NCBI GenBank assembly: GCA_030765455.1
Contig: JAVCCM010000120.1
Span: 1-64,000 of the forward strand
Length of the DNA stretch: 64,000 nucleotides
Reading direction: 5' to 3'
Origin: Candidatus Electryonea clarkiae
GTDB lineage: Bacteria > Electryoneota > Electryoneia > Electryoneales > Electryoneaceae
The notes under the pieces: model-generated
Databases searched by the model: none
What the model was told of the DNA's origin: nothing
The model's input: the letters and a program-made list of their open reading frames with translations, nothing else
Shown: positions 1-64,000 of the stretch, piece after piece
Layout of the letters: the number at the start of each line of letters is the position of its first letter
Numbering within the stretch: the stretch's first letter is position 1
Made by a program: the position numbers and the translations under genes

Positions 1-227
1 AAATAAGAGACAAGAGAGCAAAATTGTAGATAATGACATCAGTAAAAACAACCTATTGAATAATTGAGCAGGGTTTGGGCAACAGCCCCTGAACGCGTGG
101 GCTAAATCATGTCATCCTTACAGGATTAAACTATTCATGTATTGTTGGCTCAATACAGCATGTTATTACTGTGATTTTCGATATACTTGGAAAACCTGTC
201 ATCGCAGGAATGACAATATAATTATAA
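1..227. other. left margin, no intact gene
   Basis: I see no intact gene here. One forward frame is open from 93 to its stop at 219-221 and contains the string IFDILGKPV (about 174-200), which resembles the core of a T9SS sorting domain. The residues around it do not fit that domain. It may be a decayed fragment of a secreted-protein gene or a chance match. The stretch ends directly at the insertion sequence. Confidence 0.3.
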
Positions 228-249
228 CCGGTTATGCCCTTAGCTCAGC
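228..249 (+). repeat. IS left terminal inverted repeat
   Basis: 22 bases, the exact reverse complement of 1188-1209. The match stops at base 227 on the outside and base 250 on the inside. It contains the transposase stop codon at 232-234. Confidence 0.85.
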
Positions 250-1136
250 CAGTGTGATTGTATTTCTTTGCGCACACCGGGTTAATAATTTATTGAATAT
301 TTCAAACATGTTCCATCTTCTATTGAAACGAAATTCAAATTCATCAAGATAGCGGGACATATATTTTTCATCAGGGTATCTATTGAGAGTACCTCTTAGC
401 CAAGTCTTAACATTTGTAATAACAATATGTACTTTGGGCAACAATTCTTTGTTTGCTTTGTCAGAATTATTTTGATGGACAGCAATGTGATTATATTTTT
501 TGCTTAGATGTTTGTAAGATGGCCATCCATCAGTGTAAACTGTTGTGCCGGTTGAATATGCTCTTTCACAAACTGACCAAGCTCTTTTTTCCCGGCATCT
601 TTTATGGGCTTCATGTAAGCTCTGCCCATTTTTTTCTTATTCCGGGTTTCTATTGCAATGGCTACCAGTACTTTATCCTCAGCTCCACGTCCAGTGGTTC
701 CTTGACGGGAGCCACCGATATAAGTTTCATCCAGCTCTACTGGATCGGTAAGGGGGAAAATCCCGGTGGACTTCATCCCTTTACGTAGCTTGTGCAATAA
801 TAACCAAGCTGTTTTGTAAGATTTGATTCCTGTTTTTCTCTGAAGCTCCATAGCTGAAATACCTTTCTTGCTGGTGGAAAACAGGAATACCGCAAGAAAT
901 AGTTTCTGCAATGGTTGTCTAAGTTTATGAAATACAGTCCCTGCTGTAACTGAAGCCTGATATCTGCATGAACAACATTGAAACAATTTTCTAGTGCTCA
1001 CAAAAGAAGCTTGGTCGTGATGGCACCTGGGACAGATGAACCCATTTGGCCAACGAATTTTGAACAAGTAATCGAAGCAAGCATGTTCTGTAGCAAAAAA
1101 CTCTTGAAAGTCAAAGAACGACAAAACTTTAGCCAT
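232..1136 (-). pseudogene. IS1595-type transposase, frameshifted
   Basis: The N-terminal part starts at the ATG at 1136 (MAKVLSFFDF). It has an N-terminal zinc ribbon (CPRCHH, then CCSCRY) followed by the start of the ISXO2-like DDE fold (VELDETYIGG carries the first catalytic Asp). The frame runs on to 504 but loses family similarity near 555. From there the other minus frame continues the family sequence: VYTDGWPSY (second Asp), then ITNVKTWLRGT (Asn/Lys region), then YLDEFEFRFNRR, ending at 232. One indel at about 541-555 therefore breaks an otherwise complete gene of about 300 codons. An upstream in-frame start at 1181 is possible but adds residues without family similarity. Confidence 0.85.
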
Positions 1137-1187
1137 GTTTATCTCCGCATATTCTGTTATTATGTTCAGTAGTAAATGCAACAGATA

Positions 1188-1209
1188 GCTGAGCTAAGGG
1201 CATAACCGG
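1188..1209 (-). repeat. IS right terminal inverted repeat
   Basis: 22 bases, the exact reverse complement of 228-249. It lies about 50 bases upstream of the likely transposase start (1136). The next base, 1210, begins the sorting-domain remnant. Confidence 0.85.
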
Positions 1210-1386
1210 AAAGCAGAAATATTTGATTTACTTGGCAGGAGTATTGCTGTTCTAATTGACGACAAACTCAATCCCGGTTATCATCACCTGAACTGGTGGG
1301 CTCAAGGTTCATCAGGTGTATATTTCCTCAGGACCTCATCCGATTCCGGCTGGAATGTTACCAGGAAACTCTTGTATATTCAATAA
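1210..1386 (+). pseudogene. 3' remnant of a T9SS cargo gene (sorting domain only)
   Basis: From 1210 the forward frame reads KAEIFDLLGRSIAVL, then GYHHLNWW, then SSGVYFLRT, and ends KLLYIQ with a TAA at 1384-1386. That is the second half of a Por secretion tail, closely resembling the ends of the proteins at 37648-39471 and 39704-42298. It has no start codon or upstream domains, because the insertion sequence abuts it at 1209. The YPNPFN half of the tail and the whole passenger are missing. The gene was probably truncated by the IS insertion or by a later deletion between elements. Confidence 0.75.
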
Positions 1387-1447
1387 CTAAGTGGTTTTGA
1401 TAATAATTACAGCGTTTATAAATTTGGAGTTTAAGAAGTATAGAGTT

Positions 1448-1467
1448 CAACCTTCAGGTTGTTTTTT
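1448..1467 (+). terminator. rho-independent terminator, forward
   Basis: A CAACC/GGTTG stem with a TTCA loop is followed at once by six T (1462-1467). It lies about 60 bases after the stop of the truncated cargo gene and may have been its original terminator. The stem is short. Confidence 0.5.
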
Positions 1468-1470
1468 AAT

Positions 1471-1496
1471 TGAAAATTCACACACTGAAGTGTGAA
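1471..1496 (-). terminator. hairpin downstream of the racemase gene
   Basis: The stem TTCACAC/GTGTGAA (1477-1483 with 1490-1496) is followed on the minus strand by TTTTCA. It begins 14 bases after the stop of the racemase gene at 1510. It could end that transcript. Confidence 0.5.
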
Positions 1497-1509
1497 CTCT
1501 GAACTTTAG

Positions 1510-2217
1510 CTACTTGATATTGGAGTCTCTCATTGCAAAATCCAAGGCTGCCTCAGCATGAATCCTGGCGGTATCGAAGACTGGCAGACTTGAGTCTTTT
1601 TCGGATATGAGGAGAGGAATTTCTGTACATCCAAGAATTACACCCTGGGCTCCAAGTGTTCTCAACCTGTTGATTACACCAGCAAATCCAATTCGTGAAG
1701 AATCTTCGAACCTGCCCTCTATCAGTTCTTCATAGATAACCTTATTTACATATTCCATGTCTTCATTTAATGGTGTGATGACTTGAATATCCTGTCTTTT
1801 CATGCTCTCATTATAAAGATTTAGCTGCATGGTAAAATGTGTACCAAGGACGCCAATTCTTGATATTCCTCGAGATTTAACTTCTGCAGCAACAATATCC
1901 AGCAGGTTAAGGATTGGGATGCTTACAGCTTCCTGTAACTCATTATAAACCAAATGCATAGTATTTGTTGCAATGACAATAAAATCAGCTCCGGCTTTTT
2001 CCAGTTTTCTTGCTGATTTGCCGAGTTGAGCTGCGACATCGCCCCAACGACCTTCTTCAGCCATGTGAGTAATGGGCTCGAAAGACACACTGTATATAAT
2101 TATTTCCGGATAATTGTGATCTTTATTAGCTGAGATATGACTCCGGATAATGTGGCGGTAATATTCGACAGTAGATTCCGGACTCATACCGCCCAGGATT
2201 CCTATAGTTTTTGGCAT
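1510..2217 (-). CDS. aspartate/glutamate racemase family protein (YgeA-like)
   Basis: The 235 residues are normal for the Asp/Glu racemase family, cofactor-independent enzymes that use two facing active-site residues to interconvert L- and D-amino acids. N-terminal GILGGMSPEST (residues 6-16), ATNTMH (83-88) and ILGCTEIPLL (194-203) are the family signatures. The first catalytic position is Thr84 instead of the usual Cys, and the second is Cys197. The same Thr/Cys pair is known from E. coli YgeA, an L-Asp/L-Glu racemase with strongly biased direction. I therefore infer a YgeA-type enzyme supplying D-amino acids or acting in catabolism. It lies 224 bases downstream of lpdA behind a repeat region, so co-transcription is uncertain. 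A hairpin follows the stop. Confidence 0.85.
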   Translation of the reverse strand: MPKTIGILGGMSPESTVEYYRHIIRSHISANKDHNYPEIIIYSVSFEPITHMAEEGRWGDVAAQLGKSARKLEKAGADFIVIATNTMHLVYNELQEAVSIPILNLLDIVAAEVKSRGISRIGVLGTHFTMQLNLYNESMKRQDIQVITPLNEDMEYVNKVIYEELIEGRFEDSSRIGFAGVINRLRTLGAQGVILGCTEIPLLISEKDSSLPVFDTARIHAEAALDFAMRDSNIK

Positions 2218-2238
2218 GGGAAGTTACCTTTTGATTTT

Positions 2239-2356
2239 CCCTGAAGGGGAATAATATGAATAGCCGTGGGTGTCAACCCACGGAGAATGATTGTCGCAAA
2301 CATCTCGTCCCTGAAGGGGGCGTACAACAGTTTGTTCAACCCATTCAGGGTTGGTA
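2239..2356. repeat. cluster of short palindromes between lpdA and the racemase gene
   Basis: Two copies of CCCTGAAGGGG (2239-2249 and 2309-2319) flank a perfect 7-bp stem, CCGTGGG/CCCACGG with a 6-base loop (2264-2283). A third hairpin, AACCC/GGGTT, lies near 2339-2356. The arrangement looks like a dispersed palindromic intergenic element rather than a gene. A forward open frame across it (2256-2681) mostly overlaps lpdA and is rejected. The hairpins could attenuate transcription from lpdA into the racemase gene. Confidence 0.5.
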
Positions 2357-2441
2357 TCTTAGCGTTCATCCTTCCTTCACGGGTTTCATCGTCAAACCTA
2401 TTTTATTCAAAACAGAACTTGCTGTTCAGCAGAAACTATCA

Positions 2442-3851
2442 TTAGCCATGAATTTGCCTGTTATCTACAGCCAGGGCTGCTTCTTTGATGACTTCGGAAA
2501 GTGTGGGGTGTGCATGTATAGTACGGGCGATGTCTTCGGCACTCGCCTTATATTCGAAAGCTATAACAATTTCAGCGATCATTTCAGAAGCCCGCGGTCC
2601 GACTATATGAACGCCAAGAAGCCGGTCGGTTTCTGCATCGGCGATAATCTTTACCATACCGTCGCTTTCACCAAGGCTTAATGCCCGTCCATTTCCCTTG
2701 AAATAAAACTTTCCAACATTATATTTGATCTTCTTTTCTTTGGCCAGTTCCTCTGATATCCCAACCGATGCAAGTTCAGGTGCGGTATAGACAACATTGG
2801 GGATGTTTTCATAATTGACATGACCCGGCATTCCGGCGGCAATCTCCGCAACAGCGACTCCCTCATCCTCTGCTTTGTGGGCTAACATCGGACCCTGGAT
2901 CAAGTCACCTATAGCATAGATTCCGGGAATATTCGTCTGAAAATTATCATCTACGGGTATGAATCCATTGCCAGATATTTCGATTCCGACCTTATCCAAT
3001 CCGGCAGTATGGGGATTTGGTCTCCTGCCAACCGCAACGAGTACCTTGTCGCCGTCAAGTGTCTGTTCAGCGTCGTTTTTATCTTCAAAATGCAATGTAA
3101 TTTTATTGCTCTTAGCACTGGCTTTGGTGACTTTTGAATTGAAATAAAATTCCAGTCCCTGGGATTTCAATGAGCGTTGAAGAATTATTGCAGTCTGTTT
3201 GTCAGCAAACGGCACAGCGTGGGGAAGCATTTCAACAATACTGACTTTCGATCCAAGACGAGCCCAGACACTGCCCAGCTCCAGCCCTATTGCGCCTGCG
3301 CCAACAACGATTAGATGCTTGGGGATTTTATTCAGGGATAGCGCTTCTGTGGAACTGATGATCGTTTTTCCGTTGAATTTTATGAATGGCAATTCAACAG
3401 GCAAACTTCCCATCGCCAGTACGATTGTCTTCGCCTTGATCTCCCTGATTTCTCCGTTGTGTTCTATATTGATAGTGTTTTGATCTTGTAATTTCCCAAT
3501 ACCCTCGATTACGGTCACCTTATTTTTTTTCATAAGCAGACGGATGCCATCAGTCAGGGTTTTTACAATTTCACCCTTTCGTTTCATCATTTTAGCAAGT
3601 TTGAACTTGACATCAGAAACCTCGATACCATGTACGTCCAACTTGTTTTGGGTCATATAGTACAATTCACTGGATTCGAGTAGAGCTTTGGAGGGAATAC
3701 ATCCGACATTAAGACAGCATCCTCCAAGAGAGCTGTCTTTTTCTATGAGCGCAGTTTTCAAACCAAGCTGAGCCGCGCGTATAGCTGAAACATAACCCCC
3801 GGGACCGGCTCCAATTATTGCGTAATCAAAAGATTCCAACTCGTACTCCAT
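2442..3851 (-). CDS. lpdA: dihydrolipoyl dehydrogenase (E3)
   Basis: The 469-residue FAD flavoprotein reoxidises dihydrolipoamide of the 2-oxoacid dehydrogenase complex and passes electrons to NAD+. The FAD-binding GAGPGG is at residues 14-19. The redox-active disulfide is Cys46/Cys51 in CLNVGCIPSK; the residue before it is Cys45, where Thr is more usual (GGCC for GGTC). The NAD-binding GAGAIGLELG lies mid-protein, and the C-terminal HPTLSE (His448, Glu453) supplies the catalytic base. The start MEYELESFDY leads straight into the first Rossmann strand. The gene follows sucA, sucB and the small lipoprotein gene on the same strand, so it most likely serves the 2-oxoglutarate dehydrogenase. It may also serve pyruvate dehydrogenase or glycine cleavage encoded elsewhere. 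Confidence 0.95.
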   Translation of the reverse strand: MEYELESFDYAIIGAGPGGYVSAIRAAQLGLKTALIEKDSSLGGCCLNVGCIPSKALLESSELYYMTQNKLDVHGIEVSDVKFKLAKMMKRKGEIVKTLTDGIRLLMKKNKVTVIEGIGKLQDQNTINIEHNGEIREIKAKTIVLAMGSLPVELPFIKFNGKTIISSTEALSLNKIPKHLIVVGAGAIGLELGSVWARLGSKVSIVEMLPHAVPFADKQTAIILQRSLKSQGLEFYFNSKVTKASAKSNKITLHFEDKNDAEQTLDGDKVLVAVGRRPNPHTAGLDKVGIEISGNGFIPVDDNFQTNIPGIYAIGDLIQGPMLAHKAEDEGVAVAEIAAGMPGHVNYENIPNVVYTAPELASVGISEELAKEKKIKYNVGKFYFKGNGRALSLGESDGMVKIIADAETDRLLGVHIVGPRASEMIAEIVIAFEYKASAEDIARTIHAHPTLSEVIKEAALAVDNRQIHG

Positions 3852-3932
3852 AATTTCAAACAGACAAGATGATGCTATGCTGAATAAATTCTACTTAAAC
3901 AATCAAACATTTCAGCACACGAGAGCCATTAT

Positions 3933-4259
3933 CTAAATCGGCTCAGGGATTTCATAAACGATTTCGATGTCCGGTCCTCCGGGCATTTTAATTGTCGATT
4001 TTGCAATAACATCGTAAGGAAAGTTGACTGCAAATTTCCATTCGCGTTTGATTCGAGTTTTAAGTTGCAAATAGCCCTTGTTTTCCAATTCACCAATGTC
4101 CATTGGCGCATAACCTGTTTTTCGTTCATATTGCCTGGCAGCTGAGGCGATAGATATACAGGCGTTATACGCTTCCTGCCTGCTGATTGTTTCAGATTCG
4201 CAACCGATGGTTGATAGCAGAAATAGAGCCGCTATGCTGAGCAACAATAATTTTTTCAT
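3933..4259 (-). CDS. small lipoprotein of unknown function
   Basis: About 108 residues from the ATG at 4259, chosen because GGAAAGGAAAC lies 5-9 bases upstream and MKKLLLLSIAALFLLS follows as a signal peptide. An in-frame ATG at 4283 would add 8 residues ahead of the Lys-Lys and is less likely. STIGC gives a plausible lipobox with Cys about 20 residues in. The mature part holds AYNACISIASAARQYERKTGYAP, which recalls the helix-turn of type II/IV pseudopilin globular domains, but there is no prepilin cleavage site. It sits between sucB (188-base gap) and lpdA (81-base gap), an odd place for a lipoprotein. Function not recognised. Confidence 0.7.
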   Translation of the reverse strand: MKKLLLLSIAALFLLSTIGCESETISRQEAYNACISIASAARQYERKTGYAPMDIGELENKGYLQLKTRIKREWKFAVNFPYDVIAKSTIKMPGGPDIEIVYEIPEPI

Positions 4260-4447
4260 GGCTTGTTTCCTTTCCAAATTCAAATTAACGGATTATCAAC
4301 CGCCAGGTCACCTCCAAGTTCGCGACCAGACGGAGCTACTATGATATCAAGAATGATCTATTTTCTGGTAAACTACGTAATATGACACCTAAAGACAATT
4401 GCAAATAAAAACAAGACATCTCCGATACTATTTCCATTTTAGACAGG

Positions 4448-5746
4448 TTAGATTTCTAACATTATACGTTCAGGGTTTTCAATGCATTCCACAATACGTT
4501 TAAGAAACACAACCGCTTCAGAGCCATCAACAATCCTGTGGTCATAAGAAACCGCAAGATACATCATAGGACGTGCTTCTATCTGATCATTTTCGCCAAC
4601 GACTACCGGACGCTTTTTTATACCATGCATACCCAGGATGCCGCTCTGGGGAGGATTGAGTATGGGTGTTGACAGTAACGAGCCGAAGATACCGCCGTTT
4701 GATATTGTAAAAACTCCTCCGCTCAAGTCATCCAGTGTGAGAGAACGTTCTTTTGCGCGCCTGGAGTAATCAGCAATCACTAATTCAATTTCGGCAAAGC
4801 TCAGTTTATCCGCGTCACGAATTACTGGTACGACCAGCCCTTTTTCAGTGCTTACTGCCACGCCAATATCGTAGAAATGATTATGAACAATATCGTTCCC
4901 ATCAATCTGTGCGTTCAATTTTGGAACTGTTATTAATGCATCTACAGTTGCCTTGACAAAAAATGACATCATACCGAGCTTTATGCCAAATTTTTGCGTA
5001 TATGCGTCTTTGAACTTTGCGCGGACTGCCATAAGTTCGGTCATATCGACTTCATTGAAGGTTGTAAGTATCGCTGCGGTCTGCTGCGACTGTACCAATC
5101 TCTCTGCTATACGGATACGGAGGCTGCTCATTGGTTCACGGGTTTGACGTTTTTCGCTTCCCGGTTTCAATGAGATGGGTTTGGGCATACTTGTCCGCGT
5201 TTCTGAAGCGTTGGAATCTCCCGGCGAAGCAATAATAACTGGAGGTTTATCAATTATTGTTTTGTCGGCAATAAATGTGAGGACATCGCTTTTCGTGATC
5301 CTGCCGTCTTTCCCGGTACCCGTGATTAATGCAGGGTTGATGTTGTTTTCCAGAACAATGCGACGAGCTGCGGGCGATAAATTTTCATCAGCGAGTTTCT
5401 CCAGTTTTGCTGTTGCCTGAGGCATTCCCGCAGGCGGATTAATAGGAGGAGCTTCCACAATAGGAGCAGACTCAACTGTTTCTGAGCCTTTTTCTTCGAG
5501 CTGTGGAACCGCTTCCGTATCGACAGTTCCTACTACCTGGCCGATATGTACAGTACTTCCTGCATCTGCTTGAATTGATATTTTACCATTGAATTCAGAA
5601 GTTACATTCATGGTTATTTTGTCGGTTTCAAGTTCAAAGATTTCCTCGTCTATTTTAATATATGCCCCATCTTCAACTTTCCATTCAACAAGAATACCTT
5701 CTGTAATAGACTCGCCAACCTCAGGTACTTTTATTTCTGCTATCAT
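4448..5746 (-). CDS. sucB: dihydrolipoyllysine succinyltransferase (E2 of 2-oxoglutarate dehydrogenase)
   Basis: The 432 residues carry the usual E2 layout. An N-terminal lipoyl domain (residues 2-77) has the lipoylated Lys43 in ETDKITMNV. A Pro/Ala/Glu-rich linker follows (about 80-118). The E1/E3-binding domain is at 122-158 (LSPAARRIVLENNI to GRITKSDVL). The catalytic core runs from about 205 to the end with the active-site motif HRIVDG (His403, Asp407). It transfers succinyl from lipoamide to CoA in the TCA cycle. Its ATG shares one base with the stop of sucA (TAATG), so translation is probably coupled. Pairing with sucA rather than a pyruvate E1 decides succinyl over acetyl. Confidence 0.95.
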   Translation of the reverse strand: MIAEIKVPEVGESITEGILVEWKVEDGAYIKIDEEIFELETDKITMNVTSEFNGKISIQADAGSTVHIGQVVGTVDTEAVPQLEEKGSETVESAPIVEAPPINPPAGMPQATAKLEKLADENLSPAARRIVLENNINPALITGTGKDGRITKSDVLTFIADKTIIDKPPVIIASPGDSNASETRTSMPKPISLKPGSEKRQTREPMSSLRIRIAERLVQSQQTAAILTTFNEVDMTELMAVRAKFKDAYTQKFGIKLGMMSFFVKATVDALITVPKLNAQIDGNDIVHNHFYDIGVAVSTEKGLVVPVIRDADKLSFAEIELVIADYSRRAKERSLTLDDLSGGVFTISNGGIFGSLLSTPILNPPQSGILGMHGIKKRPVVVGENDQIEARPMMYLAVSYDHRIVDGSEAVVFLKRIVECIENPERIMLEI

Positions 5747-8535
5747 TATTTTTCAGCTCCTTCCGGAAGAATTGTAACGTCATGAGGGACAGGGTCGCCA
5801 TGAAGAGCCGCATCGACAATTTGATTTTGTTCCTCACGGTGTTTTGTCAGCGAACCTGTTGCAGGACTTGCGCCCCAGCCCCGCCCAATGTAACGGATTT
5901 TATTATCTGGAAACAGATGCTGCAACCAGGGACGTATAAAGCTCCATGCGCCACGATTTTTTGTCTCTTCCTGCACCCAGATTATTTCATCAACGCCATT
6001 GTATTTTTTGACAATTGCTTCCATCTTTTCATGTTGAATGGGATATAGCTGCTCTATCCTTACAATCGCCACATCCGAGACCTTATCCTTTTCCCGTCTT
6101 TCAAAAAGATCGTAAAATATTTTTCCGCTGCACATCACCAGCCTTTTGGGTTTTTTTATTTTGACCGGATCATCGAGAATTTCTTGAAATTCACCGTTAG
6201 TGAATTCACTGACTTTCGATACACATAACTTATGCCTGAGTAAACTCTTTGGTGACATTATTATCAATGGACGGAGGAACGGACGTTTCATCTGGCGCCT
6301 GAGTACATGAAAGTACTGTGCCGGTGTTGTCAGGTTGCATACCTGTATGTTCTGCTGGGCACAGGCTGCCAGGTAACGCTCGAGGTAAGCGTTTGAATGT
6401 TCAGGTCCCATTCCTTCAGAACCGTGTGGAAGCAGCATTACGAGGCCGCTTACACGCTGCCATTTCGCCTCGGAGCTGATAATAAATTGATCGATAATCG
6501 CTTGAGCTCCATTAACAAAATCGCCGAATTGAGCCTCCCAGATTATAAGCATTCGTGGTTCTACAAGCGAATAACCATAGTCGAAACCCAGCACGGACGC
6601 CTCCGAAAGGGGGCTGTTGTAGGAGCAGAAATGAGCCTGGTCAGCGCTGATATGATTCAATGGTTTATATTGTTCCATCGTTTCCATATCCTGCCAGACC
6701 GCATGCCGATGTGAAAAAGTCCCCCTCTGGCTGTCCTGACCGCTAAGCCGTACAGGGGTTCCCTCATCAAGCAAAGTTCCGAATGCAAGCGCTTCACCAT
6801 AACCCCAATCGACAGTGCCATTTCCATTTTCAACTGCTTCCTGACGGCTTGGAAGATACCGCTCGATTTTCGGGTTAAGTTTAAATCCATCAGGGACTGT
6901 ATTTAATCCGTGAGCAACCCTTTTGAGATGGCTTTTTGTAACTTTTGTTTTAACCGGATCATAAGAGAACGGATTTTTCAGGTCTTCCCAGAGTTCATCT
7001 TGAGAATCAATTTCAATATGCCCGCCGTTTGTATGGGCAAACTCAAAATCCCGTTGAAGATTATCTTGAACTTCTTTTATAATTCGCTCTGAATCTTGTT
7101 CGGCAATCACTCCCGACTCAAGCAATTGCTTGGTATAAATCTTAAGGACCGAGGGACGATTTTTAATCTTTTTATACATTTGCGGTTGTGTGAATGCTGG
7201 TTCGTCACCTTCATTATGACCATGACGCCGGTAGCAAAGCATATCGACTACCACATCACGTCCAAATTCCTGCCGGAATTTCAGTGCAATTTCAGAGATG
7301 AAAACAGTCGCTTCCGGATCATCCCCGTTAACGTGAAAAATGGGCGCATCAATAGCTTTGGCGAAATCAGTACAGTATTTGGATGAACGGGAGTCCTCGG
7401 GATTTGTAGTAAATCCTATCTGATTATTGACAATGATATGAACCGTACCCCCGGTGCGATAACCTTCAAGCTGTGAAAGGTTAAGTGTTTCTGAAACCAG
7501 CCCCTGTCCGGCAAAAGCGGAATCACCATGAATTAAAATCGGGATCACTTTTTTGCGAAATTCGATATCATTTCGGAGACGTTGTTTAGCCCGAACCTTA
7601 CCCTCCACGATAGGATCTACTGCTTCGAGATGACTGGGATTGGCTGATAAGTTGAGATGAACTGTTTTCCCTGAACGGTTGCGATGATCGGAACTGAATC
7701 CTTTATGGTATTTAACATCACCACCTCCTCCGTAACTCTCGGGAGGGATATATCCCTCAAACTCCTCAAAAATCATCCTGTATGATTTGTCAAGAATATT
7801 TGCCAGTACGTTCAAACGTCCCCTGTGTGCCATGCCAATGATGATTTCCTCAATACCTATTTCCGGGGCAAGCTCAACAATCTCGTGAATCAATGCAATC
7901 AAGGTTTCTGCTCCTTCTAATGAAAACCGTTTTTGACCGGCGTATCGAGAGTGAAGAAAGGATTCAAACTTTTCGGCATCAACGAGCTTTTTAAGGATTG
8001 CAAGTTTCTTGGTACTGTCAAAGTCCGGTTTGTTAAGAACCGGTTCCATCTCACGTTGCAGCCATCTCCTGATATTGCTGTCTTGAATATGGATGTATTC
8101 AACTCCGATGCTTCCGCAGTAGGTATCTTTTAATATCCGGATTATGTCTATGAGTTTCGCTCGTTTTGGCCCTACCAGGTGCCCAGTGTCAAAAACCTCT
8201 TCAGAGTCACTATCTGTAAACCCAAATTCTGATATTTCAAGATCTTCTAAATGATCGAGATTGTTGCCTAACGGATCAAGCTGTGCAATCATATGTCCAC
8301 GATTACGGTATGCGTAGATCAGGCTGGCTACGGATGATTGAAGCGAAGCACGCTGTCCAGCTACACAATTGCGTGGACACATAGCAAGCTCGAATCCCTG
8401 GAAAAATGTCTGCCATGATTCCGATAATTCATGGGGATTTTTACGCCACAAAGCGTACATTTCATCAACGTATTCAGCATTCCAGCTTGTTACTGCAGGC
8501 GCACGACCTGCGGTTGGTGATTGTATATTTATCAA
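5746..8535 (-). CDS. sucA: 2-oxoglutarate dehydrogenase E1 component
   Basis: Thiamine-diphosphate E1, about 929 residues (E. coli SucA has 933), which decarboxylates 2-oxoglutarate and succinylates E2. The N-terminal segment SWNAEYVDEMYALWRKNP matches the E1 region that anchors the complex. IIGMAHRGRLNVLANIL, HGDSAFAGQG and VNNQIGFTT mark the ThDP site, and the C-terminal half carries the transketolase-like domain (LLPHGSEGMGPEHSNAYLERYL). I place the start at a TTG at 8535 because AAGGAGAGG lies 3-5 bases upstream and the family N-terminus begins just after. An ATG-like start at 8613 would add 26 unrelated residues. First gene of the group with sucB, lipoprotein and lpdA. Confidence 0.93.
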   Translation of the reverse strand: MINIQSPTAGRAPAVTSWNAEYVDEMYALWRKNPHELSESWQTFFQGFELAMCPRNCVAGQRASLQSSVASLIYAYRNRGHMIAQLDPLGNNLDHLEDLEISEFGFTDSDSEEVFDTGHLVGPKRAKLIDIIRILKDTYCGSIGVEYIHIQDSNIRRWLQREMEPVLNKPDFDSTKKLAILKKLVDAEKFESFLHSRYAGQKRFSLEGAETLIALIHEIVELAPEIGIEEIIIGMAHRGRLNVLANILDKSYRMIFEEFEGYIPPESYGGGGDVKYHKGFSSDHRNRSGKTVHLNLSANPSHLEAVDPIVEGKVRAKQRLRNDIEFRKKVIPILIHGDSAFAGQGLVSETLNLSQLEGYRTGGTVHIIVNNQIGFTTNPEDSRSSKYCTDFAKAIDAPIFHVNGDDPEATVFISEIALKFRQEFGRDVVVDMLCYRRHGHNEGDEPAFTQPQMYKKIKNRPSVLKIYTKQLLESGVIAEQDSERIIKEVQDNLQRDFEFAHTNGGHIEIDSQDELWEDLKNPFSYDPVKTKVTKSHLKRVAHGLNTVPDGFKLNPKIERYLPSRQEAVENGNGTVDWGYGEALAFGTLLDEGTPVRLSGQDSQRGTFSHRHAVWQDMETMEQYKPLNHISADQAHFCSYNSPLSEASVLGFDYGYSLVEPRMLIIWEAQFGDFVNGAQAIIDQFIISSEAKWQRVSGLVMLLPHGSEGMGPEHSNAYLERYLAACAQQNIQVCNLTTPAQYFHVLRRQMKRPFLRPLIIMSPKSLLRHKLCVSKVSEFTNGEFQEILDDPVKIKKPKRLVMCSGKIFYDLFERREKDKVSDVAIVRIEQLYPIQHEKMEAIVKKYNGVDEIIWVQEETKNRGAWSFIRPWLQHLFPDNKIRYIGRGWGASPATGSLTKHREEQNQIVDAALHGDPVPHDVTILPEGAEK

Positions 8536-8971
8536 AACCTCTCCTTCACAGACATACAATAAAAAACTAATTATTGACGTTAAGTAACTACTGAATCGTT
8601 CCAGAACCGGCAAGAACCTGTGTTGCTGTTAACTTATTGTTATTTTGCGGTTCCTGCTCTCGCTGAAAGAAATTTATTGCTCGAACCTTGTAGATTGGAG
8701 TAATATCATCAGGTCTCAATATTATTCAGAATCATAAGGGAACATTTGTATATTCACTACCTTATCGAGCTAAACGTTAAAGATTGCAGAAAAATATAAG
8801 GGATTCCAAACATTTTTATTTATAAAACTATTGCAATGGAGTCTCTTGCCTGTTTTCGGTAGGTTATTTGTATGAGTGGATTTCGCAGAAGTTCCGGGCT
8901 GACCCTTGCGCACGAATTGGTAGGAAACTATTCAGGAATAAGCTTTAAGGAGTGTAAGATGTTGATTTGCG
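8536..8971. other. 436-base gap upstream of sucA
   Basis: This lies between the 3' end of the giant gene and the sucA start, both on the minus strand. It should hold the promoter of the sucAB-lpdA group, but I cannot assign -10 and -35 boxes with confidence. No hairpin with a T run was found after the giant gene's stop. No gene-length open frame with family similarity was seen. Confidence 0.5.
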
Positions 8972-11900
8972 CTATTTAACAAGAACAATTTTTCTGATTG
9001 CTGCCGTCTTTTGTTCTGTGCTGACTCGTGTGAAATAGATTCCGGCTGCAAGATTACCGGCTTTCCAGGGGATGCGATGATATCCGGCTTCAAGTGTTGG
9101 CGGCTGGAATTTCGTTATTCTGCGACCAAGAATATCAAATATCTCGACATTTATCAAAACCGCCTCAGGCAATGCTACAACTATTGTAATCATCGAATTA
9201 AATGGATTTGGGTAAATCCCTGCAATTTCAAATTTTTCGGGAATTGTGTTTTCCCATGGCGACTCAATATCAGGACGTTCGAGCCAGAATATCCGTGTTG
9301 AATCACTTGAAATTGTATCACCGTTGGAAACAGCATCTACCTGCCAGGCAACCTTAATCGCCCGCATCCACATTGTTAGCTCAAGTGAATCAGGAATATT
9401 GATCCAGTGGAGCGTACTCGTGAGGCTGTCGTAGTCTAAAACCTCTATTGTTGAGTCGTTTATGCTGACTTCAAAATGAACGTTATATGTTACAGAATCG
9501 TCAGCAGGATCAGGATCATCTGAAACTTGCCAGGAGAACATATTTCTATGCGGTATCTGCCAGGGAATGCGAAGACTGTCCACAGGTTCAATCATGTTGA
9601 AAGATGTGGGAGGATCAGGCATGTATGTTTGAAAAACAAATACATTTTCGGAATTGGTTACTCTATCGAATGTATCTGTTGCTTTTACACGCCACCAGTA
9701 GTATTGATTATCAAGTAGATCGCTAATTTCAGTTGTAGTATCTGATCCTGTGATTTGTGCCACTGAATTGATAAATCCCGGATCGGTTGAAATTTCAAAT
9801 AAATATTCTACTGAATCGCGTGATATCTCATCATGTGCTGATTGCCATGTAAATGTAATGTTTGATTCGCCTATCGTATCAGACGATCCTGGGAAAATCA
9901 ACTCGAATGCCCTGGGTGCCTCATAGCTATACATACTGAAAGACCAGGCGTCACCGCCAGAAGCGAACATCCCATCAGTATTAGTATCAACTGCCTTGAT
10001 TTTCCAGAATATCCTGGTAATGTTTTCATTATCGTCCAGTTCTGAGCCGGAGATCGAGGTGTCATTCCCGCGAAGGCGGGAATCCAGAATGTTCAAGGGT
10101 ACAATACTGCTCTCTTTGTGGATTCCCGCCTTCGCGGGAATGACAGTCCCTCTCATACCTGGTTTTGATCCAGTCTGTAGTGCAGGAGCCTCTCCACTCC
10201 AGACGAAGAAAGTATCGATAAGCCCGGAGACGGGATAATTAGGTGTAAACCAGCGATTTTCAGACCAATAGAGTGTATATGTCAGTGCGTCATCAGGGTC
10301 GGGATCTGATGCCTTACCCCATCTTAAAACCGGTTGATCTGTAATCAAAAGAGTATCATTTGACGGTCCGGCGAGCTTAAATGGAAGTGGATTTTCCGCG
10401 ATACGTATAGTGAATTGCCAATCTTCATCAGAAAAAACTTCATTTTCCTGTGGATCGGATGCCGTGACAAACCAGTAATAAGTAATGTCATCATTCCCGG
10501 TGAATGTGTAGAAAGTATCCGTTAAGCCGGTTTCATAAGGATCAAATAAGTTCCGTGGTCCGGTCGCAATGTAAAGGTCATAAGTAATCTCATCGCCCTG
10601 ATCAGGATCGGTAGAAGATTCCCATGTAAGCAGGACTTCCGAGGTATCGATAATTCCATATTCAGGCGGACTTATCAGGTTGAATGCTGAAGGTTCATCT
10701 TCGACATAAATCATGAATCTTCTTGCATCACCCTCAACAGGATTTTCTGAAGAAAGAACACCGTCCGTGTTGGTATCCACAGCTCTGACGTACCAATACA
10801 CAACAGCATCATAGGGTAATTCATCAAGTGAGTTTGAATTTGGATTATTTGGTTCCGGTTTATTAAAGCCAATTTCACTCTTTGATTTAGTCGAGTTGGA
10901 ATTTTCGGTAATTTGATTTAATAAATGACCGGAAATCTTGGACTCTTCTGGTCGTTTACCTGTCTTATTTTGCGAGCCGGCGCCAGTGAATATTTCATCT
11001 AAAGTGAAAGCATAAAAAGTATCAACTATTCCCGTGACAGAATCAGGACTATCGAAATCAGGATCGTTAATTGACCATATCAGGGAATAAGTGATTAAAT
11101 CACCGGGATCAGGATCGCCCGAGGGATGCCAGGTCAGCACAGGATTTATTGAATCAAGCAGTGCGGCATTTACCGGGCTGGCAAGATCGAATTGTTCGGG
11201 TGGATCTGGAATCCTGGCAGTAAAGTTCCAATTAGCAGAGATCCACCTGCCATTGGTGTTGCTGTCTCGAGCCTGAACCCGCCATCTATATTCCCGGTCA
11301 TCAGCCGGTATTTCGAAATAATATTCAGGATTCGCCAGGTGCTCAGTGATATACATCACGGAATCTTCTACCTGAATAATTTCAATAAAATATGTAACAA
11401 CATCTTCCGGATCGGGATCAAATGCTTCTTCCCATGTCAGATGTGCGATTCTTTGATCAACAATTGCTCCACGCAATGGAGTCAATGGTGAAAATCTTGC
11501 TGGAATTTCAGGGAAGTAAGTTGAGAAGGCAAAAGTATCCTGGGACATGGTATAATAACCGGTTTCATCGTGTACTCTTACGGTCCATGCCCAATCTTCA
11601 TCATCCCTGTTAGCGTTGAATATATAGGTAGTATCGGGAAAATTCCTGGCTTTCAGCCTGAATGGTTCACCACCACGGCTGACATATACATCGTATAAAA
11701 GCGCACTTCCCGTATCCGGATCAATCGAATGATTCCAGGCAAGAGTCACCAGGGAATCATCCTCAACTGCTTCATCTTCGGGCATCATCAGCTCAAAAGC
11801 GTTCGGAGGATCGGGAACAGAAACGCTGAACGACCAGACCTCCTGCGGTCCGGCGTACACTCCATCGCTATTACTATCATTTGCGTGAATCCGCCAGAAT

Positions 11901-14900
11901 ATCCTTACATCATCAGGCAGGAGATCGTCCAGTTCACCACCCAGATCATCAAGTTCGCCTAACATTACTTCTTCTTCAAAAATATAAAAGGTGTCGGCTA
12001 AACCGGTGACTGTTATTGAACGGTGTAAGTTTTCATAAAAGGACCATTCGAGATCATAAGTAATTGTATCATCCGGATCAGGATCAATAGTTGATTCCCA
12101 TACAAGGGTAGGGCTGTAACTATTTACTATTGCATTGTCTATCGGTGAGGTCTTGCTGAAAATCAATGGCGGTTGTGGTATATATATTTGAAAAATTCTG
12201 CTCTGATTAGATTCCACGCTGTCATCGGTAATTTCGTCAAGCGCAAACATTTTCCACCAGTATAACGAATCATCCACCATCCATACCTGATCAGAAATAA
12301 CAGGCATCAACTCACCGGAAGAATATGGTCCGAAAATATGATTATTTGTGAAATTATTGTCTTCTGCAATATGGATTGTATATTCTACCGATTGATCCGG
12401 ATCAGGATCTCCGGCTCGCTGCCAATGAAAAGTCATACTTCCGTCGAAGCTGGTATCATTATTGACAGGGGAGATCAAGCCGAAAGGATTCGGCGGGTCC
12501 TGAATTGCTATGCTGAAACTCCAGGAAGTGTCGGGACCTGACCATGTTCCCCCGGTATTCTGATCCACTGCTTTTACATGCCAATATATAGTCACATCAT
12601 CATTCAGGACTTCCTCAGCAAAAGTATATGAAGTATCTGTCAAATCTGTTATGAAAGTTGAGTTTGAAAAAGCTGAATCCAGGGACCATTCCAGCGTGTA
12701 AGAGAGACTATCGTTGGGATCCGGATCAGATGTTGATCTCCATGTAAGCGCAGGAGTCAAACTTTCGAGCTGTTCAGAGTCAACAGGGCTGACCAGTTCA
12801 AAAGTTTGCGGATTTTCCGGGATATAGATCAGGAAAGTCCGAATATCATCCGAAAGGAGGCTGTCGGTATATTCTTCGTCATGCGCCCAGACTGTCCACC
12901 AGTACCTGTGATCGTCAACCATCCAACCTTCATCCAGCGTAATAAATTCATCTTCGCTGAACGGACCGTAAACATGATTCTGTGCAAAATTAATATCTTC
13001 AGTAACATGAAGAGTATAGGTTACTTCCTGCATGGGATCGGGATCGCCGCTATTTTCCCACTCGAATGATACGCTACCATCGAAACTGGTATCATTATCT
13101 GTCGGTTGACTAAGGCCAAAGGCAATAGGCATTTGAGGTACATGTATGTAGAACCGCCATATTTCACTTGATCGAATGCTGGTGTCAAGCGCCGCGTCCT
13201 CAGCCATTACTTTCCAATAATAACTGTGATCGTCCTCCATCCAGAATTCGAACAGGGTCGGAAATTCACCTTCATCATAAGGGCCAAGAATAACTTCACT
13301 TGTGAACTCGCTTGTCTCAGAAACATGTACCCAGTATGTAACACTTTGTCCCTGATCCGGATCGCCGTTGTTTTCCCAGCGGAGATCAACGGAACCGTTC
13401 AAATTGGAATAGCCACCATTATTTGGACTTTCCAGGCTGAACGAGTTTGGAGGTTCTTCTATTGCAATATTCAGCATCCAATATGCATCAGGTCCCGACC
13501 AGGTCCCGTTGGTATTATTATCCTCGGCATGTACGCGCCAGAACAATGTTGTATCGTCCAGGGCATTTGTGATGGAATAACTCTCTGTCGCTAATCCGGT
13601 TATCGTTGCCGGGCTAAGGAAGTCATTAGTCAGGGAATACTCTAATGTATAAGTCACCGCATCGTCCGGGTCAGGATCATTAGATTGTTCCCAGGTCAAA
13701 GTAAAGGGACTTGCAGCAATCGTTGAGCTGTCCGCCGGAGTAAGAAGATCGAAAGCTGAGGGCGGTTCAGCTATGTAAATTGAAAACGAAAGGGTGTCGT
13801 CAGCCCAGGTTCCGCCGGAATTCAAATCTACTGCCTTGATAGTCCAATAGAATAACGGGTCATTATCATTGCCATTGTAGATGAATGAGTTTGACGATAT
13901 CCCTGTTACAAGAGGAGTATCAAGTTGGGCGGCATCGTTAGAAATATAGATATTATATGTAACAGCATCGCCGGGATCAGGATCGGTACTCGTACCCCAA
14001 CTCAACGTTACCTGCTCTGTTCCGGAAACAGTTCCATTTATGGGTGATACAAGTGCGAAAGAACTGGGCGGTTCCGGGATAATGATAGTAAAGTCTCGAG
14101 ATTCATCTGCCCAGATTCCATTTGTATTATCGTCAATCGCTTTAACCGTCCAGTAGTAATGAGTATTGTCGGAACCGGAAAAGGTATAGCTGGTGTCCGT
14201 CAATCCTGTTGCAATGGGATTTCCTAAATCATCAGGATCAGTGGAAACATACAAGTCAAATACCACATCATCGCCGGGATCTGAATCAGTAGTCAACTCC
14301 CATGTTAACACAACATCTGCGGAGAAGGAAATATAATCGGCAACCGGTGATATAAGATTAAATGAATCCGGGGATTCAGGTACTTGAATCCTGAAGCTAT
14401 AATGTCCATTTGACCAGGTTCCCTCGGTGTTTGTATCGACTGCCTTGATACGCCACCAGTACACCGTATCATCAGATCCATTGAAGGTATAGCTTGAATC
14501 CGCTATGCCTGTTGCAACCGGAATGCTAAGGTCGTCCTGATCGGTAGAGATATATACTTCATAAGTGAGAGTATCATCCGGATCGAAATCGAAAGATCTC
14601 ATCCATGATAGAGTAATATCTGTAGATACCGTCATGGTGTCTGAACTGTCAGGGCTTGCAAGCGTGAAGTCAGTTGGTAGTTCCGGGATTGCAATTGAGA
14701 AAGACCATGTGGTATTTGCAAGAGTTCCCCCGGTATTGGTATCAACAGCTCGAACGTTCCAAAAGTACTCAGTGTCGTCCCGTCCCACAAAAGTGTAGGT
14801 TGTATCAGAAAGATTTTCCGCAACCGGATCACCTAAAACCAGTTCATCTTCGGATACATATACCGAATACCGAATCGAATCGCCTGGATCGGGATCGGTG

Positions 14901-17900
14901 GTGGAATTCCAGGTTAGAGACACCCCATTCGTTGAGGAGATGAACCCATCAGCAGGGGCAGCAAGATCGAATGATCCGGGTGTTTCCGGTATATATAAGA
15001 TGAATGATAGAGTGTCATTTGCTAATGTACCGTCTGTATTTGTATCAATCGCTTTAACCGTCCACCAGTATTGAGAATCATCCTCACCTGCAAAAGTGTA
15101 TGTATTAAATGAGACTCCCGTCACAACGGGATCGCCGAAGTTAAGAGAATCAGTTGATACATACACATCATAGGAGATTTCATCACCGGGATCGGGATCG
15201 ACAGGCGCAACCCAGGTAAGTACTACGCTGGATTGATCCAGGACCGTGTTGTGAGGCGGACTGGTCAAAGAAAACGTGTCAGGTTCTTCAGGAATAGCGA
15301 TTGACCAGTTCCAGGTTTCATCTGCCCATGTTTCAAGTAGCCAGGGATCTTTCGCTTTTATAGACCAAAAATATTGTGTATCGTCATTTCCGCTGTATAA
15401 GTAATTGGTGGAAGTCAAACTGACAGCAACCGGGCTGCCGAGATCATCAGGATCAGTCGAAACATAAACATCATAACTGACCAGCTCACCATCATCCGGA
15501 TCAATAGATTCTTCCCAGGAAAGCAGCATCACCGAAACTTCAGAAATTGTTCCGTTATCGGGAGCAGTCAGGGAAAACGCACCGGGTGGATCAGAAACAT
15601 CAAGTTCAAAACTCCATTGTTCATCAGCCCAGGTTCCGTTCGTGTTACCATCTATTGCTTTTACAGACCAGAAATACTCGGTATCATCCAAGCCGGTGAA
15701 TGTATAGTTGGTGTTTGTAACGCCTGTTGCCACTGGATTACCAGGATTGTCCTGATCGGTTGATACGTAAATATCAAATGTAACATTATCGCCGGGATCG
15801 GGATCAATGGATGGTTGCCAGATTAATAGGACATCATAATCAACTGAGATGAAACTGTCTGCTGGTTCTAACAGGCTGAAGGAATTTGGAGGTTCCGGGA
15901 CAGCGATCCTGAAACTCCATGTTTCATCGGCAAAGGTTCCGCTGGTATTAGTATCGATCGCTTTTACAGTCCACCAGTATTGAGTATCGTCAGTCCCGAT
16001 AAAAGTATAGGTAGTATCAGTTAAATCTTGAGCGACAGGATTTCCGAGGTCTCCGATATCTGTTGAGACATAAACATCATAAACAACTGAATCACCAAGG
16101 TCTGTTTCTACCGCTGGTTCCCATTCCAGGTTAACCTGGAGAGTTGTCGAAGTTGCATTGTCTGCAACACTTGTCAGGTTGAACGAACCGGGAGGGTCGG
16201 GAACAATTATAGTAAACATCCTGGTTTCATCAGCCCATGTTGAGGAATCGAATTGATCTACAGCCCTGATTGTCCACCAGTATTCAGTATTATCCAAGCC
16301 GTTGAATGTGATAGAGGTGCCGGTTATATCCTCAGCTACTGGACTACCAAGATTATCCGAATCAGTAGTTACATATATCTCATAAGAAACATCGTCGCCC
16401 GGATCAGGATCAGAAGCATCTTCCCAGCTAAGAGTCACATTCGTTGAAGTTGATATAAAACTATCCGCAGGTGAAGAAAGATTGAATGAGTTAGGCGGTT
16501 CGGGAATAAACAGGGTGAAATCCCATGTTTCATCAGCAAATGTGCCGGTTGTATTTCTATCTACTGCCTTGACTGTCCACCAGTACTGGGTATCATCCGT
16601 ACCGTCAAAGGTGTAGGTTGTGTCTGTCAAATTCGTAGCAACCGGGTTACCCAGGTTGCCCTGATCAGTTGAGACATAAAGGTCATAGGTCAGGGTATCG
16701 GTTGGGTCAGGATCAATCGAAGCTTCCCAGGTTAGGACAACGTCTGTCCCAACCGGAGATGATCCATCATCAGGTAACAACAGTCCGAAAGAACTCGGCG
16801 GTTGCGGTATGTCTATTGCAAAACTCCACTGCTCGGTTGACCATGTTCCGGGAGTGTTTAAGTCTAATGCTCTAATTCGCCAGAAATAAATATTATTGTC
16901 ACTACCGGTAAAATCATAACTTGTGCCTGTGAGACCGGTGGCAATTGCATTTCCTAAATCTAACTCGTCGGTAGATATATACACGTCAAAAGTTATTATA
17001 TCATCCGGATCATCATCAGTGGTTGATTCCCAGGTCAATGTTACATTGGTTATCTCAAAAACACTACTGTCTGCAGGTGTGAGCAGGCTGAATGGATTGG
17101 GCGAATTTGCAACATTGATTTCGAAACTGAATGTTTCAGAAGCCCAGGTTCCATTGGTATTTGTGTCTATTGCCTTTATTGTCCACCAATATTCTGTGTT
17201 GTCAATCCCGTTAAATGTGTAATTGGTAGATGTAACATCAGACGCAACCGGCTCGCCCATATCACCCGAATCAGTTGAGACATAAATCTCATAGGTAACG
17301 TTATCTCCGGGATCAGGATCGGTTGCTGTTTGCCATGATAGATTAACCTCGGTAGAAGACTCTTCGGAACCATCTGCCGGAAAAACCAAGTCAAATGGAT
17401 CAGGCGGATCCGGAACAGCAATAGAAAAGCTCCAGGTCTGGTTTGCCAGGGTGCCTGAAGGAGAATTTGTATCTACTGCCCGGACTGTCCACCAGTACTG
17501 CGTGTCGTCACTTCCTGTATATGTATAAGTAGTGTCGGTTAAACCTGTTACAACAGGTGTACCTAAATCCCCTTCATCAGTGGAAACATATACTGAATAG
17601 ACAATATTATCGCCCGGATCGGGATCGTCTGCTGGACGCCAGGCAAGGGTGACATCAGAATCCGTCATTATTGATTCATCTGCCGGTGATGCAAGATCAA
17701 AAGAATTTGGTGGATCGGCTACATATACGGAAAAACTCCACAAATCATCAGACCATTTGGAAGAATCAAAACTGTCAACAGCGAGAATTCTCCACCAGTA
17801 TTGCGTGTCATCTGATGCATCAAAAATATAGTTGGTTGAAGTAACGTCCGATGCCACCGGCAGCCCCAGGTCGCCCTGATCTGTAGAGACATAGACTTCA

Positions 17901-20900
17901 TAAGTAATGATATCGTCAGGATCGGGATCGGTTGGGGCATTCCAGCTTAAGGTAACCGAAGAGCTTGCCGAAACACTCCCGCTGTCGGGAGCTGTTAAAT
18001 TGAAATCATCAGGTGGCTCAGGTGTATAGATCAAGAAACTGTTCGTGCTGCTTGCCCATGTGCCATTTGTGTTTGTGTCATTTGCTTTGATTGTCCACCA
18101 GTATTCGGTGTCATCTTCTCCCGCGAAAGTATAATTTCTGACAGTTAATCCGGTAGCAATCGCATTACCAAGGTTACCCTCGTTAGTTGACACATACACA
18201 TCATAAGTAACCTCGTCTCCGGGATCAGGATCAATTGCTTCAGCCCAGGTCAGGGTTACATCTTCGACGGATGAAACTGCTTCATCGGCGGGTAGCAGCA
18301 AATTAAAATCGTTAGGAGGATCATAGATATATACAGTGAAAGATCGTCCCTGGAATGGAGTCGCGACAGTATTCTGTTGAAATACGTTTGTTGCGACTAT
18401 CTGCCAATATGTTCTCTGATCATCGGGTAATCCTTGACCATCCAATCCACTTAAGATAAAAGTTGTATCGAGGGTATTTTCTGTTAATGCATTATTAAAG
18501 AATGGATTATCCGCCCATGCAACTGTGTATAAAATTGTCTGTGGGAAAAATGAAATTGAAAGCTCGTTATCAAGATACTCTTCATCAAAAATTACCTGTA
18601 GTCCATCGTTTTCATTATGGTTTTCGATTCCGGCTGTACAGGAATTCAGTGTTCCGGTTAGACTGTTGTACTGGAATACTATAAATCCTTCTTCATGTAA
18701 AATAACCTCAAAAGTGTAAACAGAAGTGGGATCACCGAATCGCCTTACACCATCCCATTGAACGATAAATTGATCACCTGCATCCCGATAGTAAATGTCG
18801 CCCTGCAAATTAGGCTGAAGCGCATCCCAGAAGGGAGCAATCATTGCTGCAGGACCATCAAAGGCAGGTATATTGGAATTAGTGAAATCTGAATTAGGCG
18901 TACCAAAATGAATGTTTCCATTACTGGAAATTGTAACGCTGTTATATTGATTACCGTAATAAGAAAATTGCCAGGGTAGATCGACGGTTTCAGTGCTGTT
19001 GGCATTATCTGAGGTAGTGGAACGAGTGCCTGTCCCGGAAATCTCTACCCAGTCATATTCAGCGCCACCCGGTTCATTGCTGCTTATCCAATAATAACCG
19101 AAATTGTCCGGACCATGCACTTGAAGCCCGTTATCAAGGTTCGGGTCTTCCGGTTCAGTCCAGGCAAGACCAATGAAGTCCTCATGAATCAGGGTATCAT
19201 CTTCCGCATAAACAAGATTGAATTGACCTGGAGCTACAGGGAAGAATGCATGTACTCGCCATGTCTCGTCCGACCATGTTCCTTCTGTATTGTTATCCTG
19301 GGCACGCACTTTCCACCAGTATGATTGAGCATGTTCCAGCGCTACCAGCTCAAAAGTGGTATCTGCCACAAACGCTGAATCGACATCGAATCCAAAATCG
19401 GGGTCTGTTGACCACCATACGTGATAACCCACTATTCCATCACCAGGATCATCATCTGAGGTTGATTCCCAGACTAATGTCGTATCGCCATCAAAGGTGA
19501 AAGAACGATCCTGTGGCGAAAGAAGGCTGAAAGGTAGGGGTGGATCAGGCCGGAAAGACTCAAAAGAGAATGCAAAGTTATCAAATGGATTTCGCGATGA
19601 GAGTACGCTGTTGCCAAAGGAATCCTCGGCGCGGACATACCAGTAAATGGTTTCATCATCCGGTATTACACCTTCAGGGAATTCGTAGGTAGTTTCTTCG
19701 ACTCCCGTGACAGAATCCGGATTATTAAAATTAGCGTCATCAATCGAATAATAGATTGTATATGTAATTGTGTCACCCGGATCCGGATCAGGCGCTGCTT
19801 CCCAGATCATTGTCGGGGTTAAAGTGCCGATAAGCGTAGCGTCCATTGGTTCAAGCAAATCGAAAGTAGTCGGCGGTTCCGGGATATATATATCGAAAGG
19901 CCATACCTGATCTGCCCAGGTACCTATATTTGAAGTATTGTCCATCGCGTGGATAGTCCAGTAATAGGTACTGTCATCATCACCGGTGAATAGGTGTGTA
20001 GTATCCTCATGATCCATGTTCGTCGCTATCGGATCTCCAAGATTATCCGGATCTGTAGATACAAATATTGAATAATCAATCGAGTCATGCGGATCGGGGT
20101 CAAATGATTGGAACCATGTCAGTAATACATCCGCAATCGGGGAAACTTCCAAGCTGTCCGGAGAGGCTAAACTGAATGCTGACGGTGGAGGATAGAATTC
20201 TACTGCCAGGTCATTCTCAAGATAATTAGTGTTATAAACAACTTGAAGCCCAACTGTCTCCTCCTGGTTTTCTATTCCCACCGTACAGGAGCTGAGATTA
20301 CCATCCACCGAATTATATTGGAACAGAATCCTGTCGTCAGGATAAAGAATCAATTGGAAAGTCAAGCGGCTGACAATATCATTAAATCTTCGAACAGCAT
20401 TCCACTGGACGATAAAACGATTTTCATTCCCATGATAATAAATAGTACCGCCTGTTGCGGGATTAAGATCATCCCAAAGTGGGGCAATAATAGCCGGAGG
20501 ACCAAGATCATTTGGGATAGGTGAATTGCCTGAGTCACGCTCGGTATCACCGAAATGAACGTTTCCGTTTGTGCTTATCCAGACATTGGTGTAGGCAGTA
20601 CCGTAATAATTAAATACCCAGGGAAGAGTTATAAAAATTGTTGCATCATCATCGTCAGAAATGTCCGATCTGACTCCAATTGCCAGGATATCCTGCCAAT
20701 TATATTCCGGACCTTCATCTTCATTCGAATCACGCCAGATATATCCCAATTCATCAGGTCCGCCCGCGTCGTCAAGCTCGTCCGGACCTGCCCCACCCCC
20801 ATCCCACCGGTTGTCACCTTTTGCGGGAGACGTTCTCAGGGTAAACCTTTCGTGGGTCATAACTCCTTCCTGTGCTGATAACGCGCTGGAAAGGCAGCAG

Positions 20901-20941
20901 CCCAGAATAATCAGGGATATATATATGTAATTTAGCTTCAT
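8972..20941 (-). CDS. giant T9SS-secreted protein, 3989 aa, about 32 FN3-like repeats
   Basis: The signal peptide (MKLNYIYISLIILGCCLSSALSAQ) is followed at residues 45-255 by a nidogen-like beta-sandwich (YNWQDILAIG, WISTNGNVHFG, IAPLWDDLNP, FIVQWNAVRRF, NSVDGNLSSCTVGIEN). About 32 repeats of some 95 residues follow, each with PPxxFxLxxPxD, then LxWxxxxDPDPGDxxxY, VYVSTD and YWWTVKAxDTNTxGTWAD. They look like fibronectin-III-type sandwiches, and the acidic DPDPGD turn may bind Ca2+ (inference). A second nidogen-like domain (about 605-800) sits inside repeat 4. Residues 3900-3989 form the Por sorting tail (YPNPFNSMI, EIFDILGRRI, AAGIYFTRV, KIVLVK). Repeats 25, 28 and 30 carry extra segments in one loop; that in repeat 30 is a translated palindromic repeat. 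Probably a long surface fibre or adhesin. The frame is open throughout. Confidence 0.9.
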   Translation of the reverse strand: MKLNYIYISLIILGCCLSSALSAQEGVMTHERFTLRTSPAKGDNRWDGGGAGPDELDDAGGPDELGYIWRDSNEDEGPEYNWQDILAIGVRSDISDDDDATIFITLPWVFNYYGTAYTNVWISTNGNVHFGDTERDSGNSPIPNDLGPPAIIAPLWDDLNPATGGTIYYHGNENRFIVQWNAVRRFNDIVSRLTFQLILYPDDRILFQYNSVDGNLSSCTVGIENQEETVGLQVVYNTNYLENDLAVEFYPPPSAFSLASPDSLEVSPIADVLLTWFQSFDPDPHDSIDYSIFVSTDPDNLGDPIATNMDHEDTTHLFTGDDDSTYYWTIHAMDNTSNIGTWADQVWPFDIYIPEPPTTFDLLEPMDATLIGTLTPTMIWEAAPDPDPGDTITYTIYYSIDDANFNNPDSVTGVEETTYEFPEGVIPDDETIYWYVRAEDSFGNSVLSSRNPFDNFAFSFESFRPDPPLPFSLLSPQDRSFTFDGDTTLVWESTSDDDPGDGIVGYHVWWSTDPDFGFDVDSAFVADTTFELVALEHAQSYWWKVRAQDNNTEGTWSDETWRVHAFFPVAPGQFNLVYAEDDTLIHEDFIGLAWTEPEDPNLDNGLQVHGPDNFGYYWISSNEPGGAEYDWVEISGTGTRSTTSDNANSTETVDLPWQFSYYGNQYNSVTISSNGNIHFGTPNSDFTNSNIPAFDGPAAMIAPFWDALQPNLQGDIYYRDAGDQFIVQWDGVRRFGDPTSVYTFEVILHEEGFIVFQYNSLTGTLNSCTAGIENHNENDGLQVIFDEEYLDNELSISFFPQTILYTVAWADNPFFNNALTENTLDTTFILSGLDGQGLPDDQRTYWQIVATNVFQQNTVATPFQGRSFTVYIYDPPNDFNLLLPADEAVSSVEDVTLTWAEAIDPDPGDEVTYDVYVSTNEGNLGNAIATGLTVRNYTFAGEDDTEYWWTIKANDTNTNGTWASSTNSFLIYTPEPPDDFNLTAPDSGSVSASSSVTLSWNAPTDPDPDDIITYEVYVSTDQGDLGLPVASDVTSTNYIFDASDDTQYWWRILAVDSFDSSKWSDDLWSFSVYVADPPNSFDLASPADESIMTDSDVTLAWRPADDPDPGDNIVYSVYVSTDEGDLGTPVVTGLTDTTYTYTGSDDTQYWWTVRAVDTNSPSGTLANQTWSFSIAVPDPPDPFDLVFPADGSEESSTEVNLSWQTATDPDPGDNVTYEIYVSTDSGDMGEPVASDVTSTNYTFNGIDNTEYWWTIKAIDTNTNGTWASETFSFEINVANSPNPFSLLTPADSSVFEITNVTLTWESTTDDDPDDIITFDVYISTDELDLGNAIATGLTGTSYDFTGSDNNIYFWRIRALDLNTPGTWSTEQWSFAIDIPQPPSSFGLLLPDDGSSPVGTDVVLTWEASIDPDPTDTLTYDLYVSTDQGNLGNPVATNLTDTTYTFDGTDDTQYWWTVKAVDRNTTGTFADETWDFTLFIPEPPNSFNLSSPADSFISTSTNVTLSWEDASDPDPGDDVSYEIYVTTDSDNLGSPVAEDITGTSITFNGLDNTEYWWTIRAVDQFDSSTWADETRMFTIIVPDPPGSFNLTSVADNATSTTLQVNLEWEPAVETDLGDSVVYDVYVSTDIGDLGNPVAQDLTDTTYTFIGTDDTQYWWTVKAIDTNTSGTFADETWSFRIAVPEPPNSFSLLEPADSFISVDYDVLLIWQPSIDPDPGDNVTFDIYVSTDQDNPGNPVATGVTNTNYTFTGLDDTEYFWSVKAIDGNTNGTWADEQWSFELDVSDPPGAFSLTAPDNGTISEVSVMLLSWEESIDPDDGELVSYDVYVSTDPDDLGSPVAVSLTSTNYLYSGNDDTQYFWSIKAKDPWLLETWADETWNWSIAIPEEPDTFSLTSPPHNTVLDQSSVVLTWVAPVDPDPGDEISYDVYVSTDSLNFGDPVVTGVSFNTYTFAGEDDSQYWWTVKAIDTNTDGTLANDTLSFILYIPETPGSFDLAAPADGFISSTNGVSLTWNSTTDPDPGDSIRYSVYVSEDELVLGDPVAENLSDTTYTFVGRDDTEYFWNVRAVDTNTGGTLANTTWSFSIAIPELPTDFTLASPDSSDTMTVSTDITLSWMRSFDFDPDDTLTYEVYISTDQDDLSIPVATGIADSSYTFNGSDDTVYWWRIKAVDTNTEGTWSNGHYSFRIQVPESPDSFNLISPVADYISFSADVVLTWELTTDSDPGDDVVFDLYVSTDPDDLGNPIATGLTDTSYTFSGSDNTHYYWTVKAIDDNTNGIWADESRDFTIIIPEPPSSFALVSPINGTVSGTEQVTLSWGTSTDPDPGDAVTYNIYISNDAAQLDTPLVTGISSNSFIYNGNDNDPLFYWTIKAVDLNSGGTWADDTLSFSIYIAEPPSAFDLLTPADSSTIAASPFTLTWEQSNDPDPDDAVTYTLEYSLTNDFLSPATITGLATESYSITNALDDTTLFWRVHAEDNNTNGTWSGPDAYWMLNIAIEEPPNSFSLESPNNGGYSNLNGSVDLRWENNGDPDQGQSVTYWVHVSETSEFTSEVILGPYDEGEFPTLFEFWMEDDHSYYWKVMAEDAALDTSIRSSEIWRFYIHVPQMPIAFGLSQPTDNDTSFDGSVSFEWENSGDPDPMQEVTYTLHVTEDINFAQNHVYGPFSEDEFITLDEGWMVDDHRYWWTVWAHDEEYTDSLLSDDIRTFLIYIPENPQTFELVSPVDSEQLESLTPALTWRSTSDPDPNDSLSYTLEWSLDSAFSNSTFITDLTDTSYTFAEEVLNDDVTIYWHVKAVDQNTGGTWSGPDTSWSFSIAIQDPPNPFGLISPVNNDTSFDGSMTFHWQRAGDPDPDQSVEYTIHIAEDNNFTNNHIFGPYSSGELMPVISDQVWMVDDSLYWWKMFALDEITDDSVESNQSRIFQIYIPQPPLIFSKTSPIDNAIVNSYSPTLVWESTIDPDPDDTITYDLEWSFYENLHRSITVTGLADTFYIFEEEVMLGELDDLGGELDDLLPDDVRIFWRIHANDSNSDGVYAGPQEVWSFSVSVPDPPNAFELMMPEDEAVEDDSLVTLAWNHSIDPDTGSALLYDVYVSRGGEPFRLKARNFPDTTYIFNANRDDEDWAWTVRVHDETGYYTMSQDTFAFSTYFPEIPARFSPLTPLRGAIVDQRIAHLTWEEAFDPDPEDVVTYFIEIIQVEDSVMYITEHLANPEYYFEIPADDREYRWRVQARDSNTNGRWISANWNFTARIPDPPEQFDLASPVNAALLDSINPVLTWHPSGDPDPGDLITYSLIWSINDPDFDSPDSVTGIVDTFYAFTLDEIFTGAGSQNKTGKRPEESKISGHLLNQITENSNSTKSKSEIGFNKPEPNNPNSNSLDELPYDAVVYWYVRAVDTNTDGVLSSENPVEGDARRFMIYVEDEPSAFNLISPPEYGIIDTSEVLLTWESSTDPDQGDEITYDLYIATGPRNLFDPYETGLTDTFYTFTGNDDITYYWFVTASDPQENEVFSDEDWQFTIRIAENPLPFKLAGPSNDTLLITDQPVLRWGKASDPDPDDALTYTLYWSENRWFTPNYPVSGLIDTFFVWSGEAPALQTGSKPGMRGTVIPAKAGIHKESSIVPLNILDSRLRGNDTSISGSELDDNENITRIFWKIKAVDTNTDGMFASGGDAWSFSMYSYEAPRAFELIFPGSSDTIGESNITFTWQSAHDEISRDSVEYLFEISTDPGFINSVAQITGSDTTTEISDLLDNQYYWWRVKATDTFDRVTNSENVFVFQTYMPDPPTSFNMIEPVDSLRIPWQIPHRNMFSWQVSDDPDPADDSVTYNVHFEVSINDSTIEVLDYDSLTSTLHWINIPDSLELTMWMRAIKVAWQVDAVSNGDTISSDSTRIFWLERPDIESPWENTIPEKFEIAGIYPNPFNSMITIVVALPEAVLINVEIFDILGRRITKFQPPTLEAGYHRIPWKAGNLAAGIYFTRVSTEQKTAAIRKIVLVK
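10060..10145. repeat. REP-like inverted pair inserted in the giant coding sequence
   Basis: Two perfect 27-base arms (10060-10086 and 10119-10145; core GTCATTCCCGCGAAGG) face each other around a 32-base spacer. Each arm itself contains the palindrome TTCCCGC/GCGGGAA. On the coding strand they are translated in frame as VIPAKAGIH ... LDSRLRGND, giant-protein residues about 3600-3628. The same 27 bases recur at 63974-64000, outside any gene, so this is a dispersed element. As RNA it can form a stem-loop of about 27 bp inside the mRNA. Confidence 0.9.
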
Positions 20942-21569
20942 GATGTCTTTAGGTACCGTCTCCGATCATGCCGACTTTGCTCTTCAGCACGGAAAAGGTT
21001 GCCAAAAAGCGTGAATGTTTTGCCGTAATAATTTGACTGCAAGACAATTGCATAATGTGTTTTTATCAAAATTCTATTGATTGAAAGTTTAGACGACCAT
21101 AGCAGGAGATTCACTTAAACTCCTGTTATTATTTATTATCGTCATAATCAGCAAAATTATTAAATTATAATTGATTATCAATTCTCTACTATAAAATACC
21201 CTATAATGACCATACTATTCCAAACGATTATGAAGTTCTTTGCAAAAACTTCGCCCAATTCTGTAACAATGATCCCTCTACTGCTTTAAATTCATGGAAA
21301 TTTGGGATGCGACTCCGAGAGTCAGCAAGCAGTGAATATTATCGCTGCCATTACTATTTATCGAAGGATAAATGATTATTTGGCAATAGATATCTTTTGT
21401 TGAAAGGGATTTAGTTGCGTCTTCTTTCTGTTTAGAGATTATTTCCATACGATAGAGATACGAGTCAATTATGATGCTCTAATATTGGAAGAGCAAGTTG
21501 TTTTCCTAAAACAATCCTAACAATTTATTCTAAATTCAAGGATTACCGAAGAATCATCCGGAGATATTA
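20942..21569. other. 628-base divergent promoter region
   Basis: This AT-rich gap separates the giant gene (minus) from phoB (plus), so both promoters should lie here. No gene-length open frame with recognisable similarity was found. The only ordered signal I can support is the set of CTAAnA repeats at 21506-21538 near phoB. No terminator-like hairpin with a T run stands out. Confidence 0.5.
21506..21538 (+). promoter_or_regulatory. putative Pho box upstream of phoB
   Basis: Direct repeats CTAAAACAAT (21506), CTAACAATT (21517) and CTAAATT (21530) are spaced 11 and 13 bases and end about 35 bases before the phoB ATG. PhoB-family regulators bind 11-bp direct repeats, and a near-identical trio lies upstream of pstS (26193, 26204, 26218). 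Two independent matches at phosphate genes support the call. The AT-rich sequence weakens it. Confidence 0.5.
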
Positions 21570-22263
21570 ATGGCTTTATCACAACTTGTTGTAGTGGTTG
21601 AAGATGATGAAAGTATTATTGAGCTTCTTGAATACAATCTGTTACGAGAGGGGTTTCGGGTTGAATGTGTACGAACCGGTGAAGAGGCATTGAGTTCAAT
21701 AAAGAATCTACAGCCTGACCTTGTTCTTCTTGACTTGATGCTGCCGGGAATGAACGGGCTCGCGGTGTGCAACAATCTGAAAAAGCATAATGCTACCGAG
21801 AATATCCCAATCATTATGGTTACTGCAATGGATGATGAAGCAGATATTATTAAGGGCTTGGAGCTTGGAGCAGATGATTATATTACTAAACCTTTCAGTA
21901 TTAAAGTCCTTATAGCACGGGTTCGCGCTTTGCTTCGGCGATCTGAGGAATCTTTGATAGGAGAACATGACATACTCTCAATCGAAGAAATCTTGATCCA
22001 TCCGGGGAAAAGGCAGGTGATGGTTAATGAAATGCAGATATTTTTTAACAAAAACAGAGTTTGGATTATTACATTTTCTTGCACGTCGTCCAGGTTGGGT
22101 GTTTACCCGTTATCAAATTGTGGATGCTGTTCACGATGAAAATTACCAGATCACTGATCGCGCAGTGGATGTTCAGATCGTCGGTTTGCGAAAAAAGCTC
22201 GGACAATATGGTAATTACATAGAAACAGTGCGTGGTGTTGGTTATCGGTTTAAGGAGTATTAA
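21570..22263 (+). CDS. phoB: PhoB-type response regulator, reading frame interrupted by one base
   Basis: This is a phosphate-regulon transcription factor. Receiver domain: acidic pair Asp12/Asp13, phosphoacceptor Asp55 in LVLLDLMLPG, and TKPF for the conserved Lys. The winged-helix output domain continues in another frame: LTKTEFGLLHFLARRPGWVFTR, DRAVDVQIVGLRKKLG, ETVRGVGYRF. The switch falls at a T6 run (22041-22046). Removing one T restores a single frame of about 231 codons, the normal PhoB length. As given, the first frame ends at 22139, about 35 residues past the shift. Causes could be an assembly error in a homopolymer, a real mutation, or slippage. It overlaps phoR by one base (TAATG) and has a putative Pho box upstream. 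Confidence 0.85.
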
Positions 22264-24038
22264 TGAAGCAGAAGAGTTTATTCAACAGAATAGTGATTCC
22301 GTACCTGGTTCTTATAATGTTATCCCTCGTGATAACATCCGTGATTGCATCCTATGCATTTCGTACTTTTTATATCAATCAGCTTGTCGATGATCTTGAA
22401 GCCCAGGCGAATCTTATTCTCCTCCTGTTGCCTGATACACTCTCTGAGAATTCAGCAAGTTTTTTCCAGCTCGACGGCAATCCTCAATCAGTAAGGGTTT
22501 CAGTGGTTCTTCCCGGCGGGAAAGTAATCTTCGATTCTGAAGAAAACCCTGTTAAGATGGATAACCATGCAGACCGTCCTGAAATCATAGAAGCGTTACT
22601 GGGAAAACGAGGTCATTCAACCCGATATAGCCATACGTTACGACACTCAATGTTGTATGTGGCAATTCCAGCTGTCAAGAACAATAAGATGGCAGGAGTA
22701 GTGCGTGTATCTATGACAATCACAGCGATTGATAATAATTTGAAAAAATTGAATATCCGTGTCGCATTCATTGGCGCAATAGTACTAATACTCGCATTTC
22801 TTACAAGCCTTGTGATCGCCCAAAAAATATCGAGTCCATTAAAGTTGATGCAAAAGGGAGCAGAAAAATTCGCTGAGGGTAAATTAGGGGCGAGAGTTCC
22901 TGAATCGGATACCAAAGAACTGACGGCTCTTGCAAGGGCATTAAATAAAATGGCTGCCGAACTCGATGACAGGATGAAAACCATTGAACGTCATCGAGTA
23001 GAGAACGAGACAATTCTTGCTGCTATGGTCGAAGGTATTATTGCTATTGATCCCGGCGAGCACATCATTATGCTTAATCGCTCAGCAGGAAAACTGTTGA
23101 ACATTGATGAGAAAGCTGCTATCGGCAAAACTATGCAGGAAGCTCTAAGAAATGCACAACTACTGCAATTTGCCAGGCAGGTACTCGATAGTAAAGAAAC
23201 CTCAATAGAAGATGAAATTACAATATATCAGGAAGAAGAGATAATACTGCTGGCAAACGGTGCGCACCTTGATTGGGAGACGGAAACAAAGCCAGGCGCG
23301 GTGATTGTATTAAATGATGTAACGAGGGTAAGGCAGCTCGAGCAGACCAGGCGGGATTTTGTGATAAATGCATCACATGAGTTGAAAACTCCGATAACAG
23401 CGATCAAGGGTTTCGTTGAAACTCTGCTGGATGGAACGGCACACAAACCTGAAGATATTGAACGAATACTTGGAATTGTTGCACGTCAGGCGGATTATTT
23501 GTCTGCAATCGCCTCTGATTTATTGAGTCTCGCGCGTCTCGAATCAGATGACAAGACCGCATGGTTGGCTTTCGAAGATAAAAATGTCTGTGATATTCTG
23601 GAAGAGGTAGTTGGAATTTACCACCCCGTTGCTGAGAAAGCCGGACAGAAAATTTCCCTGGATTGTTCCGGAGATATTCATGCAACACTGAATTCGATAC
23701 TGATGGAGCAGGCAATCATGAACCTTGTCGAGAACGTAATAAAACACTGCCCTGAAGGAACTCAAATAAGTATTAAGGGAAGAATAGACTCAGAGACAGT
23801 TTATATTTCTGTTCAAGATAACGGTCAGGGCATATCATCTGAGAATATACCAAGAATATTCGAACGATTCTACCGGATTGACAAGTCACGTTCACGTTCA
23901 TTAGGTGGAACCGGTCTTGGATTAGCGATTGTCAAGCATATTGCATTGGTTCATAACGGACAAATCAATGTTGAAAGCTCCCGAGCAAAAGGCAGCACTT
24001 TTACAATTTCTTTTCCTCGAAAAACGGATGATTCTTGA
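22263..24038 (+). CDS. phoR: PhoR-type sensor histidine kinase
   Basis: The 591-residue membrane kinase is the partner of PhoB. TM1 is at about 10-32, a periplasmic part at about 35-165, TM2 at 167-187, HAMP at 187-240, and PAS at 245-355 (AAMVEGIIAIDPGEHIIMLN). HisKA has His372 in NASHELKTPITAIKG. The HATPase domain runs from about 475 to the end (NLVENVIKH, DNGQGI, RSLGGTGLGLAIVKH). The large periplasmic loop is unlike the short one of E. coli PhoR and resembles the form common in other phyla. Its start shares a base with the phoB stop, so the two are one operon. It converges on fic, with a palindrome between the two stop codons. Confidence 0.9.
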   Translation: MKQKSLFNRIVIPYLVLIMLSLVITSVIASYAFRTFYINQLVDDLEAQANLILLLLPDTLSENSASFFQLDGNPQSVRVSVVLPGGKVIFDSEENPVKMDNHADRPEIIEALLGKRGHSTRYSHTLRHSMLYVAIPAVKNNKMAGVVRVSMTITAIDNNLKKLNIRVAFIGAIVLILAFLTSLVIAQKISSPLKLMQKGAEKFAEGKLGARVPESDTKELTALARALNKMAAELDDRMKTIERHRVENETILAAMVEGIIAIDPGEHIIMLNRSAGKLLNIDEKAAIGKTMQEALRNAQLLQFARQVLDSKETSIEDEITIYQEEEIILLANGAHLDWETETKPGAVIVLNDVTRVRQLEQTRRDFVINASHELKTPITAIKGFVETLLDGTAHKPEDIERILGIVARQADYLSAIASDLLSLARLESDDKTAWLAFEDKNVCDILEEVVGIYHPVAEKAGQKISLDCSGDIHATLNSILMEQAIMNLVENVIKHCPEGTQISIKGRIDSETVYISVQDNGQGISSENIPRIFERFYRIDKSRSRSLGGTGLGLAIVKHIALVHNGQINVESSRAKGSTFTISFPRKTDDS

Positions 24039-24040
24039 AT

Positions 24041-24064
24041 CCTTTGATCAAGTTTGATCAAAGG
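24041..24064. terminator. palindrome between convergent phoR and fic
   Basis: A perfect 11-bp inverted repeat (CCTTTGATCAA with its complement, 2-base centre) covers the stop codon of fic and lies just after that of phoR. No long T run follows on either strand, so it may act as a weak bidirectional terminator or only protect 3' ends. Confidence 0.45.
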
Positions 24065-25565
24065 TGGAATGAATCACATGTTCCATCATTACAAGCTCAT
24101 CATCAGATAAAAAGTCGAAATGGCTCAGCCGTTTTTTTGCAGATAGCTTGCTATTATTTTGCACACAGAGCCTAATGAACAGGTCGATCTTATGATCAGG
24201 CATATCGATAATCTCCTGAAGCGCCATTTTCGTTTCATCATATTTGTCGAGGAACTCTAATTCATTGACAAGTTCAGTATCTATGGCTTGTTCAATGAAC
24301 CAGCAGAGAGCTTCTGCCTGGGGAGTCATATCGATAAAGCGATACCATTGGACAGAATCGTTATGCACAATCATCTTGCCTACTTCATCGAGCGAGTAGT
24401 CAACCAGGGAGATAATGTCCCTGGAGAACTTCTCAAGAGATGTGTCATACTCATGAAGGTTATTCAGCATTGAAGCTGATATCGGCAGCATAATCTCCGG
24501 GTTTGTGAAGCCTTGCCGGGCTAAGATATTATGTATCAGGAAACGATGAATTCTTCCATTCCCATCCTCGAATGGGTGTAGAAACACAAATCCATAAGCA
24601 ATAGCAGCCGCATGTATTACCGGTGAAATCCCGCCATTTTCCATACGTTCATGGGCTGTGACAAGCCCTTCCATGAGCGCTGCAATATCATCAGGCTTTG
24701 GGCATACATAGTGAATCATTTCATTCTGCCATGTAACCGTCTCGCCGACATAGTTCTGCGATGTTCGATAATCGGATTCACGAAACCGTGGATCGACAAT
24801 GCGATTTTGAAGTTCAATAAACCGGCTTTTGTTACAGAAATCCTCTTTTTCTGCCAGGTGAAGCAGCGCTACGAATCGTTCCGTACGACTCGAACTGGGT
24901 TTAACCTGTTCTATCTCAAATGAAGATTTTGTCTCTTTCGTGTAGAGGTAACTCAACGCTCGTTTCAATTGTTGCATTGAATAATCTGATATTACCTGCT
25001 GAACTCGTTTGGGAAGGTCAGCCTTTTCAAATCGATCAAGTCTTTCCGTTCGGCGAATAATCGGGCAAAAAGCACGGTCACCTAACAAGTTATCATTGAC
25101 ACAATAACGTTGGATTTTGTGAGTAGGATTAATAGTATAGTAATGGTTTGGATCGAGGACATCGACATACTTGAGCTTCTTCAAATCGTCAATAGGCAGT
25201 ATATTCTCCGTGAGCAACTCATACAAGAACCAAACCCGTCTCGCGTACATTCCTGTCGGTTTTGACTTGATATAATCCAGAACCTCCGTTTCTGTAACTG
25301 TCTTAAATAGAGCTGATAGTATCTCAAGATTCACGCCGTCGTATTTAAGTGCAAATTCCAGGTGATCACCGAAGTTTTCCCCAGGCCAATATTTAGATGG
25401 ATAGACCTCTTCAACTACTCCGCCAGTCGTGTTGATCCGGTGAGTTCCGCTGGCTGCCACCATGGAGCTGTGCCAGTTCGGAATAACATCAAGCTCGTAC
25501 CGGCTGATTAATTCTGCGTAACCAACAGGCTTGAGATTCGAGTTTTCACTGCTATTTTCAAACAT
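24048..25565 (-). CDS. Fic-domain protein (probable AMP transferase)
   Basis: About 505 residues from the ATG at 25565, preceded by AGAGGA; a TTG start at 25616 would add 17 residues. The complete Fic motif HPFEDGNGRIHR (residues 330-341) contains the catalytic His and the phosphate-binding GNGR. Such enzymes move AMP, or sometimes another phosphate-containing group, onto a hydroxyl of a target protein. SFEIEQ (about 215-220) may be a degenerate form of the inhibitory helix motif (S/T)xxxE(G/N), with Gln in the last place. The N- and C-terminal parts are unassigned. No antitoxin-like partner lies beside it. It sits alone and convergent inside the phosphate regulon, with an array of 50-bp repeats upstream. 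Targets unknown. Confidence 0.88.
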   Translation of the reverse strand: MFENSSENSNLKPVGYAELISRYELDVIPNWHSSMVAASGTHRINTTGGVVEEVYPSKYWPGENFGDHLEFALKYDGVNLEILSALFKTVTETEVLDYIKSKPTGMYARRVWFLYELLTENILPIDDLKKLKYVDVLDPNHYYTINPTHKIQRYCVNDNLLGDRAFCPIIRRTERLDRFEKADLPKRVQQVISDYSMQQLKRALSYLYTKETKSSFEIEQVKPSSSRTERFVALLHLAEKEDFCNKSRFIELQNRIVDPRFRESDYRTSQNYVGETVTWQNEMIHYVCPKPDDIAALMEGLVTAHERMENGGISPVIHAAAIAYGFVFLHPFEDGNGRIHRFLIHNILARQGFTNPEIMLPISASMLNNLHEYDTSLEKFSRDIISLVDYSLDEVGKMIVHNDSVQWYRFIDMTPQAEALCWFIEQAIDTELVNELEFLDKYDETKMALQEIIDMPDHKIDLFIRLCVQNNSKLSAKKRLSHFDFLSDDELVMMEHVIHSTFDQT

Positions 25566-25621
25566 GGCGTCCTCTGGAAAATGGTTACTTTTGAGTATTA
25601 TTTCTATCTTTTGCAAAAATC

Positions 25622-25969
25622 AAGAAAACCATTTCGGCGCAAGAATATTATTTGCAAAATACAATGTTTCGAGAAAAACGATTGCAGCACGAGAATTATA
25701 ATTGCAAAACGTAAGTTTTCGAGAAAAATGATTGCTGTTGCAGACTTTAATTATTTTTTTAAGAAAAATCAACTAAAAATGATTGTGTTAAAAGATTTTT
25801 TTGTATAACACAAATTATTGAGAATAGCGATTTCGGCGCAAGATTTTTGATTGCAAATTAGAAGTTTTCGAGAATAACGCCTGTGCTGCGAGAATTCTAT
25901 TTGCAAAACACAAGTTTATGAGAAAAACGATTACTTGGCTCCTCGAAATTGCTGAATTATTCCACTTAG
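25622..25969. repeat. array of about seven degenerate 50-bp tandem repeats
   Basis: Units begin at 25622, 25671, 25721, 25771, 25820, 25870 and 25920, a constant 49-50-base period. The best-kept units (2, 5, 6) start GAGAAAAACGATT or close to it, have a middle such as CGGCGCAAGAAT, and end near TTTGCAAAACACAAG. Units 3 and 4 are the most diverged, and only the first 14 bases of unit 7 match. Whole units repeat with no unique spacers, so this is not CRISPR. The period is not a multiple of three, so it does not encode a protein repeat. It covers the region upstream of fic (minus) and ends about 225 bases before the pstS Pho box. I see nothing else in 25970-26192. Confidence 0.8.
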
Positions 25970-26192
25970 GTTAAAGTGAAGAATCTCGATCTTTAATTTA
26001 CAATTTTCTCAAATGAAAATGGCGTAGGCTCAGGTATCCAAACTGGGCGATTTTTGGATTGTTTGTAACTTATCTATTAGTATCACCGCAAAGCCTGGTT
26101 CGGAGAACTGTGCCTATATCTCTAAATCGCAAAACTCAATAATATAAAAACCTTATTTCGCGAGAGAGTCAGTGGAGTCCCCTGCTCACTTC

Positions 26193-26240
26193 CTAACATT
26201 ACGCTAACAATTCCCCTCTAACATTGCCGTGAAATACAAG
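26193..26240 (+). promoter_or_regulatory. putative Pho box and promoter of pstS
   Basis: CTAACATT (26193), CTAACAAT (26204) and CTAACATT (26218) form a direct-repeat trio with 11- and 14-base spacing. They are followed by an AT-rich AAATACAAG (about 26232-26240) at the right distance for a -10 element. This matches the repeat set upstream of phoB. PhoB activation of pstS under phosphate limitation is the expected role. Confidence 0.55.
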
Positions 26241-26258
26241 TAAAACAGAGAGGAATAA

Positions 26259-27131
26259 ATGTTCAAAAAGTACAGAAATATTGTGGCGGCTTTGATTTTA
26301 GCTGCGTTAATGACCGGCATAACAGGTGGTTGCAGTAGAAACCAACAGGAAACCGGGAACACCAAGTCGTTAACCATCAAAGGTTCAGATACTATGGTTC
26401 ACCTGGTGACAGCGTGGGCGGAAGCTTATATGAAAGTTCATCCAAATGCTGAGATATCTGTCACAGGCGGTGGCTCAGGAACTGGAATTGCCGCGCTCCT
26501 GAATGGCACAACTGACCTTTGTGCTGCATCACGAAAAATTAAACCGAAAGAAGTTGAGCTTGCCGAGTCTAAAAGTATCTTTCCAAAAGAATTCGTGGTA
26601 GGTCGTGATGGAATTGCTGTTGTGGTTAATCCAGATAATTCAATAAATGATCTCTCGATGGAGCAGCTTAAAAAGATATTCACAGGTGCATATACGAACT
26701 GGTCCCAGGTAAAAGGAGAGAAGGAAAAGATTGTTGTTTTATCGCGCGAATCCAATTCAGGAACGTATGTTTTTTTCCAGAAAACCGTATTGAAAAAAGA
26801 AGATTATACTGCTGAAGCCCTGCTGATGCCTGCATCATCTTCGATCATACAATCCGTATCTGTAGATAAAACATCCATTGGCTACATCGGACTCGGTTAT
26901 GCTTTAGATGCTGGTGAGAAGGTAAAAATTGTTAACATTATTAATGATAACAGCACTGATCCCGTGTCCCCAACAATGGAAACAGTCAAGAATGGATCAT
27001 ACCCGATTGCTCGCCCGCTGCATCTCTACACTGATGGTAAACCTTCTGTGATTGCGCAGACTTTCATTGAGTTCTGCAACAGCGCTGAAGGTCAGAAGAT
27101 TGTGGTTGAGACGGGTTATATACCATTATAG
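26259..27131 (+). CDS. pstS: phosphate ABC transporter substrate-binding lipoprotein
   Basis: 290 residues. The signal peptide ends in a lipobox TGGC with Cys25, so the protein is anchored in a membrane and faces the periplasm. Phosphate ligands are recognisable: GSDTM (42-46), GGSGTG (71-76), ASRKI (90-94) and SRESNSGT (near 165). The ATG has AGAGGAATAA just upstream. This is the first gene of pstSCAB-phoU, behind a putative Pho box. It is shorter than E. coli PstS (about 346) and typical of the PstS form in non-enteric bacteria. Confidence 0.95.
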   Translation: MFKKYRNIVAALILAALMTGITGGCSRNQQETGNTKSLTIKGSDTMVHLVTAWAEAYMKVHPNAEISVTGGGSGTGIAALLNGTTDLCAASRKIKPKEVELAESKSIFPKEFVVGRDGIAVVVNPDNSINDLSMEQLKKIFTGAYTNWSQVKGEKEKIVVLSRESNSGTYVFFQKTVLKKEDYTAEALLMPASSSIIQSVSVDKTSIGYIGLGYALDAGEKVKIVNIINDNSTDPVSPTMETVKNGSYPIARPLHLYTDGKPSVIAQTFIEFCNSAEGQKIVVETGYIPL

Positions 27132-27176
27132 CTGTGAGTATCAAGATGCAACTATATAATTACTTGAACACTGGCA

Positions 27177-28073
27177 ATGCAGTTTTTCGGAGCATATCAA
27201 TTGTCTAACTGGAAAGATAAAGTAATCAAGCTGATTTTTTTGAGCGCAGCATCGACAAGTGTACTTGTGGTTGCCTTGATCTTTCTCTTTTTGGGAAATG
27301 AAGCAATTCCATTTGCCCGTGATCCAGGAATAGGTGAATTATGGCAATCCCGATGGAGTCCCGTCTCTTTTGTTAAGGAATCGTTCGGGATAATTCCACT
27401 GATAACCGGTTCTCTTCTCGTCACCCTAATAGCCATTGTTCTGGCAGTGCCTTTTGGCGTAGGAGGTGCTGTTTACCTGTCGGAAATTGCATCAAAAGGT
27501 GAAAAGGAATTCCTCAAACCATTCATTGAACTCCTGGCTGGAATACCGTCAGTTGTTATTGGTTTTTTTGGTTTGATTGTACTATCTCCCTTGATAAAAC
27601 AGGTATTCCATCTTTCAAGCGGTTTAAACGCCATCACCGGTGGAATTCTCCTCGCACTTATGGCTGTGCCGACAATCGTATCTGTGTCGGAGGACGCTAT
27701 TCGAGCAGTACCCGGTTATCTAACAGAGGCATCGCTTGCATTAGGTGCGACAAGGTTGCAGACTATCTGGAAAGTGACTGTCCCTGCTGCAATTTCCGGC
27801 ATTTCCGCTGCAATATTACTCGGGATAGGACGTGTAATCGGTGAAACTATGACCGTGATGATGGTTACAGGTAATGCCGCAAGGATAACGCTCTCTCCGT
27901 TTCAGTCAGTAAGAACCATGACGGCTACAATTGCTGCCGAGATGGGTGAAGTACCTTTTGGCAGCGATCATTACCGTGCTCTTTTCTGGGTCGGAATCAT
28001 ACTGCTTCTCTTTACTTTTGCACTTGTACTGTTATCGCACAGGATTATGAAAAAATACAAGAGTCTGCCATGA
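27177..28073 (+). CDS. pstC: phosphate ABC transporter permease PstC
   Basis: The 298-residue inner-membrane subunit has about six transmembrane segments. The permease loop is EDAIRAVPGYLTEASLALGATRLQTIWKV (read in two parts around residues 182-203), with the Glu-Ala and Gly that contact the ATPase. IGRVIGETMTVMMVTG is typical of PstC. It ends in an ATGA overlap with pstA (28070-28073), so the two permeases are coupled. The start at 27177 has only a weak ribosome site. Confidence 0.93.
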   Translation: MQFFGAYQLSNWKDKVIKLIFLSAASTSVLVVALIFLFLGNEAIPFARDPGIGELWQSRWSPVSFVKESFGIIPLITGSLLVTLIAIVLAVPFGVGGAVYLSEIASKGEKEFLKPFIELLAGIPSVVIGFFGLIVLSPLIKQVFHLSSGLNAITGGILLALMAVPTIVSVSEDAIRAVPGYLTEASLALGATRLQTIWKVTVPAAISGISAAILLGIGRVIGETMTVMMVTGNAARITLSPFQSVRTMTATIAAEMGEVPFGSDHYRALFWVGIILLLFTFALVLLSHRIMKKYKSLP

Positions 28074-28930
28074 ACAGGCGTCTGCAAGAAGCTGCATTGA
28101 TCTGGTTGATGAGAGCGCTAACCTATACTGTAGTGTTTGCTGTAGGCTTTATTATTCTTGATATAGTCTGGAAAGGCAGCCCTGCGCTGAATTGGGAGTT
28201 TTTATCACAATTTCCTCGTCGCAGCGGTGCAGAAGGCGGCATTCTCCCGGCAATCTTTGGCACTCTATCTTTGCTTCTTGGTTCCTCACTGATTGCATTA
28301 CCTCTCGGTATGGCAAGTGCAATCTATTTGAATGAATACGCTCGTCATGGTCGTTTCACAAGTATTATCAGGATGGCGATAGTCACTCTTGCCGGTGTTC
28401 CTTCAATTGTATTCGGACTGTTCGGTTTGGGGCTTTTTGTGATCTTCTTCAAATTCGGCGCCTCCATCCTCGCTGGAAGCCTGACCCTGGCATGTATGAT
28501 GCTTCCTACTGTTATTGTATCAAGCGAAGAAGCTCTAAAGACGATACCCATGTCATTAAGAGAAGGAAGCTTCGCATTGGGAGCATCTAAATGGCAGACA
28601 ATCAGAACTAACGTTTTACCATACGCCATCCCGGGAATGTTGACAGGCGCAATACTTGGAGTTGGAAGGGTAGCGGGCGAAACTGCCCCAATTCTATTAA
28701 CCGTCGCAGCATTTTACCTGCCGAGATTACCGAAATCAGTATTCGACCAGGTAATGGCGTTGCCATATCATCTATACGTTCTGGCCACCCAGCATCCGGA
28801 TGCGACTAAAGTACGTCCAATGCAATATGGTACTGCATTGGTACTACTGTTGATTGTTCTTTCTGTCAACCTGGGAGCAATATTGTTGCGGGGGAAGATC
28901 AGGAAACGTTATGCTAAGTTGGAGTCGTAA
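28070..28930 (+). CDS. pstA: phosphate ABC transporter permease PstA
   Basis: The 286-residue second permease of the phosphate importer has about six membrane segments. [22 protein letters not shown] is split here as [10 protein letters not shown] and [16 protein letters not shown], the EAA-type ATPase contact loop. [15 protein letters not shown] is diagnostic of PstA. It overlaps pstC by four bases and is followed two bases after its stop by the pstB start. Confidence 0.94.
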
Positions 28931-28932
28931 AG

Positions 28933-29700
28933 TTGACCGAATATAACAAAATCAAGATAAATGTGGAAAACCTGGATTTCTTCTATGGAAAAAACAAGGT
29001 TCTTCATGATATCTCGATTGACATTCCCACACGTAGGGTAACTGCCCTGATCGGACCATCAGGTTGTGGGAAATCGACGTTCCTTAGAACTTTGAACCGC
29101 ATGAACGATATTATTGATGGAACAAGAGTAACGGGAAATATTCGGATAGATAATAAAGATATCTATGATACCGGGACAGACCTGGTGGAATTGCGGAAAA
29201 AAGTTGGAATGGTTTTCCAGAAATCAAATCCGTTTCCGAAATCGATCTTCGAGAATGTCGTATATGGACCAAAAATTCATGGAGTCCGGGATAAATATAA
29301 GTTAGCAGAAATCGCTGAGAGGAGTTTGCGAAACTCTGCTCTTTGGGATGAAGTAAAAGATCGTCTCCATTCAAATGCGCTTGGTCTTTCGGGTGGACAG
29401 CAACAGAGACTATGTATCGCAAGGGCGTTGGCTGTAGGTCCGGAGGTATTGCTGATGGACGAACCGGCTTCAGCTCTTGATCCACGAGCAACAGCACATA
29501 TTGAAGAATTGATTGGAGAACTTAAAAAAGAATACACAATCGTGATTGTCACGCATAATATGCAACAGGCAGCACGTGTATCCGATTTTACTGCTTTCTT
29601 TTACCTGGGCGAATTGATTGAATACGGACCCACTGAAGGATTATTTACAAAACCGAAAATGAAACAGACAGAAGAATATATTACAGGACGTTTCGGATAA
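28933..29700 (+). CDS. pstB: phosphate ABC transporter ATP-binding protein
   Basis: The 255-residue ATPase drives PstCA. Walker [10 protein letters not shown] is at residues 41-49, the signature LSGGQQQR lies mid-protein, Walker B is [12 protein letters not shown], and the switch His is in VTHNMQQA. The start is a TTG at 28933, two bases after the pstA stop, with GGAG about ten bases upstream inside pstA. No better ATG exists near the family N-terminus. Length matches the PstB family. Confidence 0.95.
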
Positions 29701-29755
29701 TTAATTTATCAAAGTATCAATTCAAAATTTGTATAGAGATTGAAAAGGACACATT

Positions 29756-30415
29756 ATGGATTCACATTTACAACGTGAGATTCAAAGGCTGAAAAAAAGG
29801 ATTCTTGAAATGAGCGCGCGAGTAGAAGAAAGCGTTCAACATGCAATTCGCGCTATCGCATTGGATGATAAGAAGTTGGCTAAAAATGTAATCAGCTCAG
29901 ACGATCAAATCGATGAAATGGAAGTAGAAATTGAAGAGGAATGCCTGAAAATTCTTGCGCTTCATCAACCGGTTGCAATAGACTTACGGTTTATCGTCGC
30001 TGTTTTGAAAATCAATAATGAGTTAGAAAGAATTGGTGACCAGGCTGTAAATATTGCGGAAAGTGCCCTGGTAATGACTGAATTACCTTCATTTGATTTC
30101 TCTTTCGATCTGATTGGCATGGCTGAAAAGTCAAGACTAATGCTGCACAAAAGCCTTGATGCACTTGTGAATCTTGATCCCACTCTCGCCAGGGAGGTTT
30201 GTGCATGCGATGATGAAGTGGATCAAAACCTGGTGGAGGCTTACGAAGTAGTCAGTGACAGCTTGAAAAAGCGGCAAAGTAATCCGGACTTCGCAATTCG
30301 TTTCGTTTCAATTGCCAGGCAGCTTGAAAGAATCGCTGATCTTGCGACCAATATCGCAGAAGATGTTATATATCTTGTCGAGGGAGAGATTGTTCGACAC
30401 AGGATGAAAATATAA
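29756..30415 (+). CDS. phoU: phosphate transport regulator PhoU
   Basis: The 219-residue all-helical cytoplasmic protein has two PhoU repeats. Each ends in an E-R-I-x-D-x-x-x-N-I-x-E metal-binding signature (ELERIGDQAVNIAE near 100 and QLERIADLATNIAEDV near 200). PhoU damps PhoR signalling and controls Pst activity when phosphate is plentiful. The gene lies 55 bases after pstB and 84 bases before the porin gene, on the same strand. Confidence 0.95.
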   Translation: MDSHLQREIQRLKKRILEMSARVEESVQHAIRAIALDDKKLAKNVISSDDQIDEMEVEIEEECLKILALHQPVAIDLRFIVAVLKINNELERIGDQAVNIAESALVMTELPSFDFSFDLIGMAEKSRLMLHKSLDALVNLDPTLAREVCACDDEVDQNLVEAYEVVSDSLKKRQSNPDFAIRFVSIARQLERIADLATNIAEDVIYLVEGEIVRHRMKI

Positions 30416-30499
30416 AATATCCTGGATACCAGACAGCTTGTAATCTTAGAAATGAAGAAAGATAAAACAACATTTAGAAATTGAAAATGACTGGAGAAA

Positions 30500-31633
30500 A
30501 TGATGTACAGATATTTTAGTATTGTAGTAATTGGATTAATGCTTGCCGGGGTTGCCCATGCCGGTGAATCAATGGAAGCATCCTCAGTGCCCAAGGGGTT
30601 AAAGGGTGTTACCATCGGAGGAGTGTATTACCTGCATTATCAAAACGGGGAAAGTTCTTCGCAAACCTATAACAAATTTAAAGTCAGCCGGGCATACCTT
30701 ACTGTCAAGAAAAAGATACTGCCTTTCCTTTCATCACGTATAACGATGGATATTTCGCAGGATGACACCGGAGATATCAAGGTGCGCGCCAAATATGCTT
30801 ACGCACATTTTAAATTTCAGGATATGGGATTCATCACAAATCCAAACCTTGAGCTTGGACTGGTCCATATGCCCTGGCTTGATTTTGAAGAGCACATTAA
30901 TTACTACCGCATGCAGGGACACATGTTCATGGAAGAATCACACTTGTTCAATTCCGCTGATTTCGGATTTACACTTGGTGGATACTTCGGTGGAGAATTG
31001 GATGATGAATACAAGAAAACCGTAAACAAGAAATATGCCGGACGATTCGGCAGTTTTGCAGTAGGAGCTTACAACGGTGGTGGTTATCATGCCAAAGAAA
31101 AAAATGAAAACAAAACCATTGAAAGCCGTTTGACCGTAAGACCCCTGCCTGATATTATCCCCGGAGCGCAAATATCTTACTTTGGTATTTTCGGGAAAGG
31201 GAATCAAGCGCCAGATTCCACTGATGAAAATCCCGACTGGATGCTTACGGCGATCATGTTCTCCTATGAACATCGTTACTTGACACTAACAGGGCAATTT
31301 ATTGCCGGAGACGGGAACCAGAAGGGTACATTCGCTGAAACTACATCAAATGCGAATGGAGATATACTGACCAGGACATCAAATTCAATCCAGGGAATGT
31401 CTCTGTTTGGTGAAGGAAAGTTAGGTTCCAATTGGCGTGTAATAGGCAGGTTCGATTCTTTTGATGAGAACACTGATGTTGACGATGATGAGCACACAAG
31501 AATCATCGTAGGCGCAGGCTATGATTTCGGACATCACAATATTCTTATTGCCGATTACCAGATAATTGATTACGCAGCAAGTGATATAGATAACGACACT
31601 CGTTTACAGGTGACTATGCAAATTCATTATTAA
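30500..31633 (+). CDS. outer-membrane porin, probably phosphate- or polyphosphate-selective (OprO/OprP-like)
   Basis: The 377-residue beta-barrel has a signal peptide likely cut after AHA (residue 21). Family-like segments include FKVSRAYLTVKKK, LELGLVHMPWLDFEEH and the ending LQVTMQIHY with an aromatic position near the C-terminus. ATG codons at 30500 and 30503 are both possible; the second is better spaced from GGAG. Position directly after phoU supports anion or phosphate uptake across the outer membrane. Selectivity cannot be proved from sequence. A strong terminator follows. Confidence 0.8.
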   Translation: MMYRYFSIVVIGLMLAGVAHAGESMEASSVPKGLKGVTIGGVYYLHYQNGESSSQTYNKFKVSRAYLTVKKKILPFLSSRITMDISQDDTGDIKVRAKYAYAHFKFQDMGFITNPNLELGLVHMPWLDFEEHINYYRMQGHMFMEESHLFNSADFGFTLGGYFGGELDDEYKKTVNKKYAGRFGSFAVGAYNGGGYHAKEKNENKTIESRLTVRPLPDIIPGAQISYFGIFGKGNQAPDSTDENPDWMLTAIMFSYEHRYLTLTGQFIAGDGNQKGTFAETTSNANGDILTRTSNSIQGMSLFGEGKLGSNWRVIGRFDSFDENTDVDDDEHTRIIVGAGYDFGHHNILIADYQIIDYAASDIDNDTRLQVTMQIHY

Positions 31634-31701
31634 CCTGTAACAGTTTTTACTTCGACAAGCGTGTATACTCAGATTCAAATCCAATCGCTCTGATGCTGAG
31701 G

Positions 31702-31745
31702 AATAGAATAACTGTGATTATAATAGAAATCACAGTTATTCTATT
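31702..31745. terminator. strong bidirectional terminator
   Basis: A perfect 18-bp stem (31702-31719 with 31728-31745) with an 8-base loop is followed by TTTT on the plus strand and flanked by A-rich sequence. It separates the convergent porin and metal-permease genes and can end both transcripts. Confidence 0.85.
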
Positions 31746-31788
31746 TTTATGAGCATTCATGAAAGATGACGACATACTCACATATCTT

Positions 31789-32607
31789 TTATTTGCGAAG
31801 AATACCTTCTATAATGATCTGTACAGTCAGGAATAACCCAAAAGCACATACTATTGAAGCTCCTGTTGGAAGATCGAGTAAATAGCTCATGGATGACCCA
31901 CTAATGACCGTAATCGTTCCTGCTCCCAGGATATAATAGAACTGGTAGCTTGACTTTTCGAACAAACGAATGGACATAACAGTCGGAACGACAAGCAACG
32001 TAAATACCATCAGGACTCCGGCGATTTGAACACTTACTGTTACTACCGTTCCAAGCACCATATAAAACAGGAAATCCCATAACCGTAATGACAATCCCTC
32101 CTGCTGTGCTTTACACGCATCAATGGAAATCCTGCTGAATGGCTTATGCCATTTTAACAGTAGCAAGCAGATAACTCCATATAACAGAAATGTCTTCAGA
32201 ACGATGGGCCATGTTACCCATAAAATCGCGCCAACTAATAGATGTTTGATCTCTTCACTTCCATGCGCTACTTGAGACAACACCAGTATCATCGCTGCGC
32301 TGAATACGACATATACAATTCCTATATAAGCTTCCTGTGGTACGCGCTTATCCTTTGAACGTGTGAAAGAAAGCATGACAGCGCCAACGAAGGCGCTGAA
32401 TAATCCTATAAAAAATGTCTGAGTCGAATGTAATTCCGCCCCCAGCCACATGGACATCGCTACTCCGAAGGCGGCGACCTGCGCGAGAGCAATATCTACG
32501 AATATAACGCCCCGTCGAACAACATGAGTCCCCATATATCCATGCATTGCTAATAGGATTAAGGCTATCACAATAGGAGCAGCCATCATTTCAAGGAATC
32601 CGCTCAT
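31789..32607 (-). CDS. zinc/manganese ABC transporter permease (ZnuB/MntB family)
   Basis: The 272-residue inner-membrane protein has about eight hydrophobic segments. It begins with the family-typical GYMGTHVVRRGVIFVDIALAQVAAFG and contains SIDACKAQQEGLSLRLWD, the loop expected to meet the ATPase. LVVPTVMSIRLF and the Gly/Ser-rich ending fit the ABC-3 permease family. It lies 12 bases after the binding-protein gene. No ATPase gene is adjacent: the next gene is the convergent porin. The ATPase must come from elsewhere on the chromosome or the system is incomplete. Metal (Zn or Mn) not decided. Confidence 0.88.
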   Translation of the reverse strand: MSGFLEMMAAPIVIALILLAMHGYMGTHVVRRGVIFVDIALAQVAAFGVAMSMWLGAELHSTQTFFIGLFSAFVGAVMLSFTRSKDKRVPQEAYIGIVYVVFSAAMILVLSQVAHGSEEIKHLLVGAILWVTWPIVLKTFLLYGVICLLLLKWHKPFSRISIDACKAQQEGLSLRLWDFLFYMVLGTVVTVSVQIAGVLMVFTLLVVPTVMSIRLFEKSSYQFYYILGAGTITVISGSSMSYLLDLPTGASIVCAFGLFLTVQIIIEGILRK

Positions 32608-32619
32608 CTGTTTTTCCCT

Positions 32620-33555
32620 TTATTCATTGCGTACACCGTCAACTCCTCCCCGGCTAAGCTCCTTGCAGATATAATCAAAGAGCCCGAGATATCCTTCTGC
32701 ACCTTCCATAGCGCCTGTTGCGCCTGGCAAAATTATTAATGGAGCATCCATACGTTCTGAAGCTTTTTTCGCGATTTTCAGGTTATCCCATGTGGCGGCA
32801 ATGATGTAAACGCATTTCTGGGAACGACCCAGATTGATAATGTCTTTGGTATGACGCGGAGATGGCGAAATACCTGGCCTATGCTCAATAGAACCTATCG
32901 TTTGAATATCAAGCCAGTTTAGCAAGTATTCCCAATGTTGATGATACACGATAACCGGGCAATTCCTGGATGCGCTGAGCAAGGCTTCCCACTCTGGTAA
33001 ACGTTTCTCAACGCTGGCTTGAAACATATCGGCACGCTGTTTGTACCTTTCAGCAGCATCAATGTCCAGTTCAGACATTCGTTCTGCGATTAGAAGCGCA
33101 ACTTTGACTCCATTCCGCGGATCTAAAAGAAAATGGGGATTGCCAAGCGGATGAATGTCTCCTTTTGATCTGTCCACATGTCCTGTGGGAACATCGAGAA
33201 TATGTTCAAGAGCGTCAGCACATTCAAGTTCTCCTCTGCTGCCTGGTTTGATTTTTGGATTTCGCGCGGTTTCGATCAGAAGCGGAAGCCATCCTATCTC
33301 CAGCTCCAAACCGTTGTATAAGAGCAAATCGGCTTTCTTTAATTTTTTTGCAAGGGATGGCTTCGCGGGAAGATAGTGTGGGTCTTGATGCGGGGGACAA
33401 AGGACGGATACTTCGACATCATCTCCACCCACCTGTTCAGCAATCCATCCCAGGTCATTTAACGTCGCAACGACTTTTAACTTTGCCGTACTGATACCCG
33501 GAAGCGTCAAGACCAGAAGCATCAAGGCTGTTATGACTAAAATATTTCGTGACAT
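32620..33555 (-). CDS. metal-binding protein of an ABC transporter (ZnuA/TroA family)
   Basis: The 311-residue periplasmic protein has an N-terminal signal peptide (MSRNILVITALMLLVLTLPG). Cluster A-1 metal ligands are visible: PHQDPHYL (first His), GNPHFLLDP (second His), VIVYHQHWEYLL (third His), with a fourth acidic ligand expected near the C-terminus. The His-rich loop of high-capacity ZnuA proteins is absent. It delivers zinc or manganese to the permease encoded 12 bases downstream. It starts 18 bases after the outer-membrane gene, so the three form one operon. Confidence 0.88.
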   Translation of the reverse strand: MSRNILVITALMLLVLTLPGISTAKLKVVATLNDLGWIAEQVGGDDVEVSVLCPPHQDPHYLPAKPSLAKKLKKADLLLYNGLELEIGWLPLLIETARNPKIKPGSRGELECADALEHILDVPTGHVDRSKGDIHPLGNPHFLLDPRNGVKVALLIAERMSELDIDAAERYKQRADMFQASVEKRLPEWEALLSASRNCPVIVYHQHWEYLLNWLDIQTIGSIEHRPGISPSPRHTKDIINLGRSQKCVYIIAATWDNLKIAKKASERMDAPLIILPGATGAMEGAEGYLGLFDYICKELSRGGVDGVRNE

Positions 33556-33573
33556 GTTTTCGTCTCCATGTGT

Positions 33574-34656
33574 TTAATAACTATGCGCGGGATGCGAACC
33601 TATCGTGAAATTCCACTGTAACGTGAAACACAAATGGTCTTCTTCGGATGCTTGATTATCATACAACGCGACCTCAGCCCTTAGTGCGCTGAACTCACTT
33701 GGCGCAAAGGTGAGATTCATTTTGTTCTCTAAAATCTCACCTTGACTTATCGCGTTGGGATATATTTCAGAATCGCAATCAACCAAACCGCTGGTATAAC
33801 CAATCCACCAGTTGTGATGGAAACGATATTGTGTAAAAGCGTACCACCCCATTGGAGTTCGATCATCATCAAGAAAATCGGGCATGATAAATTCACTGGA
33901 GATTGTCAACGCGGGACCATGAGACCGTTTCGATGAAATCCATTTATAAGTCATATCGAATCCAATTATCGACATATTGCTTTTCAAGCCATAGTAATCT
34001 TCTGAAGCCGGACCGGATAATAATGATCCACCGATTTCAATAGTCGAGTTATAGGTGATATCAAAGAAGTTCTTGCTATGAGCACCATACGCCAGTTCTT
34101 TATTCTCGTTGTCAAAAATCGCTGTATTGCCATTTATGCCATAGACTGTCAAATCACTGTACCAGGGAACCGGCAATGAAGCCGTAAGTTCGACTCCTGT
34201 TTCTGATAATCCTTCGCCGAGAAATGATTCCACAGCCACAGGTGCTTTGATAAAGGGAAAAGCATGTGTATGAAGTTTGGCGTGTTTGCCAAACGGTACA
34301 AAGAATTTACCCAGTTTCAGGGAAAAGCCAGCCGGTACGTTAAGTGCGTCTATGGAAGCCTCCTCAACACAAATACCGTATTCCGCCTGACCCTCTTCAG
34401 GATGTACTGCAAAAATAACATTCGCTTTCCAGAATGGGTCCACAACAGATGTAAAATGCATCTCAGCTTCCTGAAGCTCGATACCATAATCATCAGCGCT
34501 GTTGTTATGTTGGATGTATTGAGATTTGAAAAGACCATTTATACTTAAAGCGGGATTCATGGAATTGGAAACCCCGGAAGCTGTGCCTGATGCACAATAA
34601 CCATCTGTTGCTAACAATAAGAGAAGGATAATCATGCTGAATGTAAATCTGTACAT
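33574..34656 (-). CDS. outer-membrane beta-barrel linked to metal uptake
   Basis: About 360 residues from the ATG at 34656, which has GGAGG six bases upstream; a GTG at 34668 overlaps that ribosome site and is rejected. The signal peptide MYRFTFSMIILLLLLATDGYC is followed by alternating barrel strands, FFVPFGKHAKLHTHAF, ESFLGEGLSETGVELTASLP and a C-terminus rich in aromatic strands. It resembles the uncharacterised porin-like proteins often found beside zinc transport genes. Its position as first gene of the set suggests a channel for metal across the outer membrane. That role is inference from context. Confidence 0.75.
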   Translation of the reverse strand: MYRFTFSMIILLLLLATDGYCASGTASGVSNSMNPALSINGLFKSQYIQHNNSADDYGIELQEAEMHFTSVVDPFWKANVIFAVHPEEGQAEYGICVEEASIDALNVPAGFSLKLGKFFVPFGKHAKLHTHAFPFIKAPVAVESFLGEGLSETGVELTASLPVPWYSDLTVYGINGNTAIFDNENKELAYGAHSKNFFDITYNSTIEIGGSLLSGPASEDYYGLKSNMSIIGFDMTYKWISSKRSHGPALTISSEFIMPDFLDDDRTPMGWYAFTQYRFHHNWWIGYTSGLVDCDSEIYPNAISQGEILENKMNLTFAPSEFSALRAEVALYDNQASEEDHLCFTLQWNFTIGSHPAHSY

Positions 34657-34784
34657 ATTTACCTCCACGATTGAACAATTAATATTCTTGCTACATGTGA
34701 GAGTGTTTGAGAAGTAGGACGAAGCGTTATCTTGAATCCGTCGGATGACGTATGAAGAATCTCAGTGTTGAACTAATTTCAAAA

Positions 34785-34890
34785 GGGAACAGAGATTATC
34801 TCTTCGCTTCCGGTTCCTCTGATTCGACTTGTCAAGGCAAAGCCTGGCGGAATGCAGATCGCTTTCCCGCAATGACAATCAAAGGATTTT
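34785..34890. repeat. degenerate interspersed palindromic repeat
   Basis: The sequence runs from GAGATTATCTCTTCGCTTCC to CGCTTTCCCGCAATGACAAT. This is the pattern of a common class of dispersed repeats whose ends read as imperfect inverted copies of one another. It lies in the gap between the small secreted protein gene and the barrel gene, both minus strand. No complete second copy was found in the window, so the call rests on resemblance alone. Confidence 0.35.
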
Positions 34891-34948
34891 TCAACGCTCT
34901 CGACAATACTGTTAATTACTACTTCGATGAACTTAAGATGGAAGTACT

Positions 34949-35272
34949 TCAGGAAAGTGGAGGACCACGTTGACGGGGTGTTTGTTCAAGATTAAAATAA
35001 AAAGATATGTTTTTGATGACAGATACATACTGCGATGCAATCTCAGGTATTAAAATGAAATTACAAGTCCATGAAAAACCATATGTCAGTTGTTCCACGG
35101 GACAGGGAGCATCGGATTGATCGGCATCCGCAATGATCAATTTGTTTATAACGTTACCGTTACTTAACCCGAATACCATAGAATGATTATGGTACAGGTC
35201 AAGCGTTGTCATTAATCCGGTAAAGATAATGACAAGACCTAAAGCAATATTTTTTCTGAGTTTCTGGTTCAT
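34949..35272 (-). CDS. small secreted or membrane protein upstream of the metal operon
   Basis: 107 residues: a hydrophobic N-terminal segment (NIALGLVIIFTGLMTTLDLY), then YHNHS, a CPVEQLTYGFSWTC pair and the ending RQRGPPLS. The layout of N-terminal anchor, His cluster, Cys pair and a terminal R(A/G)PP string recalls small uncharacterised proteins found next to metal transport and efflux genes in FCB bacteria. No strong ribosome site precedes the ATG. It is on the same strand as the barrel gene but 292 bases away. Function unknown; it could bind metal through the His and Cys residues. Confidence 0.5.
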   Translation of the reverse strand: MNQKLRKNIALGLVIIFTGLMTTLDLYHNHSMVFGLSNGNVINKLIIADADQSDAPCPVEQLTYGFSWTCNFILIPEIASQYVSVIKNISFYFNLEQTPRQRGPPLS

Positions 35273-35929
35273 TCTACAACGATATATGATTCACTTTGTC
35301 ACAGAGTAAAGTAACAATCCTTCTGATTGAAATCAAACTGATTTTATTTGACATCAGAGTAAGCTGGGCAGTGGATACAATAAAACAAATCATTAGGAAT
35401 ATCTCTTTAAATTTAGATAATTCAAGAAGCAACATGGAGAATCTTAACAGTCTCGAATGACTGGTGAGATTTTCGACCAGATATTTCACGAGTACCTTTC
35501 TTGTCCAGATTTTCAATGCTGATATAGTAATAGATATTAGAGAAAGGGGGTATATCTTGAAGTCATATCGCAGGGTGATATAACAACATGTGCGACGGGT
35601 GATTACGGGGCAATCATTCTGTATGAAAAATGCTATTAACTCAACTAATATTTTATTCATTATCATTACCCGACTTGATCAGGTAATCCATTGTTTGTAA
35701 ATTCCATATTTATGGATTTACTAGGTCAAGACTTAGGATGGGCTAACAGCTCGAACCATATAATTTAGTTCACTATTCCGTCATGGCGAGAAAACAAACC
35801 AAGTTTTTAATGCGAAATTTCTATTTTAGTGGGATTGTATAGTCGCTTTTGTTATCAAGCCGGAATGCAGGTTACAGCAGCACCGTGTTATGTATTACTT
35901 TCAATCAGAGAAGATTTTGGAAATTTGAA
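35273..35929. other. 657-base AT-rich gap
   Basis: It should hold the promoters of the small secreted protein gene (minus) and the HDOD gene (plus). A minus-strand open frame of 130 codons (35274-35666) has no ribosome site, a composition typical of translated AT-rich spacer and no recognisable motif, so I do not call it. The plus-strand frame from 35849 joins the HDOD gene, but its first 27 codons do not resemble protein. Confidence 0.45.
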
Positions 35930-36775
35930 ATGAATCCCTTGCTGAAAAAAATCAAAGAACGTGATGCCTTGCCACCGCTTCCTGAAATCGTGCAGCGGAT
36001 CAACAAAAAAATGAAGGATCCAGAATGCGCGGCTCAGGATGTTGCAATGCTGACTCTATCCGATCCCGTCCTCGTTGGAAGAATAATTAAGGCGAATGTT
36101 TCAAAAGAAAAATCAAATTGGTCGTTCACTGATCTTAAACAATCTATTGCAAGTCTTGAATGCGACGAAATCAAAGAAATGGTCTATTCAAAAGCTGTTC
36201 TTAATCTATTTGATAATGTCTCAAAATTCGATCCTCACAATTTCTGGCGGCATTCATTATCAGTTGCGTTTTATTCACAATCACTTGCAAATATTAAGGG
36301 TCTGGATGCTGAAGATCAGAGTCTTGCTTATGTAGCCGGTTTGTTTCATGATATAGGAATAATGCTTTTTATATACCTTGTCCCAGGTATATACGAAACC
36401 TTACTCTCAAAAATTGCGGATGACCAGACGCCAAAAAAAGAACGTAAGTTATCTATACAGGAAGAGAATGCCTTTGGAATCTCTCATCCAAAATTGGGTG
36501 CCGCATATATTAAGGAGTGGTGGACAAAAAACACCACAATTCTCGAAGCAGTGCAAAACCACCATCAAACAAGCTCGATCGTCTCCAAGCTTTCAACCAC
36601 GACAAGAATTGTGCATATAGCCAACAGGTACAGTAACAGCCAGAGTATTATGAATGGGATAATGGTTTTCAAAGAACCATTCAAGGATGAAACCTTTGAA
36701 ATGCTCAGTCTGACAAAGAAACAGAAGAGTACTTTCAAGGAGATGGCATCTGCACATTTAACGAGTGTGAACTAA
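35930..36775 (+). CDS. HDOD-domain signalling protein
   Basis: 281 residues from the ATG at 35930, chosen because MNPLLKKIKERDALPPLPEIV is the usual HDOD beginning. The domain fills residues about 10-210: DPVLVGRIIKANVS, FDPHNFWRHSLSVAFYSQSLA and YVAGLFHDIGIMLFI with the His-Asp pair. HDOD proteins are HD-related signalling modules, mostly without hydrolase activity. There is no attached receiver or kinase domain. The gene stands alone, converging on the toxin-antitoxin pair. A second HDOD protein is encoded at 44881. Specific role unknown. Confidence 0.85.
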   Translation: MNPLLKKIKERDALPPLPEIVQRINKKMKDPECAAQDVAMLTLSDPVLVGRIIKANVSKEKSNWSFTDLKQSIASLECDEIKEMVYSKAVLNLFDNVSKFDPHNFWRHSLSVAFYSQSLANIKGLDAEDQSLAYVAGLFHDIGIMLFIYLVPGIYETLLSKIADDQTPKKERKLSIQEENAFGISHPKLGAAYIKEWWTKNTTILEAVQNHHQTSSIVSKLSTTTRIVHIANRYSNSQSIMNGIMVFKEPFKDETFEMLSLTKKQKSTFKEMASAHLTSVN

Positions 36776-36794
36776 CCATATTATTTGAATGATA

Positions 36795-36829
36795 ATACGA
36801 AAATATCCCCTTCGGCGAACGAGATTTAC
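36795..36829 (-). terminator. terminator-like hairpin after vapC (family copy 1)
   Basis: 35 bases matching 37583-37617 at 31 positions, with a weakened stem around the centre TTCGGCGAA. On the minus strand it starts 26 bases after the vapC stop and ends in TATTTTCG. It is the most decayed of three related hairpins in the window. Confidence 0.45.
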
Positions 36830-36855
36830 ATCGAATAATAGATTTTAAAAACTGA

Positions 36856-37251
36856 TCATGGTTCTAAAAATCCTGGTTCATTTATTAGGCATCTATCAAA
36901 TGTAGCCAAGGCGTTACAACCTTTTTCCATAACCTCCTCGCGAATCAAATAGTCTGAGAAATCCCCTTTCCCATTTTCAAAAGCGTCCAGCGTTTTATTG
37001 AGTCGAGGATATGAGTCAAACACAAGAGAGTCCGATTTAAAGATAGTTCGTAGAATTTCAATAATTTCAGTGCGTGATTTGTGATATGAACGTTTCAATA
37101 CCCATACCATCTCACAAAGAACAATGTCAGATATGTACAGTTCCTCTTTCTCTTTCACGGTTTTCAGAATCAGATTTGCCGCTTGTTCTGTCTGCTTTTG
37201 ATCATCTTCAATCAGATATCGAAGCAAGACGTTTGTATCAAGACCGATCAT
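36856..37251 (-). CDS. PIN-domain toxin (VapC family)
   Basis: The 131-residue probable Mg2+-dependent ribonuclease is the toxin of a type II module. PIN acidic residues are visible: Asp5 in MIGLDTNVLLRYL, a Glu in SDIVLCEMVWVL, and Asp residues in GKGDFSDYLI and ATFDRCL. It overlaps the upstream antitoxin gene by 14 bases, so the two are translated together. A decayed terminator hairpin follows. RNA target unknown (VapC toxins often cut initiator tRNA or rRNA). Confidence 0.9.
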   Translation of the reverse strand: MIGLDTNVLLRYLIEDDQKQTEQAANLILKTVKEKEELYISDIVLCEMVWVLKRSYHKSRTEIIEILRTIFKSDSLVFDSYPRLNKTLDAFENGKGDFSDYLIREEVMEKGCNALATFDRCLINEPGFLEP

Positions 37252-37483
37252 GATTTGATCCTTCTTCGAGTATAGCCTGCTTCATATCATTAAGTGTGAC
37301 TCCTTTTACCTCCGTTTTAACAAATCCTCGTAACAACTGAATCGGAATAATTGGTTCAACAATCACAAAACCATCAGGCTGAATTCTGAAAACTACCTTG
37401 TCACCAGGTTGGATATTCAGGTGATCCCTTATTACTTTTGGAAGGGTTACCTGCCCTTTGGATGTTATCTTAATTTCAGTCAT
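37238..37483 (-). CDS. AbrB/SpoVT-type antitoxin (VapB family)
   Basis: The 81-residue protein has a swapped-hairpin AbrB DNA-binding domain at residues 1-46: ITSKGQVTLPKVIRDHLNIQPGDKVVFRI. The C-terminal tail (LNDMKQAILEEGSNHDRS) should wrap the toxin. It binds and neutralises the PIN toxin and represses its own promoter. It is first gene of the pair, as usual. The start has an AGGAGTAA-like site upstream. Confidence 0.9.
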   Translation of the reverse strand: MTEIKITSKGQVTLPKVIRDHLNIQPGDKVVFRIQPDGFVIVEPIIPIQLLRGFVKTEVKGVTLNDMKQAILEEGSNHDRS

Positions 37484-37582
37484 GGGTATTACTCCTGTTC
37501 AAAATCAATACACCTTCTATAATGTAATAATATTAGTCTTCATATTCAACACCTGTGGAATATGAAGTTGTAATAACAGACA

Positions 37583-37617
37583 ATACGAAAAAATCCCTTT
37601 CGGCGAAAGGGATTTAC
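37583..37617 (-). terminator. rho-independent terminator after the OB-fold cargo gene (family copy 2)
   Basis: An 11-bp perfect stem, AAATCCCTTTC/GAAAGGGATTT with a 3-base loop (37591-37615), is followed on the minus strand by TTTTTTCG. It begins 30 bases after the stop at 37648. Confidence 0.85.
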
Positions 37618-37647
37618 TCATGTAAAATATTGTATTAATAATCGATG

Positions 37648-39471
37648 CTACTTCAAAAAAACCAGTTTCTGAACATCGCTCCACCCTGAAGTAGTGGAAA
37701 CTTTTACAAAGTAGATGCCTGAAGATGTTTCAGGATTCCAGCTCAACTGGTGATAACCCGGTTGAAGTATATCATTTTGAAGTATTGAGATCGTTCTGCC
37801 GTTGATATCAAAAATTTCCATTCGTACCTGTTCGGTCTGCGGCACGGCGATGGTCACCTGTACTGCTGAGTTGAATGGATTAGGATAGGTTGAAGCAATT
37901 GACCAGCTTGAAGGAATTTCATTTCGATCATTATTTTCAATTGATTCAGTACCCCACCTGACAGTCACCGAATTGGATGGATCAGTTTCGCCTTCATGAT
38001 ACATGGCTGTAACCCGGTAAGCATATTCACCGTTTGCATCGAGATTATCTCTATAGAATGGAGCGTTTTGTGTAGAATCAATTAGAACGTTGTTTCGATA
38101 GATATAGAAATTTAGCCAATCGTCAAGCTCTCCACCTGTTTCACTGCCGTTTCCAATTTCTACAACTTCGCCATCATCGAATTGAACAATTGCCCGGATA
38201 TAATACGTGTCAGTCCATGATGTCCACAAAGAACGATTCGAATCGAAATCCCATGAATGACGGTTGTAATTGTTATCACCGGCTAATTCTACGGTATTAT
38301 TGATTGAGCCGAATCCGGGAAGAAATCCTCCCTGGACAAAAATGCGTTCATCAATTGTGTTGACCACTACCCATCCGTTGGTGTTCGCGTCAACATGAGC
38401 CGGAATCTGCATAATGCGTTCACCACCTGGACGGAAACGCAGGTCGTCCCATGTATGAATTTCAGCGTTAAAACTACTGCTGTCTTCCGATTCAACTAAA
38501 AACTTCAACGCCAGCACCTGGCAAGAATCACCGGGATCCATCCATGAAGCCATAGTATGACCGGGCCACTGGTAAGACGTGGTCGGAGTATTATTATCGT
38601 AGGTAAGTTCCTCGATTTCTCCAAAAGCATTATGCATCCACCTAAGATCGACTCTCCCGATTGATGTGTCGATATCCGCATTAAGAAACAATGGTGCGAA
38701 AGTGGGGATATTAAATAAATCTTCCTGAATTGATGGAACAAGTTTTACAGTATTTCCACCGGAATAAAGACTGATAATACCTTCTATATAAATCCAGAAA
38801 CCCTCACTGTATGACGACATGTCGATATTAGTACTCTCAAGGATATGGACTGTAACCACTCCAGTTCCGTCGTTAAGATGAGCGTAATAATCACCCTCCC
38901 TGGGATCTTCCTGGAGGTATCCTGCGGTACGACACCAGACTCCCTCCATATTACCTAATAGAGAAAGATCGCCGGTTCCAAGATCAATTGTATATGGAAT
39001 AACGTTGCCTGTTGAAATCACTTCCCAGTACTCGAGATCAACAACCCTGGTTATTCCATGATCTTCGTCTATATAGCCAACGACATACACTTCATCGCCT
39101 CGTTCAAGGTCATCAGCCGGGTTCCATCGTTCATAGCTAAAAACATGAACGCCAAACTGTGTGTAATCCTGGATATAAAACGATCCATGTTGAAGGTCGG
39201 TAGTATTGGTGGGTTGGGTTACAATTCCAGAAGTTGCGATCCAAGCGCCCTCTTCCAATTCTGTTTGTATTGTTTCAATATTTACTTCGACACAGTCAAG
39301 CTCAGATTCGGAATATCCATATTTGACACAAAATTCTTTAAGAGAGCTGTAATTCTGTGCATTATGATATTGATCCTGAGATTTGTCAACCTTGTTGTAA
39401 TCCGCTGCTGTTGAGTTAATGGAAATGGATAAAACCAGTAAGCTCAGTGAAAAAACAATAACCCTCTTCAT
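37648..39471 (-). CDS. T9SS cargo protein with OB-fold-like domains
   Basis: 607 residues from the ATG at 39471 (GGGAG nine bases upstream; the ATG at 39486 overlaps that site). The signal peptide is MKRVIVFSLSLLVLSISINS. At about residues 45-135 an OB-like segment (IATSGIVTQPTN, GSFYIQD, LERGDEVYVVGYIDE) is followed by a second (CRTAGYLQEDP, HLNDGTGVVTVHI, EGFWIYIEGII). A sandwich region then contains LTYDNNTPTTSYQWPGHTMASWMDPG. The sorting tail has YPNPFNSAV, MEIFDINGRTI, SSGIYFVKVS and QKLVFLK. It aligns with the C-terminal two thirds of the next cargo protein (39704-42298), so they are paralogues. Probably cell-surface or secreted; substrate unknown. Confidence 0.85.
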   Translation of the reverse strand: MKRVIVFSLSLLVLSISINSTAADYNKVDKSQDQYHNAQNYSSLKEFCVKYGYSESELDCVEVNIETIQTELEEGAWIATSGIVTQPTNTTDLQHGSFYIQDYTQFGVHVFSYERWNPADDLERGDEVYVVGYIDEDHGITRVVDLEYWEVISTGNVIPYTIDLGTGDLSLLGNMEGVWCRTAGYLQEDPREGDYYAHLNDGTGVVTVHILESTNIDMSSYSEGFWIYIEGIISLYSGGNTVKLVPSIQEDLFNIPTFAPLFLNADIDTSIGRVDLRWMHNAFGEIEELTYDNNTPTTSYQWPGHTMASWMDPGDSCQVLALKFLVESEDSSSFNAEIHTWDDLRFRPGGERIMQIPAHVDANTNGWVVVNTIDERIFVQGGFLPGFGSINNTVELAGDNNYNRHSWDFDSNRSLWTSWTDTYYIRAIVQFDDGEVVEIGNGSETGGELDDWLNFYIYRNNVLIDSTQNAPFYRDNLDANGEYAYRVTAMYHEGETDPSNSVTVRWGTESIENNDRNEIPSSWSIASTYPNPFNSAVQVTIAVPQTEQVRMEIFDINGRTISILQNDILQPGYHQLSWNPETSSGIYFVKVSTTSGWSDVQKLVFLK

Positions 39472-39653
39472 CACAGTATCTCCCATTTTAACAGATATAC
39501 AAAATACAAACTGCTGCTGGTGTTCGATTATTACCCGAATTACCTGTTCAAAATTTCGAGCGGCTATTCATCATATAATATTGTACAAAATTTTTGCATC
39601 TCTCTCAAGGGAAACCAAACGAAATTAAGAAAAAATATAATATAACAAAAACA

Positions 39654-39674
39654 CCCGGATTATCAAAATCCGGG
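39654..39674 (-). terminator. rho-independent terminator
   Basis: CCCGGATT/AATCCGGG with a 5-base loop is followed on the minus strand by TGTTTTTG. It starts 30 bases after the stop of the gene at 39704. It differs in sequence from the copy after the paralogue. Confidence 0.8.
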
Positions 39675-39703
39675 CGCTGAGATAATTAAGCATTCATAAT
39701 CTT

Positions 39704-42298
39704 CTATTTCATGTAAACAAGTTTACGAATATCGCTCCAACCGCTGGTCAAGTCGGTAACTTTCATAAAGTAAACACCGGCTGAACCTTTGGCGTTCCAG
39801 CTAATGTTATGATGACCGGGCTGAAGTTTTCCCTGGTCGAGTACTTCTACTGTGCGACCGAGAATATCGAAAATTTCAGCACGAACCAGTCCTGCCTGGG
39901 GTACACCAAGTACGACGTTAACAGTCGGGTTAAACGGATTTGGATAAATCGCCTCTATCGACCATTCATTTGGAATAGCGACAAAAGTTTGCTCACCGAC
40001 ATCATTAACACCCCAATAAATCATGAGTGGAGTGTAAGGATCAGTTTCATCTTCATGGTAAATGGCTGTAATAGTGTATTCATAAGCGCCAAATTCGGGC
40101 ATCGTATCTGTGTATGAGATCATACGCAGTCCTTCACGAATCAAGTCGCCATCGCGGTAAACGTTGAATGACTGCCATTCATCCAGTTCTCCGCCACTTT
40201 GCTGCCAGGGGTCAAGGTAGGCAACATTACCACGTGGATATTGAACGGCTGCACGAATGTAGTAAGTGTTTGTCCAATGTGTCCATTCACCATCGCCATA
40301 ATCCCATGATCGTCCGTTATCTGTTGTAGAACCTCCAACTTCAACACGATTGTTGACGGAACCGAAGCCGACTACGAAATCTTCAGAGATCATTATTGCT
40401 TCATCAACAAGAACCAATTCATACCAGCCTTCGAATGGACCGACTTCCACTGTCCACTCATATAGTGGTTCAGTTTCGGGCATTTCGTCACGATCATCCC
40501 ATTCAAAAATCGCCGCAGTAAATTCAGTAGCTTCAGAGGCAACTATATAATACTTCAGTCCCATGAGTTGGCAAGCGCCTCCAGGAGACATGCGTGTTGA
40601 CATCGTATAACCGGGCCATTGATGTGAGAACCTTGGAGTACCGCCATCATCATAGGTTAGATCAAAGAGCGGAGCAAAGGAATAGTGTTCCCATTCAAAT
40701 GCAACTACCCCGGTAAGAGAATCCAGAGCGGTAACTGCGGGATACCTGGGGGCATACAGCACGGTACGGAAAACATCCCCGTCAAGTGCCGGAATCAACT
40801 GCACTGTTCCTTCGAAAAGGCCAATTACGCCATTGACCATCAACCAGTCACCTTGTTCCCATTCAGTCAGGTCAATACCGGTAGGGGCTTCGACGCGTAC
40901 GTTACAATCGCCGGAACCGTCGTTGAGAATGATCGAATAACTACCCATTTGAGCGGGATCATTCTGCAGGTAACCGACTATATGTGCCCATGTCCCTTCC
41001 ATTTCCTGCATATTCGACATCGTGCCGCTATTCATTGTCAACGGATCATAAACTGCATTGTCAGTGGAGAGGACTTCCCATAAATATAATTCAGTGATTT
41101 CAGTAATGTCGTCATATTCATCAAGACGACCGACAATTCTGACTTCATCACCACGGTTCAGATCACCATAAGTTTCAGCATCCCAGGGATCATCGGCATA
41201 GATGTGAACGCCATACTGCGTTTCATCCTGGATGTAGAAAGAGGTGTGCTCTAAATCTGTGGCATTGGTCGGAATTGTTACAATACCTGAAACGTCAACC
41301 CAGGTGTTACGGGGCACTTCAGTCTGAATTGCTTCAAGGTCTGTTTGAAGGAAAGGCACAAAGTCCAAATTGTGCATAATGTTATCGGGTGGAATACCTT
41401 CCAGATCATCAAGCCTTTGTCCAACATATAACTCTTTGTCATAAGTCGCATAATACAGACAACCTTCAAGGAGGTAATAACTGCACTCATAATATCCCAT
41501 GGAATCTGATAAATCTTCACTCACCAGGGTATCAGTGTCGAAATCATAAAGGCTGATTGTAACATTTAAAACCGGTTGATGTGTGGTAGAGTTGGTAATT
41601 GTACCATAAAGCATCGAGCCTCGGACGTATTCTATCGCGTTAAGCATCATTTGTTCATACAATTCCGTGTCGCCCTGAGGAGTCCAGTAAGAATAATAAG
41701 TATCTACGCCGATGAATATAAACTCACCACTGTTATTAATCTGTTGTACACCAAGCATTGGCATGTCCTGGTTATTGATTGCAACAGTTTCAAAAGCATC
41801 AACATCATCATCAATGTTAACCCAGATACGACCTGAGTTGACATTCAGGGGGTGATCTTCAGGTAATTCTACAGCCATTGGGTGAGTCGGATCCGTTAAT
41901 TCGAAACCACCGGGGTTAACGTACAAATAAGTACATTCTATTTCGAAGTCATTCTGGAACGACCCAATCCAGGTCTGATCATGGGAAGTACCACCAACCC
42001 AGATGAGCTTGCCGCCCGCTGCGGTGTAGTCATATAATTCTTCCATCACAGCAGCGTTGGTATATCCAAAACGCTGGTTCACAATTACTATGCCGTAATC
42101 TGTCAAATCATCATAATTCCACTGCTCCTGCCTACTTGCAAAGATCCATTCGAATTCAACGTCAATATTGTTCAATACGTCATCCGTGATACTATAATTC
42201 TGATCATACTGGGAACTCAATACCAGGATATCCTGTGCCATTGAGACGCTAAGTGTGAGAAGTATTCCCAACATCATTAACAATGCAATTTTGCGCAT
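39704..42298 (-). CDS. T9SS cargo protein: ThuA/GATase-like N-domain, OB-fold-like domains, sorting tail
   Basis: 864 residues with signal peptide MRKIALLMMLGILLTLSVSMAQ. Residues about 22-225 look like a Rossmann-type amidotransferase-like fold (DILVLSSQYDQNY, DYGIVIVNQRFGY, AAGGKLIWVGG, SGEFIFIGVDTYY), as in surface proteins that carry ThuA-like modules; the catalytic Cys of true GATases is not evident. A carboxypeptidase-regulatory-like beta domain follows (LYGTITNSTTHQPVLNV), then two OB-like domains, a sandwich domain and the sorting tail (YPNPFNPTV, AEIFDILGRTVEVL, SAGVYFMKV, RKLVYMK). The last two thirds match the neighbouring 607-residue protein. Upstream lies a 463-base gap. Function unknown. 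Confidence 0.87.
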   Translation of the reverse strand: MRKIALLMMLGILLTLSVSMAQDILVLSSQYDQNYSITDDVLNNIDVEFEWIFASRQEQWNYDDLTDYGIVIVNQRFGYTNAAVMEELYDYTAAGGKLIWVGGTSHDQTWIGSFQNDFEIECTYLYVNPGGFELTDPTHPMAVELPEDHPLNVNSGRIWVNIDDDVDAFETVAINNQDMPMLGVQQINNSGEFIFIGVDTYYSYWTPQGDTELYEQMMLNAIEYVRGSMLYGTITNSTTHQPVLNVTISLYDFDTDTLVSEDLSDSMGYYECSYYLLEGCLYYATYDKELYVGQRLDDLEGIPPDNIMHNLDFVPFLQTDLEAIQTEVPRNTWVDVSGIVTIPTNATDLEHTSFYIQDETQYGVHIYADDPWDAETYGDLNRGDEVRIVGRLDEYDDITEITELYLWEVLSTDNAVYDPLTMNSGTMSNMQEMEGTWAHIVGYLQNDPAQMGSYSIILNDGSGDCNVRVEAPTGIDLTEWEQGDWLMVNGVIGLFEGTVQLIPALDGDVFRTVLYAPRYPAVTALDSLTGVVAFEWEHYSFAPLFDLTYDDGGTPRFSHQWPGYTMSTRMSPGGACQLMGLKYYIVASEATEFTAAIFEWDDRDEMPETEPLYEWTVEVGPFEGWYELVLVDEAIMISEDFVVGFGSVNNRVEVGGSTTDNGRSWDYGDGEWTHWTNTYYIRAAVQYPRGNVAYLDPWQQSGGELDEWQSFNVYRDGDLIREGLRMISYTDTMPEFGAYEYTITAIYHEDETDPYTPLMIYWGVNDVGEQTFVAIPNEWSIEAIYPNPFNPTVNVVLGVPQAGLVRAEIFDILGRTVEVLDQGKLQPGHHNISWNAKGSAGVYFMKVTDLTSGWSDIRKLVYMK

Positions 42299-42761
42299 GA
42301 GTATGTCTCCTGTTTATCTATCTAATGTTACTTAACTTTTAAAACTTTCAGCCAACGAAATATATCTATCACTATCCAAGTAAAAGCAATTTGATATGGT
42401 AATACCAACCTCTCGGAAATTTCAAATCTCCAAGACACACAAGTGTCACCCGAGATTATACAATTTAGGGTAAAATTTTCCACTAATCAATTGACTCCAG
42501 TGACAAATTGCAACTTTTCCCCTCTGGAGATTTTAAGCATGACCTCCGCTCGTAATCAAAAATAATCATTTTATCGGAGTATTTCATACTGTCAACAAGA
42601 AACAACTTGAAATTAGAGAGAAAAATGTTTACTATTAAACTTATATGCTACTAAGATTTCATTGAAATTTATATAGAACACACTGAAAGTAATAATTGAA
42701 GACAATCTGACTGTAATAATTGAAGACAATTTTTCAACATAATTGAGATACTGAGCTTCAA
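42299..42761. other. 463-base divergent gap
   Basis: It lies between the minus-strand cargo gene and the plus-strand hybrid kinase and should contain both promoters. Apart from the 24-base tandem duplication at 42683-42730 I see no ordered element and no convincing gene. Confidence 0.45.
42683..42730 (+). repeat. 24-bp tandem duplication upstream of the hybrid kinase
   Basis: Two adjacent 24-base units (42683-42706, 42707-42730) share GTAATAATTGAAGACAAT and differ at two bases. The second ends 31 bases before the kinase ATG, in the zone expected for a promoter or operator. Confidence 0.75.
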
Positions 42762-44822
42762 ATGAACCCGATAGATTTCCAAAACCTGATTCAATCCATC
42801 AACGAGGACAAAGAAGAAAAAATTTACCAGATGTCCCAGATACGTCTGGTAGCAGAAATCCTCGCGAGGGATGTACATGATGCAGGTTACTACAAACGTC
42901 TAAGCAATGAATTCCAGGATATTTTTGGCGCAGCAGCAGGTTGTCTCTTCTGGGAGAGGAAGCGTGAACCATCCGGATGGTGGTTAGAAGCCTGGGATAG
43001 CAGAAATATAAATATCGTGCCTGATGAGAGACTTATTCCGAAAGCAGAAGAAGGCATTTTCCGTTGGGTTATCGACAGCAACAAACCACTCCTACATGAT
43101 AGCTTAGATGCCGCCGACAAGTTGCATAAAATCTGTCAGCCGCGATTATCAGCACAATCAAGCGTGGTGCTATTCCCGCTCATGGTTGGAGAGAATCAAA
43201 CCGGCATGTTTATTCTCTTCGAGCCGCATTTTGAAATTTCACAGATAAACCTGGATCATCACCTGGAGATTCTCCATAGCCTGATAAATGCCGGGGTAAA
43301 CAACAGGCATCAATATGAGATCCTGCAGAATTCAGAGGAAGATTTTCGTGACTTGATCGAAAACGCCTCCGATATGGTGATAGTTGCCTGGCCCGACGGG
43401 ATGATACGTGATTGCAACCGGGCGTTAATTGAAACCCTCGATCTGACTCACGATCCGAAATCCAAACATATCTCAGAACTATTACCTGAAAAAGACGTGG
43501 TAATTTTTGAAGAATGCCGGAAGCAGCTTCTCGAAGGAAAGCCGGTTAATAACGTTGATATCAGCCTCAAGCATGAAAGTGGAAGGATTATTGAGGCAGA
43601 ATTATCGGGAAGCGCGCGAGTGTTGTCGAAAGGCAAATCCAGCCTGATACGTTTATATCTTAGAGATATTACGCAGCGTAAACTATCGCATCGTTCACAA
43701 AAACTTGAATCGATTGGCTTGCTGGCAGGTGGGGTTGCACATGACTTTAATAATTTGTTAACAATTATTATGGGCAATACTGATCTGGCGCTGGCAAAAA
43801 TTTCCAAAAAGGAAATGAAGCTGGAGGAGCTGGGAGAAATTAACGATGCAGCGAAACGTGCCTCAGTACTCACAAAGCAACTGCTCGCGTTTGGCAGGAA
43901 GCAGGTTCTGAAGCCGCGAGTACTTAATTTGAACAGTACGATAAGAGATGTGCATAAACTGCTGCGCAGGTTAATTAGTGAAGATATAGAACTTACAGTA
44001 AGATTGTCACCGGATTTGTCTCATTCAAAATTTGATCCGAGTCAGATTGAACAGGTAATTCTTAATCTCGTAGTAAATGCGAGAGACGCGATGCCTGAGG
44101 GCGGACAGCTCGTCATAGAAACTCAAAATGCAGTATTGGATGAGGAATTTGTTGAAACGCACCCCGGTTCCATAGCGGGTGATTATGTGGCAGTGATGGT
44201 AAGAGACACCGGTACGGGAATGCCGGAATCGGTCATTGCCCAGATTTTCGATCCCTTTTTTACTACCAAAGATGTGGACAAAGGTACCGGATTGGGATTG
44301 TCAACAGTTTTTGGTATCGTTAAACAAAGTAAAGGATACATTACTGTTGAGAGTGTGTTGGATGAAGGCACAGTGTTCACCGTGTATCTGAGTCAGGCAG
44401 TAGCAACAACCAAACTTGTAAGGAAAAAAGAGAAGAAAAGCGAAATACCTGTCGGCTCTGAAACAATTCTATTTGTCGAAGATGAAGAGGGTGTACGGGA
44501 ATGGGCAATTCGCGTATTGGAAATTCAAGGTTATAAGGTAGAGCAGGCGGCTTCGGGTGATGAGGCTTATAAAATTTGTATGCAAAGAGAAAAGCCGGTC
44601 GATCTTGTTATTTCGGACGTTGTGATGCCAAAAATCAGCGGGCCCGAGCTTATTCATCGCCTTAAAACAAAATGGCCTGAAATGAAGGCTCTATTTATTT
44701 CCGGGTATCCGGCCGGCGCCATGCCGGGAAAAGGTGATTATGACTACGATGTTCCATTCATGCAGAAACCTTTCACGCATGAAGAGCTTGCAGAGAAAGT
44801 CAGGGAGATACTTGATAGTTGA
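42762..44822 (+). CDS. hybrid sensor histidine kinase with C-terminal receiver
   Basis: 686 residues, with no membrane segment seen, so probably cytoplasmic. Residues about 25-185 resemble a GAF-type sensory domain (VVLFPLMVGENQTGMFILF). A PAS domain spans about 193-305 (DLIENASDMVIVAWPDG). HisKA has His327 in GGVAHDFNNLL, and HATPase shows NLVVNARDAMPEGG, DTGTGMP and GTGLGLSTV. A receiver spans about 565-686 with Asp619 in VISDVVMP and the Lys in QKPF. Such hybrid kinases pass phosphate His to internal Asp and then to a partner. The next gene, encoding a receiver-HDOD protein, is a possible partner but lacks the phosphoacceptor Asp. Confidence 0.9.
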   Translation: MNPIDFQNLIQSINEDKEEKIYQMSQIRLVAEILARDVHDAGYYKRLSNEFQDIFGAAAGCLFWERKREPSGWWLEAWDSRNINIVPDERLIPKAEEGIFRWVIDSNKPLLHDSLDAADKLHKICQPRLSAQSSVVLFPLMVGENQTGMFILFEPHFEISQINLDHHLEILHSLINAGVNNRHQYEILQNSEEDFRDLIENASDMVIVAWPDGMIRDCNRALIETLDLTHDPKSKHISELLPEKDVVIFEECRKQLLEGKPVNNVDISLKHESGRIIEAELSGSARVLSKGKSSLIRLYLRDITQRKLSHRSQKLESIGLLAGGVAHDFNNLLTIIMGNTDLALAKISKKEMKLEELGEINDAAKRASVLTKQLLAFGRKQVLKPRVLNLNSTIRDVHKLLRRLISEDIELTVRLSPDLSHSKFDPSQIEQVILNLVVNARDAMPEGGQLVIETQNAVLDEEFVETHPGSIAGDYVAVMVRDTGTGMPESVIAQIFDPFFTTKDVDKGTGLGLSTVFGIVKQSKGYITVESVLDEGTVFTVYLSQAVATTKLVRKKEKKSEIPVGSETILFVEDEEGVREWAIRVLEIQGYKVEQAASGDEAYKICMQREKPVDLVISDVVMPKISGPELIHRLKTKWPEMKALFISGYPAGAMPGKGDYDYDVPFMQKPFTHEELAEKVREILDS

Positions 44823-44830
44823 AAAATTTA

Positions 44831-44846
44831 TGTACTCCTGAGTACA
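44831..44846. promoter_or_regulatory. short palindrome between the kinase and receiver-HDOD genes
   Basis: TGTACTC and GAGTACA meet around a 2-base centre, 8 bases after the kinase stop and about 35 before the next start. It could be an operator for a dimeric regulator or a weak hairpin. No T run follows directly. Confidence 0.3.
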
Positions 44847-44880
44847 TTGAGACTTAATTTTTCTGCTCTAATCAAGATGA

Positions 44881-46155
44881 ATGGGGAAAATGGAAGCTGA
44901 AGTCCAAAAACAAATATCTGTGCTCTTGATTGATAAGTCAATGACGGAGCTGGATGAACTGGAAACTGCCCTACGGATATATGGCAACTGTGAAATTAGA
45001 AAATTTGACAATATTAACAGCGCTATCCGGGGCATCTCTTCAGATCAGCCGGATCTCATTATAACTGAATGGGCATTAAAAGATTATACTGCAGCAGAGT
45101 TATTACAACTTCTGCAATCAAGAGCTGAATGGAAAGATATACCGGTTTTATTATGTACTGCTAACAAAAATCCGGCAATAATCAGCCGCGCAAGACGTTT
45201 TGGTGCAAGGCAGATTTTTAGTAAGCCTATCAATCAAAATATGCTAAGCATGTCTTTAAAGAAATTGTTCCCCACAACATCCAAAAAAGCAAAATCATCC
45301 GGTTCAGAGGATGATATTCGAAAACAACTGCTAAGTATTGATAAGCTCGCTCCTCCACCCTTGCTTGTGAGCGCCATAATCGAGGTAAACAATGATCCTC
45401 ATTCGTCCGGGCAGGATTTAGCTGAGGTAGTAAAACAGGACCAGTCGCTGACCTCGAAGATTCTCAAAATAGTGAACAGCGCTTATTATGGTATGTACCG
45501 CAAAGTAGGAAATATAAACCATGCTATTGTTCTTCTCGGATTTGAAGAAGTAAAGAACATTACACTTGCAGCATGTGTTCTCCAAAATTATTCTACTGAT
45601 GACAAGGGAAATTTCGATTGGAATTCGTTCTGGCTGCATTCTCTTGAGGTGGCTAACATAGCTTCAAAAATCGCCGAGAAAATTCCGAAAGTCAAGCCAG
45701 ATGATGCTTTTGTCGTTGGTCTCCTCCATGATTTCGGGAAGGTAATTCTGCATCAGTATTTTCCTGATCTATTCAATATTATTCTTGAAAATGCCGAAAT
45801 GTTAAGCTTATCGGAACATCAAGTTTCAAGAAAAATGCTTGGAATCGATCACGCTGAAATTGGCGAGATTGTTGCTCGAAGTTGGAAATTCCCCGAACCA
45901 CTTTTAAAAGCTATTGCAAATCATCACACACCTTCAATAGCCAGCAGTCAGGATTTGGATATACATATTGCACACATTTCAAATTATTTTGCGCATCGTT
46001 TTGGAATGGGTAAAAGCGGAAATCCTGTACCCGATAAACCGTACGAAAAATCTTTAGAATTATTAGGTCTAAAGGGAAAAGATCCTGAAGCTGTCTGGGA
46101 ATCATTCAAGATAGACTCCTCGAAATTCGCTAATATTATTGAGTCGGTAGAGTAA
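44881..46155 (+). CDS. degenerate receiver plus HDOD protein
   Basis: 424 residues. The N-terminal receiver-like domain (residues 10-130) keeps Asp18 in LLIDKS, the Thr in LLCTAN and the Lys in SKPINQN, but the phosphoacceptor position in LIITEWALKDY is Glu63 rather than Asp. It is therefore probably not phosphorylated and may sit in an active-like state. The HDOD domain (about 150-350) has LAPPPLLVSAIIEV, DQSLTSKILKIVNSAYYG, FWLHSLEVANIA and VGLLHDFGKVIL with the His-Asp pair. ATG codons at 44881 and 44890 are both possible. It follows the hybrid kinase gene by 58 bases, which suggests one signalling unit. Confidence 0.87.
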   Translation: MGKMEAEVQKQISVLLIDKSMTELDELETALRIYGNCEIRKFDNINSAIRGISSDQPDLIITEWALKDYTAAELLQLLQSRAEWKDIPVLLCTANKNPAIISRARRFGARQIFSKPINQNMLSMSLKKLFPTTSKKAKSSGSEDDIRKQLLSIDKLAPPPLLVSAIIEVNNDPHSSGQDLAEVVKQDQSLTSKILKIVNSAYYGMYRKVGNINHAIVLLGFEEVKNITLAACVLQNYSTDDKGNFDWNSFWLHSLEVANIASKIAEKIPKVKPDDAFVVGLLHDFGKVILHQYFPDLFNIILENAEMLSLSEHQVSRKMLGIDHAEIGEIVARSWKFPEPLLKAIANHHTPSIASSQDLDIHIAHISNYFAHRFGMGKSGNPVPDKPYEKSLELLGLKGKDPEAVWESFKIDSSKFANIIESVE

Positions 46156-46334
46156 CATTCCCCCAACTATTAATTGCTTCACATGTATTCCATTTATTAA
46201 TGATTTCTGCTCGTGCAAGTTAGGAAAAACAATTTTTTGCTTGCAGAACGGGAGTTTCCTTTTTACATTACTTTGTAGTATTGCTTGATGAGTTTCACGC
46301 ATCCCCGCGACTGAATTACTCAACTGGAGATACT

Positions 46335-48704
46335 ATGTACTGTCAATCTTACGTCCGGGAAGCAGTTCTACGGAAATTCTTGCCCATCATTGAGATTCCA
46401 GCAAAATCTCATAATCGAAGTTCTCCAATCCTTTCAGAACTAATTACAGTTTTTCTTTTCAGCTTTCTGTGTTTTTCTGTCTTTTTAGCTGTACCTCCAT
46501 CCTTCGCTCAGGACAGCCTCGGTATCAGAGTGCTGGACAAATACGAGACTTATTCATCTTTTATTGATGTGGATTTTATCGAGGATTACACCCTGATTGC
46601 GGCTGGGTGGTCTGGATTGCTTGTTGTATCTGGGATTGAAGATGAAGATCCTGAGATAGTAGGACAATATGGTGAGGATGATGAATTTATCTGGACTGTC
46701 ATGGTCAGTGAAAATAGGGCGCTAACGATCGGAACTTACTTGACGCTTTATGACATTTCGGATCCGCTCAATATTGAAAGTGTATCAAGAGTAGAAATAC
46801 CATCATTAATCTCCGATAGAAAGGTAATCTGGCAGGGAGACCGCATAATATCATATCAAATGCATGAAATTGCCATTTACGAATACCAGGAAAACGGCGA
46901 TACAGAACTTCTGCAGACTATTTCAATAGATAATCAGGATAGCCGCCTTGAAGATATTGATCTCTGGGATAATTACATCATTGCTCTCTACGTGATTGAA
47001 GAAGAAGGATCACTGTTTATATGGGATATTACCGATCTCGAGAATATCCCGGAACCATACGTGATTGATGGAATAACCGACAATCAGCATTGGGGTGATT
47101 TATCTGTTGAGGATGGTATTGCAGCAGTGACACTTGGAAGTACTCTTAGACTAATCGATATAAACCCGCCTGAGTCTTCAGAAATCATTGCGTTCTATAA
47201 TCATCACGGTAGAACCCAACTATATTGTCCGGTTATAAATGGGCATAACATTTTTACATTCTCCTTTGATTTTCGATCCGCTCCCATAATTAACTCTTAT
47301 CGTTTGAACGAAGAATCTGATCTCGTATTAAGTGATTACGCCTTCTTGACTTATGTCAATACCTACCTGCAAGGTATGAAATGGCATGAAGGCGCGATGT
47401 TTCAAATCGAAGAGTCCCAAGGACTTAAATATGTCCCTGTCAATGATGAGGGAGAATTTGGAGAAGTATATACCTGGGATCCCGTTGATGATTTCAGGAA
47501 TGCTGTCAAATTGGGCGAGATGCTGATTTTTAATAATGGTTGGGAAAATTTATCGCTTTTTGATGGCAATCTGAATGATGAACTAATACTGAGAGATATT
47601 TTTAATCCTGAGGGTATGCGCAGTTCACATATCATAGCATCAAACGATGATGTTGGGCTATTATATACAACAAGTGCCAATCCGGAAACGTATTACGAAA
47701 ATGAATTTTATCTAATTACACCGGATCATGATAATCCCCAGACAATTGAATTAGGGGGACTAATCCAGACCTCTAATGCAACCTATCTATCAACTATTCA
47801 GAATGATATTCTATATACTCGCAACCATGGGCATTTCTGCGATATTATTGATATATCGGATGTTGACAACCCAGAGGTTGTCAGTAGTTTTGAAATGGCG
47901 ACAAATGCCGGTCAAATGCAGTTGTTTTCCTCGGAAAATTGTCTCCTCGTTTTAGAGGATTATGTTTTATATTCTTATCATCAGATAACGATCTATGATA
48001 TTTCGGATCCTTTAGAACCCGTGCAAGTCTCTTCGATAGATAGTATAGTACCATATCAATTACCAAAACTTGACGATGGTTTTTTATTTTTGAAAGATGA
48101 AAACTATACTTGGACTGTTTATTCCCTCGAAGATCCTGCAAACCCGGAAATAGTTATGGAAATTGAACACGAGGAAGCTGTGGGTCAAGTTCTGGATTAT
48201 TTTAATGGTTTTTTACTGACTTCGAACTATCATGATGGTGATGAACCTGTGCAGAGGATAGAAGTGTACGATTTGAACGACTTCGAGGAAGCTGAACTTG
48301 TAGCTCAGTACCCGATTACGAGGTCTCCGGGTTGGGGTGAACTTCAAGATGATCGAATTATTGTATCCTGGGGGCATGGTATCGGCTTGTTCGAATGGGA
48401 ACCGATGGGTGCTGAAGAGCGGCAGGTCTCAAGTCTTCCCATAAAGCCCGCACTCAATATTTATCCCAATCCAGCCAATCCGGATGCGATCCTGACCTTT
48501 GATTTACCTCAAAACGCATTGCTTAAGATAGATATGTATGATCTCCTTGGCAGGCATATATCTCAACTTGCAGATAATACATTTAAAGCAGGAAATCACA
48601 AGTTTCATATCGATGGAAGAAATATTCAATCAAGCGGGATTTATTACATAAAAGCACAAACAGACAATTGGTCGGAAACACGGAAATTTGTAATGCTGAA
48701 GTGA
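46335..48704 (+). CDS. LVIVD-type beta-propeller T9SS cargo protein 1
   Basis: 789 residues from the ATG at 46335, six bases after CTGGAG; an upstream TTG at 46281 is less likely. Unlike its three paralogues it has a longer N-terminus (about 40 residues) before the hydrophobic signal segment FLFSFLCFSVFLAVPPSFAQ. The mature protein starts DSLGIRVLDKYE. Propeller blades carry LLVVSG, LYDISDPLNIE, WDITDLENIPEP, IYDISDPLEPVQV and YSLEDPANPEIV. The sorting tail has YPNPANPDAI, DMYDLLGRHI and KFVMLK. First of four tandem copies; probably a secreted or surface protein of unknown ligand. Confidence 0.87.
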   Translation: MYCQSYVREAVLRKFLPIIEIPAKSHNRSSPILSELITVFLFSFLCFSVFLAVPPSFAQDSLGIRVLDKYETYSSFIDVDFIEDYTLIAAGWSGLLVVSGIEDEDPEIVGQYGEDDEFIWTVMVSENRALTIGTYLTLYDISDPLNIESVSRVEIPSLISDRKVIWQGDRIISYQMHEIAIYEYQENGDTELLQTISIDNQDSRLEDIDLWDNYIIALYVIEEEGSLFIWDITDLENIPEPYVIDGITDNQHWGDLSVEDGIAAVTLGSTLRLIDINPPESSEIIAFYNHHGRTQLYCPVINGHNIFTFSFDFRSAPIINSYRLNEESDLVLSDYAFLTYVNTYLQGMKWHEGAMFQIEESQGLKYVPVNDEGEFGEVYTWDPVDDFRNAVKLGEMLIFNNGWENLSLFDGNLNDELILRDIFNPEGMRSSHIIASNDDVGLLYTTSANPETYYENEFYLITPDHDNPQTIELGGLIQTSNATYLSTIQNDILYTRNHGHFCDIIDISDVDNPEVVSSFEMATNAGQMQLFSSENCLLVLEDYVLYSYHQITIYDISDPLEPVQVSSIDSIVPYQLPKLDDGFLFLKDENYTWTVYSLEDPANPEIVMEIEHEEAVGQVLDYFNGFLLTSNYHDGDEPVQRIEVYDLNDFEEAELVAQYPITRSPGWGELQDDRIIVSWGHGIGLFEWEPMGAEERQVSSLPIKPALNIYPNPANPDAILTFDLPQNALLKIDMYDLLGRHISQLADNTFKAGNHKFHIDGRNIQSSGIYYIKAQTDNWSETRKFVMLK

Positions 48705-48875
48705 TTACAGGGATATACAGGATTGACACGATAATTTCTTTGCGGCTTAGCGGCTTTGCGCGAGAAAAGACTGTTTCACGCAAAGATCACAAACAAAATC
48801 AGAGTGTTCTGTTGCTCTGTTGAAAAGTCTTTATAGTTAAGAGTAATAATCATGATAATCCTGTTAATCATGTCC
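48703..48875. repeat. intergenic palindromic cassette 1
   Basis: It starts at the stop of cargo gene 1 with GATTACAGGGATATACAGGA, then CTTTGCGGCTTAGCGGCTTT and, inverted, TTTCACGCAAAGAT. It ends near AATCCTGTTAATCATGTCC, an inverted match to its own beginning. The same ordered parts recur after genes 2, 3 and 4. Confidence 0.75.
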
Positions 48876-48882
48876 AAAAATT

Positions 48883-48944
48883 GTTGAGAGAACAATCCTC
48901 GCCAGGGAAGGCGGGGTAAAGATAATATCTTTTGGAGGTTCATC
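48883..48944 (+). promoter_or_regulatory. conserved leader of cargo gene 2
   Basis: The leader is nearly identical to 51417-51477 (two substitutions and one indel over about 62 bases). It contains the stem CCTCGCC/GGCGGGG (48897-48903 with 48910-48916, one G-U pair) and ends in the ribosome site TTTGGAGG nine bases from the ATG. It may be a transcript-level control element or simply part of a recent duplication. Confidence 0.6.
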
Positions 48945-51227
48945 ATGTACGGTTTACGTAAGTTTTTCAGAGCGCTGCTGATATTCGCGGCGCTGATACT
49001 CGTAGCAGGACAAACCACCGCCCAGGACAGCCTGGGGATAAGCATCCTCGACGCCAGGCAATCGCTTGATTTATTTTACGGAGCTGCTCTATATGATGAC
49101 TATATGATAATAGCTGCGGGGCGGTCGGGAATGCTGGTTATATCTGATGCGCTTGGAGAGAATCCAGAAATCGTAGCGCAGGTCAGCGTTGAAAACGATA
49201 GAGCGCTGAATGTTTTGGTAAAAGACAGCCTTGCTCTCCTGATGCTTGATGAGAACATCATCATGTTCGATTTGTCAGATCCGTCATCTCCAGAAGAGTT
49301 ATGGCGGGATGAGATGCCAAATAGTTTTAGATATACTACTGCTCTTTGGTCTCGTGACTGGATATACTGTTACTCGCCATTAGGCGATATCTACATCTTT
49401 TTGCTTCAAGAAGAAGGCAATATCATCCATGATGAAACAATTCATGCTGTTGATTATAGCGATATGGAGGGTCATCTTTTTGATATAACGATATGGAGCG
49501 ACTATCTTTTTGCGACTTTTCTCGATAGCGGTGAATACCGATTAGCTGCATGGGATATCAGTGATCCAGGTGAACCGGAAGAAATAGCTGTTCCCGATGA
49601 TATCGAGTTTGATGGAAACTATGTGCAGATTGATGTCAATGATGGTGTGGCGGTAATTACCTCAGGCTCATCGCTCTTTCTTGCAAACGTTGATCCGCCG
49701 GAACAATCGGAGGTTGTTGTCACCTGGATTAATCCAAGTGAACAAAGTTTATACCATCCAATGCTTATTGAGAATAAAATTGTGCTGAGAGAAGGCCTAA
49801 CGACTCTTCTTTCGTTTGGAGTAGATCAAGATTTAGAAATCACGCCTGTTGATAGTATTCCATTGTTTTCAGACAATACTCCTGATTTGATCAATTATGA
49901 AAACCTTGTTTATTGGGCGGATCGTTCATCCGGGTTTTCCATAATTGAAGTTGAGGATTCCGGAAATTTCAACGAAATAATCAACTTGGACCCGGTAGAA
50001 ACTTTCGGTTCCTGTTCGTGGATCGGTGATATGATGATTGTGAATACTTCCGAGCCTGGAGTATTCATATTTGATGGAACATCGACTGATGAGCTGTCAC
50101 TGCTTGGTAGTTTTCTCCCGGAAGGACAGGTAAATGGTTCAGTCCATGCTTTCAATAGTTTAATTGGAATATCAAACTGGCATGATCATCATGGAGGGTA
50201 TGAACCCCATGAGGTTTCAACCTGGCTGATTACTGCCCACCCGGATGATCATTTCCAACCTATGCTGCGAAGCAGCCTTCCTGCTTCAAACCACTATGCC
50301 ATGGTTTATGAGGATTCATTGCTATATTCATTGTTGCGTGAGGGTTATGACGATACAAACCTTGAAATATTCGACATTTCTGACCTGGATGATCCGCAGT
50401 TGATCACGTCAGTAGAACTTCCAATAGATGATTGGGTGAGTGATTTGATTGAATATGAAAACAATCTTTATATCTTCAGTCGTACCGAGGACTATAGATA
50501 TCAAATTGACATATACTCATTGAATGATCCTGAAAATCCGGAAGAAGCAGCAACACTTAGGCTCGAAGATCATGCATCATCTACTCCTGTTTTTGTAAAT
50601 GACCTGTTGCTCCTTGCAGGACCTGTCGGCCCAACTCGCGTCTATTCTTTGGAAGATCCATTCGAACCAGTGTTGATTGATACGCTCTTCAATAGAGGGT
50701 CTGGAATTGAAATATTGGATCACGAAAATAACTATCTGCTTACTCAAAAGAGTACTTATGAAAGCTCTTTTCCCGATACAATCGAAATATATGATATCAG
50801 TAATCTTGAGAACCCGGAACGAATAGCCTGGTATCCGATAACAGGAAATTCAATCAATGGATACCTGGAAGATGACAGGATAATAATATCATGGGGGCAT
50901 GGTATAGGATTGTTCGAATGGGAGCCTGCCAGTGTAAATAACAGGGATAATACTGTTATGCCTTCATATCCAAACCTGAACGTTTACCCTAATCCATCAA
51001 ATCCGAATTCAATTATTTCAGTTGATTTGCCTGTTGAGAGTCTCGTGCGGTTAGAAGTATTTGACCTGCTCGGACGACAGGTGACCCAACTCTCAAATAA
51101 TACACTCACAGCAGGAAAGCATAAATTCCACCTAAATAGTATCGCTTTCCCCTCAAGCGGGACATATTATATAAGAGCGAAATCGGATAATTGGTCGGAA
51201 ACGCAAAAAATAGTGATAATTAAATGA
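48945..51227 (+). CDS. LVIVD-type beta-propeller T9SS cargo protein 2
   Basis: 760 residues. Signal peptide MYGLRKFFRALLIFAALILV is cut near TTAQ, and the mature start is DSLGISILDARQS. Blades include GMLVISDALGENPEIVAQV, MFDLSDPSSPEELW, WDISDPGEPEEIA, IFDISDLDDPQLI, YSLNDPENPEEAA and IYDISNLENPERIAW. The end of the propeller has SWGHGIGLFEWEP, the same as in cargo 1. Tail: YPNPSNPNSI, EVFDLLGRQV, SSGTYYIRA and QKIVIIK. The ribosome site GGAGG is nine bases upstream. It shares leader and signal peptide with genes 3 and 4 but differs widely across the propeller. Confidence 0.9.
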   Translation: MYGLRKFFRALLIFAALILVAGQTTAQDSLGISILDARQSLDLFYGAALYDDYMIIAAGRSGMLVISDALGENPEIVAQVSVENDRALNVLVKDSLALLMLDENIIMFDLSDPSSPEELWRDEMPNSFRYTTALWSRDWIYCYSPLGDIYIFLLQEEGNIIHDETIHAVDYSDMEGHLFDITIWSDYLFATFLDSGEYRLAAWDISDPGEPEEIAVPDDIEFDGNYVQIDVNDGVAVITSGSSLFLANVDPPEQSEVVVTWINPSEQSLYHPMLIENKIVLREGLTTLLSFGVDQDLEITPVDSIPLFSDNTPDLINYENLVYWADRSSGFSIIEVEDSGNFNEIINLDPVETFGSCSWIGDMMIVNTSEPGVFIFDGTSTDELSLLGSFLPEGQVNGSVHAFNSLIGISNWHDHHGGYEPHEVSTWLITAHPDDHFQPMLRSSLPASNHYAMVYEDSLLYSLLREGYDDTNLEIFDISDLDDPQLITSVELPIDDWVSDLIEYENNLYIFSRTEDYRYQIDIYSLNDPENPEEAATLRLEDHASSTPVFVNDLLLLAGPVGPTRVYSLEDPFEPVLIDTLFNRGSGIEILDHENNYLLTQKSTYESSFPDTIEIYDISNLENPERIAWYPITGNSINGYLEDDRIIISWGHGIGLFEWEPASVNNRDNTVMPSYPNLNVYPNPSNPNSIISVDLPVESLVRLEVFDLLGRQVTQLSNNTLTAGKHKFHLNSIAFPSSGTYYIRAKSDNWSETQKIVIIK

Positions 51228-51412
51228 TCACAGGGATGCACAGGATTGACAAGATAATTTCTTTGCGTCTTTGCGTTAGAAAAGAAAAGACAATTTCGCG
51301 CAAAGCCGCAAAGACGCAGAGTAAGATATGCAGGTAAATTTGAGCTATGAATATTATTACGGATTAAAATTACGAGACCTAAAATCTTGTTAATCATGTA
51401 AATCATGTCTAA
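51225..51412. repeat. intergenic palindromic cassette 2
   Basis: Parts in the same order as cassette 1: GATCACAGGGATGCACAGGA at the stop codon, CTTTGCGTCTTTGCGTT, then the inverted CGCGCAAAGCCGCAAAGACG. It ends in AATCTTGTTAATCATG followed by AAATCATGTC. The inner CTTTGCG palindrome is best preserved here (about 51261-51318). Confidence 0.75.
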
Positions 51413-51416
51413 AATT

Positions 51417-51477
51417 GTTGAGAGAACATTCCTCGCCAGGGAAGGCGGGTAGAGATAATATCTTTTGGAGGTTCATC
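51417..51477 (+). promoter_or_regulatory. conserved leader of cargo gene 3
   Basis: A near copy of 48883-48944, including the CCTCGCC ... GGCGGG hairpin and the TTTGGAGGTTCATC ribosome region. The hairpin loses its outermost pair compared with the other copy. Confidence 0.6.
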
Positions 51478-53769
51478 ATGAACGGTTTACGGAAGTTATT
51501 TAGAGCGCTTTTGATATTCGTAGCGCTGATAGTACTCGCAGGACAGACCACCGCCCAGGACAGTCTGGGGATTAGCAAAGTTGATTTTACAGAATCCTAT
51601 GATTCATTCAGTGATGTAGCTTCCCTGGGTGAATATGCTCTTGTAGCATCGAATACCTCAGGATTAATGGTTATCTCAGGTTTTGGAGGGCAAAACCCGG
51701 AGATTGTTGCACAAGTTGGTGACGATATCGAGCCAGTTTCAGTTGTATTAGCCCAGGGTGACAGGGTATTGACTATTGGTGATTACTACACGTTTTATGA
51801 TTTTTCTAATCCTCTCAATCCACTTGAATTGGGACGCTCGGAAGTAACTGACGATGAAATCAGAACAAATCCCTATTGGCACACTATCATTTGGCACGAT
51901 TCACTTTTGATCAATTGGACCCTTAATGTAATCAATATATATGAGTTCGTTGGTGATACTGCGCGAGTGCATTTGTCAAGTATCCAGCTCGAACAAGATT
52001 TTGAGTTTGGTTACATACCAACTTGCAACGTATGGAATGATAAAATTTATGTCTCCTATCGAAATTCAGATGAAGAATATGAGTTTAGTTGTTGGGATAT
52101 TTCTGATCCAGAAGAACCGGTAGAAAGGTTTTTCCCTGAAGGATTCAACCTGGAGTTGGAGTATTTTGGAGACCTCGACATTCAAAATGGCATAGCGGCA
52201 ATCACGTATGGATCATCACTTACCCTGATAAACATCGATCCTCCAGAATCAGCAGAAATTTTAGATACCTGGAACTTCGATGATAACAGATCTATTCGAT
52301 ACCCGGTTTTTATTGATGATCATGTTTTAGTCCGTGGATGGATGTCATATGTATTGTTATCGCTTTCTTTTGACGAAAATTACAATATTACACTTGCCGA
52401 TAGTGTTCAAATGAATTATGGCGGACATGGTGGATATTGCCTGCAGGGAAATAATCTTGCACTAGCTGCTGGCAATAAAGGACTTATCACCATTGATTTA
52501 ACCGATCCAGAAAATCTTGATGACCCTGTAACCTTTGATCCAGTAGATCGATATTATACTGGTTCACGGTTCGGTACGGCGCTCCTGGTAAATAATGTTG
52601 AAGCAGGGATTTCAGTATTTGATGACGATTCTGATACAGATCTGCCATTTGAGGAAGTATTTCTCAGGGAGGGATATATTGGAGGATCCGTTCTTTCCTC
52701 GTCAGAAGATATCGCTGTTGTCAGTTGGTGGGATGGAGTGTACGAGGGTGAAGGTTTTACCCCGGCAGCGTACACACTTCAATTAATTACACCCAATCCC
52801 GAGGATCAATCTCAACCGGTTTTGCGCGGTATTATCCCCTCCACAAGCAGCAGATTCAGTAATCCAACTCAGGATGCTGTTTATGCTGTCAGTGATGATG
52901 AAGGAGAATTTTCCCTGGAAGTTTTCGATATCTCAGACATTGATTCCCCTATGTTAGAAGAAATTATCGAGTTGACCGATGTAGTTTACTCAGGCAAACC
53001 GTCTGTAAATGGCGATTATTTATATCTCGCGTTATCTACAATATTTGAAGAAAGAAAGCTTATCATTTATTCAATTGAAGATCCTCTTCATCCTGATGAG
53101 ATTGGTGACATTGAGATACATAGATCAGTGATATATGATAATATTGTCTTCAGTGGCAACAAGATGTTCTTACAAGATTATTTCGATATCAGAATCTATT
53201 CAATTGAAGATCCTGAAAATCCGGAAGAAATTGGTACTATCAGCAACCAGCCTGGGTCCTACCATGCGTTGGATTGCCAGGGGGATTATCTGCTTGTCAG
53301 CGTTCACCGACACCATCCACGTCTTGAAATCTACGATATAAGTGAACCGGATTCTGCCGTTCGTATTGCATGGTACACATTACCTAGAACTCCCTCTTGG
53401 GCATATATGGATGGCAGCCGTATTGTAGCAACATGGTCAAGAGGAACAGGATTGTTCGATTGGGAGGGATACGAACTGGATGTTAGATATCAATCTTCTC
53501 TACCCGCTAATCCTTCGCTGAATATTTACCCTAATCCTACTAATCCGGATTCTCGAGTAATTCTGTCACTCCCGGTTGATGGTCGAGCGTTCTTGTCTAT
53601 CTATGATATTCTTGGACGTGAAGTGGCTGTATTAACGGACATGGATATTAGCGCAGGAATGCACACATTCCAGTTGCCGGGAAGGATTTTGAATTCAAGC
53701 GGGACATATTTTTTAAATGCTGAATTTGGCGATTGGCAAGAAACGCAGAAGATTGTGATTCTCAAATGA
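51478..53769 (+). CDS. LVIVD-type beta-propeller T9SS cargo protein 3
   Basis: 763 residues from the ATG at 51478 (GGAGG nine bases upstream). An in-frame start at 51415 would put the leader hairpin into coding sequence and is rejected. The signal peptide MNGLRKLFRALLIFVALIVL is almost that of gene 2; the mature start is DSLGISKVDFTES. Blades: GLMVISGFGGQNPEIVAQV, FYDFSNPLNPLELG, WDISDPEEPVERF, VFDISDIDSPMLEE, IYSIEDPLHPDEIG and IYSIEDPENPEEIG. The tail has YPNPTNPDSR, SIYDILGREVAVL, SSGTYFLNAEFGDWQETQ and KIVILK. Its last residues are closest to gene 4. Repeated sequence in this array could recombine. Confidence 0.9.
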   Translation: MNGLRKLFRALLIFVALIVLAGQTTAQDSLGISKVDFTESYDSFSDVASLGEYALVASNTSGLMVISGFGGQNPEIVAQVGDDIEPVSVVLAQGDRVLTIGDYYTFYDFSNPLNPLELGRSEVTDDEIRTNPYWHTIIWHDSLLINWTLNVINIYEFVGDTARVHLSSIQLEQDFEFGYIPTCNVWNDKIYVSYRNSDEEYEFSCWDISDPEEPVERFFPEGFNLELEYFGDLDIQNGIAAITYGSSLTLINIDPPESAEILDTWNFDDNRSIRYPVFIDDHVLVRGWMSYVLLSLSFDENYNITLADSVQMNYGGHGGYCLQGNNLALAAGNKGLITIDLTDPENLDDPVTFDPVDRYYTGSRFGTALLVNNVEAGISVFDDDSDTDLPFEEVFLREGYIGGSVLSSSEDIAVVSWWDGVYEGEGFTPAAYTLQLITPNPEDQSQPVLRGIIPSTSSRFSNPTQDAVYAVSDDEGEFSLEVFDISDIDSPMLEEIIELTDVVYSGKPSVNGDYLYLALSTIFEERKLIIYSIEDPLHPDEIGDIEIHRSVIYDNIVFSGNKMFLQDYFDIRIYSIEDPENPEEIGTISNQPGSYHALDCQGDYLLVSVHRHHPRLEIYDISEPDSAVRIAWYTLPRTPSWAYMDGSRIVATWSRGTGLFDWEGYELDVRYQSSLPANPSLNIYPNPTNPDSRVILSLPVDGRAFLSIYDILGREVAVLTDMDISAGMHTFQLPGRILNSSGTYFLNAEFGDWQETQKIVILK

Positions 53770-53905
53770 TTACAGGGATGAACAGGATATACAGGATCAA
53801 TTCTTAGCGACTTTGCGCCTTTGCGAGAGAGAAAACTATTTCACGCAAAGATGCGAAGGTGCAAAGCTCGCAAATAATACAAATCATGTAAATCATGTCA
53901 AATAT
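53767..53905. repeat. intergenic palindromic cassette 3
   Basis: GATTACAGGGATGAACAGGA at the stop, ACAGGATCAATTCTTAGCGA, CTTTGCGCCTTTGCGAG, then the inverted TTTCACGCAAAGATGCGAAG and AATCATGTAAATCATGTC. It is shorter than cassettes 1 and 2. The hairpin leader of genes 2 and 3 is absent; only TATGGAGGTTCATC remains before the next ATG. Confidence 0.75.
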
Positions 53906-53922
53906 TTATATGGAGGTTCATC

Positions 53923-56184
53923 ATGAACGGTTTACGAAAGTTGTTCAGAGTGCTGCTGATATTCGCGGCGCTGATTGTAGTCGTTGGACAGACCAACGCC
54001 CAGGACAGCCTGGGGATTGAGATGTTGGACAGCCGGAGTTCACTCGATGCATTTCTGGATGTAGCGACTATCGGGGACTATTTGCTTGTCGCTGCGGGCA
54101 TTTCGGGATTACTGGTTGTATCCGATGCAGACGGAGACAACCCACAAATCGAGGTGCAGCTTGGTGAAAACAGGGAGTTTTTGAATACTGTTCTTGTACA
54201 AGGGAACAAGGTGTTAACCTGTGGTGAGGACTTTACCATCTACAATTTCACCACTCCTCTCAATCCATATCAACTTGGGCGAGCTTCTGCTGCAGCTTTC
54301 CCGAGCAATGACAACATTATCTGGCATGACAGCTTGTTGATCGTTCAAAGTTTTGGGATTCAAATTTTCCAACAATATTCCGATGCATCCAGGCGGCTGT
54401 TGTCGTCAATTCAGTTTCGGGAGGGAAACGGACGTTACATAGTTAAACTTGCATTGTGGGATAACAAGATATTTGTAGTACACAATGAGATTGACGTAGG
54501 GACAAATATCTATGCCTGGGATATTTCAAATCCAGAAGAGCCCGAAGAGATTATCATGCCAGATCAATTCGATATTGAGGGAGTCCCGTTGGAAATGATC
54601 ATTGACGATGGCATTATGTTCGTCACGCATGATTCTACGCTTTCGATTATAGATGTCAACACACCTGAATCAGCGGAACTGTTGACAACATGGTCTGTTG
54701 AAGGAAATCGAGTTTTACGTTGGCCTGTTGTGAAGGATGATCATCTGTTCCTGAGGTCATATTTACCACACACTCTGTTATCACTTGAATTCGATGAAAA
54801 TTATGACATCACTCTCGCGGACTCTCTGAGGATAAACTGGGGAGGCAATCTCTGGCTTGACGAGGATATAATTTTCTGGGCTGCTGGTGCAGATGGTTTA
54901 ATATCAGTTGATATTGAATCCCCTGACAATCTCGCGGAACCGGTTGAATGGGATATTGTTGACAGGTACCGGTCCGGCGCCAAGATTGGGACTTCTCTTC
55001 TCATCAATAACGGGGAACATGGACCGTATGTATTTAATAATAGGCTGCCTGAAGAATTACCTCTGATTGGCACCTTCCTACCGGAAGGACAATTAGAGGG
55101 AAACGTATTAACGTCGGGTGATGATCTGGCTGTTGTTTCATGGTGGGACGGTGAAAACGACAATCCACTGGGTTATTCAACACAGATAATAACCGCCTCA
55201 GAAGATGATCCATCTCAACAAGTGCTTCGCGGTATTATTCCGTCCAATGCATACCTTTTCAGTGATCCTTTTGAGGATTATATCTACTCGATTGGAGGTG
55301 AAACAGACTCATTCTTCCTGGAAATTCATGATATATCCGATCTGGATAATCCGGTTTTATCGGGAACAACAGAATTCGTCGATGCGTCTTATATTACTTA
55401 TATCCAGCGCTATAATGAATATCTTTATGTTGGAATATTGCAGGAGATGAACGATCAAATCAACATTTACTCGCTCGAAAATCCGGAAGAACCTGAACTG
55501 GTAAACGAAATGGTATTGCAGTGGTTTGAATCACTTGGTCTTGCGCCCATTTTCAGCGACAACCTGATGTTCATGTCGGCTCAAAATGGCTTCGATATTT
55601 ATTCAATGGCAGATCCGGACAACCCGGAGTTTGTAGCTTCAGGTGGCGATAGTCTTGAATATACAGTTGTCCTCGATTACAACCAGGGAAATCTATTGAC
55701 TGCGAGGCATATCGAAGATCAATATCTCCAGTCGGTTCTCGAAGTATATGATATTGCGGATGAACAATATTCCGATCCAGTCGCGTGGCACACTTTGCCG
55801 TCAATGTCTTACTGGGGCTATTTAGACGGTAGTCGTATTGTGACGACATGGAATACGGGAATGGCTTTGCTTTACTGGGAAGATGGCGGGATGGGAGTGC
55901 TTGATCAGGTTTCTTTGCCGACAAAACCGCAAATGTCGGTATATCCAGTACCCACAAATCCTGAAGCCAGGATTTCGATGTTTCTTCCGGAAGCAGGTAT
56001 ATTGAACATCTCAGTATTTGATCTGCTTGGGAGAAAAATTGTTAGTCTTGCAGGTCGAGATTTAAAGGCGGGAAGTCATACTTTTCAATTACCTGGAAAT
56101 TCATTTAAATCTTCAGGTACATATTTCATAAATGCTGAATTTGGTGATTGGCAAGATACGCAGAAGATTGTGATTCTCAAATAA
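53923..56184 (+). CDS. LVIVD-type beta-propeller T9SS cargo protein 4
   Basis: 753 residues. Signal peptide MNGLRKLFRVLLIFAALIVV, cut near TNAQ; the mature start is DSLGIEMLDSRSSLDAF. Blades: GLLVVSDADGDNPQIEVQL, IYNFTTPLNPYQLG, WDISNPEEPEEII, IHDISDLDNPVLSG, IYSLENPEEPELV and IYSMADPDNPEFV. The tail is YPVPTNPEAR (Val for the usual Asn), SVFDLLGRKIVSL, SSGTYFINAEFGDWQDTQ and KIVILK. Last of the four; the cassette after it is almost identical to the one before it. Confidence 0.9.
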   Translation: MNGLRKLFRVLLIFAALIVVVGQTNAQDSLGIEMLDSRSSLDAFLDVATIGDYLLVAAGISGLLVVSDADGDNPQIEVQLGENREFLNTVLVQGNKVLTCGEDFTIYNFTTPLNPYQLGRASAAAFPSNDNIIWHDSLLIVQSFGIQIFQQYSDASRRLLSSIQFREGNGRYIVKLALWDNKIFVVHNEIDVGTNIYAWDISNPEEPEEIIMPDQFDIEGVPLEMIIDDGIMFVTHDSTLSIIDVNTPESAELLTTWSVEGNRVLRWPVVKDDHLFLRSYLPHTLLSLEFDENYDITLADSLRINWGGNLWLDEDIIFWAAGADGLISVDIESPDNLAEPVEWDIVDRYRSGAKIGTSLLINNGEHGPYVFNNRLPEELPLIGTFLPEGQLEGNVLTSGDDLAVVSWWDGENDNPLGYSTQIITASEDDPSQQVLRGIIPSNAYLFSDPFEDYIYSIGGETDSFFLEIHDISDLDNPVLSGTTEFVDASYITYIQRYNEYLYVGILQEMNDQINIYSLENPEEPELVNEMVLQWFESLGLAPIFSDNLMFMSAQNGFDIYSMADPDNPEFVASGGDSLEYTVVLDYNQGNLLTARHIEDQYLQSVLEVYDIADEQYSDPVAWHTLPSMSYWGYLDGSRIVTTWNTGMALLYWEDGGMGVLDQVSLPTKPQMSVYPVPTNPEARISMFLPEAGILNISVFDLLGRKIVSLAGRDLKAGSHTFQLPGNSFKSSGTYFINAEFGDWQDTQKIVILK

Positions 56185-56305
56185 TTACAGGGATTAACAG
56201 GATATACAGGATCAATTCTTAGCGACTTTGCGACTTTGCGCGAGGGAAAACTATTTCACGCAAAGATGCGAAGGTGCAAAGCTCGCAAATAATACAAATC
56301 ATGTC
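56182..56305. repeat. intergenic palindromic cassette 4
   Basis: From the stop codon: AATTACAGGGATTAACAGGA, ATACAGGATCAATTCTTAGC, CTTTGCGACTTTGCGCGAG, then TTTCACGCAAAGATGCGAAG and GCTCGCAAATAATACAAATC, nearly the same as cassette 3. A shared 3' cassette implies that gene 4 (or gene 3) arose by duplication of gene plus downstream cassette. Confidence 0.75.
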
Positions 56306-56332
56306 AAATAATTTTTGCATTCCGATTGGAAA

Positions 56333-56357
56333 AAATCCATCTCGACGAGGTGGATTT
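56333..56357 (-). terminator. rho-independent terminator of the ammonia-lyase gene (family copy 3)
   Basis: An 11-bp stem (56333-56343 with 56347-56357, one G-U pair) overlaps the stop codon at 56356 and is followed on the minus strand by TTTTTTCC. It shares GAAAAAATCC ... TCGnCGA ... GGATTTAC with the hairpins at 36795 and 37583. Confidence 0.75.
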
Positions 56358-57477
56358 ACTTGTTAGTAATCCCTTCTGTCATGAAGGTAAGAACTTTTGT
56401 CTCGCTGTTAACACCCAAAGCGTTTTTAAGGGGCTGAAGTTTTGGCTCTTTCATTATTGCGAGCAATGCAGCCATTGATGCAGCGCCGCTTTCTCCGGCA
56501 GAAAGTCCTATGGAGGAAAGCTCCTTCATAGCTTCGATAGCCCATTTGTCTTCAATAGCTACAACAGCATCCATTCCATTTCGGATAGAATTCCAAGCTA
56601 TTGTGGCTAATGTCCCACAATTCAATCCTGCCATAATTGTATCGTTATTACCGTAAACGGATGTCGGTTTACTGTTAGCCAGGGATTTCAATGCACAATC
56701 CGCCGCAACAGATTCCACTCCAATGATAAATGGATTTTCGGTTCGTTCCGGGTTGCGGTATTGTGCAATCGCTGCCGCAGCCAATGATCCAACGCCTACC
56801 GGAACTATAACAAGATCTGGGTCAGGCATTTTTTCTTCGGCAAGTGTATCATCAATTTCCCACATCAAGGTGGAATAGCCCTCGATAATCCAACGGGGAA
56901 TCTCTTCATAACCCAGCCATGACGTATCCTGTACCAGGTAAACCCCTTTCTCTTGATTTTGATGTTTACCTGCGATTCTTACCGCGTCATCATAACTGCC
57001 GTCGATAACGATAACTTCAGCGCCTTCGTTTTTAATTGCTGCAATTCGAGCAGGGACAGTTCCTCCCGGCATGAAGATTTTTGCCTCAAACCCGAACCAT
57101 TTTGCCGTGCATGCTACTCCTCGCCCATGATTGCCGTCAGTAGCGGTCACAAGGCAGATTGGCTTAAGACAGTTTACTTGTTCACGTAGCTCATCGACAG
57201 TTTTCCATGGAGCCAAATTGTTGTTTAGAATACTATTAACCAGGCGATAGACAGCCCATGATGCTCCTAAAATTTTAAACGCAGGTAGTGTCAAACGGTT
57301 GGATTCATCTTTAAGTAAAACAGATTTCAAGCCCAGCTTATTACTTAAATTATTCAGATGATGAAGAGGAGTTCTTGAGTATCCCGGCAGTTTCATGTGA
57401 TATTCGAGGGGCTCCCGGTTCGGAGTATTGGAGGCTATATTGTAGTTAACTCCTGTATTTATATGAAAACGGCTCAT
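56356..57477 (-). CDS. dpaL: diaminopropionate ammonia-lyase
   Basis: 373 residues from the ATG at 57477. A TTG at 57510 would add 11 residues that do not look conserved, but neither start has a clear ribosome site. This PLP fold-type II enzyme converts 2,3-diaminopropionate to pyruvate and two ammonia. The PLP lysine is Lys68 in LTLPAFKILGASWA; TATDGNHGRGVA and GVGSLAAAAI bind the cofactor phosphate, and AGLNCGTLATIAW and LSAGESGAA are typical of DpaL. Threonine dehydratase and related lyases share the fold but not these last motifs. Diaminopropionate may come from degraded antibiotics or toxins. No related catabolic genes are adjacent. Confidence 0.88.
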   Translation of the reverse strand: MSRFHINTGVNYNIASNTPNREPLEYHMKLPGYSRTPLHHLNNLSNKLGLKSVLLKDESNRLTLPAFKILGASWAVYRLVNSILNNNLAPWKTVDELREQVNCLKPICLVTATDGNHGRGVACTAKWFGFEAKIFMPGGTVPARIAAIKNEGAEVIVIDGSYDDAVRIAGKHQNQEKGVYLVQDTSWLGYEEIPRWIIEGYSTLMWEIDDTLAEEKMPDPDLVIVPVGVGSLAAAAIAQYRNPERTENPFIIGVESVAADCALKSLANSKPTSVYGNNDTIMAGLNCGTLATIAWNSIRNGMDAVVAIEDKWAIEAMKELSSIGLSAGESGAASMAALLAIMKEPKLQPLKNALGVNSETKVLTFMTEGITNK

Positions 57478-57803
57478 AGTTGTTATAGAGATTAAATGAC
57501 CCGGTATCAATTCACACGTACAACTGTAATTTGCCCGGAATGGCTCTCTCCTCTATGAAATTGATCTGCATCACACTACTCTGGAATATTGTTTGCATAG
57601 TTTACATAGGAGAATCGCAATATTTTGATTGAAAACGCTTTGTTTTGTTCTTGCTTTTCAATTCATTTTGTTGCGTTTACCTAAGTTATGTTAATATATT
57701 ATATGTAAAGCGATACAATATCGGGGCTTGTTGCATTTATCAGCTACAATGCAAATTTTTCATAACGACTGATATTTTGCACTACAAAAGCGAGACTGCT
57801 ATC
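57478..57803. other. 326-base AT-rich divergent gap
   Basis: It separates dpaL (minus) from the zinc-ribbon mini-protein gene (plus). A forward frame open from 57645 joins that gene, but its first 53 codons are Cys/Phe/Tyr-rich and unlike protein. No ordered repeat or hairpin was found. Confidence 0.45.
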
Positions 57804-58061
57804 ATGAGTGAAGAAACATTTACACTACGACTTGGTGACCTTGTAAAAAACGGTTTAGCCAATAATATCGGCATACATCATTACGATTCCGGAATTAGTG
57901 TCTGTTCAGACACACGCATTGGTCGGAATCTTCGTACTGTCGGGATCTATTATATCTGTCCTCATGGCAGATGCTGTTCCCATAAAGAGGCACGCGATAA
58001 TTGGTGTCCTCAATGTCATGATGAACATGAAAGCGCACAAGTATTAGCAAAAAGTGCCTGA
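57804..58061 (+). CDS. small zinc-ribbon-like protein
   Basis: 85 residues from MSEETFTLRLGDL. The C-terminal half has ICPHGRCCSH and, 9 residues on, WCPQCHDEH: two Cys-rich knuckles that could bind one zinc. The central part (IGIHHYDSGISVCSDTRIG) has more His and Cys. The fold resembles small zinc-ribbon adaptor or nucleic-acid-binding proteins, but I do not recognise the family. It stands alone between dpaL and gmhA. The ribosome site is weak (GCGAGA about 10 bases upstream), so the start is provisional. Confidence 0.6.
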   Translation: MSEETFTLRLGDLVKNGLANNIGIHHYDSGISVCSDTRIGRNLRTVGIYYICPHGRCCSHKEARDNWCPQCHDEHESAQVLAKSA

Positions 58062-58170
58062 CCGGTCATAATTCTAATTGCTATTAATTTCCGGTAATTA
58101 TTGCCGGAAGAAACTTCTTTTTTTCCTAATCTTCGTTTGATTATCTCTATTTCGGGTGAAATCCGGTCAG

Positions 58171-58755
58171 TTATTTCTCTCCATATAGAATTAATTCACT
58201 TAATTCACATAATATATGCCCCGTGAATTCCTGCATTTCCTGGATATGCTGTGTGCTATCGGAAGGTATTACAATAGACAAGTCGCATAAGTCTTCCAAT
58301 TTACCTCCACCGCTGCCTGATATTGCAAGGATTGTCATGCCTTTTTCTTTCGCCGTTATAGATGCCCTGATCAAATTCTCTGAATTTCCTGATGTAGTTA
58401 TAGCCAGGAAAAGATCTCCGCTGGAACCTAATGCTTCAACCTGTCGCGCAAAGATATTATCAAACCCTATATCATTCCCCCCTGCTGTCAGCACAGAAGT
58501 ATCAGTGGTTAGAGCGATTGCCGGCATTCCGGGACGCTCCAGGTGGTGTGTTAACCGGACCACCCATTCGGCTGCCCAGTGTTGTGCATCAGCAGCGCTG
58601 CCACCATTTCCGGCTAGCAGAATTTTTCCGCCGTTTCGGAATGTTTTAACAACTTCATCAACCCCTCGATGTATATCATCAAAAATCTGCTCCATCTTTC
58701 GAGCGGTTTCGATATGATTATCCAACCGTTTCCGAATCTCTACATCAATATTCAT
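58171..58755 (-). CDS. gmhA: sedoheptulose-7-phosphate isomerase (phosphoheptose isomerase)
   Basis: 194 residues from the ATG at 58755 (CGGAG eight bases upstream); longer in-frame starts to 58872 add non-conserved residues. This SIS-domain enzyme makes D-glycero-D-manno-heptose 7-phosphate, the first step of the heptose route for LPS core or S-layer glycans. Zinc ligands match E. coli GmhA by spacing: His59 and Glu63 in QHWAAEW, Gln172 and His180 in QEMQEFTGHILCEL. GNGGSAADA (49-57) and ITTSGNSENL bind the sugar phosphate. It diverges from the DRE-TIM-like gene with an 85-base gap. Later heptose genes are not in the window. Confidence 0.93.
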   Translation of the reverse strand: MNIDVEIRKRLDNHIETARKMEQIFDDIHRGVDEVVKTFRNGGKILLAGNGGSAADAQHWAAEWVVRLTHHLERPGMPAIALTTDTSVLTAGGNDIGFDNIFARQVEALGSSGDLFLAITTSGNSENLIRASITAKEKGMTILAISGSGGGKLEDLCDLSIVIPSDSTQHIQEMQEFTGHILCELSELILYGEK

Positions 58756-58840
58756 TGTTTTTCTCCGAATTTTCATGTTATATATGACCTGAAGCAGAAA
58801 ATGGGTAGATTTTAAATAAACGGCAAGTGTTGGAGAGAAA

Positions 58841-60016
58841 ATGAGAGAAATTACTGAATTATCATTGACCATTGGGAACTGGGGGGCAAAGCCATATCGA
58901 ACGGAAATAAAAAGTCAGCTCATAAATGTTTTTGCTGAATGGTGCCGTGAAAATGGGACAAAGATCCGGATTGAACTCTATGGCGGAAGCGGCACGGATT
59001 TAGAGCTGGCAAAAACAGTAAAACAATTACAGCAAGAGGATTATCCTGTTGAACCTTTAATACGGTTGGAACCACGCTCCGACAGGTTCAGAATTATCGG
59101 TCGTTCAGAATGTCAGCATGTGGTTTTCGAAGTTCCGGTTAGCAGACAAAGGGCATCGGCACGCTTTCTTTCAGCCGGTATCGATCAAGCTGGTGAGTAT
59201 GCGAAAAAAGCTGTCGAAAGCGCCGCATTAAACGGGCTTCATCCCGAAATTGCATTAACTGATATAACAAGAGCGAAAGAAGAAGATGTCGAGAAAATTG
59301 TAAACCAGGTTAATGAATCACTGTTGCCAAGGAAAGCAAAAGCAAGGTGGAGATTAGTGGATGATGCAGGGCTCGGGGATCCATTACCGGGATCGAGGCG
59401 TCCGAAGTCTATGAGAGGTTGGGTCGCTTTTTTCCGTGAGCATTTGAATGTCAATGCTGAGGATATCTCAGTTCAATGCTCAGACCTTCTTGGATTGGGG
59501 CTTGCTAATACTCTTGCAGGGCATTCAAACGGGGGTTGTCCGGTAACAAGTCTTTTCGGTCTGGGACATCGCGCCGGATGGGCTGCAACGGAATTGGCGA
59601 TGCTGCATGCTTTGGGGGAGAATATTAATATTAAAGAGCTTATAGGATTAAAGTCACTACTTGACCCCGGCAATATACGCCGGGATCAGTACCGTCCAGT
59701 CAGCGGTTATAATTCGTGGGAAACACCATCTGAGACAACACCGGACAAAATGGAAAAGAAGATAGAAGCCTGGTTGCCGTTCGATCCTCATCCAATAACC
59801 GGACTAAGAATTGAGCCATTGATAACCTCTCTCTCAGGAAAAGCCGGGCTTCTTCACTTGATTCACCGGCACAATCCAGAAACTCATGTTGACACTGATG
59901 ATTCAAGAATTGAGGAAATTTATAATGAACTTTCCCGCCAGTTCAATGAAGGCAGATTGATTCCGGTTTCCTGGGCGGAACTTGAACCTGTTGCGAAGAA
60001 AAGTGGCTTGATATAA
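58841..60016 (+). CDS. DRE-TIM-like barrel protein lacking catalytic motifs
   Basis: 391 residues, unrecognised as a whole. The middle reads like the 2-isopropylmalate/homocitrate synthase barrel: WRLVDDAGLGDPLPGSRRP, ISVQCSDLLGLGLANTLAG, SLFGLGHRAGWAATELAMLHAL. These correspond to the DxxGxxxP, HxHNDxGxAxAN and GxGERAGNxxxE blocks of that family. The metal-binding HxHND is replaced by QCSD, GERAGN by GHRAGW, and the N-terminal DxTLRDGxQ by SLTIGNWGAKPYRTE, so the Arg, Asp and His needed for catalysis are missing. The C-terminal part (PFDPHPITGLRIEPLI) has no match I know. Either a new activity on the same barrel or a non-enzyme. Shares a promoter region with gmhA. Confidence 0.6.
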   Translation: MREITELSLTIGNWGAKPYRTEIKSQLINVFAEWCRENGTKIRIELYGGSGTDLELAKTVKQLQQEDYPVEPLIRLEPRSDRFRIIGRSECQHVVFEVPVSRQRASARFLSAGIDQAGEYAKKAVESAALNGLHPEIALTDITRAKEEDVEKIVNQVNESLLPRKAKARWRLVDDAGLGDPLPGSRRPKSMRGWVAFFREHLNVNAEDISVQCSDLLGLGLANTLAGHSNGGCPVTSLFGLGHRAGWAATELAMLHALGENINIKELIGLKSLLDPGNIRRDQYRPVSGYNSWETPSETTPDKMEKKIEAWLPFDPHPITGLRIEPLITSLSGKAGLLHLIHRHNPETHVDTDDSRIEEIYNELSRQFNEGRLIPVSWAELEPVAKKSGLI

Positions 60017-60261
60017 AGTACCATGAATTGTTCAGTTCATTTATCAACAATTTAGTGCAAGTCGTTTCGAAGGCAGTGAAGGATCTCGGCGCCAGCCTTA
60101 GCTGTTGAAATATATGCATTTGCAATTCTTTCTTATACTTAAATCGAATAATAACTCAAAAAATAGAAAAAAATTCATGCTCCCGTAAGATATAGTGCAA
60201 TACATCTATTGAAATGATATATTAGAATATCGTGTATGGATTGAAACGAGGTACTACTGTA

Positions 60262-60858
60262 ATGAAGAAAATCCTGACTCTTGTTTTATTCTTCGCTTTC
60301 GTAAGTGCGGGTTTTGCCCAGCAGCCAAAATATGCCTGGTGGGGAGGCAGCAACACCAATGGATGGCAGGTGGGACCGATCATAAAAGTCGGCGAAATCA
60401 ACCGTCAAATGGGTGTTTTCAGCGGTGCGAAAGCTTCGCTGCTTGTGAACCGTTATTTCGCCGTGGGCGGTCAAGCCTGTTTTACCACTTCCGATACAAA
60501 ATATTCATCAGGTAACAATCCTGATCCGATAGAATATGATCTGAAACTTGATTATATTGGCGGAGAATTTGAAATAATAATTAATCCCATAGCCAAAATG
60601 CATTCTTCGATTAATCTTTTCGCAGGCGGTGGAAGAGTGCGGATTATCGATACGGGTAATACCTATGAATCAACTAATATCGGGGTATTTGTCGGCGAGC
60701 CGGGAGTAGGTGTGGAGTGGAATATAACTAATTGGCTGCGTTCAGGATTAGTTTTTTCATACCGGTTGGTTTCAAATTTCGAATCACATGGATTGGATGA
60801 GGTAGATCTCTCCGATGCATCGGTAACTATAGGGTTGAAAATAGGGAAGTTTCAGTAA
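60262..60858 (+). CDS. small outer-membrane beta-barrel protein
   Basis: 198 residues from MKKILTLVLFFAFVSAGFAQ (signal peptide, cut after Ala-Gln), with GAGG ten bases before the ATG at 60262; the upstream in-frame ATG (60232) is less likely. The rest alternates polar and hydrophobic residues with Gly turns: WQVGPIIKVGEI, LLVNRYFAVGGQACFT, LDYIGGEFEIIINPI, SINLFAGGGRVRII, WLRSGLVFSYRLV, SVTIGLKIGKFQ. The pattern fits an eight-stranded barrel of the OmpA/porin-like kind. No peptidoglycan-binding domain. Function unknown. Stand-alone. Confidence 0.75.
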   Translation: MKKILTLVLFFAFVSAGFAQQPKYAWWGGSNTNGWQVGPIIKVGEINRQMGVFSGAKASLLVNRYFAVGGQACFTTSDTKYSSGNNPDPIEYDLKLDYIGGEFEIIINPIAKMHSSINLFAGGGRVRIIDTGNTYESTNIGVFVGEPGVGVEWNITNWLRSGLVFSYRLVSNFESHGLDEVDLSDASVTIGLKIGKFQ

Positions 60859-60920
60859 ATAAATAACTACGATGGTATTTGAAGGATATGAAGAAAATTC
60901 ATGTTCATGGTTTGCGAATA

Positions 60921-61502
60921 TTAGACCTGAAAAGCATCCGTACTCCACCATTCAAGCATAGCCTGCGATAATTCTATTAAGCCCTGCTTTTTCAAAGCTG
61001 ATACTGGAAAGACAGGAATCGAATCGCCTGCTTCCGAAATAATTTCTTTTATTGTGCTGTTTTGTTTCTGACGTGATAATTTGTCTGTTTTTGTAACAAT
61101 TATCGCTGCTTCAACATTTTCCATTTCAGCCCAGTCAAGTAATTCACGATCCAAATCCCCCATCCCACGACGGATATCAACCAGGACAAGTATTCTTCTA
61201 AGGTTTCCATGCCCGGACAGGAACTCGGTTACTTTACCCCTCCAGCTTCTGCGGGTTTCTTCGTTTATCTTTGCATACCCATAACCGGGCAGATCGACCA
61301 GGTCATAACGTTCATTAATAAGAAACCGGAATACAGCACGGGTCCGTCCGGGGGATTTGGATGTTGCAGCGACTTTTTTGCCAAGCAGAGCGTTGATCAG
61401 TGTAGATTTGCCCACATTGGAACGCCCGGCGACAGCGATAGCCGGTCTCGGGGTGCCTTTATACTTCGGTTGAAGTTTACGGATTGAATTGATTTTAAGC
61501 AT
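60921..61502 (-). CDS. engB: ribosome-biogenesis GTPase EngB/YsxC
   Basis: The 193-residue essential GTPase helps assemble the large ribosomal subunit. P-loop GRSNVGKST is at residues 26-34, G3 is DLPGYG, G4 is TKTD, and FRFLINERYDLVDLPG and WRGKVTEFL are typical of EngB. It lies 65 bases downstream of lon on the same strand; a lon-engB order is common in bacteria. Confidence 0.94.
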   Translation of the reverse strand: MLKINSIRKLQPKYKGTPRPAIAVAGRSNVGKSTLINALLGKKVAATSKSPGRTRAVFRFLINERYDLVDLPGYGYAKINEETRRSWRGKVTEFLSGHGNLRRILVLVDIRRGMGDLDRELLDWAEMENVEAAIIVTKTDKLSRQKQNSTIKEIISEAGDSIPVFPVSALKKQGLIELSQAMLEWWSTDAFQV

Positions 61503-61567
61503 TTATTTTGTATCACTAAGTAATGCGCTGTCAATTTGTACCAGAGTAGATCCGTCCTGGCTGCATT

Positions 61568-63913
61568 TTATTCAGGTAACAAAGCGAGTTCCCACACCTG
61601 GTCAACATTTTCGACAAAGTGTACCTTCAGTCCTTTGCCGACTCCCTTCGGGCGATCTTCCCATTCGGGTTTGTTCTCGGCTGGGAGGATTATGGTTTTC
61701 ATGCCGTTACGTTGAGCTGCCATGATTTTTTCGTTTATCCCACCGACCTGCAATACGTCTCCCTGCAAGGTTATCTCGCCAGTCATTGTCAGGTCGCCAC
61801 GGACTTTACGTTGTGTAAGAGCCGACAACATCGCGGTAGCAATGGTGATTCCCGCTGAGGGACCGTCCTTGGGTATTGCGCCTTCCGGAAGGTGAACATG
61901 AATCTCGCTGTCCTGGAAATATTTGGCATCGATATCAAGGTGTACCGCCTGGCTCCGAATGTAAGACAATCCTGCCATAGCGGATTCTTTCAAAACGTCA
62001 CCAAGTTGTCCCGTCAGAGTTAATTTCTGTTTCCCCGGCATGACTCGAACCTGGACCTTCAGGATATCGCCCCCGACCGGGGTCCATGCCAGCCCGATTG
62101 TGCTTCCGATAAGAGGTTTCTTATTAAGTGCGGTCCGTCGATGCGTCGCAACGCCAAGCATTTTCTTCAATTCAATCGTTCTGGTAATTATTCTTTTTCT
62201 GCCATTTCCTTCAACTTTTTTACGCGCCACTCGTCTGCAAATTTTTGCAATATTCCGTTCCATCTCGCGTACACCGGCTTCACGTGTATGATTCTCGATA
62301 ATGTAAAGAAGTGCATCCTTGGTGAAGTGAACGTCGTTTTCATCCAGTCCATGTTCTTTTATCTGCTTGGGACAGAGAAACAGTTGTGCGATCTGCAGCT
62401 TCTCCTCAGTCAGGTAACCGGGCAGATTGATAATTTCCATCCTGTCCTGCAATGCAATCGGGATTCCATCTCTTGTATTTGCTGTCGTTATGAACATTAC
62501 CTGGCTGAGATTATACTCCACCTCCAGGTAATTGTCGGAAAAACTGTTGTTCTGTTCCGGGTCGAGCACTTCGAGCAGGGCAGAAGCTGGATCACCTCGA
62601 AAATCAACCGACATTTTATCTATTTCATCTAACAATAATACAGGGTTAACAACTCCCGCTTTTTTCATCATCTGGATAACACGACCGGGCTGGCTGCCGA
62701 TATATGTGCGCCTGTGTCCGCGAATCTCCGCCTCATCGCGAATGCCCCCCAGGCTGAAACGAACGAAACGCCTGTTGATAGCTCTGGCTATACTGCGACC
62801 TAAGGAGGTTTTTCCGACTCCCGGTGGACCAACAAGGCAAATAATCGGACCGCGCATCTTCTTCACAAGCTGCAGGACGGCAAGATGTTCGAGAATTCGT
62901 TCCTTTGGTTTATTCAATCCGTAATGATCTTCATCAAGAATTATTGCCGCACGTTCAAGATCATTCCGGTCTCTCGTCTTTTTCTGCCAAGGCAGCGCCA
63001 GTAACCAATCGACATAATTTCGAACCACTGTAGCTTCCGGCGAGAGCATCGGCATACTTTTTAATTTTTCCAGCTCCTCTTCCACTTTCGCCTTGGCTTC
63101 TTTTGAAAGTTTGTTTTCCTTCAGTTTTCTCTGGTAAGTGATGATATCACTCAGGTCATCTTCACCTTCCTCACCAAGCTCCCGTTTAATCTGTCGGAGT
63201 TGTTCCTGGAGAAAATATGTGCGTTGTGAATGACTGATTTTTTCACGCACCTGTCCTTCAATTGATTTTTCAACCCGAAGTACTTCAATTTCATTTGAGA
63301 GCTGCACCGCGATTTCAAGCAACTGATCTAAAATGGAATCAGCCTCGAGGATTCTCTGTTTTCTATCATAGGGGAGTGCAATATGAGAAGCCAGAAAATC
63401 GGCAATTTTTTGCGGATCCTTAATAGTATCAAGAGAAAACAACAACTCATCCGGCAAATTCCGGTTCAGGGGGATATAATCACGAAAAAGACCGATAGCA
63501 TGACGTACAGCCCCTTCAAGTCGAATATCGCTGTCGCCTGTTGTATCATAAGTTTCAAGTTGAGCGGAGAGATAGCCGTCCTGTTCCACGGGTGTATCAA
63601 CTTTCGCTCTCACTAATCCTTCAACCAGGACTTTCACCAGACCGTTGGGTAGTTTGAGTACCTGGACGATTTTCGCGACAATACCCGTTCTGAAAAGATC
63701 GTCAATTTCAACTTCATCAAGCGCCGCATCTTTCTGCGCCAATAGCAGTAACATCCGGTCACCCATCATCGCAGCTTCAATAGCCCGGAGAGTTCCTTCC
63801 CGCCCAACGAGCAGGGGAAATATCATCCCCGGAAAGATCACCTGGTCGCGTACAGGGAAAACCGGCAGGTTATCCGGAATTTTAAGAGGTTGGTTTTTGG
63901 TTTCTTCAGCCAT
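61568..63913 (-). CDS. lon: ATP-dependent protease Lon
   Basis: The 781-residue cytoplasmic AAA+ serine protease removes damaged and regulatory proteins. The N-terminal substrate-binding domain is at 1 to about 205 ([19 protein letters not shown]) and a coiled helical region at about 205-300. The AAA+ module has Walker [10 protein letters not shown] (362-370) and Walker B LLDEIDKM. The protease domain carries the Ser686-Lys729 dyad in [12 protein letters not shown] and [10 protein letters not shown]; the 43-residue spacing equals that of E. coli Lon. The length is standard. No heat-shock operator is evident in the 87 bases upstream, where a dispersed palindromic repeat begins. Confidence 0.96.
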
Positions 63914-63973
63914 GATTATAAATTCACCGTTAAATATTAATTAATGTAGTACACTAATTCAGATCAATCGAGT

Positions 63974-64000
63974 TGTCATTCCCGCGAAGGCGGGAATCCA
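63974..64000. repeat. REP-like element, cut by the window end
   Basis: 27 bases identical to the left arm of the pair in the giant gene (10060-10086), containing the palindrome TTCCCGC/GCGGGAA. It lies 60 bases upstream of the lon start. A facing second arm, if present, is beyond the window. Confidence 0.85.

Follow-up and report, generated by a model that had tools for sequence, protein, structure and literature searches.

An array of direct sites with conserved 20/30-bp spacing upstream of PDC-S24 fic genes, a putative operator

The window, a 64,000-nucleotide stretch of contig JAVCCM010000120.1 from Candidatus Electryonea clarkiae, encodes a Fic protein on its minus strand, preceded by an array of short repeated sites (Table 1). 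The start of fic was best placed at the ATG at 25565, with AGAGG just before it, which bears out the intergenic position upstream of fic given to the repeats in the initial annotation. The protein matched the PADLOC model of PDC-S24 (PDLC04966) over its full length (residues 12-504 of 505 against model positions 5-491 of 497) with 593 bits (E = 1e-178), whereas the model of SoFic, a 361-aa family, reached only 82 bits, confined to the Fic core, and the NCBIfam SoFic model 28 bits against a cut-off of 550. Judged by these profile scores, the window Fic is a member of PDC-S24, not of SoFic. PDC-S24 is a single-gene candidate phage-defence system in PADLOC, its defence role being a prediction only.

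Pfam recognised the Fic domain alone in this protein, with no HTH and no match in the preceding 245 residues. Residues S215 and E219 were invariant in the family alignment, most members reading S[FY]xIEG at this position and the window Fic SFEIEQ. The auto-inhibitory motif of class II Fic proteins is [S/T]xxxE[G/N]; as aligned, the reading of the family fits this motif and that of the window resembles it. The AlphaFold model of the whole protein was confident (pLDDT 85) and ended in three C-terminal helices, and the N-terminal domain modelled alone reached pLDDT 89. A PDB sequence search with this domain gave no match; its best solved structural neighbour was Rv2827c, a weak likeness that was not significant (E = 0.027), with AbiEi lower still (E = 0.34). 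AbiEi and Rv2827c are antitoxins that act as DNA-binding autoregulators, but their partner toxin gene is absent at the window locus.

Two further observations concern other genes of the window. The reading frame of a phoB-like response regulator (21570-22263, plus strand) is broken near 22030 into two overlapping parts, which could reflect a frameshift or, alternatively, misassembly of a T/A run. A 3989-aa protein (8972-20941, minus strand) with many fibronectin-like repeats and a sorting-domain-like C-terminus holds an in-frame ‘VIPAKAGIH...LDSRLRGND’ segment that resembles the translation of a dispersed repeat element.

The tandem repeat upstream of fic, described initially as seven units at a constant 49-50-base interval, is real: identity at lag 50 over 25600-25950 was 0.512. 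The corresponding figure for 2000 dinucleotide shuffles was 0.287 (sd 0.027), and no lag took a shuffle above 0.43. TRF and a repeat search concurred on a periodicity of ~50 bp. Identity was higher still at lags 149 (0.53) and 199 (0.645), owing to a single 1-bp deletion mid-array. Four units, at 25627, 25677, 25826 and 25876, were well kept (64-78% match), and the two middle units were decayed (38-46% by ungapped count), in keeping with the earlier view that the middle was worst preserved; the outermost units were partial, and the supposed seventh matched over its first ~12 bases only. The constant interval itself gave way to a finer structure. Within each 50-bp unit one ~13-bp site occurs twice, once in a strong and once in a weaker form, and the true functional period is an alternation of 30 and 20 bp, not 50 bp. 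All of these sites are direct and lie in the orientation of fic (minus strand), the best being AATCGTTTTTCTCG. The extent first given, 25622-25969, also required revision at both ends, as the chain of sites runs from 25932, where the repeat stops at the fic-distal end, down to 25573, in the fic ribosome-binding region. Of the two sequences named as best-kept ends, GAGAAAAACGATT was correctly chosen, being the strong site read on the opposite strand and, as an array, unique to this locus, but TTTGCAAAACACAAG is an inter-site linker, common to the units of the window and not kept in relatives. A scan for sigma-70 promoters and terminators found no excess over shuffles.

Table 1 The fic gene, the sites of its upstream array and neighbouring features, in window coordinates.
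Feature	Position	Strand	Sequence or remark
fic, 505 aa, PDC-S24 family	24048-25565	-	Fic motif HPFEDGNGRIHR, intact
AGAGG, fic ribosome-binding sequence	25571-25575	-	5 bases ahead of the ATG
Site array	25573-25932	-	direct sites of ~13-14 bp, alternating 30/20-bp steps, oriented with fic
Last site	25573-25586	-	AACCATTTTCCAGA; overlaps the fic ribosome-binding sequence
Weak site, doubtful	25592-25605	-	AGAAATAATACTCA; 6/14
Strong-register site	25621-25634	-	AAATGGTTTTCTTG
Weaker site	25640-25653	-	AAATAATATTCTTG
Best site	25670-25683	-	AATCGTTTTTCTCG
Weaker-register site	25690-25703	-	AATTATAATTCTCG
Strong site	25720-25733	-	AATCATTTTTCTCG
Decayed middle of the array	25739-25802	-	worst units of the initial annotation; site register only roughly kept
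Strong-register site	25819-25832	-	AATCGCTATTCTCA
Weaker site	25839-25852	-	AATCAAAAATCTTG
Strong-register site	25869-25882	-	AGGCGTTATTCTCG
Weaker site	25889-25902	-	AAATAGAATTCTCG
Strong site	25919-25932	-	AATCGTTTTTCTCA; 13/14 to the best site
Three CTAACA, 11- and 14-bp steps	26193-26223	+	35 bp before pstS; separate from the array

The array recurs upstream of related genes. In another genus of the same family (G004), the Fic is 64% identical and adjoins an aldehyde dehydrogenase gene rather than phoR and pstS; its upstream region could not be aligned as a 50-bp repeat, yet holds TTTTCTCG words 30 and 20 bp apart. In another phylum (G044, Fic 35%), TTTCGACC words were spaced at 30, 20, 24, 30 and 20 bp. 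An alignment-based scan of species genomes recovered ~25 further full-length relatives in many phyla, most of which carry a row upstream of fic, for example TAATCGTTTTTCA or TAACTGTTTTTCAC. The letters of the sites vary by lineage, and the 20/29-30/49-50 spacing and the orientation shared with fic are kept. Eight full-length relatives were found on viral contigs and none in known phage records, whilst 14 annotated plasmid loci had unrelated neighbours and no constant partner gene. Across loci, the neighbours included restriction genes, DUF3644, integrases, toxin-antitoxin genes and metabolic genes. On one viral contig (L160, 1-5272), the open-reading frames place fic and its array between predicted terminase and portal genes, which suggests a phage-carried cargo gene. 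At two other loci (L152, 2295-2643; L116, 1-4464), PDC-S24 genes adjoin YoeB-type toxin-antitoxin and type I restriction genes, settings which, as judged from gene content, are like defence islands.

The spacing was conserved well beyond chance. Autocorrelation over the fic upstream regions of 42 relatives peaked at lags 50, 20 and 30 (summed z 9.4, 8.3 and 8.0), whereas flanking stretches and the fic coding region showed autocorrelation at multiples of three instead. A motif-free chain model placed (20,30) top of 296 spacing pairs (10.64 against a mean of 6.79, sd 0.56). Each upstream region was also scored against dinucleotide-shuffled versions of itself, and p < 0.02 was reached by 31 of the 43 from PDC-S24 genes but by 3 of the 41 from other Fic genes (Mann-Whitney p = 2e-11); no array was detected by this test in some PDC-S24 members (L061, L115, L121 and L164). 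With the test fixed beforehand, 11 of 12 held-out plasmid loci gave p <= 0.05, with (20,29) and (20,30) ranking 1 and 2 of the 296 pairs, as did 7 of 8 viral-contig loci, two of them being near-identical (18/20 for the held-out loci together). Pooled p-values are optimistic, because the relatives share ancestry and are not statistically independent; the per-sequence tests and held-out sets are independent of pooling. Distances between TTTC[AGT] words in 54 upstreams told the same story, with 40 pairs at 20 bp, 42 at 29-30 and 55 at 49-50, and no more than 5 pairs at any other distance, the 49-50-bp period following from the 20- and 29-30-bp steps. TTTTTCA occurred 63 times in the fic direction and 3 times on the other strand of these 54 upstreams. 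The decay of the middle units had been attributed to age plus some selection on the rest, which fits, the selection acting on a 20/30-bp arrangement of sites that is kept in different phyla.

In the genomes searched, the pattern is also nearly specific to its gene. In the window's own genome the three-site pattern was found only in this fic array, and searches for the repeat unit elsewhere (BLAST and a short pattern) returned single scattered 13-mers and no second array. Seven relatives' genomes were searched for three spaced TTTTCA words, which gave 12 matches. Five of these had 29-30/20 steps: the four known fic arrays and a new one (G067), which revealed a second PDC-S24 gene, not suspected before, downstream of it. 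The two PDC-S24 paralogues of this cell (L049 and L136) have sites which differ in their 5' half-site, starting GCGNGTA in the first and TAATCA/TAATCG in the second; the second paralogue (L136, 1500-3056) stands beside an IS30-like transposase remnant in the Flavobacteriaceae MAG that also holds L049. Similarity between sites tracked similarity between Fic proteins (Mantel r = 0.47, p = 0.0005), a correlation to which shared descent of the upstream DNA could contribute. The array accompanies the PDC-S24 gene across phyla and replicons, and is nearly absent elsewhere in the genomes searched.

Several readings of the repeat are unsupported. It is neither a CRISPR nor a coding repeat, as was recognised from the outset: the repeats are diverged, the intervals are themselves partly repeated and alternate between 20 and 30 bp, and the frame is not coding. 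Replication iterons, one of three options then offered, lose ground as no initiator gene adjoins the array; in the window it is accompanied by fic, phoR and pstS, and its surroundings vary elsewhere. A structured non-coding RNA, another, finds no support in folding (z 0.15 and -0.08 against shuffles on the two strands) or in Rfam, where there was no match. An inverted-repeat operator of the CccR type is at odds with the direct sites of the family. The remaining option, arrays of regulator sites, is supported by the conserved spacing and the linkage to PDC-S24.

Such an array of turn-like spacing, single orientation and gene-dependent letters, ending at the translation start, is what would be expected of an operator on which protein is lined up in a row. 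We consider it reasonably likely that it is the operator array of the stand-alone fic, the binder probably being Fic itself. The putative operator would comprise the sites, about two and three helical turns apart, that lie between ~370 bp upstream and the ribosome-binding site; a protein could bind them cooperatively as a head-to-tail row, and the bound row would then shut or tune fic transcription. Fic is the most likely binder, since fic is the only gene constantly found with the array and the paralogues differ in their letters. Were this so, fic would be self-limited, and derepressed once the protein leaves the DNA, for example during phage attack. We infer the binder, the sign of the regulation and any phage-sensing role alike, and direct repeats, which are unusual for a symmetric dimer, count against an operator bound by Fic. 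An extended version, which we regard as speculative and rather improbable, would make the array the platform on which a one-gene defence senses phage: the row of Fic on its sites would silence both gene and enzyme until an invading phage disturbed this nucleoprotein, whether by degrading it, through competing DNA or by a DNA-binding protein of its own, whereupon active, AMPylating Fic and new transcription would be released together.

The array might instead control fic whilst being bound by a host protein, such as a nucleoid protein or phage-response regulator. Fic has no DNA-binding domain recognised by Pfam and the TTTT-rich core is found in many hosts, both of which suit this reading; we nevertheless hold it to be unlikely, although not negligible, since the pattern occurs essentially only at PDC-S24 genes in the genomes searched, the hosts of these genes span many phyla, and the paralogues L049 and L136 present different half-sites within one genome. 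An RNA-level role for the fic leader may also be envisaged, in which single-stranded motifs in the mRNA are bound by Fic or another protein to control translation, and the sites do point with fic and reach its ribosome-binding site or first codons. Spacings near whole helical turns speak for double-stranded DNA, and the leader folds no better than shuffles and has no Rfam match, which makes this account improbable.

The gene is mobile, being found on plasmids and viral contigs and, at some loci, beside integrase or transposase genes. This would agree with the sites belonging to a mobile element that carries fic, as its end or its recombination array, or with their being replication iterons. 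We judge this very improbable, as there is no constant rep or transposase gene among the loci, the array is always 5' of fic with its last site at the gene start, and it is also found on chromosomes and within a phage structural operon. Least credible, and barely so, is a locally expanded repeat with no function, or a set of PhoB sites belonging to the phosphate regulon, in which the array had first been placed. The linkers of the window are alike and thus point to some recent 50-bp duplication, but the spacing is kept where letters differ, and the comparative data contradict an array without function. The link to PhoB was dropped because relatives keep the array beside other neighbours, as in G004, where the spacing is maintained beside an unrelated gene; in addition the array steps by 20/30 bp and not by the 11 bp of a PhoB box, and pstS has its own separate CTAACA repeat, whose arrangement is Pho-box-like and likely represents a Pho box.

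A precedent for a Fic protein as its own repressor is CccR of Yersinia pseudotuberculosis, a Fic protein with a C-terminal HTH, which binds its own promoter and represses its own gene (PMC9755527). Self-repression is predicted here, with the array confined to the fic promoter region. The CccR operator consists of two inverted 10-bp boxes 26 bp apart, whereas the window array has many direct sites at 20/30 bp, and the 505-aa window Fic has a different N-terminal domain. In CbFic2 of Coxiella, which is structurally similar to the window Fic over ~365 columns, DNA binding alters the activity of the Fic enzyme, and arbitrary DNA sequences were bound with high affinity; the portions of that report available to us describe no operator array (PMC10628234), whereas the window fic has a putative one. 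SoFic is likewise a stand-alone AMPylating Fic tied to phage defence, with a similar Fic core, and no site array is reported in the parts of its literature covered here. Upstream of a SoFic-like gene of 379 aa in a Rhodobacteraceae MAG (L082, 1650-2050) lies a 70-bp tandem repeat, close to perfect and with internal similarity at 30 and 40 bp, so arrays may also exist in further families of solo Fic.

The PDC-S24 model covers the protein alone. In the openly available journal literature searched, PDC-S24 was not mentioned and had no noncoding site array described for it, and word searches returned no report of repeats upstream of Fic genes. Operator arrays are known as a kind, and one linked to PDC-S24 across phyla appears new. 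A candidate one-gene defence family thus carries a conserved noncoding partner to which family models and lists of genes are blind. A DNA signature for finding further members is offered by sites spaced at 20/29-30 bp ahead of a Fic gene, and a spacing kept over deep divergence, whilst the letters change with the gene, is usable for working out a site-recognition code. The array offers direct access to the means by which a solo Fic that may be toxic is silenced, and to what wakes it.
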